Assembly (NCBI GenBank): GCA_030430615.1
Contig: JAUIKV010000005.1
Location: 1 to 32,865, forward strand
Direction: 5' to 3'
From: Bacteroidia bacterium
GTDB lineage: Bacteria > Bacteroidota > Bacteroidia > Flavobacteriales > Flavobacteriaceae
Length of the DNA stretch: 32,865 nt
Below, piece by piece: positions 1 to 32,865 of this stretch. Position 1 is the stretch's first letter. Each line of letters opens with the position of its first letter. The notes under the pieces are model-generated. The model had not been told where the DNA came from. It did no database searches and worked only from the letters and a program-made list of their open reading frames with translations. Position numbers and translations under genes: made by a program.

Positions 1-165
1 ATTCTGATGCAACAAATACCTGTTCTTCTCCTGCTCGAAATTCAGCGCTTGTTCAGGTGCCCTGAAAATTCCGAGGCAACCATCACAGGAGAAAAAGCGA
101 TGCTTCTCGTTAGAAAAGAAAGACTGGCCTTTTGATCCGCACAAGGGGCAGTTGTTTTCAGGCAT
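1..165 (-). CDS. N-terminal fragment of a zinc-ribbon protein (MPENNCPLCGSKGQSFFSNEKHRFFSCDGCLGIFRAPEQALNFEQEKNRYLLHQN...), possibly a SAM-dependent methyltransferase; truncated by window edge
   Basis: Open frame on the minus strand from ATG at 165 to the window edge; CPLC...CDGC motif; sits 7 bp from the upstream hydrolase stop. Confidence 0.5.
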   Translation of the reverse strand, partial: MPENNCPLCGSKGQSFFSNEKHRFFSCDGCLGIFRAPEQALNFEQEKNRYLLHQN

Positions 166-172
166 GAAGGGT

Positions 173-961
173 CTAATTTGAAACGCGTTCCAGGAACTGC
201 AGAAGATTCTGCTTAAGCTCATATCGGTTCTCAATATGACTCATGTGTCCGTCGTCGAATGTCACAGCTTCCACCCCGGGAAATTTCGTCTGAGCAATAA
301 GGGTTTCCATATCAAGTGCAGGATCCTGTCTCCCAATGATCATGAGTTTTGGATAGGTTCCGTTCTTAAAAATAGCGGATCGGTTTTTTCTGATCTTCAT
401 CCCTTTAAGTGCCGCCACGATGCCTTCCGGAGGTATGCGCAGGGCAACCTCTGTAACTTCCTTGACCTTGTCTGCCAACCTGTCCCGGTTCTCAGGAGCA
501 AACAAGCCGGGAATGGCTATCCTCACAAAGCTTTTGTGGTTGTTTTTGACGGCCTCCACCGCCCTGTCCCGATTGCGTTTTTTTTCTTCAGAGTCAGGCA
601 GAGAGGTTGAATTCATAAGAACCAGCCCGGTCAGATCTCCAGGATACAATTCGGCCATGGCCAGGGCGATGTAACCTCCCATGCTGTGTCCGATGACAGC
701 ATACCTGTCTATTTTTAGCTCTTCAATCACGGTCTTTACCATTTCTGCCTGATCCTCCATACTGTGGACCTCCCCTTGGCTCTCGGTCAAACCATGCCCC
801 AGCAGGTCAATTCGGACTACGCAATTCTTTTTGCTGAATTCAGGCTCCAGATCATCCCACATGGTCAGATCTTCAAGAAATCCGTGCAGGAGAACTACTG
901 CCGGACCACTCCCTGAACTTGTGTAGTGCACTTTGCGATTCTTGTATCTCGTTTTACTCAT
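173..961 (-). CDS. alpha/beta fold hydrolase
   Basis: VVLLHGFLED, GHSMGGYIAL nucleophile elbow, DDGHMSHIENR catalytic His region. Confidence 0.9.
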   Translation of the reverse strand: MSKTRYKNRKVHYTSSGSGPAVVLLHGFLEDLTMWDDLEPEFSKKNCVVRIDLLGHGLTESQGEVHSMEDQAEMVKTVIEELKIDRYAVIGHSMGGYIALAMAELYPGDLTGLVLMNSTSLPDSEEKKRNRDRAVEAVKNNHKSFVRIAIPGLFAPENRDRLADKVKEVTEVALRIPPEGIVAALKGMKIRKNRSAIFKNGTYPKLMIIGRQDPALDMETLIAQTKFPGVEAVTFDDGHMSHIENRYELKQNLLQFLERVSN

Positions 962-1029
962 TGGATTTTGAAACTGGATCTCCCGGTGAACTCAAATTTA
1001 CTGTATATTTAGCAAATCCCAGGAGGAAT

Positions 1030-2304
1030 ATGAAACAAACAAAGACGATTTTTGTTTATGGATTTGCTGTGTTCGCGGCTTTTTTCGGAGCCGGAAATCT
1101 CATTATTCCTCCCTATCTTGGATTGAAATCAGGGCCTGACTGGTGGCTCTCGGCTCTCGGCTTTTTTTTAACAGCTACGATCATTCCCCTTGGCGCTTTG
1201 ATGGCCTATTCGCGTTTGCAGGGAACGATGCTGGATTTTGGCAACAAGGTGTCACGGGGTTTCAGCCTTGTATTGTGCGTTTTAATCTATCTTATTGCTC
1301 TTTTATTGCCATGCCCCAGGACGGCCGCAGTTACCCACGAAATGGCTGTGGCCCCTTTTCTTGATTCCTCACCTCTGGTCACGAGCACGGTATATTTTAT
1401 CCTTGCCGCTATTTTTTCACTCAACCGCGGACGGGTCATGGACCTGATAGGAAAATATCTGACCCCGATAATCGGCTTGATACTGCTTGTTATAATCGGA
1501 ATCAAACTATTTTTCGATCAAGGCTCAGTCACTCAAGGTCATTTCCAGAATGCCCTGGTTTCAGGTTTCCTCGAGGGCTACCAGACCTATGATGCCCTTG
1601 CTGGTCTGCTCATGGGAGGGGTTCTGGTCATAACCATTCAGAATAGTGGAAAGGGAGTGGGTTTTGATGAAAAGAAGAGGCTCATTGCAGGCTCCGGACT
1701 TGTGGCCATGTCAGGTTTGTTTTTGATTTATGCAGGTTTGATCTATGCCGGATCAAGAATGGGCGTCTCTGCAGACGACACTATCGAGAGGACGGCGTTG
1801 CTGAGGTTGTTGGCTGAGACGTCACTCGGTGAAACCGGCTCCTTGTTTTTGAGCATGCTGGTTGGGGTGGCCTGTTTTACAACGGCTGTTGGGATCCTGG
1901 TCGGATCCGCAGATTTTTTCAAAGGGCTCTTTAAGGGCTCGGAACGCGCTTATCGAATAACGGTTGTGGCAGGGGCACTCGTCGGGATTCTAGTTGGGCA
2001 ATTGAATGTCACTTACATCATAAAAGTTGCCGTGCCGGTTCTGATGTTTATCTATCCCATAGTGATTGCATTGATTGTCCTTAATGTGATTCCCCGAAAA
2101 TGGGCTCCCCCTCAGGTATTTCGAACGGTGGTCCTGACTGCCTTCGTTTTCAGCATACCGGATTTTTTAGGATTTCTCCTTCCTGACTCATCGATTGTCA
2201 GCATTCAAAACCATATTCCTTTCGCCCAAGACGGACTGGGTTGGGTGCTACCTGCTTTGATCTCATTTGTTGCGGCAAACGTCTATGTGAAGGGCCTGAA
2301 TTAA
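1030..2304 (+). CDS. brnQ: branched-chain amino acid transport system II carrier protein (BrnQ/LIVCS family)
   Basis: MKQTKTIFVYGFAVFAAFFGAGNLIIPPYLG is typical of BrnQ; AGGAGGA Shine-Dalgarno just before ATG 1030; the longer ORF start at 919 is unlikely. Confidence 0.88.
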   Translation: MKQTKTIFVYGFAVFAAFFGAGNLIIPPYLGLKSGPDWWLSALGFFLTATIIPLGALMAYSRLQGTMLDFGNKVSRGFSLVLCVLIYLIALLLPCPRTAAVTHEMAVAPFLDSSPLVTSTVYFILAAIFSLNRGRVMDLIGKYLTPIIGLILLVIIGIKLFFDQGSVTQGHFQNALVSGFLEGYQTYDALAGLLMGGVLVITIQNSGKGVGFDEKKRLIAGSGLVAMSGLFLIYAGLIYAGSRMGVSADDTIERTALLRLLAETSLGETGSLFLSMLVGVACFTTAVGILVGSADFFKGLFKGSERAYRITVVAGALVGILVGQLNVTYIIKVAVPVLMFIYPIVIALIVLNVIPRKWAPPQVFRTVVLTAFVFSIPDFLGFLLPDSSIVSIQNHIPFAQDGLGWVLPALISFVAANVYVKGLN

Positions 2305-3596
2305 TTTCCCGCCATCCACTTCTCAATGTCATCGACTTCGATCGGGATGTTTTTCATCAGGTTGACAGGCTCTCCTTTTTCCTGGATGACATAGTCGTCC
2401 TCGAGACGGATTCCCAGTTTTTCATCGGGCAGGTAAATGCCGGGTTCAACCGTGAACACCATTCCGGCCTTCATCGGTTCGGTGAGGATTCCATAATCAT
2501 GCGTGTCCAGACCCATGTGATGGGAAGTGCCATGCATGAAGTATTTCTTGTAGGCCGGCCAGTCGGGATCTTCATTGTCGACTTCATCCTGTGTGATTAG
2601 CTTGAGTTTCAGCAGCTCTGCGGTCATCAACTTGCCTACCTCAACGTGATATTCGGCCCAGTCGTTTCCGGGTACCAGCATTTTTGCGGCCGCGTTTTTC
2701 ACGCGTAGCACAGCATTGTAGATTTCCTTCTGCCTTTCGGTGAATTTCCCTGAAACCGGGATGCAGCGGGTCATGTCGCTGGCGTAGTTTCCATAGCTGG
2801 CCCCAACATCCATCAGGATCATGTCACCGGATTTGCACTCCTGGTTGTTTTCGATATAGTGCAGGACGCAGGCGTTGTAGCCCGAGCCTACGATCGGAGT
2901 GTAGGCGAAACCATCTGCACGATTCCGGATGAATTCATGGATGTACTCGGCTTCAATCTCGTATTCCATCACTCCCGGCTTTACAAAGCCAAGAACCCTT
3001 TTAAATCCCTTTTCGGTAATGTCACAGGCTTTTTGGATGAGCTCAATCTCTTCGGGTTCCTTAACGGAGCGAAGGCGTTGAAGGATGGGTTGGCACCTTC
3101 GGTAGTCGTGAGCCGGGTATTTCTCCTTCAGCCATTTGATGAAACGGGCATCACGTGTCTCGGTTTCTACGTTTGCGCGGTAGTGCTCATTGGTATTGAC
3201 ATAAACAGATTCGGCCTGGGTCATCAGTTCAAACAGCACCTTTTCCATTTCGTGGAGCCAGTAGACTGTTTTGATCCCCGAGGTTTCAAACGCTTTCTCC
3301 CGGGTCAATTTTTCTCCTTCCCAAACTGCGATGCGCTCGTCGGTTTCCTTCAGGAACAGGATTTCGCGGTTTTTTTCTTTCGGGCAATCCGGGAAAATCA
3401 CAAGAACACTCTCTTCCTGGTCTACACCAGACAGGTAAAAGATATCCCTTTGTTGTTGAAAAGGCATGGTGCTGTCGGCACTGATTGGATAAATGTCGTT
3501 GGAGTTTAGAATTGCCATGGAATTCGACACCATGTGCTCTGAAAATTTCTTTCTGTTGCGAACGAACAGATTGCTGTCAATCGGATGGTATTTCAT
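2301..3596 (-). CDS. pepP: aminopeptidase P family protein (Xaa-Pro aminopeptidase, M24B)
   Basis: MDVGASYGNYASDMTR, HGTSHHMGLDTHD, FTVEPGIYLP, GIRLEDDYVI metal-ligand motifs. Confidence 0.92.
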   Translation of the reverse strand: MKYHPIDSNLFVRNRKKFSEHMVSNSMAILNSNDIYPISADSTMPFQQQRDIFYLSGVDQEESVLVIFPDCPKEKNREILFLKETDERIAVWEGEKLTREKAFETSGIKTVYWLHEMEKVLFELMTQAESVYVNTNEHYRANVETETRDARFIKWLKEKYPAHDYRRCQPILQRLRSVKEPEEIELIQKACDITEKGFKRVLGFVKPGVMEYEIEAEYIHEFIRNRADGFAYTPIVGSGYNACVLHYIENNQECKSGDMILMDVGASYGNYASDMTRCIPVSGKFTERQKEIYNAVLRVKNAAAKMLVPGNDWAEYHVEVGKLMTAELLKLKLITQDEVDNEDPDWPAYKKYFMHGTSHHMGLDTHDYGILTEPMKAGMVFTVEPGIYLPDEKLGIRLEDDYVIQEKGEPVNLMKNIPIEVDDIEKWMAGN

Positions 3597-3781
3597 AAGT
3601 TAAAACTTGTGCTCAGATCAAATTTAGGCATTTATTTTAGTTCCTCATAGGTCAAGAAGATCCAAAGATTTTGATTTTTTAACACTTTTCCCATGCTGGC
3701 AGTCTTTCGCTGTTCTCCGCTTCTTTCAGCGTTATTTTTGGTATATTGCGGTTCAATATTACAAAGAAGTTTCTGATTAGA

Positions 3782-4603
3782 ATGCATGTCAAACTGGTAA
3801 AATATCCGCAGCTTTTCCTGTTGTTTTTTCTAGGTATAACCTCCCTGGTCTTTTCACAGGACTACCTTCCGGACACCCCCAAATTTCAGACCAGCATGTA
3901 CGATTACGCCAACATGATGGACAAGGGCCAGTCGAAGCGACTCGAGCAGAAGCTCATACGCTACAGCGACACCACCTCAACCCAGATTGTTGTGATCACC
4001 ATAAATTCCCTTGAAGGGAACGATATAGCTCTTTATGCGACCGAATTGGCCCACAAATGGGGCATTGGCCAGGAAGGCAAAGACAATGGGATTGTGATCC
4101 TTGTCTCAAAGAACGACCGGAAGGTGACCATTCGAACCGGTTATGGCGTGGAACATCTGCTTACTGACGCCTTGTCCCGTCGTATTATAGAGAATGTGAT
4201 CACACCGGCCTTCAAAGAAGGAGATTTTTACGGTGGGCTCGACCGTGCTGCAGATGTCATATTTGAAATTTTAAATGGCGAATACCAGGGTGAGAGACAG
4301 GATGACGGCCCGGGTGGAAGGTTTCCTGCTTTTCTGATCGTATTGATCTTTATCATTTTCATGATCATCCTGTCGAATCGAAATCGAAGAGGCGGAGGAA
4401 ACAACAGGGGCAGAAGAGGCGGTTTCTCCCTGCTCGATGCCATCATTCTTAGTCATGCGGGTCGTGGAAACTTCGGTGGAGGAGGCTTCGGGCGCTCAAG
4501 AGGCGGTGGCTTCGGTGGTGGCGGCTTCGGAGGCGGTGGTGGCTTCGGAGGCGGCTTTGGTGGCGGCGGCTTCGGCGGTGGTGGAGCCAGTGGAGGCTGG
4601 TGA
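3782..4603 (+). CDS. TPM-domain (YgcG-like) secreted/membrane protein with Gly/Phe-rich C-terminus
   Basis: Signal peptide, DYANMMD...Q...L, GIGQEGKDNGIVILVSKNDRKVTIRTGYG, TM segment, then GGGFGGGGFGGG tail; start chosen at ATG 3782 rather than TTG 3746. Confidence 0.85.
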   Translation: MHVKLVKYPQLFLLFFLGITSLVFSQDYLPDTPKFQTSMYDYANMMDKGQSKRLEQKLIRYSDTTSTQIVVITINSLEGNDIALYATELAHKWGIGQEGKDNGIVILVSKNDRKVTIRTGYGVEHLLTDALSRRIIENVITPAFKEGDFYGGLDRAADVIFEILNGEYQGERQDDGPGGRFPAFLIVLIFIIFMIILSNRNRRGGGNNRGRRGGFSLLDAIILSHAGRGNFGGGGFGRSRGGGFGGGGFGGGGGFGGGFGGGGFGGGGASGGW

Positions 4604-4617
4604 TTAATGCTGTCCCT

Positions 4618-5403
4618 TCAACGAGGAATCACGTTTCCTCCGGTAGCTGCCAAATAGCCTGCCAGAGCTCCCAAAATATTCATGCTGCAGTGAATGATGA
4701 TTCCCAGGTATACATTCTGTTTTTTCCAGACAACCCAACTTAAAATAATACCTACAGCTGTAATGGCAAGGTAATTATGAGGTTGCCAAAAGTGATAAAG
4801 GCCGAAAAACAATCCGTTCAGAACAGGTGCCCAATTCTTCAAATAGGCCATTCTGGGAAGGAGATATCCTCGAAAGAATAGTTCCTCCACTACTGGTCCG
4901 ACAATGCCATCTATAAAAATGCCGACCAAAAACATTTTGGCGATCAGTTCTGTGTCTATCGTTCCGAATCCCGGATCGAAGTACCATTGTGGGAGCCAGG
5001 AAAACAGATTTTCTTTTAAATAAAGGCCCACCGGATAGAAGGGCACGTAAACTATGAAACACGCCGCAAATCCAACGAGTGACCAGATCAGATATTCTTT
5101 CCAGGAGAGTTTCCTGGTATAGTAAATGACATTTTTCAGACTGAGTTTTCCATTGAGTGATTTCCCTTTCAAAAACAAATGAGTCAGCCCTACAGGAGCT
5201 AAGACAAAGATTTCAGCCACAAGAAGAGCAGTCAGTCCGGGGTATCCGTTCATCACAAGGGGCTTGCTTAACAGCACATAAAAAAGAGTGATAAGAACTC
5301 CAGGATAGAAGTGATAGAGCAATTGTTTGTTGAATGTGATTTGATCATCATTGATGTTGAACTTGTTTTTCATGATTGAAGACATTTGATTATTTAGTCT
5401 CAA
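4618..5403 (-). CDS. CPBP family intramembrane glutamic endopeptidase
   Basis: PVVEELFFRGYLLPR (EExxxR) plus FGLYHFW motif, multiple TM segments; start may be internal (MKNKFN...). Confidence 0.83.
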   Translation of the reverse strand: MRLNNQMSSIMKNKFNINDDQITFNKQLLYHFYPGVLITLFYVLLSKPLVMNGYPGLTALLVAEIFVLAPVGLTHLFLKGKSLNGKLSLKNVIYYTRKLSWKEYLIWSLVGFAACFIVYVPFYPVGLYLKENLFSWLPQWYFDPGFGTIDTELIAKMFLVGIFIDGIVGPVVEELFFRGYLLPRMAYLKNWAPVLNGLFFGLYHFWQPHNYLAITAVGIILSWVVWKKQNVYLGIIIHCSMNILGALAGYLAATGGNVIPR

Positions 5404-5491
5404 ATCTCAGAAGTTTACTGATATAAGTAGTACGAATACGCGAAGTCGAACGAATTAAATGCGTACGAGATCATGCAGGAAAGAATCGAAC

Positions 5492-6595
5492 TCAGTTCAG
5501 GTTCATGAATTCGGTTGGAGTGAGTCCAGTTCTTTTTTTAAACTGTGTGTTGAATGAAGACTTGGAACTGAACCCAACATCAAACATCACTTCAAGGACA
5601 GTGAGATTTGGGTCTTCATTCTTTGTGAATATTTCTTTTGCAGTGTCGATGCGATACCCGTTGACCAAATCAAAAAAATTCCTTTTGAGACGGGTATTAA
5701 TTACTTGTGAGACCTTCCGACGGTTAAAACTCAATCTATTGGAAAGGTCGTCCAAATTGAATTCAGGATCCAAAAAGGGTTTCTCTTTGTCGAAAACCTC
5801 ATAGATCAATTCAGCTATTTTCTGTGATTCAAGGTCGGTCAAATCGGAAACACGAGATTTTTCGTTTTCCAGAGGATTTTGCCAGGGTACAGGCCTCCTC
5901 ATGGCTTTGATCATGATTCCAGCTATCACCACACCCATAGTAAGGATGGTTATTGGAAGAGCGATATTGAGATAACTGTCCGGATGGAAAAAATGAAAGA
6001 TATCTGAAAAAATCGACAGAGAAAGTATAATTAGGAAGGCGTTCAATAAACTGTTTAACCAGGATATATCGTGGTTGGAGTAGAAATTGTTTAAATCAAT
6101 AGTGGTTTTATTGACTTGTCGTTTCGAAAGGAGAATGTAGGTTATTATGTGCGCGTATGCAATAACGATCATTGGCGCAGCCTGAATCGGAGTATAATTC
6201 GAGAGAATGTCTCTCAGTATTCCACTTTTTGAATCCGACGGCAATCTGTGAAAGAGAAAGGCGATTAAACATAGGTAAAGTACAAAAGGCAGGAAATGGA
6301 GAAAGATTTTAAAGTTCATCTTTAACTTGCCTCTGGTTATTTCGCAAGTGTAAAGGTAGAGAAGGGGTCCATACAGGAATACAATTGAATCTCCCCACAA
6401 GGCGAAATCAGGATGGTCATAATAATAGCCGTTAATGAGAAGGATTCCATCTAAAAAATCGAAAGACCATAACAGGAAGAATATCCCTAAAATTCGATTT
6501 GCCCTCGGATTGCCAGATTCATTCATGAGCGAGAAAGCCCCAAACAGAGTGAAAAGGGTGATGCAAATGATCGATGCAACGATTACTGGATCCAT
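5492..6595 (-). CDS. AraC-family transcriptional regulator with N-terminal membrane domain
   Basis: C-terminal HTH_18 (RLSFNRRKVSQVINTRLKRNFFDLVNGYRI...VGFSSKSSFNTQFKKRTGLTPTEF), N-terminal multi-TM. Confidence 0.88.
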   Translation of the reverse strand: MDPVIVASIICITLFTLFGAFSLMNESGNPRANRILGIFFLLWSFDFLDGILLINGYYYDHPDFALWGDSIVFLYGPLLYLYTCEITRGKLKMNFKIFLHFLPFVLYLCLIAFLFHRLPSDSKSGILRDILSNYTPIQAAPMIVIAYAHIITYILLSKRQVNKTTIDLNNFYSNHDISWLNSLLNAFLIILSLSIFSDIFHFFHPDSYLNIALPITILTMGVVIAGIMIKAMRRPVPWQNPLENEKSRVSDLTDLESQKIAELIYEVFDKEKPFLDPEFNLDDLSNRLSFNRRKVSQVINTRLKRNFFDLVNGYRIDTAKEIFTKNEDPNLTVLEVMFDVGFSSKSSFNTQFKKRTGLTPTEFMNLN

Positions 6596-6630
6596 GAGCT
6601 TGGAGGAATTCGAATCATTGATGTCCAGCT

Positions 6631-7338
6631 TCAGTCTTCGAGCTGAAAGTCGAAAGTGGACACGACCCGAACGATTTTGATTTGCGGCGTATTCTGATCC
6701 CGGTCATTTATCGAAAACAGGCCTTGTCTTGCGATACGAATCTCTCCGACTTCTGAATTTGAGTCACGAGCAAATTTTTCCGCAACTTCCCTTGCATTTT
6801 TGGTAGCTTCTTCGATCATCGAGGGTTTCAATTCGTTCAGTCCGGTGAAGACGTATTCGATGGGTCTCCACTGGTTTTTTGATCCCAGGACGATGCCTTT
6901 GGACATCAATTCCAGGGACGCTTCGAGGGCCTTCTGCAACTTTTCGATCTCGCGCGTGCGGACGGTAAAGTCAGATTGGGCCACATAGCGAAAGCGATTG
7001 TTTTGTCCAGTATTGTACTGATTTGCATTGGCGTCACTGATGTTCACCATGCCCCGCGTTATATCTTCCGATTTAAAACCCTGTTTGACAAAAAACTGGT
7101 AAACATCTTCATTCTGTTTTTCCAACTGCCCCTTGAGGGTGGCGAGATCATTGCCCGTCAGCACAATGCTGATGGGCCAAACGGCCAGGTCCGCGTTAAC
7201 CTCTCGCTCGGAAAGTCCTTTGACCTGTACATAGCGATCATACTGTTTTCCTGTTTTGTGCATGTTTCCTACAAAATAGCCGGCAATGACAATCGCCAGA
7301 GCGAGGACAACAACTTTGAGCCAATCTAAGTTTTTCAT
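6631..7338 (-). CDS. SIMPL (DUF541) domain-containing protein
   Basis: N-terminal TM, VKGLSEREVNADLAVWPISI...; YVFTGLNELKPSMIEEATKNAREVAEKFA. Confidence 0.85.
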   Translation of the reverse strand: MKNLDWLKVVVLALAIVIAGYFVGNMHKTGKQYDRYVQVKGLSEREVNADLAVWPISIVLTGNDLATLKGQLEKQNEDVYQFFVKQGFKSEDITRGMVNISDANANQYNTGQNNRFRYVAQSDFTVRTREIEKLQKALEASLELMSKGIVLGSKNQWRPIEYVFTGLNELKPSMIEEATKNAREVAEKFARDSNSEVGEIRIARQGLFSINDRDQNTPQIKIVRVVSTFDFQLED

Positions 7339-7373
7339 ATTCTTCTCTTTCTTTTATTTACAGTTAGCCAAAG

Positions 7374-8435
7374 CTACATCTGTACATCGTATTCCTCCGG
7401 AAATTGTTTCGGAATAGTTTCGTCATCTTCGTCGATCAACTGCCTCATGTCGATCTCAATGCTTCTTGAAATAGTGGAAATCGGCACGTCATTGGCCGAT
7501 CCTTCAAAGGGGTTTTCACCAACCGTCCCGATCCGCATCATCGTGTGAAATACCCAGGAAACAACGCCACAAAATGGCACAACCAGCCAGATGAACATGC
7601 TGCCGATTTTGGGAAAATCATCAATCAACGCTTCATCAATATCAGCGAATTCTGGTACCAGCCCAATGGGCAGGAGCAGAAGAAAAGTCCATACAAAGTA
7701 ATTGGACAGGGAAGCGTATTGCCTGGGGTAAGGAAAATTCTTGATGCGTTCAGCTTTGCCCTGAAGCGTAAAAAGCTCTTCCAGGGTATTTTCCAACGAA
7801 AGAAAGGCGAACTCCCAGATGAGGAGCTTTTCCTTGAGCTCTCGAATGTGCTTGGACTGCAGATACAAGAGAGCGGCGGCCTTGTTGTTTTTACTCAGGA
7901 TGTATTTCAATTCATCGGGTTCCAAATAGTCGCCAAGGTCGTCTTTCAGGGAGGAGATCCTTTCCGGGATATGAGCTTTACGAGACCATTCCCTGTTGGT
8001 TCTGTGCTTTTCGAATATTTCCCATTTTCGCGGTTCTCTCATGGCGTGACGCATTGCTGTCAGCCAGGCGAAATGCCTGAAATTCAATATTTTGATTTGC
8101 TGACGAACCTCATCATCGCTGACTGTAGAGCTGCAATGCTCATTGCTGACCATGTCTTTTACCTTCATACCCCAGGTTCTGGAGGAATTTACAATTCCAC
8201 CATAGATCTTTCGAGCTTCCCAGATTCTTCCATAGGCAGCATCATTTTGAAAACCCAGAATGAAGGCCACAGCGGTACCGATCAGGGCGACAGGGGTCCA
8301 GGGAATGTCGAGGAAGGTGAAACCAAATACATCATACAGCACAGTGATCATCAGGGCGTAGAGCAGGAAAAAGATGGATTCCTTACGCGTCCAGATTACC
8401 ATGTCCTTGATCGAGTATCTCTCTTTCGTCAGCAT
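7374..8435 (-). CDS. bestrophin-family channel-like protein
   Basis: W-RKES-FFLLYALMITVLYD...AFILGFQNDAAYGRIWEARKIYGGIVNSSRTWG characteristic of bacterial bestrophin homologues. Confidence 0.87.
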   Translation of the reverse strand: MLTKERYSIKDMVIWTRKESIFFLLYALMITVLYDVFGFTFLDIPWTPVALIGTAVAFILGFQNDAAYGRIWEARKIYGGIVNSSRTWGMKVKDMVSNEHCSSTVSDDEVRQQIKILNFRHFAWLTAMRHAMREPRKWEIFEKHRTNREWSRKAHIPERISSLKDDLGDYLEPDELKYILSKNNKAAALLYLQSKHIRELKEKLLIWEFAFLSLENTLEELFTLQGKAERIKNFPYPRQYASLSNYFVWTFLLLLPIGLVPEFADIDEALIDDFPKIGSMFIWLVVPFCGVVSWVFHTMMRIGTVGENPFEGSANDVPISTISRSIEIDMRQLIDEDDETIPKQFPEEYDVQM

Positions 8436-8459
8436 GTTTTAAATCGACTGCTTGTTAGT

Positions 8460-9884
8460 TTACTTCCTGTAGTCCAGTGCAGGAGCTCTGTCACCCAACA
8501 ACGGGGTATACACGAAATCTGCCCCACGGCGCTCCAAGAACTCTTCCTTTGCTTTGGTGATGATTCCGGGGTCACTGAATAATTTTTCAGCCGTCAGGGC
8601 AAGTGTTTTCGCCGCGACCATCATTCCTTTGTTGCCAATGCTCGTACCTCCGGTAGCCACGGCTTGCCAGCTGTGTGCAGGTGTTCCAGGCACCCATGTT
8701 GCGGCAGACATGCCGACGGTGGGCACGTTAAAACTGACGTCTCCTACATCTGTTGAGCCCCTGGGGGTGCCGACTTCTTTATAAGTTTCAATCGCTGCCG
8801 CTTTCTCCGCATCCGCGGCGTCCTGACCTAAGGTTATGGCAATTTTGTCCGCAAAGCCCTTTTCTTCCGCTGAATATTCCACTCCACCGACACTGACCAG
8901 CTGATCGTACATCACTTTTTGCAACGTGAGATTGGGCAGCAGCTCATGGGTTCCTCCGATCATCTCGTAATCCATGGTTGTTCCTGTTCCCAGGGCGGCA
9001 CCTTCAGCAGCCTTAACGATTCGATCGAAGATGTCAATTACCACGTCCCTGCGCGTATGTCTGGCATAATAATAAACCTCAGCGAAGTTCGGCACTACAT
9101 TGGGAGCTTTGCCCCCGTCAGTTATAACATAGTGTATGCGGGCATCCTGAGGGATATGCTCACGCATCATATTGACCATCATGTTCATTCCCTCAACTCC
9201 ATCAAGGGCTGATCTTCCCTTGTGAGGTGCCCCTGCCGCATGAGCCGAAACTCCGTAGAAACGAAATTTGGCTGATTTATTGGCCAGGGCAGCTCCTGCA
9301 TTCGACTGGTTGCGGTCGCCCGGATGCCAGTGAAGAACGGCATCTACGTCATTGAACAGACCTCCCCGCACCATGTAGACTTTTCCGGATCCACCTTCTT
9401 CCGCCGGAGTGCCATAAAATCGTATCGTTCCCTTCACCTTGTTTTTCTTCATCCAGTTTTTGACAGCAATGGCGGCGGCTGTCGAAGCCGTTCCAAACAA
9501 GTGGTGACCGCAAGCATGTCCTGCCGCCTTTCCGGCCGATTTCTTCTCGGGGACGCGTTCTTGAGAGAGTCCGGGAAGCGCATCGAATTCACCGAGTATG
9601 GCAACCACGGGTGCTCCCGATCCGAATTCGGCGACGAATGCAGTTGGAATGCCAGCTACGCCACTTTTTATGGCAAAGCCTTCATCGGAGAGTGTTTTTT
9701 GAAGCAACGCACTTGATTGCTCTTCGAGGTAGCCCATTTCAGCGTAGTCCCAAATTTGTTGGGCAATCACGCCATAGGCTTCTTTGTTTTTTTCGAGTTC
9801 TTTGATGATGGAGGCATCGCCTTTCTGAGCAAGAATTGCCATTTGGGCGAATGCCAGAAGGATGAGCAGGGTAATTTTTTTCAT
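8460..9884 (-). CDS. M20 family amidohydrolase (AbgB-like), secreted
   Basis: Signal peptide; AILGEFDALPGLSQ, AGHACGHHLFGTAS, GTPAEEGGSGKVYM. Confidence 0.88.
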   Translation of the reverse strand: MKKITLLILLAFAQMAILAQKGDASIIKELEKNKEAYGVIAQQIWDYAEMGYLEEQSSALLQKTLSDEGFAIKSGVAGIPTAFVAEFGSGAPVVAILGEFDALPGLSQERVPEKKSAGKAAGHACGHHLFGTASTAAAIAVKNWMKKNKVKGTIRFYGTPAEEGGSGKVYMVRGGLFNDVDAVLHWHPGDRNQSNAGAALANKSAKFRFYGVSAHAAGAPHKGRSALDGVEGMNMMVNMMREHIPQDARIHYVITDGGKAPNVVPNFAEVYYYARHTRRDVVIDIFDRIVKAAEGAALGTGTTMDYEMIGGTHELLPNLTLQKVMYDQLVSVGGVEYSAEEKGFADKIAITLGQDAADAEKAAAIETYKEVGTPRGSTDVGDVSFNVPTVGMSAATWVPGTPAHSWQAVATGGTSIGNKGMMVAAKTLALTAEKLFSDPGIITKAKEEFLERRGADFVYTPLLGDRAPALDYRK

Positions 9885-9938
9885 ACTGTTTCTAGCGTAA
9901 ATAATTGATTTCGCTAAAAATAGTAAATAATTCCCGTC

Positions 9939-11243
9939 CTATTTCTTTCTGAAATGAATAATGATGGGTACTCCGTGAAAATTAAAGGTTTCACGAAGCT
10001 TGTTCTCGATGAACCTTTTGTAGGGGTCCTTGATGTACTGCGGCAGATTGGCAAAAAAAGCAAACTGCGGCGTTGGTGAGGGAAGCTGCATGCAGTACTT
10101 GATTTTGATGTATTTGCCCTTATAGGCCGGTGGAGGATTCTGTCTTACGATGTCCTGCATGGCCTCATTCAACTTGCTCGTTGGAATCTTTTGCTTCCTG
10201 TTCTCATATACCTGAACAGCTGTTTCGATTGCCTTGAAAATTCGCTGTTTGGTGAGCGCGGAGATGAAGACGATGGGCACGTCTGTGAACGGGGCAGTCT
10301 CCTGACGAATCATCGCTTCAAATTGTTTTGTGGTTTGAGTGTCCTTTTCTACCAGGTCCCATTTGTTGACCAGGATAACTATGCCTTTCTTATTCTTCTC
10401 GGCCAGCCAGAATATGTTTTGATCCTGCCCTTCAAAACCACGAGTGGCGTCGATCAAAAGGATGCAGACGTCGCTGTGTTCGATCGCCCGAATCGATCGC
10501 ATGACGGAGTAGAACTCCAGGTTGTCTTTCACCTTCGACTTCTTGCGGATGCCTGCCGTGTCGACAAGGTTGAAATCGAAACCGAAGCGATTGTATTTGG
10601 TGTCAATCGAATCCCGCGTCGTTCCGGCAATGTCAGTTACTATATATCTGTCTTCTCCTATCAGGGCGTTGATGAAAGAGGATTTACCCGCATTGGGTCT
10701 TCCGACAACCGCGAACCTTGGAAGCTCGTCGGGTTCCACTTCTTCCTTCACCGGAAGCGCATCCACCAGGGCATCCAACAATTCACCGGTCCCGCTTCCG
10801 TTGATGCTGGCTATGGTGTAATAATCACCCAGGCCCAGCGAGTAGAACTCGGTGGCATCGTGTACACGACTGTTGTTGTCCACTTTGTTGACCACCAAAA
10901 AGACCGGTTTTTTGACCTGCCTGAGCAACTGTGCCACTTCTTCATCCATTCCGGTAACTCCAGCCTCAACATCGACCATGAAAATTATGGCATCGGCCTC
11001 ATCGATAGCCAGCTCGACCTGCTTGTCAATCTCCGCTTCGAAGATGTCGTCGCTTCCGACGACGTATCCTCCAGTGTCAATCAGGGAAAACTCTCTCCCA
11101 TTCCAGTCGGATTTACCGTAGTGACGGTCTCTTGTAACCCCGCTAACGGCATCCACGATGGCTTCTCTCCGCTGAATCAAACGATTGAAGAGCGTTGATT
11201 TGCCGACGTTGGGCCTTCCGACTATTGCTACTATGTTTCCCAT
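9939..11243 (-). CDS. der: ribosome biogenesis GTPase Der
   Basis: Two G domains ([25 protein letters not shown]) and C-terminal KH-like domain. Confidence 0.97.
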
Positions 11244-11421
11244 AAGGCAGTACTCAATTCTTGGCGAAACTCAGAGGAGTTCGCGGTGCAAAGATAGGTT
11301 TATCTGTCAACCCGTGAAAGACCTGAACAGCGATTCAAAAAAAACGATTAACTTGGGCATCGAAGGCATGAATTCACTCATAGCCTTCCGCCGAATCAAC
11401 TTGTAAACCTCATTCAGAATC

Positions 11422-11946
11422 ATGAAGGAACCCATCCATCAGGACGAGCTCAACAGGATACTGCTCAAACCCCGGTTCAAATTGAGATATTCGGATCCCA
11501 AAGAAGAGATCATCGAGCAATTCAGGACCAATCTGGCAGATGAAAAGTGCACTTTCCCGAGCAAGATTGTAGATCATCATATCGTTATCGACGTGCCGGC
11601 AGGGAAGGAACACTTTTGGTCTCCGCAACTTCATGTCGAAGTCGAAGAAGAAGAAGAGGTGACAATCGTCAAAGGCATCCTCGGGCCAAAACCCAGGATC
11701 TGGACCCTTTTCATTTTCTTTCATTTCGCCGTCGCTATTACCTTTTTTGTCTTTTTCGTGATTTTTTACTCAAACTGGAGTCTCGACCAGGATTATACTA
11801 TGTCCATGAGCATGTGCATTTTAATGCCGGTGATTTGGGTGGCACTCTATTTTGCCGGACAACTGGGAAAAAAGTTCGGTTATGACCAGATGCAGGAGCT
11901 GCACGCCTTTTTGATCGATACGCTCAAAGACAAGAAGCCGGTTTAG
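11422..11946 (+). CDS. hypothetical membrane protein (two predicted TM segments)
   Basis: 175-codon ORF with [24 protein letters not shown] and [16 protein letters not shown] segments; no family recognised. Confidence 0.7.
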
Positions 11947-12776
11947 GATAGAAGCCCTGCGGCAGACATTATGGCTGCCATTTCCTTTTGCAACTCTTCG
12001 GCCTTCTCGGCTGACTTGATCGCAAAATTGACATCCTGTGAAGCATAGATTATCCCGCGAGAAGAATTGATCAACAATCCCACGTCGGAATTGAGACCAT
12101 ACTGACACACCTCTTTCAGGCTTCCGCCCTGAGCGCCAACCCCGGGAACAAGAAGGAAATGATCCGGTGCGATACGCCTTATTCGTTCGAAGTACTCCGG
12201 CCTTGTGGCGCCAACGACAAACATGAGTCGGTCACTGTTGGTCCATCCCAGCGAGGTTCTGAGGACCTTTTCGTAGAGAGCCTCACCTGAATCGTCTTTG
12301 GTCACCTGAAAATCGAGCCCTCCCTTGTTGGAGGTCAGAGCGAGCATAATGGCAAACTTGTTCTCGAATGCCAGAAAAGGCTCTATGGAATCGGATCCCA
12401 TGTAGGGAGCCACAGTCACCGAATCAAAATTCAAATCCTCAAAGAAGGCCTCGGCATAGCGACTGGAGGTATTGCCGATGTCACCCCTTTTGGCGTCTGC
12501 AATTGTGAAGATCTCAGGGTAGTTTTCATTGAGGTAATTGATGGTCCTCTCAAGGGTTTTCCATCCCTCCAATCCATAGGCCTCATAGAAGGCGATATTG
12601 GGTTTGTAAGCCACCGCCAGGTGGTGGGTGGAATCTATTATGGCTCTGTTGAAAGCAAAAACAGGATCCTGCTCTTCAAGCAGGTGCGGGGGGATTTTGG
12701 TCTTGTCAACATCGAGTCCGATACACAAAAAAGATTTTTTGCGACGTATCTCTTCAATCAGCTTCTTTCTGTTCAT
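11943..12776 (-). CDS. pyrF: orotidine-5'-phosphate decarboxylase (long form)
   Basis: [36 protein letters not shown]. Confidence 0.95.
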
Positions 12777-12868
12777 TTTTTCGGAAAATAGATCGCAGCA
12801 AAAGTAATCATTTTATCAGTTTGGGTTATCTTTGTGTTTCATTAAAATTTGAACCAAAATCTGTATTC

Positions 12869-13627
12869 ATGAGAACCAAAATTGTAGCAGGAAACTGGAA
12901 GATGAACAAGACTTACCAGGAGACAAAAGCCCTGGTGAAGGAGTTAAAACACGCCGTTAAAGAAATAGAGCTGGACAACACCCGTGTTGTGATCGCTCCT
13001 ACTTTTGTCAACCTTCAGAAGGCATCCAAAATGACAAAGAATTCGGTCATTGAGGTGGCTGCGCAAAATATGCATCAGGCTGCAAGCGGGGCTTATACCG
13101 GCGAGATTTCTGCGCAGATGCTCAAAAGCATTTATGTGGATACCGTGATTTTGGGTCACTCTGAGCGAAGAGAATACTTTGGCGAGACAGATTCTCTGCT
13201 GGCCGAAAAAGTAGACGCGGCATTGGCCAATGACCTGGAGATCATTTTCTGCTTTGGTGAGGTTTTGGAAGACAGAAAAGCCGGAAATCATTTCAAAGTT
13301 GTTGAGAGCCAGATAAAAAACGCGCTGTTCCACCTGGATTCGGCTGCATGGTCCAAAATTATTTTGGCCTATGAGCCGGTGTGGGCAATTGGAACCGGTG
13401 AAACGGCTAGTCCGGAGCAGGCACAGGAGATGCACGCCTTCATTCGCGAGCTCGTCGCAGGCCGCTACATGAGTGACGTTGCAGAAGAAGTCTCGATCCT
13501 TTACGGAGGAAGTGTAAAGCCTTCGAATGCCCAGGAGATCTTCTCCAAGAATGACGTCGATGGCGGTTTGATCGGTGGCGCCGCACTCAAGGTTGAAGAT
13601 TTCAGCGCCATAATTGAAGCCATTTAA
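12869..13627 (+). CDS. tpiA: triose-phosphate isomerase
   Basis: RTKIVAGNWKMNKT, ILGHSERREYFGE, AYEPVWAIGTGETASPEQAQE, LYGGSVKPSNA. Confidence 0.98.
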   Translation: MRTKIVAGNWKMNKTYQETKALVKELKHAVKEIELDNTRVVIAPTFVNLQKASKMTKNSVIEVAAQNMHQAASGAYTGEISAQMLKSIYVDTVILGHSERREYFGETDSLLAEKVDAALANDLEIIFCFGEVLEDRKAGNHFKVVESQIKNALFHLDSAAWSKIILAYEPVWAIGTGETASPEQAQEMHAFIRELVAGRYMSDVAEEVSILYGGSVKPSNAQEIFSKNDVDGGLIGGAALKVEDFSAIIEAI

Positions 13628-13647
13628 GAATTCAATCTAAACATCCA

Positions 13648-14502
13648 ATGCACTATATAGCCTTGCACTTCAAGAGGTCAGGGGGGACCCTGGACGCCCA
13701 GATCGCACGTGAGATACTCGTGGCAGAATTGGGCGCGATCGGTTTTGAGAGTTTTACCGAATCTGATGATGGTGGGCTTTCAGCCTATATTCAATCGGAT
13801 GACTGGTCAGAGGGGATGCTCGAACGGGTTCAGATCCTCAGTTCGGATGAGGTTGATTTTGAAGTAGAGCGGGAAGATATCGAGCAGGTCAACTGGAACG
13901 AAGAGTGGGAAAAGAACTTTGAGCCGATAGAAGTGCAGGGAAGGGTGAGCGTGCGAGCTCCCTTTCACAAAGGGGATGATCTCGAGTACAACATTGTGAT
14001 TGAGCCCAAAATGAGCTTCGGAACCGGACACCACGAGACAACCCACCTGATGATCGAGCATTTGCTCGAGGTTGACCTGAAAGACAAAAGTGTTCTGGAC
14101 ATGGGCTGTGGCACGGGCATCCTGGCGATCTTTTCTGAAATGCGAGGCGCCTCCGAAGTCGAGGCCATCGACATAGACCCCTGGTGCTACGAGAATTCAG
14201 TTGAGAATGTGGCTCGCAACAATTGCCAGCGAATTAAAGTCTTTGAAGGGGATGCCGGTCTGCTGACGGATCAGAAGTTTGATGTGATCATTGCCAATAT
14301 CAACAGAAACATCCTCCTCGAGGATATGTCGAAATACGTGAGATGCCTGAATCCGGGAGGCCTCCTTCTTTTGAGTGGTTTTTATCGTGAGGACGTCGAT
14401 AAAATAGATAATTCAGCGATAGAATTGGGCCTGGAACTTCTGAGTCAAAAGGAGAGGAATCGTTGGGTTGGATTAAAATATGTAAATTTGGATAAAGCGT
14501 AA
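13648..14502 (+). CDS. prmA: ribosomal protein L11 methyltransferase
   Basis: EPKMSFGTGHHETTHLM, VLDMGCGTGILAIFSEMRGA, VIIANINRNIL. Confidence 0.95.
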   Translation: MHYIALHFKRSGGTLDAQIAREILVAELGAIGFESFTESDDGGLSAYIQSDDWSEGMLERVQILSSDEVDFEVEREDIEQVNWNEEWEKNFEPIEVQGRVSVRAPFHKGDDLEYNIVIEPKMSFGTGHHETTHLMIEHLLEVDLKDKSVLDMGCGTGILAIFSEMRGASEVEAIDIDPWCYENSVENVARNNCQRIKVFEGDAGLLTDQKFDVIIANINRNILLEDMSKYVRCLNPGGLLLLSGFYREDVDKIDNSAIELGLELLSQKERNRWVGLKYVNLDKA

Positions 14503-14507
14503 GGACC

Positions 14508-14801
14508 ATGTCTCTCAAAATCTATCTTTCGAAAGAGCAAACCCAGGAAGATCATGACATTGCGGAAAAGGAATCGAACAAATACGAAATCATCCTTTTC
14601 AACGATGACATACATACGTTTGACTATGTGATCGACTCGTTGATCGAGATATGCGAACACACCCTGGAGCAGGCCGAGCAGTGCACTTATCTTGTGCATT
14701 ATAAAGGCAAATGTGCCGTAAAAACAGGGGAATACGACGAGCTCAAACCACGCTGCACGCGTTTGCTCCAGAAAGGTTTGAGTGCCGAGATCATGTCTTG
14801 A
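14508..14801 (+). CDS. clpS: ATP-dependent Clp protease adaptor ClpS
   Basis: YEIILFNDDIHTFDYVIDSL, VHYKGKCAVKTGEYDELKP. Confidence 0.92.
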   Translation: MSLKIYLSKEQTQEDHDIAEKESNKYEIILFNDDIHTFDYVIDSLIEICEHTLEQAEQCTYLVHYKGKCAVKTGEYDELKPRCTRLLQKGLSAEIMS

Positions 14802-14837
14802 GTGCTGAGATCATGTTTTGAGTACCTGGATCATCTC
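14778..14837 (+). repeat. three imperfect 20-bp tandem repeats at the clpS 3' end
   Basis: TTGAGTGCCGAGATCATGTC / TTGAGTGCTGAGATCATGTT / TTGAGTACCTGGATCATCTC. Confidence 0.85.
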
Positions 14838-14845
14838 CTGATTTT

Positions 14846-16387
14846 TTACAACGGGATATTACCGTGTTTTCGTTTCGGACCTTCCACCTGCTTGTTTTCA
14901 AGCATGGCAAAGGCTTTGATCAGTTTTCGTCTTGTGTTCTTAGGCAGAATCACCTCGTCGACAAAACCGCGTCGCGCTGCCCGGAACGGGTGGGCAAATT
15001 TATCAGCGTATTCGGCTTCTTTCTCCTTCCATTTGGCTTCAGGATCCTGCGCCTCGCCAATCTCTTTTTTGAAGATGATCTCACTGGCGCCTTTGGCTCC
15101 CATGACAGCGATCTCGGCTGTAGGCCAGGCAAAGTTCATGTCGGCACCGATGTGTTTGGAATTCATCACGTCATAGGCGCCTCCATAGGCTTTTCGTGTT
15201 ATGACTGTTACGCGGGGTACGGTGGCCTCGCTCAGCGCATAGAGCAGCTTGGCCCCGTTAACAATGATTCCGTTCCATTCCTGATCTGTGCCTGGTAAAA
15301 ACCCGGGTACGTCTACAAGAACCATGAGCGGTATGTTGAAACTATCGCAGAAACGCGTGAAGCGGGCCGCTTTCTTGGAACTGTCCACATCCAGCACCCC
15401 AGCCAGGACCATGGGTTGGTTGCCAATGATGCCGATGCTGCGCCCTGCGAGCCGGGCAAATCCCACAATGATGTTCTCGGCGTAATCTTTATGGATTTCA
15501 TAAAAACTATCCGCATCGCAAATTCCTGAAATGACCTTTTTCATGTCATAGGGCTTGTGGGTGTCTTCGGGTATGATCTGTTCGAGCTCTTCACGAATTT
15601 CTTCTCCCAGTTCATAGGGCAATCTTGGGGTGAGTTCCTTGTTGTTCTGTGGGATATAACTCAACAGTTTTTTGATTTCCTTCATACACGTGACGTCATT
15701 TGACGCGGTGATGTGCGTTACCCCGGATTTGGTGGAATGGGTAAGGGCACCTCCCAGATCCTCGGAGCTCACTGTTTCATTCGTCACGGTTTTGACTACA
15801 TTCGGACCGGTCACAAACATGTAACTCGTCTTTTCGACCATAATCGTGAAATCGGTCATTGCGGGAGAATAGACGGCGCCACCGGCACAAGGCCCCATGA
15901 TCGCGGAGATCTGAGGAATCACTCCTGAAGACCACACATTTCTGTAAAAGATGTCTGCATACCCACCGAGGCTCCTGACGCCTTCCTGTATCCTTGCACC
16001 GCCTGAATCATTGAGTCCAATCAGGGGTGCCCCGACTTTCACGGCAAGGTCCATGATCTTGCATATTTTTTCGGCATGCGTCTCTGACAGTGCTCCTCCA
16101 AAAACGGTGAAATCCTGGGCGAACACGTAGACAAGACGACCGTTGATTGTTCCGTAGCCTGTCACAACTCCGTCTCCATAGATCAGTTGTTTTTCCATCC
16201 CGAAATCGGTGCTGCGATGGGTTACGAGCTCACCAACCTCTTCGAAAGACCCTTCATCCATGAGATATTCTATTCGTTCTCTAGCTGTGAGTTTCTTTTT
16301 CTTGTGCTGTTTATCAATTCTGTGCTGACCTCCTCCGAGTTTAGCCTCGGCCAGTCGATTTAACAAGTCTTTTTGTCTGTCTTTCAT
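14846..16387 (-). CDS. pccB: acyl-CoA (propionyl-CoA-type) carboxylase, carboxyltransferase beta subunit
   Basis: [65 protein letters not shown]. Confidence 0.92.
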
Positions 16388-17823
16388 GAGCAGGTTTTTA
16401 ACTTTTTGCGTTCATCGAGGTATAGCTTGAGTGCCAATCGGGCTGCCACTTCCATTTCCTTGTTTCGTTCTTCCAGCAATTTTTCCGGAGCGTAATACTT
16501 TGAGACGAAATGCGTGTCGAAAGAGCCGGATCGGAAGGCTTCATGATTCATGACAAAGCGCCCGAAAGGCAAGGTGGTCTCGACCCCCTTTATCAGGTAA
16601 TGGTCAATAGCCTGGATCATACCCTGAATAGCCTCTTCGCGCGTTTCTCCATATGTTATCAGTTTGGAAATCATCGGATCGTAATAGATTGGTATCTCCA
16701 TGCCCTCCTCATAGCCGTCATCCAAACGCACCCCTTCACCCTCGGGTCGGGTATAAGTGGTCAATTGCCCTACATTGGGAAGAAAGTCGTTGTAAGAATC
16801 CTCGGCATAGACCCTGAGTTCTATGGCATGGCCATTCATCTTGAGGTTTTCCGGCTGAATTTCGAGTTTCTCCCCACGCGCAATTCGTATTTGCTGCTCG
16901 ACAAGATCGAGCCCCGTTATGCATTCCGTTACCGGATGCTCAACCTGAAGGCGTGTGTTCATCTCTAGAAAGTAGAAGTTCATGTCGCCATCCATAAGGA
17001 ACTCAACCGTGCCGGCGCTGCGATAACCACAGGAGCGAGCCACATTTATGGCAGCTTCTCCCATTTTTTTTCGAATTTCCGGAGTCAAAAGCGCGGATGG
17101 CGCCTCTTCGACAACTTTCTGATGCCTCCTCTGAACACTGCACTCACGTTCGAAGAGATGAATGGTATTGCCGAAATTATCGGCCAGAACCTGGAACTCA
17201 ATGTGCCTGGGGGATGAGACATATTTTTCTATGAACACAGAACCATCACCAAAAGCTGAGAGCGCCTCGCTAATTGCTCGTTCCATTTGCTTGGCAAGAT
17301 CCCCAGGGCGTTCGACGATGCGCATGCCTTTGCCCCCGCCTCCGGCGGCTGCTTTGATGAGAATGGGATACCCGATTTCAGCAGCTATCTTTTCCGCTTT
17401 TTTCGGATCCGTCACGGCCTCGTCTATTCCGGGCACCATAGGGATGTCATAAGCCTTGACTGCCTCCTTGGCAGCAAGCTTGTCGCCCATAACCCGAATC
17501 GAATCTCCCTTTGGTCCTATAAATGTGATTCCGTTGTTTTCTACCAGTTCGGCGAAGGCGGCGTTCTCACTGAGAAAACCGTATCCGGGATGAATCCCGT
17601 CAACCCCCAATTTCAGAGCTTCCTCTACTATTCGTTCCCCGTTGAGGTAGGATTGCGCGGAAGGATTCTCACCGATGTGGACGGCCTGGTCAGCAAATCT
17701 GACATGGGGTGCTGCCCGGTCTACGGTAGAGTAGATGGCAACGGTCTTGATTCCCATTTTTTTTGCGGTTCTCATGACCCGCAGGGCGATTTCTCCCCTG
17801 TTGGCTACCAGAATTTTTTTCAT
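16384..17823 (-). CDS. accC: acetyl/propionyl-CoA carboxylase biotin carboxylase subunit
   Basis: [59 protein letters not shown]; 4-bp overlap (ATGA) with downstream beta subunit. Confidence 0.95.
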
Positions 17824-17838
17824 AAGCAGGCGTATTGA

Positions 17839-18327
17839 CTATTCGAGTTCGATAAGAAGTTTGTTTTTGTCCACTGTATCACCCTTGCCAGACCAAACGG
17901 ATTTAATCACCCCGTCTTTCGGGCTGAGAATGGCATTTTCCATTTTCATGGCTTCCAGGATAAGCAGAGTGTCCCCTTTCTTTACCTTGTCTCCGGGCTG
18001 TGCTTTCATCTCGAGAATGATCCCTGGCATAGGGGCCTTGACATCATTGGCCGCACTCTCAGAGCTGAGCTTGTATCCCATAGAGCGAATCATCTGGTCC
18101 AGGTCTGTTTCAATTTTCACCTGATAGACATTGGAGCCAATTTGTATCGCATAACTTTTTTCCCCGAAGTCTTCGCCGATAAGTTCGGCTCTGTAAGAGT
18201 TGGAATCACTGAGTATATGATATTTTTTGTCTTCGAGAACCTCGCAATCAAATTGATCAGCATTTTTGCTATCCAGCGTAAAATCGGACTGTTCATTGAC
18301 CCGAACAGTGAATGATGAAGAAATCAT
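17839..18327 (-). CDS. biotin carboxyl carrier (biotin/lipoyl attachment) protein
   Basis: VKAPMPGIILEMKAQPGDKVKKGDTLLILEAMKMENAI. Confidence 0.93.
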   Translation of the reverse strand: MISSSFTVRVNEQSDFTLDSKNADQFDCEVLEDKKYHILSDSNSYRAELIGEDFGEKSYAIQIGSNVYQVKIETDLDQMIRSMGYKLSSESAANDVKAPMPGIILEMKAQPGDKVKKGDTLLILEAMKMENAILSPKDGVIKSVWSGKGDTVDKNKLLIELE

Positions 18328-18629
18328 AGAAGGGTGGATTTGGGTAAATAAATATAAGCAATAATCCTTTGATCAATTATGCCACTGATTGATTTATTCG
18401 AGATGAAACGCGGGAAAAATCGCCCTGTCTAAAGGATTTTCAGTAGAGAATAGTGGCACTTGTCCAGTAGAAATCAATCTTTGTTTGGAATGCATAAATT
18501 ATGGTTAATTAACTTTGTGATAACATTGAAGCTTTGTTTAGGTTAATATAGTATATAAATTGGCTAAAAAACTTGTAAAACAGAACAATAGAATGTTATT
18601 ACTTTGTAGCATCAATAAAAATTAATGTC

Positions 18630-18941
18630 ATGAGTATCAAAAAACAATTTTTAAAAAGTAAGCCTGTATGCAAAGTCACTTTCTCATTAAATGCTGAAGA
18701 GGTGGCAAATGCAGAAAAAGTACAGTTGGTGGGTGATTTTAACGAATGGAACGTGAATGAGGCTATCGATTTAAAGAAATTCAAAAACGGTACATTCAAA
18801 ACAACACTGGACCTGGACACTGAAAAAGAATATCAATTCAAGTATTTGATTGATAGCGAAAGATGGGAGAATGACGGAGAAGCAGACAAATACGTCAATA
18901 ATGGCGTAAGTGCTGAAGACAACTTTGTCGTCACCCTTTAA
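18630..18941 (+). CDS. stand-alone isoamylase early-set / CBM48-like glycogen-binding domain protein
   Basis: VQLVGDFNEWNVNEAIDLKKFKNGTFKTTLDLDTEKEYQFKYLIDSERWENDGEADKYVNN. Confidence 0.82.
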   Translation: MSIKKQFLKSKPVCKVTFSLNAEEVANAEKVQLVGDFNEWNVNEAIDLKKFKNGTFKTTLDLDTEKEYQFKYLIDSERWENDGEADKYVNNGVSAEDNFVVTL

Positions 18942-19000
18942 GAAACTTCATTTTTTTACCCTTTTTTACAAGCAAAACCCCTTTGCTTAATATTTGCGAG

Positions 19001-19037
19001 AGCGCAGTCGACGAACTTTCTGAGATTGCGCTTTTTT
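19001..19037 (+). terminator. intrinsic terminator
   Basis: AGCGCAGTC (19001-19009) / GATTGCGCT (19024-19032), followed by T-run. Confidence 0.65.
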
Positions 19038-19046
19038 ATTGCATAA

Positions 19047-19077
19047 AAAAAGCTGTTTCAATTTGAAACAGCTTTTT
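19047..19077. terminator. bidirectional intrinsic terminator
   Basis: Perfect 14-bp arms AAAAAGCTGTTTCA-att-TGAAACAGCTTTTT. Confidence 0.85.
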
Positions 19078-19080
19078 ATC

Positions 19081-19200
19081 TTAAGACATATCCTCTATCA
19101 GAACCCTTCGGCTTCCTTCTTCGCAGGGTAGTGTTTCATCTTTTCCCCCTCATTGAACAATTCCCTGCTCTGCACTTCCGAAAACAGGATATGTCTTTAA
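19081..19200. repeat. ~120-bp fold-back element with terminal inverted repeats and a second internal inverted repeat
   Basis: Ends TTAAGACATATCCT...AGGATATGTCTTTAA; internal GCAGGGTAGTGTT vs AACAATTCCCTGC (11/13 complementary). Confidence 0.65.
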
Positions 19201-19436
19201 TTTGTGATGATCCTTTCTATCAGCTGATTTTCTTCTTCATTGAGCTCGCACCCTTTTAACGAAACCAATAACCTGGACAGGCGATCCCTGTCCTGCAAGG
19301 GCACTTCTTCGACTTCATGGTCTATCTGATTCAACAGCTCCATCACCTTTTTTACCGCAACCAAGTTCTTCTGCTCCCGGCAGACCCGTTCTCTTGCTTC
19401 CTCTTCGATTGCGATCAGTATCTCCTTGATCATCAC
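19197..19436 (-). CDS. small helical hypothetical protein (79 aa)
   Basis: Charged, heptad-like sequence; divergent to the HTH gene; no family recognised. Confidence 0.55.
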   Translation of the reverse strand: MMIKEILIAIEEEARERVCREQKNLVAVKKVMELLNQIDHEVEEVPLQDRDRLSRLLVSLKGCELNEEENQLIERIITN

Positions 19437-19479
19437 TTAATTTTATACAAAATTACGCGTAACAATCGGTTGGGCATAC

Positions 19480-19492
19480 GACATGAAATGTC
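19480..19492. promoter_or_regulatory. candidate operator GACAT-GAA-ATGTC
   Basis: Perfect 5-bp dyad in the divergent intergenic region; same dyad at 20680-20692. Confidence 0.5.
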
Positions 19493-19572
19493 ATGTGGTC
19501 ATAAAAAAGTTTCAACGCCTATTTTTCTTAAATTTACAGATAGGCCCTGAACTGCGAAAATACGTGGCAAAC

Positions 19573-20442
19573 ATGATAAAATACAATGACATCGGGGAGC
19601 TTTTGATTGACTTCAGGAGAATCAACAGCATGTCTCAATCAGACTTTGCAGATGCTCTGGATGTAGACATCCGCACCATTCAGAGATGGGAAAACGGAGC
19701 AACCCTGATCAAGCCTGAAAAGGAGGAGGACATTGTGATGCTTACATTGCTTCCTTATCAACTGATCAGGAACCTCAACGCGAGCATTCCCATTCCGACC
19801 TTTTACGATTTCAGTCTGCGAAAATACGCCCTCAACGAACTCGACGACGAGTTGCCTGAAGCTTCCTGGTTCAAGTCTAACCTGGAAAAAGCGACAAAGC
19901 GAATTCGCACCCTGGATCACGAGTCCGACATTGATTATTTGGAGCGCTACATGCAGTTTCATAAAAAAATCAATCGGAATCTGAGCGCCGTGATCAAGGA
20001 AGCCTCAAGGATTTTGCCTGAGATGAACCTGATAATTACCGATGATTCGGGTTACTACTCAGGTCATTCTTTGATTTTTCCGATCAAAGAAAGTGCCTAC
20101 ATGCGCCTTCGTTCTCGCGAAATGGATGAGAGCCAACTCAAAGTTGATGACCTGATGCGTCCTGACCAGGCAAAACGACCGATATACTACGGATTCGATA
20201 TCACTGCTGACTGCAATGACAATATCTTTTATATAACAGGACAATTGCTCCGTGTGATCCGGGAGAAATCCGATAAGGACTACCTGTATTGCGCGATCCC
20301 GTTTCGTTCGGACAATTTTGAACTGAACAAAGAGATAGGGCTGAATATCATCTGGGAAGGTGAGAAAGGTGTCAATCAATACGGACTGGAAGTGGCGCCG
20401 CGATTTCAGGAAGGCAACTTTCGGGACTTTCTAAAAAAATAG
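19573..20442 (+). CDS. XRE-type helix-turn-helix protein with uncharacterised (possibly GNAT-like) C-terminal domain
   Basis: INSMSQSDFADALDVDIRTIQRWENG HTH_XRE; start chosen at ATG 19573 (MIKYNDIGELL) because the ORF-track start 19483 lies inside the palindrome. Confidence 0.75.
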   Translation: MIKYNDIGELLIDFRRINSMSQSDFADALDVDIRTIQRWENGATLIKPEKEEDIVMLTLLPYQLIRNLNASIPIPTFYDFSLRKYALNELDDELPEASWFKSNLEKATKRIRTLDHESDIDYLERYMQFHKKINRNLSAVIKEASRILPEMNLIITDDSGYYSGHSLIFPIKESAYMRLRSREMDESQLKVDDLMRPDQAKRPIYYGFDITADCNDNIFYITGQLLRVIREKSDKDYLYCAIPFRSDNFELNKEIGLNIIWEGEKGVNQYGLEVAPRFQEGNFRDFLKK

Positions 20443-20541
20443 TCCCAACCTTATGAAAATCCTTCGCACTTAACGTATACTAGTAAATCCTAATATCCCC
20501 CTTGATTTACTAATGAACAGGAAATCCATGTCGGTTGGGAC
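20433..20541 (-). terminator. nested-stem structure followed by a T-run on the minus strand; candidate terminator or structured RNA
   Basis: GTCCCAACC (20442-20450)/GGTTGGGAC (20533-20541); inner TAGTAAATC (20481-20489)/GATTTACTA (20504-20512); A-run 20433-20439 reads as T7 on minus. Confidence 0.45.
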
Positions 20542-20679
20542 GTTCCTCAATTGATCTAATCTAATTCGGTGTCTAACCTTTTTATCTTGGCAAATAAATA
20601 CAAGATGTCTCAATTTCGGACTATAATTACTAACTCCTAATCCGGTACAAAAATAAAACCCATACACGGACAGAAATAC

Positions 20680-20692
20680 GACATGTGATGTC
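20680..20692. promoter_or_regulatory. candidate operator GACAT-GTG-ATGTC
   Basis: Perfect 5-bp dyad sharing ATACGACATG with the site at 19480-19492. Confidence 0.5.
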
Positions 20693-20753
20693 CGGAATCC
20701 CGATTTGTGAAAACTCTAACATTTACACGAGAGTGGCCTCGGCACTCTGCATA

Positions 20754-20783
20754 AAAAAAACCCTATAGAATTAGGGTTTTTTT
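20754..20783. terminator. bidirectional intrinsic terminator
   Basis: AAAAAAACCCTA-tagaat-TAGGGTTTTTTT, perfect 12-bp arms. Confidence 0.85.
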
Positions 20784-20866
20784 GGAGGATCCGAAGACCC
20801 CTATATATAGAGAAATTAAGTTTCTGTTTTCAGACGGTTTGGTTGTGTTGCCCTTTGTTCTCTAGA

Positions 20867-20935
20867 CTAATAGGAGTAGGTTCTATAATCTGACCACTGG
20901 ATTCGTTTGCTGCGTTTAAAGGTTGTCGTTCTCAT
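20867..20935 (-). CDS. micro-ORF A: MRTTTFKRSKRIQWSDYRTYSY* (22 aa)
   Basis: Paralogous at peptide level to micro-ORF B; differences are mostly conservative or synonymous; A-rich leader AAAAAACCAACATT before ATG. Confidence 0.6.
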   Translation of the reverse strand: MRTTTFKRSKRIQWSDYRTYSY

Positions 20936-20982
20936 AATGTTGGTTTTTTAAGTTTTCGGGGGTTAAAAGTTTTTTCTGTAGG

Positions 20983-20998
20983 TAACCGGGTACGGTTA
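20983..20998. other. perfect hairpin between the two micro-ORFs
   Basis: TAACCG-ggta-CGGTTA on plus strand. Confidence 0.5.
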
Positions 20999-21073
20999 TT
21001 AAGCTCTTACTGCATAATGTCTGTACTCTGACCACTGGATTCGTTTGCTGTGTCTAAATGCTGAAGTTCTCAT
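20999..21073 (-). CDS. micro-ORF B: MRTSAFRHSKRIQWSEYRHYAVRA* (24 aa)
   Basis: Paralogous to micro-ORF A; A-rich leader AACCAATAAAAATACAAATC before ATG. Confidence 0.6.
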   Translation of the reverse strand: MRTSAFRHSKRIQWSEYRHYAVRA

Positions 21074-21151
21074 GATTTGTATTTTTATTGGTTAATGCTT
21101 TAAGACGTTATTTTTAATTTGATTTACACTTATAAGACGACTCATTTGAAG

Positions 21152-21197
21152 TATTTGTTACAGTACTATGTATTACAAAGTACTATTTTAACAAATA
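21152..21197. promoter_or_regulatory. 46-bp hyphenated palindrome upstream of the micro-ORFs
   Basis: TATTTGTTA...TAACAAATA with internal AGTACT (21162-21167) and AGTACT (21179-21184). Confidence 0.55.
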
Positions 21198-21331
21198 TTT
21201 AATAATATCCTATATGTAAGTCACTGAAAAACAGCAACATAAATAAAAATAAAAAATCTGAAGTTTTTGAATTTTAACAAAAATATCGAATATTCATGTC
21301 GTGATTCTGGGTCAGAAATACGAAAATCGGC

Positions 21332-22660
21332 CTAATCGAGTTCCTTGTCAAGACTCAAAATGGTTTGTAAAAGCACATTTGCACCGTTGGCCATGTCTGG
21401 CGCTGAAGTAAATTCATTGGGCGAATGGCTGATTCCTCCTTTGCTCGGTACGAAAATCATACCTGTGGGGGCAATTAGAGCCATGTCCTGGGCGTCATGT
21501 CCTGCTCCGCTTTGCATGCGTTTTGTCGAAAGGCCCAGTTTGCGTGCATTTTTTTCTATCATGTCGCGCATGTGTGGATCTGTCAATGCCGGTTTCCCTG
21601 TGGCGTCCGTAGCGCTAAAGGAGAATTTCACCCCGTGTCGACCAGCTATTTCATCGGCTCGCTTGCGCATATCCTCGTACATTGACAGGATCTTTTCAGA
21701 GGACAGATCACGGATCTCAAGACTCATCTTGACTTTTCCGGGAATCACATTGGGAGCGCCTGGTTCGGCACTGATCATTCCGACGGTACCTACCTGGTGA
21801 CCTTCAAAGGAACGAGTCACCTCATTCACAGCAATAACAAATTCCGAGGCCGCCAACAGGGCATCCTGCCTCATGTTCATCGGTGTGGTTCCCGCGTGGT
21901 TGGCAAACCCCTGAACTTCGATATCCCACCAGTTAATGCCAACGATTCCTTCGACCACTCCAATCTGAAGGTTCTCCTGCTCCAGGATTCCGCCTTGTTC
22001 TATGTGCAATTCGAGAAAGGCAGCCAATTCACCCTTCTTGCGAATCACCTGGTCCAGCTTTTGGGAATCACCTCCCAATCGATCTATACCTTCTGCCATG
22101 GTATAGCCGGTGCTGTTTTTCACCTTAAGCGCTTCCTCCCCAAGCTCTCCCGCCAGGGCTCTGCTGCCCATTACGCCACCCTCTTCATTGGAAAATATGA
22201 TGAGCTCCAGGGGATGATCGGTTTGCCAACCTATTTCTTGCAGCAGGGTCATTATCTCAATTCCGGCCATGGAGCCCACACAACCGTCATAGTTTCCTCC
22301 GTCTGGCACCATATCTATATGAGAGCCAAAGGCAATGGTCTTCAAATTGGGCTTCTTTCCTTTTCGTTTTCCAATGATGTTTCCTGCATAGTCGATGCTC
22401 ACCTCGAGCCCGGCACCTTTCATAAGCCCCATCACATATTCCCGGCCAGCCAGGTCAGCATCACTAAAGGCTACCCTTGAAGTCATGCCTGATTCGTCTT
22501 TTTCGAATTCAGCCAGCTTGAAAATGGATTTTTCCAGTCTGTCCTGATTCACGCGCTGCGTCGCAAGCTTTTTTTGACCGTGCACCTGAAACTGAAAAGA
22601 AAGACCTAGGATAGTGATGAACAAGAATACCGTGCTAAGGGAAGAAGGAATGGATTTCAT
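21332..22660 (-). CDS. Zn-dependent M20 hydrolase (N-carbamoyl-L-amino-acid hydrolase / allantoate amidohydrolase type), secreted
   Basis: FGSHIDMVPDGGNYDGCVGS, IIFSNEEGGVMGSRALAG, ELHIEQGGILEQENLQIGVVEGIVG, SGAGHDAQDMA. Confidence 0.9.
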   Translation of the reverse strand: MKSIPSSLSTVFLFITILGLSFQFQVHGQKKLATQRVNQDRLEKSIFKLAEFEKDESGMTSRVAFSDADLAGREYVMGLMKGAGLEVSIDYAGNIIGKRKGKKPNLKTIAFGSHIDMVPDGGNYDGCVGSMAGIEIMTLLQEIGWQTDHPLELIIFSNEEGGVMGSRALAGELGEEALKVKNSTGYTMAEGIDRLGGDSQKLDQVIRKKGELAAFLELHIEQGGILEQENLQIGVVEGIVGINWWDIEVQGFANHAGTTPMNMRQDALLAASEFVIAVNEVTRSFEGHQVGTVGMISAEPGAPNVIPGKVKMSLEIRDLSSEKILSMYEDMRKRADEIAGRHGVKFSFSATDATGKPALTDPHMRDMIEKNARKLGLSTKRMQSGAGHDAQDMALIAPTGMIFVPSKGGISHSPNEFTSAPDMANGANVLLQTILSLDKELD

Positions 22661-22721
22661 GGCAGTAGTTGAAGTTTGAATGATTTGTTCGACTGCACAA
22701 GATAATAAAATCTTAAAAGCA

Positions 22722-22765
22722 AGAAACCCTTAAGGATGTCATCACTCATCCTAAAGGGTTTCTTG
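22722..22765 (-). terminator. strong hairpin between convergently unrelated same-strand genes, probable terminator
   Basis: AAGAAACCCTTAAGGATG / CATCCTAAAGGGTTTCTT, 17/18 complementary. Confidence 0.6.
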
Positions 22766-22878
22766 ATCCTATCAAAATTAATAACTGAGACAAATTTAAA
22801 GGCTGATCTTATGCTTAACCATGATTTTTGTCAGGTTGCCAGTAAAAATTCAGAATTTATGAGAAAAGAAGATGTGGG

Positions 22879-23616
22879 TTAACGATCGATCCTGAAATTG
22901 TCGAGTTTGATGTCGTCCATTCCCTCATCGTCGAAGGGATATTCGAGTTGATTCTGAATGTTGTACAGCGATATCAGTATGAATTGACTCACCAAAACTA
23001 TGAAATAGGTGATCCAGGGTCCTTTGTCGGGTCCCACGCGGTGGATGATAGTTGGTGCATAGATAAGAGGAAAAATATAGATAAAGATCAGGCAATAGGC
23101 CTTCAGGCTGATAGGTGTGCGATGTGTGTTGATGGCATGAACGTTTTCAATCGTCTCGTGGAGATCCTTCATGATACGAAACAATCGCTCTTTGGACTTT
23201 GAGGATATCTTGTCTTCTTTTGAGTTCACGTACTCGTAAAGGTCATGCATTCGGGCGTCGATATCCGTAGTGTCCTTCTCATTGCTTTGGAGATGGATCA
23301 TCAATGTGTTGCTCAGGTTTATCATCAGCCTCTCAGCCTCTACCTGATCTTCTTCGCTCAGCTTTTCATTTGACATCAGGAAATAAGAGAAAGTCTTGAG
23401 AGTGCTTCTGAATTCACTGAGATGCTCAAGAGCTTTTTCACGCCTCCTGAAGGAGCCTCGAATTGTGAATACCAAAGGAAAGATGATCGCTATGCTGATC
23501 AGGGTGAGGTCCATATCGAATTCGATATTGTACCTAAAAGCCAGGAAAGGCACGATGATGGCTATGATCATGGCGATCCAGGTTCGGTGATTTATGATGA
23601 CCAGGTATTGTTTCAC
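22879..23616 (-). CDS. short bestrophin-like membrane protein
   Basis: TM segments; C-terminal LYNIQNQLEYPFDDEGMDDIKLDNF resembles the bestrophin C-terminal signature. Confidence 0.6.
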   Translation of the reverse strand: MKQYLVIINHRTWIAMIIAIIVPFLAFRYNIEFDMDLTLISIAIIFPLVFTIRGSFRRREKALEHLSEFRSTLKTFSYFLMSNEKLSEEDQVEAERLMINLSNTLMIHLQSNEKDTTDIDARMHDLYEYVNSKEDKISSKSKERLFRIMKDLHETIENVHAINTHRTPISLKAYCLIFIYIFPLIYAPTIIHRVGPDKGPWITYFIVLVSQFILISLYNIQNQLEYPFDDEGMDDIKLDNFRIDR

Positions 23617-23675
23617 GTTTAGCTTTTGGATATTGCCTAGTTAAATGTAAGCAAATTCAACAAAATAGAACAAAA

Positions 23676-23698
23676 AAAGACCGCTTTTCAGCGGCCTT
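23676..23698 (-). terminator. intrinsic terminator for YceI gene
   Basis: AAAGACCGCT..AGCGGCCTTT hairpin with T-run on minus strand. Confidence 0.65.
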
Positions 23699-23741
23699 TC
23701 CATTCTTCATTTGAATTGGGGGATTACAATGAAATGGGGGA

Positions 23742-24320
23742 TTAAAATTCGAGGTCGGTTACGAGATCGAATTCATCGTAAATTGCCTTATCCTTGAGGT
23801 CATCGAAGAAACTCGTCGAACCATAGCGGATATCGTATACAGTTCTGTCAATCTTGACATTGGCTGTTGCCTTGTTTCCGTATACTGACATTTCAAAAGT
23901 TACAGGAGCAGTTTTACCTTTAACAGTAAGGTCTCCGGTGACCTCATATGAGTTTTTGCCAGTGCTTTTGACATTTGTAAACACCAGATTCGCAGTTGGA
24001 AACTTCTCAACGCCAAAGAAATCATCCGATTTCAAGTGTCCTTCAAGCTTTCCTTTGTATTCTCCTTCCAGGTCATTCGTCACGATTGTGGTCATGTCCA
24101 CTTCGAATTCTCCTCCCGTAAGCTTTCCCTCGTCAAAGACCAGATGTCCTGATTTAAGCGCCACAGTTCCATAATGAGAGCCTGTTACTTTGTATCCTTT
24201 CCAGGTTACAGTGCTATTGTCAGTTTTGATCTCTTTTTTCTCGCCTTCAATCGTCGTAAACGAGAAAGTCACCACAGCCATAAGAATTACAGCCGCTAAG
24301 GTTTTTACTTTGTTTGTCAT
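23742..24320 (-). CDS. YceI family protein
   Basis: Signal peptide, VTWKGYKVTGSHYGTVALKSG, GDLTVKGKTAPVTFEM, DRTVYDIRYGS. Confidence 0.93.
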   Translation of the reverse strand: MTNKVKTLAAVILMAVVTFSFTTIEGEKKEIKTDNSTVTWKGYKVTGSHYGTVALKSGHLVFDEGKLTGGEFEVDMTTIVTNDLEGEYKGKLEGHLKSDDFFGVEKFPTANLVFTNVKSTGKNSYEVTGDLTVKGKTAPVTFEMSVYGNKATANVKIDRTVYDIRYGSTSFFDDLKDKAIYDEFDLVTDLEF

Positions 24321-24364
24321 GGTTTTTAAAATTTAATGTTTATTCGATGAATTATTTACTAAGA

Positions 24365-24751
24365 TTATTTTCCGAAATAAAATTTCTCTTTCACGATCTG
24401 TCCGTCTCTCCATTCTTGAACAGCTACCTGGGTGAACTGCTCTTCGGTTCCTTCGCTTGACTGGTATGAAACCTGCCACTCTACCATGGTGGTTCCTTCT
24501 CCGACCGCTACTTTCAAAGGTTTGACACAGTTCATCTCCTTTACGCTTGATAGAAAAGCTTTTCTGGCCTGTATGGCCTTTTCTTTTCCCCTGACCGGCT
24601 CCTCGTCGTTTTCCTGGACCTCTACTTCAGGGTCGTAGAACTTTTCGAGGGCCTGGATTTCCTGACCCTGCAACAACATGTCATTCAAGTCTCCAACTTT
24701 TTCCAACAAGGTGTTCATACGATCAAAATTTACATGGCAAAGATCGCTCAA
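24365..24751 (-). CDS. SnoaL/NTF2-like protein
   Basis: 128 aa, EKFYDPEVEVQENDEEPVRGKEKAIQAR...VQEWRDGQIVKEKFYFG. Confidence 0.75.
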   Translation of the reverse strand: MSDLCHVNFDRMNTLLEKVGDLNDMLLQGQEIQALEKFYDPEVEVQENDEEPVRGKEKAIQARKAFLSSVKEMNCVKPLKVAVGEGTTMVEWQVSYQSSEGTEEQFTQVAVQEWRDGQIVKEKFYFGK

Positions 24752-24814
24752 AGGAAGGCTTTGAAAAATAATGTAGATTATAAAATAAAGTTAAACTAGT
24801 TTAACATCCGGGCC

Positions 24815-25405
24815 CTATTGCTCCTGGATGAGCTGACTTTTGATCTTACTCAGAAATTCCTTGGTGATTCCCAGGTAAGAGGCGATGAGGTACTGGGGCA
24901 CCCGCTGTTCGATCAGGGGGTATTGTTTTCGGAAATACAAGTAGCGGTCCCTTGCAGACATGCTCAGGTTTCTCACTACCCTTTTTTGAGAGGCCGCGAG
25001 GGCTCTTTCCACAATTTTTCGAAAGAATCTTTCCAAAATCGGAATTTCATCGAGAAGTTTGTCGTGGTTCTCATAAGGGAACAGAACAACCTCCGTGTTT
25101 TCGAGGCATTGTACGTTGAAGTCAGAAGGAGTTTGGGATGTAAAACTCGCCAGATCTGAGGTCCACCAGTCTTCTACCGAGAACATGATCACGTGCTCCT
25201 GGCCCTGGTCATCGAGATAAAAGGTCTTCGTACAACCCTTGAGGACAAAGGCGCTGACAGAACACACATCCCCCTGCTGCAGAATGTACTGGCCTTTGAG
25301 GTATTGCCTTGTCTTTATTCGCGAAAGCAGTATTTTCTCCTCTTCCTCGCTCAATTCAACGATTCGGTTGATGTAGTCGATAAGGGGCTGTTCCTTTCTG
25401 ATCAT
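24815..25405 (-). CDS. Crp/Fnr family regulator / cyclic-nucleotide-binding domain protein
   Basis: KGQYILQQGDVCSVSAFVLKGCTKTFYLDDQGQEHVIMF; C-terminal YLIASYLGITKEFLSKIKSQL; start MIRKEQPLIDY overlaps upstream stop as ATGA. Confidence 0.85.
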   Translation of the reverse strand: MIRKEQPLIDYINRIVELSEEEEKILLSRIKTRQYLKGQYILQQGDVCSVSAFVLKGCTKTFYLDDQGQEHVIMFSVEDWWTSDLASFTSQTPSDFNVQCLENTEVVLFPYENHDKLLDEIPILERFFRKIVERALAASQKRVVRNLSMSARDRYLYFRKQYPLIEQRVPQYLIASYLGITKEFLSKIKSQLIQEQ

Positions 25406-27108
25406 TGGTTTTTTCGGTTCTGCTCGAGATAGCCCAGCACAAAAACGGCTGGGGCGTTCCAGTTGATGCACACCTCATTAGACGCGAAACTGGGTTCTAC
25501 GTCCATGTAGGCTTTTGCCGGATGCTCCGAGTTGTATTCCACCTCGTGCTGGTCCTGTCGATCATGGTTAGGGCCTCCGATGACAAAGCCGGGTACCGGA
25601 TCGGCAATCCCATCAGCCCCGCTTGGCCTGTGATGAGGAAACATCACAGGCTTGCTTCCGAAACCTGTCAGGAAACAGTATCCCGTGGCATTTTTTCCAA
25701 AGATATAATCATTAATCCTTTCTGCACCTGCGAGGTATTTTTCGTCTCCCGAAAGACGGTGTGCCACACACAATATCATGGCTTGGTTCAGGACGTCGCT
25801 GTTCGAGCCCCATTCGTAGCGATCAAGGGCCACATGATAAGGATTCTTGTCGATTTTCACCAGGAGACTGTCGGCGAGCTTAAGATGATCCGAAACCAGG
25901 GGGTCAGCCATCTTCTTTGGAAGCTTGTCCCTGTTTTCCAGCAGAGAGTGAAAGGCATTATTACGCACAAAAAACTTCCAACTGTTCGTGAGTTGATGCT
26001 GGTATGGCTGAGGATTCTTTTCCAGGTATTTCAGGTATTTTCTTTCTCCCGTTGCGAGGTAGAGCTCGGCCGCCGCCCAATAGAAATCATCGGAGAAAAC
26101 CGTATCATCATATTGGCCGGTACTGACATCCTCAGGATTGGAAAAAGGCACATTCCTGTTGCGAAGGGCCCACTTCCAGGCCTTCTCTGCCGAAATAATG
26201 GCCTCCGCTGACCAGACCGGGTCAGCAGAAGTGTAGAGGCGTCCGGCCTGGGCCATGACAGCAGCGTAACCCAGTGTCGCGGCTGTTCCCTTTCCGATGA
26301 TAAAGCGCTCCAAGTCGTAGGCCTCCGGCATGATGAAGCCTGAAAAGTTTTTGGCCGTCAGTTTGTGATAAACCCCTCCGTCGCGGTCCTGCATCGTTCT
26401 GATCCAGTTAAGCTCGTAGAGCAATTCGTCCCAAAGGTCACTCTGTTCGTTGCCGCTTTCAGGAATGTTGAGCGAAGCATCCGGTATAGCCTCCGGGTAC
26501 TGCTCGAGCAGGTGAAGCATCTGTCCGGTGGAAAGAGCCGCATTTACAATGTACTTTCCGTAATCGCCGGCGTCGTACCAGCCCCCTGGCGAACTGAGCT
26601 GTCCCTTCTTGCGACCTGATGAAGGATGGTAGGCACAAGCCGTATCCGGATGACCTGTAGCCCTTTTGTACATGCCACCGAAGGTCTCCTCTATGGGCAT
26701 CGAGGCCCGCTGAAAGTAATAGCTTTTGATCGACGCATTCAACGCTTTCTCAAACACTTTTTTCTCAATAGAAAAAGGATAGGAAGTTCCAACACTGTCG
26801 ATTTCAATGGTGTAGGTTCCCGGGGTTTTGAGATCTGTGAAATCACCTGACATAACCCTTTCTCCTGAGGTGTCCCAGGTGCCGCGATCCTGAAGCTCTC
26901 CGTTGAAAACAACCTCTCCCTGGCCATCAATGACCCTGAATTCACCTGCTGTTTGATCGACTAGAATAAACTCCTTCACCGAACCCGGATAATATCCGAT
27001 TTGGTTCAGCCGGATGCTGTCAGAAGTTTCAAGGGGCGGCTTTTCTGATTCGCATTGAACGCAAATCAAAGAAAGAAGGGCCAGAAAAAAATATCGCTTG
27101 ATGGTCAT
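25402..27108 (-). CDS. glycoside hydrolase family 9 (cellulase-like) lipoprotein
   Basis: Lipobox LICVQC; N-terminal Ig-like CelD_N (IRLNQIGYYPGSVKEFILV); GGWYDAGDYGKY; C-terminal SNEVCINWNAPAVFVLGYL. Confidence 0.92.
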   Translation of the reverse strand: MTIKRYFFLALLSLICVQCESEKPPLETSDSIRLNQIGYYPGSVKEFILVDQTAGEFRVIDGQGEVVFNGELQDRGTWDTSGERVMSGDFTDLKTPGTYTIEIDSVGTSYPFSIEKKVFEKALNASIKSYYFQRASMPIEETFGGMYKRATGHPDTACAYHPSSGRKKGQLSSPGGWYDAGDYGKYIVNAALSTGQMLHLLEQYPEAIPDASLNIPESGNEQSDLWDELLYELNWIRTMQDRDGGVYHKLTAKNFSGFIMPEAYDLERFIIGKGTAATLGYAAVMAQAGRLYTSADPVWSAEAIISAEKAWKWALRNRNVPFSNPEDVSTGQYDDTVFSDDFYWAAAELYLATGERKYLKYLEKNPQPYQHQLTNSWKFFVRNNAFHSLLENRDKLPKKMADPLVSDHLKLADSLLVKIDKNPYHVALDRYEWGSNSDVLNQAMILCVAHRLSGDEKYLAGAERINDYIFGKNATGYCFLTGFGSKPVMFPHHRPSGADGIADPVPGFVIGGPNHDRQDQHEVEYNSEHPAKAYMDVEPSFASNEVCINWNAPAVFVLGYLEQNRKNQ

Positions 27109-27159
27109 CTTTATGTTGTTCTAGAATCGTTCGGATTTCTCCAAATGCTCGAATTTCTC

Positions 27160-27210
27160 CAAAGATAAAGTTTAGGAGTCTTTCGATTGTTTAAAATCTT
27201 TCCAAAGATA
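27160..27210 (-). promoter_or_regulatory. two TATCTTTG (-7-like) boxes upstream of the GH9 gene
   Basis: CAAAGATA at 27160-27167 and 27203-27210 on plus strand, within a TTTC(T)CCAAAGATAAA direct repeat. Confidence 0.4.
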
Positions 27211-27242
27211 AAAATGAACACATTGCAAATTGATGACTAAAA

Positions 27243-28520
27243 TCATTGAGCAGCAGGGGCTGGACGAGCGGTTTTTAGAAAAGGTTGCCATTTCAAGTAG
27301 GTGCCACATCTCCAGAGCCATTCAAGAGGTCCGTACCTGAAGCTTTTCAGCCAGTATTTGCTTAGTAAGGTCTGTATGATGATAAGACCGATTCCCATGA
27401 GAAAACAGATAAGTGCGCCAAAATGCCCTATGTATCCGAGCCCCCAACCGAAATAGAGAAAGGTGCCAATCACCGATTGCATGACGTAATTGGTGAGTGC
27501 CATTCTTCCGTAAGGGGCAAAAAAGGCCAGTCTTTTATTCCAGGACTGCTTCTGATAGAGCATTAAAAAACCGCATAAAATAATCGAGGCCATTGAAATG
27601 CTGACCCAGTCCATGAAATTCATGCCCAAAGCAAACTGCCAGGTTGAGAAATCGATGGGTTGTGGTGCGGTTGCAAATGTTGCGATCACAAACCCGACGC
27701 TAAGAATCAGTGCGCCGATAGACCAGAGCATGAAGTCTTTGATTTTCTTTGAATAGGCAGAAAGGTCCTTGAAGAGGCCGATTCGGCCCAGCCACAGTCC
27801 GATCAAAAAGTAAGCAAAAGTGTAGTAGAACCTACCAAAAAAAGAAACTTGAAAGTCGATCTTGGTCAGCATCCCGTAGGTGACATTGAGATAAAACACT
27901 TCTCCCAGGCTTCCGTTAGTTATCGTGTCGATATAGTTTTTAACCAGTTCATGGTTGTTGTCCATCATCGGATGCACGCCCGTTACACCTTCCGCGCCGA
28001 AGATGGCAAAGGCGATGAATCGCGGTATCCCGAGAAAGATGAGTCCCGCTGTGATAAGCAGCCATTTTGAAGACACCCTGTAAAACGGGATGATAAAAGG
28101 GGCCAGGACTGCGTAAATGGTCAGGATGTCCCCTCGGTAGAAAAGCTGGTGAACACAACCGATCAGGAACAACAAGAACGCCCGCCAGATAAAGCGGCCA
28201 CTGAATTTCTGACCTTTGTTTTGGGCCGAATCCATCTGAATGGAAAAACTCAGGCCGAACAGAATTGAGAAAAGCGCAAAAAATTTCCCGGTAAAGAAGA
28301 TACCGATAATTCCCTGGATGATCTGGTCGGGAATTCCGTTGACGCCTTCCATGAACCCTTCAGGATGTGGGCCAGCGATGTATTGCTCCACCATGTGAAC
28401 CAGGGCCACTCCGGCCAGGGCAAAACCTCTGAGGGCATCAATGGAGATGATTCTGTTTTTGACTGGGGGTGACAGGGTTTGGGAACTGGCAGTCATGGGC
28501 AGGTGATTAGGTCTACCCAA
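27243..28520 (-). CDS. DUF418 (YeiB-like) membrane protein
   Basis: ISIDALRGFALAGVALVHM, multi-TM, C-terminal FGPLEWLWR-type motif (YGPLEWLWRCGTYLKWQP). Confidence 0.88.
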   Translation of the reverse strand: MGRPNHLPMTASSQTLSPPVKNRIISIDALRGFALAGVALVHMVEQYIAGPHPEGFMEGVNGIPDQIIQGIIGIFFTGKFFALFSILFGLSFSIQMDSAQNKGQKFSGRFIWRAFLLFLIGCVHQLFYRGDILTIYAVLAPFIIPFYRVSSKWLLITAGLIFLGIPRFIAFAIFGAEGVTGVHPMMDNNHELVKNYIDTITNGSLGEVFYLNVTYGMLTKIDFQVSFFGRFYYTFAYFLIGLWLGRIGLFKDLSAYSKKIKDFMLWSIGALILSVGFVIATFATAPQPIDFSTWQFALGMNFMDWVSISMASIILCGFLMLYQKQSWNKRLAFFAPYGRMALTNYVMQSVIGTFLYFGWGLGYIGHFGALICFLMGIGLIIIQTLLSKYWLKSFRYGPLEWLWRCGTYLKWQPFLKTARPAPAAQ

Positions 28521-28674
28521 CTAGACGCTCAATCGATGGAATATGTTACTCTCTTTTTCGACTATTTTTCCTGGTAATTCTTATTCTTACTGCTTTCAAA
28601 TTCAATATGATGGAATTTTGGTTTATTTTTATGGATTATCAACAATCAATTTGCGAATTCTATTTTTTGATTAG

Positions 28675-29721
28675 ATGGATCGAGTAGTAACCTTTGGGGA
28701 GATCATGCTTCGATTGGCACCTCCCGGATTTTTGAGGTTTTCACAGGCCAATCAGTTTGATGTGGTGTATGGCGGCGGAGAGTCTAATGTTGCTGTTTCG
28801 CTGGCGAATTACGGTGTTCCGGTAGACTTTGTGACCCGACTTCCTGACAATGACATCGGGGCCTGTGCAATGATGGAGATGCGAAAGCGCGGTGTTGGCG
28901 TTGACAAGATCGTTTACGGAGGAGACCGCCTAGGGATTTACTTTTTGGAGACCGGCGCAGTTAGTCGCGGCTCGACAGTAGTCTATGACCGGGCGCATTC
29001 TGCCATGAGTGAGATCAGGGCAGGCATGGTGGACTGGGATTCGGTCTTTGAAGGTGTGAGCTGGTTCCACTGGACGGGCATCACCCCGGCGATTTCACAG
29101 GGAGCCGCAGATGCCTGCCTGGAGGCGGTTAAAGCGGCCAGTGATTGTGGTATAACCATTTCAACAGATCTGAACTATCGGGCCAAGCTATGGAAGTACT
29201 GCGATGATGCACACCGGGAGAAAGTGATGACCGAGCTGACCTCATATTGCGACATCGTTCTGGGCAACGAGGAGGACGCAGAGATGCACTTTGGCATCAA
29301 ACCTGAAGGGATCAGCGTACAGACTGAAGGGCACAACGTAAAGGCAGAAGCCTTTTTGTCGGTTTGCCAGCAGATGATGAAGAAGTTCCCAAGGGCGCGC
29401 AAGGTAATAACTACGCTTCGGGGCTCGATCTCGGCGTCACACAACACCTGGGCGGGCGTACTGTACGATGGCGAAACCATGTACGAATCTCCTCAATACC
29501 AGATCACGGACATCGTGGATCGGGTAGGTGGTGGTGATTCCTTTATGGGAGGGCTGATCTACGGCTTGCTGAAATACCCGGAAGACGATCAGAACGCATT
29601 GAACTTTGCGGTGGCCGCTTCCTGTTTGAAGCACACGATCAAGGGAGATTCCAACCTGGTGACGGTAGCCGAAGTTGAGAAGCTCATGGGCGGAGACGCA
29701 TCGGGAAGAGTTGCGAGATAG
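28675..29721 (+). CDS. kdgK: PfkB-family sugar kinase, probable 2-dehydro-3-deoxygluconate kinase
   Basis: VVTFGEIMLRLAPPGFLRFSQANQFDVVYGGGESNVAVSLANYG, DIVDRVGGGDSFMGGLIYGLL. Confidence 0.9.
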   Translation: MDRVVTFGEIMLRLAPPGFLRFSQANQFDVVYGGGESNVAVSLANYGVPVDFVTRLPDNDIGACAMMEMRKRGVGVDKIVYGGDRLGIYFLETGAVSRGSTVVYDRAHSAMSEIRAGMVDWDSVFEGVSWFHWTGITPAISQGAADACLEAVKAASDCGITISTDLNYRAKLWKYCDDAHREKVMTELTSYCDIVLGNEEDAEMHFGIKPEGISVQTEGHNVKAEAFLSVCQQMMKKFPRARKVITTLRGSISASHNTWAGVLYDGETMYESPQYQITDIVDRVGGGDSFMGGLIYGLLKYPEDDQNALNFAVAASCLKHTIKGDSNLVTVAEVEKLMGGDASGRVAR

Positions 29722-29781
29722 AGAGCAGCGAGATCCAATTAATTTCTCGCGTTATTTGTATTTTAAAAATAATAAAGAAAA

Positions 29782-30447
29782 ATGGCACAGTTCACGCGTT
29801 TAGAAGTGGCAAACAGAATGAAGGAGATCGGCTTGGTCACTTTGTTCTATCACCCCGACGTGGAGATCGCCAAGCAGGTTGTCAAGGCCTGCTATGATGC
29901 CGGGGCTCGATTGTTGGAATTCACGGCACGTGGCGATTTTGCCCATGAGGTCTTTGGCGAATTGGTCAAATATGCGATCAAAGAGCTGCCCGGGATGATC
30001 ATGGGTGTAGGTTCGGTGACAGACGCTGCAGCCGCCTCAAGGTTCATGTCACTGGGGGCAAACTTTATAGTGACCCCGGTACTCAGAGAAGATATTGCAA
30101 TGGTGTGCAACCGAAGAAAAGTCCTTTGGTCACCGGGTTGTGGCAGCCTGACTGAAATCACGCGGGCTGAAGAATTGGGTTGTGAGATTGTGAAATTGTT
30201 TCCGGGAGGGGTTTATGGTCCGGGCTTTGTCAAAGCGATCAAGGGCCCGCAGCCCTGGACGAGCATCATGCCCACAGGAGGTGTTTCACCGACCAAAGAA
30301 AGCCTGAGCTCCTGGTTTGATGCAGGGGTGACCTGCGTCGGCATGGGATCCAAGCTGATCAAAAAAGATGATCAGGGAAGCTTCAACCTGGCTGAAATTC
30401 AGGAAAAGGTTATGGAGGCTTTGGAGATCATTAGAGATATTAGATGA
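29782..30447 (+). CDS. eda: bifunctional 4-hydroxy-2-oxoglutarate / 2-dehydro-3-deoxy-phosphogluconate aldolase
   Basis: GARLLEFTARGDFA, VGSVTDAAAASRFMSLGANFIVTPVL, VKLFPGGVYGPGFVKAIKGPQPWTSIMPTGGVSP. Confidence 0.93.
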   Translation: MAQFTRLEVANRMKEIGLVTLFYHPDVEIAKQVVKACYDAGARLLEFTARGDFAHEVFGELVKYAIKELPGMIMGVGSVTDAAAASRFMSLGANFIVTPVLREDIAMVCNRRKVLWSPGCGSLTEITRAEELGCEIVKLFPGGVYGPGFVKAIKGPQPWTSIMPTGGVSPTKESLSSWFDAGVTCVGMGSKLIKKDDQGSFNLAEIQEKVMEALEIIRDIR

Positions 30448-30994
30448 AAGCGCGATAATGATTGATCAATTCTTCAAGCCTTGATTCCAAGTAGGCATTG
30501 CCCCCTTTGAGCTCCTTGCGGATGAGCTTTGCGACTTCGAGGTAGTGTTTTTTCTTTTCAAGGGACCACGTATGTGGAGGTTCCTGCATGTTTGAGATGC
30601 GATCGGCCAACTTGACGGCCCATACTTCCTTCCTCAGGGCCTTGATTCGCATTAGACTGTCAGGGATTTGATCATCCGCAGGCAAATCTTCATTTTTGCT
30701 CAGGGCGAGAACCGCTACAGCAATTTCATGAGAAAAGCTTTCTGCTACTTCTTCAAATGAAGTAGAAGTGTCTTCCAAAACGTCGTGCAACAGGGCCACC
30801 TGCACCGCAAACTCAAGGTCGAAACCTGACGAATGCTTTGCCGCCAATATAACTTCCATGGCAACATTAGAAAGATGGACTAGATAACTGGCCTTCGAAG
30901 CTGGCATGGTTTGATCCGCGTGTCTTTCCCCGGCGAAACGGATGGCCTCCTGATAGGCTTGTTGAAGTTCGTATTCAGGCATTGGGCTTTTCAT
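30440..30994 (-). CDS. HD-domain protein (RelA/SpoT hydrolase-like)
   Basis: YLVHLSNVAMEVI...VALLHDVLEDTSTSFEEV, VKLADRISNM. Confidence 0.85.
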   Translation of the reverse strand: MKSPMPEYELQQAYQEAIRFAGERHADQTMPASKASYLVHLSNVAMEVILAAKHSSGFDLEFAVQVALLHDVLEDTSTSFEEVAESFSHEIAVAVLALSKNEDLPADDQIPDSLMRIKALRKEVWAVKLADRISNMQEPPHTWSLEKKKHYLEVAKLIRKELKGGNAYLESRLEELINHYRAFI

Positions 30995-31051
30995 GAGTGC
31001 AGTCTTCCGAAAAGGTTTAAATTAAGCATTTTCTGAAAGATCCAAATAAAA

Positions 31052-31059
31052 TATCTTTG
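31052..31059 (+). promoter_or_regulatory. TATCTTTG -7-like box upstream of mscL
   Basis: Exact match to the Bacteroidetes TAnnTTTG consensus, 20 bp before ATG. Confidence 0.5.
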
Positions 31060-31078
31060 CGCTTTAAACAAAAGAACC

Positions 31079-31537
31079 ATGAAACTATACCGAGAGTTTA
31101 AAAATTTTGCAGTCAAAGGCAACATGCTGGACATGGCCGTTGGTATCATCCTGGGAGCCTCTTTCAACAAAGTGATCAATGTTTTGGTAAAACAGGTCAT
31201 GATGCCGCCCCTGTCACTCCTTTCAGGAAACATGAATCTTGAGGATCGAAGAATTGTGCTAAAAGATCCGGTTTTGGATGCCCAGGGAGCGATTGTCAAG
31301 GAAGAGATCGCCATAGGCTATGGAGCCTTGATCGAAGCTTTTGTAGACTTTTTCGTAATCGGCTTTACCATTTTCATTGTCGTCAAGTTTATGAACAAAG
31401 TGATCAAGAAGGCGGAGGACACAAAGGACCAAACGGTGGAGACCCCTAAAAACATAGAGTTGATGACAAAGATGACCCAACTGCTCGAGGAGCAGAATCA
31501 AATATTGGGGGCCAAGGTGTCAGGGCAAAAGTCCTAA
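31079..31537 (+). CDS. mscL: large-conductance mechanosensitive channel
   Basis: EFKNFAVKGNMLDMAVGIILGASFNKVINVLVKQVMMPPLSLL. Confidence 0.96.
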   Translation: MKLYREFKNFAVKGNMLDMAVGIILGASFNKVINVLVKQVMMPPLSLLSGNMNLEDRRIVLKDPVLDAQGAIVKEEIAIGYGALIEAFVDFFVIGFTIFIVVKFMNKVIKKAEDTKDQTVETPKNIELMTKMTQLLEEQNQILGAKVSGQKS

Positions 31538-31554
31538 TAAAAAGGAGAAGAACA

Positions 31555-32007
31555 TCAACCGAGTTGAAGTTCGTAAAGGGGTTTGTCGTTTTCGTACTCG
31601 AACAACTTTGAGATGTCCATGACATTATCCACTCCGTCGAGGTCACACAAATATTCCACGACTGCGCAGAGACCCCTGTATTGTGCTTCCTTGTCTTTGG
31701 GGTTCACCTTTTTCTCGCTTCTGCGGAAAGGAAGGCTGTATCCGCAGCCCTGCAGGAATACGGTTTCAATGGTCAGGAGTTCTGAAGGGCTGTAGCCATT
31801 GATCTTTCTTCCGGCAACTTCATTCAATCTTCCCAGGTAACTCAATTGAGTGGAACCGTGTTTGTCGGTAAGGTGCTTCCAGGTGTCCAGATTGTCACAA
31901 ATATTCCCAACGGCGCAGTGATGGCAATTCTCGGGATCAAGGGATCCGGAGTGAAATGCAGTATACAACCTGGTTATGGCTCGCTCGAGTCTGTAAGAAG
32001 CATTCAT
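31555..32007 (-). CDS. conserved cysteine-containing protein of unknown function
   Basis: AITRLYTAFHSGSLDPENCHHCAVGNICDN...GCGYSLPF; resembles short Bacteroidetes proteins often labelled NqrF, without the flavin/ferredoxin domains of real NqrF. Confidence 0.7.
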   Translation of the reverse strand: MNASYRLERAITRLYTAFHSGSLDPENCHHCAVGNICDNLDTWKHLTDKHGSTQLSYLGRLNEVAGRKINGYSPSELLTIETVFLQGCGYSLPFRRSEKKVNPKDKEAQYRGLCAVVEYLCDLDGVDNVMDISKLFEYENDKPLYELQLG

Positions 32008-32134
32008 GATCTCATTGTTTTAGGTTACCGGTTTGAGGTCAGTTGAAGGGCACTTTTTCGGTTCTTTAAAAATACGCATATTTTTATTCAGTTTCAAGAA
32101 ATGAGGGAATCTTAATTGTTTTGGGCATTTCGGA

Positions 32135-32865
32135 ATGATACTTGATCTAAATAGCTATCTTGAGAAACCAAAACCGAGACTGCGATATAGAGTGAATACA
32201 ATACGAAATGATCAATATGCACTGATCACCGGAGCCAGCCAGGGTCTGGGCAAATCTTTTGCCATGGAGTTGGCTAGCAAAAACATCAATACGGTCCTGG
32301 TGAGTTTGCCTGGCGAGAATTTATCGGTCGTCAGTCAGAAGATCAAAGACCAATATGGCGTTGATTCCCATTATTTTGAGCTCGACATGACAATACCAGA
32401 GGAGCTGGATGCGTTCGCTGATCACATCAATGAACGGTTTGAAGTCTTCATGTTGATCAACAACGCCGGAATTGGCGGTACGATGAAGTTCGACGAGGCT
32501 CAGACCCGGGACATCGACAGCATCATAAAGCTAAACGTTTGGGTGGTTTCGGTCATGGCGCACAAAATTTTACCGAATTTATTGAGACAACCCAAAGCAT
32601 TTATGCTAAACGTCTCGAGCATTGCCGCAGGCTCGCCCATAGGCTACAAGACGGTTTACCCGGCTTCGAAAGCCTTTATCTATTCTTTTTCACTGGGGCT
32701 CAACGAGGAGCTCAAAGACACCAATGTGAGCGTGAGTGTGGTGAATCCGGGACCAATGGCCACCAATGAAGAAGGTAGCTCACGTCTGAACAAACACGGA
32801 TTGGTCGCGCGAATGATCACCCTTCAACCCGATGAGGTCGCTGCCTATTGTATTGCGAACGTATT
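32135..32865 (+). CDS. SDR family NAD(P)-dependent oxidoreductase, truncated by window edge
   Basis: ALITGASQGLGKSFA, LINNAGIGG, NVSSIAAGSPIGYKTVYPASKAF; start uncertain (ATG 32135 or later). Confidence 0.88.
   Translation, partial: MILDLNSYLEKPKPRLRYRVNTIRNDQYALITGASQGLGKSFAMELASKNINTVLVSLPGENLSVVSQKIKDQYGVDSHYFELDMTIPEELDAFADHINERFEVFMLINNAGIGGTMKFDEAQTRDIDSIIKLNVWVVSVMAHKILPNLLRQPKAFMLNVSSIAAGSPIGYKTVYPASKAFIYSFSLGLNEELKDTNVSVSVVNPGPMATNEEGSSRLNKHGLVARMITLQPDEVAAYCIANV

Follow-up and report, generated by a model that had tools for sequence, protein, structure and literature searches.

A predicted microprotein operon behind an ECF-type promoter, with relatives across the Flavobacteriaceae

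Tandem micro-ORFs in the window and their family

The window, by which we mean the whole stretch of 32,865 nt analysed here, carries two micro-ORFs of 24 and 22 codons on its minus strand, which lie 138 nt apart and share a common core, exactly as given in the preliminary description. Microprotein 1 (MRTSAFRHSKRIQWSEYRHYAVRA, 20999..21073) has homologues with intact frames and belongs to a family with a dN/dS of about 0.12. Besides the dN/dS, microprotein 2 (MRTTTFKRSKRIQWSDYRTYSY, 20867..20935) has a counterpart of 95% identity in the nearest relative (G001), where it is likewise part of a tandem pair. Both peptides contain a C-terminal core near their ends (SKRIQWSEYRHY and SKRIQWSDYRTY). 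A repeat search in the window revealed that leader and ORF together form a 67-nt direct repeat unit on the minus strand, whose two copies (20882-20948 and 21020-21086) are 81% identical at a spacing of 138 nt. The first cistron is preceded by an A-rich 5' leader (21074..21128, minus strand), with the transcription start predicted just past the -10 box. A third, longer paralogue (MKTDINTFATEDRRYVQFSNFKNAKRIRWSEHRHYGH) is found on another contig of the same genome. A match on contig C132 (L004) was dropped, as it lies antisense within an MFS transporter gene.

Downstream of the pair, the inverted-repeat search identified a perfect repeat of 12 bp with T/A tracts (AAAAAAACCCTA...TAGGGTTTTTTT, 20754..20783, readable on either strand). 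The terminator that had been proposed at this position stands as an inverted repeat, but the terminator consensus scan made no call there. The repeat could act as a terminator for both strands, with a convergent HTH gene on its other side. This gene (19483-20442, plus strand) encodes a protein of 319 aa that has an HTH_3 domain at its N-terminus, and it is separated from the microprotein operon by the repeat. A role as attenuation leader peptide is not supported, since the micro-ORFs are followed by the terminator-like repeat and then the convergent gene, with no regulated gene directly downstream.

A search with a single peptide was positive in 18 of 150 genomes, including 15 of the 22 from the window's genus, and a profile of 31 rows detected the family, termed A, in 44 of 301 sampled Flavobacteriaceae genomes. 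Five of 298 genomes in the order sample and three of 395 in the class sample were positive, all of them Flavobacteriaceae, so that family A was not found outside this family in either sample. Named carriers include Lutimonas, Maribacter, Eudoraea, Pricia, Kriegella, Muriicola, Euzebyella, Poritiphilus and Lutibacter. The loci read yielded 189 distinct family A peptides, among them a short class like that of the window (MRTTxFxxSKRIRWSExRxYAVKx) and a class of 37-38 aa (M[KR]...TPTE[SA]R...FSNFKNSKR[VI][RQ]WxExRNYxx), and 68 of the 93 distinct arrays contain two to five members. The peptides are basic, with a mean net charge of about +6 in members of 36-38 aa.

Selection on the peptide had been proposed from the window pair, which by itself, with five synonymous and seven non-synonymous changes, is insufficient to prove it. 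When 141 nearest-neighbour pairs of 37-aa members were pooled by divergence into three classes, dN/dS amounted to 0.115, 0.123 and 0.178 (0.12-0.18 overall); synonymous change thus far exceeds replacement change, and the proposal is borne out. Relatives with intact frames occur in many genomes, and neither a lack of homologues nor broken frames was seen. On this comparative evidence, both micro-ORFs are genuine genes.

In agreement with the earlier remark that no described family could be recognised, family A had no match above the curated cut-off in Pfam, NCBIfam or PHROG. Rfam gave no match at gathering score, and a PDB profile search returned short chance matches only. For the 37-aa class, AlphaFold predicted short, uncertain helices at a pLDDT of 60 and no confident fold. 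There was no match in phages, and plasmid matches stayed at chance level. Kinship with DUF7706 (PF24806) was set aside, as the similarity is confined to 15 residues of the KRIxWSExR stretch (E 0.013, 16 bits versus a cut-off of 27). Neighbour clustering around the arrays recovered lineage synteny only (EF-G-like and cold-shock-like genes, among others) and no common partner; likewise, no maturation enzyme, protease or exporter is conserved next to the arrays, and no signal peptide or double-glycine leader was seen in the peptide sequences.

The extended promoter and the microproteins behind it

At a distance of 62 nt before the first ATG of the window array lies an ECF-type promoter on the minus strand (21135..21166), composed of an extended -35 box GTACTGTAACA (21156-21166), a 16-nt spacer and the -10 box CGTCT (21135-21139). 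It was absent from the preliminary description, which had pointed out a large palindrome upstream of the genes; this palindrome exists as a 20-nt, 80% inverted repeat at 21149-21200 and overlaps the promoter. ECF-sigma promoters have AAC in the -35 and CGTC in the -10 box, and the window array shows both, at a spacing of 15-16 nt and upstream of a gene, as in an ECF regulon. The same element precedes most arrays in other genera: in most family A arrays, the first ATG recognised is preceded at 50-230 nt by GTAACA, 15-16 nt and CGTCT, the fuller consensus being GTACTGTAACAAA-N-TCGTCTaTTAaGT. A position weight matrix matched above the 99th percentile of shuffles in 73 of 93 arrays, a figure that is partly circular, because the matrix was trained on 68 of them. 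The GTAC extension, which is more than 90% conserved at arrays and includes the palindrome AGTACT, makes the -35 box longer than is usual for ECF sigma factors.

Since the consensus had been learned from the arrays, we searched the pattern GTACTGTAACA-N14-17-CGTC alone in the 301 Flavobacteriaceae genomes as an independent test, using the reversed pattern as control. It was present in 125 genomes with one or two copies each, versus five matches in all for the control, and many of the positive genomes lack family A. A micro-ORF with the C-terminal core followed within 450 nt at 99 of the 111 promoter sites read, which mostly come from genomes without family A, and at none of 31 control stretches. 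In the genus g162, both the extended promoter box and family C (see below) were missing from all 101 genomes; elsewhere the family C profile is sensitive (114 members in 65 loci, median E 9e-15). The promoter and the microproteins are present or absent together. Our computations show coding, conservation, the promoter and the linkage of promoter and peptides; the predicted regulation of the arrays from this conserved promoter is well supported, and its conservation indirectly indicates that the arrays are transcribed.

The micro-ORFs behind GTACTGTAACA-N-CGTC are arranged in tandem and share the C-terminal core [ST]K-x3-W[SN]-x2-R-x-[YF]. The commonest type behind the promoter sites read is family C, a 28-aa peptide in one to three copies (MRTLNNNQLTGTLNGTKSNxWNxKRRYR). 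The tryptophan is kept in 188 of 188 family A peptides and the arginine four residues later in 187 of 188; in family C both are kept in 142 of 142. Both families also have [ST] at -5, K at -4 and [YF] at +6 relative to the tryptophan, with a small polar residue at +1 (S/A/T in A, N in C), and a profile comparison with hhalign aligned them over 18 columns (P=1.1e-4). Family C is likewise under selection on the peptide (dN/dS 0.16-0.24).

Where the distance to the ATG of the array is about 110 nt longer, the gap is usually occupied by a first cistron of another type, family B (e.g. METLHPHQLRPRIYFEIGSGWNTDWLYDIKLKNNTNNN), a peptide of about 38 aa (PHQxRPRIYxxIGxGWNTDRxY) that precedes family A in many Maribacter-type arrays (L087, L089, L090, L036, L122 and others). 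It differs from family A in sequence and has the same promoter and the same W-x3-R-x-Y spacing. Family D, which often follows family C, comprises 44 aa and ends in WKGTKRYAH. In profile comparisons, homology to A found no support for B (P 0.19), and homology to C found only weak support for D (P 0.018); both were counted in by shared operon, promoter and similar W/R/Y ending. No match above the curated cut-off was obtained for family C in Pfam, NCBIfam and PHROG or for family D in Pfam.

Further divergent micro-ORF types follow the same promoter at three loci (L228, L229, L250), e.g. four copies of MRTSSETKNRKQFMNSEATSLGYFKRRIA and 44-aa types ending in WYSRRRYA. At L221, two extended promoters at a distance of 1 kb from each other are followed not by micro-ORFs but by paralogous 188-aa proteins that have a hydrophobic stretch at the N-terminus. 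An ExbD/TolR-like gene (MADIAFLLLIFFLVTATI...) lies within a few hundred nt after the family C/D arrays at L206, L207, L210, L220 and L227.

A candidate sigma factor

The shorter pattern GTAACA-N15/16-CGTCT, searched in four genomes, gave 23 matches versus 11 in the control; at this roughly two-fold excess about half of them may be due to chance, and the non-array matches are weak evidence. Matches recurring in related genomes belong to MacB-like ABC operons (MacB_PCD/FtsX, ABC ATPase), and single ones to a TolC-like OEP gene and, in G052, to an ECF sigma gene. In the window, a second GTAACA-N16-CGTCT site (28523-28549, minus strand) lies 26 nt before a gene for a DUF418 membrane protein (27243-28496, minus strand) and is kept in G001.

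The ECF sigma gene is the first of an operon with genes for putative anti-sigma and DUF4252 proteins (PF08281, PF04542, PF14060), and across the genomes examined (L154-L168) an operon of this make-up, with DUF4252 or related proteins, is conserved. In the literature searched, we found no function for this ECF/DUF4252 system. The operon encodes a regulator and not microproteins, but its own promoter has the core TGTAACA-N-TCGTCT, as do the arrays; in nine genomes of other genera it is preceded by TGTAACA...TCGTCTT, and in the window's genus this promoter reads TCGTG or TCGTCA and not TCGTCT. In none of the genomes examined is the operon linked to an array. The sigma factor occurs in 261 of 301 genomes, namely in 123 of 125 promoter-positive versus 138 of 176 promoter-negative ones (Fisher P=5.6e-8, partly an effect of genome size). 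The two positive genomes without it are MAGs with a completeness of 84% and 81%. A search of the window's genome (G000), an assembly that is only 84% complete, did not find this sigma gene, and in G001 only a C-terminal piece is present, consistent with a contig break. Based on these sequence data, we assume with moderate confidence that the DUF4252-linked sigma controls the arrays.

Nevertheless, the GTAC extension is absent from the promoter of the sigma operon and from most transporter promoters, so that a second regulator or another sigma factor could act on the arrays, and the extension may mark such an additional regulator. A second ECF sigma encoded near 11 arrays in Maribacter was set aside as regulator, since it has a different upstream sequence and no matching promoter.

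Proposed mechanism and alternative explanations

We consider it fairly probable that the window contains a two-cistron stress operon of a microprotein superfamily, transcribed from an ECF promoter, amplified in dosage and acting through the C-terminal basic-aromatic core. Read on the minus strand, the operon would start at the ECF-sigma-type promoter (21166-21135) and end at the terminator-like repeat (20754-20783). Its products would be members of a superfamily of basic Flavobacteriaceae microproteins of 22-44 aa, which share the core and are usually encoded by tandem cistrons, each with its own A-rich translation start. Under extracytoplasmic or starvation stress, the ECF sigma of the sigma/anti-sigma/DUF4252 operon would be released and would direct transcription not only of its own operon but also of some efflux-transporter genes and of the microprotein array, the tandem copies providing a higher dosage. 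The peptides would not leave the cell and would bind a single conserved partner (nucleic acid, the ribosome or an inner-membrane complex) via the tryptophan and arginine of the core. Their strongly basic charge, the lack of a recognisable export signal and the absence of a confident fold in models of the peptide alone fit with an ordering on nucleic acid, the ribosome or a membrane complex. In this scheme we infer the sigma identity, the inducing signal, the accumulation of the peptides, their intracellular action and the partner binding via W and R. A broader version is conceivable, albeit tentative: one private promoter class (GTACTGTAACA-N15-CGTC, one or two copies per genome) that serves only dosage-amplified microproteins (A, B, C and D) may constitute a family-wide, dedicated stress output, which would present the common W-x3-R-x-[YF] core to one conserved cellular target.

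The most serious alternative, though in our view an unlikely one, is that control of the arrays lies with another sigma or an additional transcription factor and that the DUF4252-linked sigma is not involved. The long extension with its palindromic AGTACT, missing from the sigma operon's own promoter, and the genus g162, which lacks the promoter box although its member G207 has the sigma, speak for such a regulator. Against it stand the core TGTAACAAA-N-TCGTCT, identical to that of the sigma operon's promoter, the co-occurrence with the sigma in 123 of 125 genomes and the different upstream sequence of the only other neighbouring ECF sigma. The peptides might also be secreted as signalling or antimicrobial peptides by MacB/TolC-type transporters of the same regulon, as they are cationic and occur in tandem copies with sequence variants, and genes for a MacB-like permease, an ABC ATPase and an OEP carry a related promoter. 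However, there is no export leader of the two kinds sought, the C-terminus is conserved while the N-termini vary, no exporter adjoins any array group, and the transporters could simply be defence genes, which renders this explanation improbable.

The lack of a maturase or exporter among the array neighbours weakens a dedicated export as well as the idea of modified peptides. RiPP precursors are also small, tandem and marked by a conserved motif, but the conserved part here is C-terminal and not a leader, and no conserved maturase, protease or transporter lies beside the arrays, so that we give this idea very little credence. Type I toxin arrays such as ldr and ibs, which encode hydrophobic membrane peptides silenced by antisense RNAs, resemble the present loci in having several near-identical micro-genes in a row; in contrast, our peptides are basic and polar (net charge about +5) with a W/R/Y core and no hydrophobic stretch, and a strong, conserved stress promoter precedes the arrays, which makes a toxin-like role quite improbable. 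Hardly any weight remains for a functional RNA or DNA repeat with incidental ORFs. Such transcripts could be annotated as sRNAs, as in the case of the ECF-promoter transcript Rfp11 of F. psychrophilum (PMC9723704), but a dN/dS of 0.12-0.24 in two families, frames intact throughout and the lack of an Rfam match already contradict this reading.

ECF regulons and tandem small genes are both known kinds of system, and the libraries and literature searched contain no description of these microprotein families. As far as the literature could be searched, a family-wide promoter class whose targets are almost exclusively microprotein arrays with a common motif is new. Genes as short as 22-44 codons usually escape annotation, and here one promoter pattern exposes them in about 40% of the sampled Flavobacteriaceae genomes. 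With a core motif and a candidate sigma at hand, their role can be tested directly in marine genera that grow in culture (Maribacter, Eudoraea, Lutimonas); if the sigma assignment is true, the ECF/DUF4252 system gains an output.

One of the closest described counterparts is the SM6 class of ECF promoters in F. psychrophilum, which has a CGT box and is induced by low nutrients (PMC9723704). As in our case, an ECF-type -10 CGT box is combined with an ECF/anti-sigma operon and an ABC ATPase among the targets, and another target, Rfp11, is a short independent transcript that was called a regulatory RNA; the main text of that study, in contrast, describes no microproteins (PMC9723704). Our data suggest that some ECF-driven Flavobacteriaceae transcripts recorded as small RNAs may be microprotein messages.
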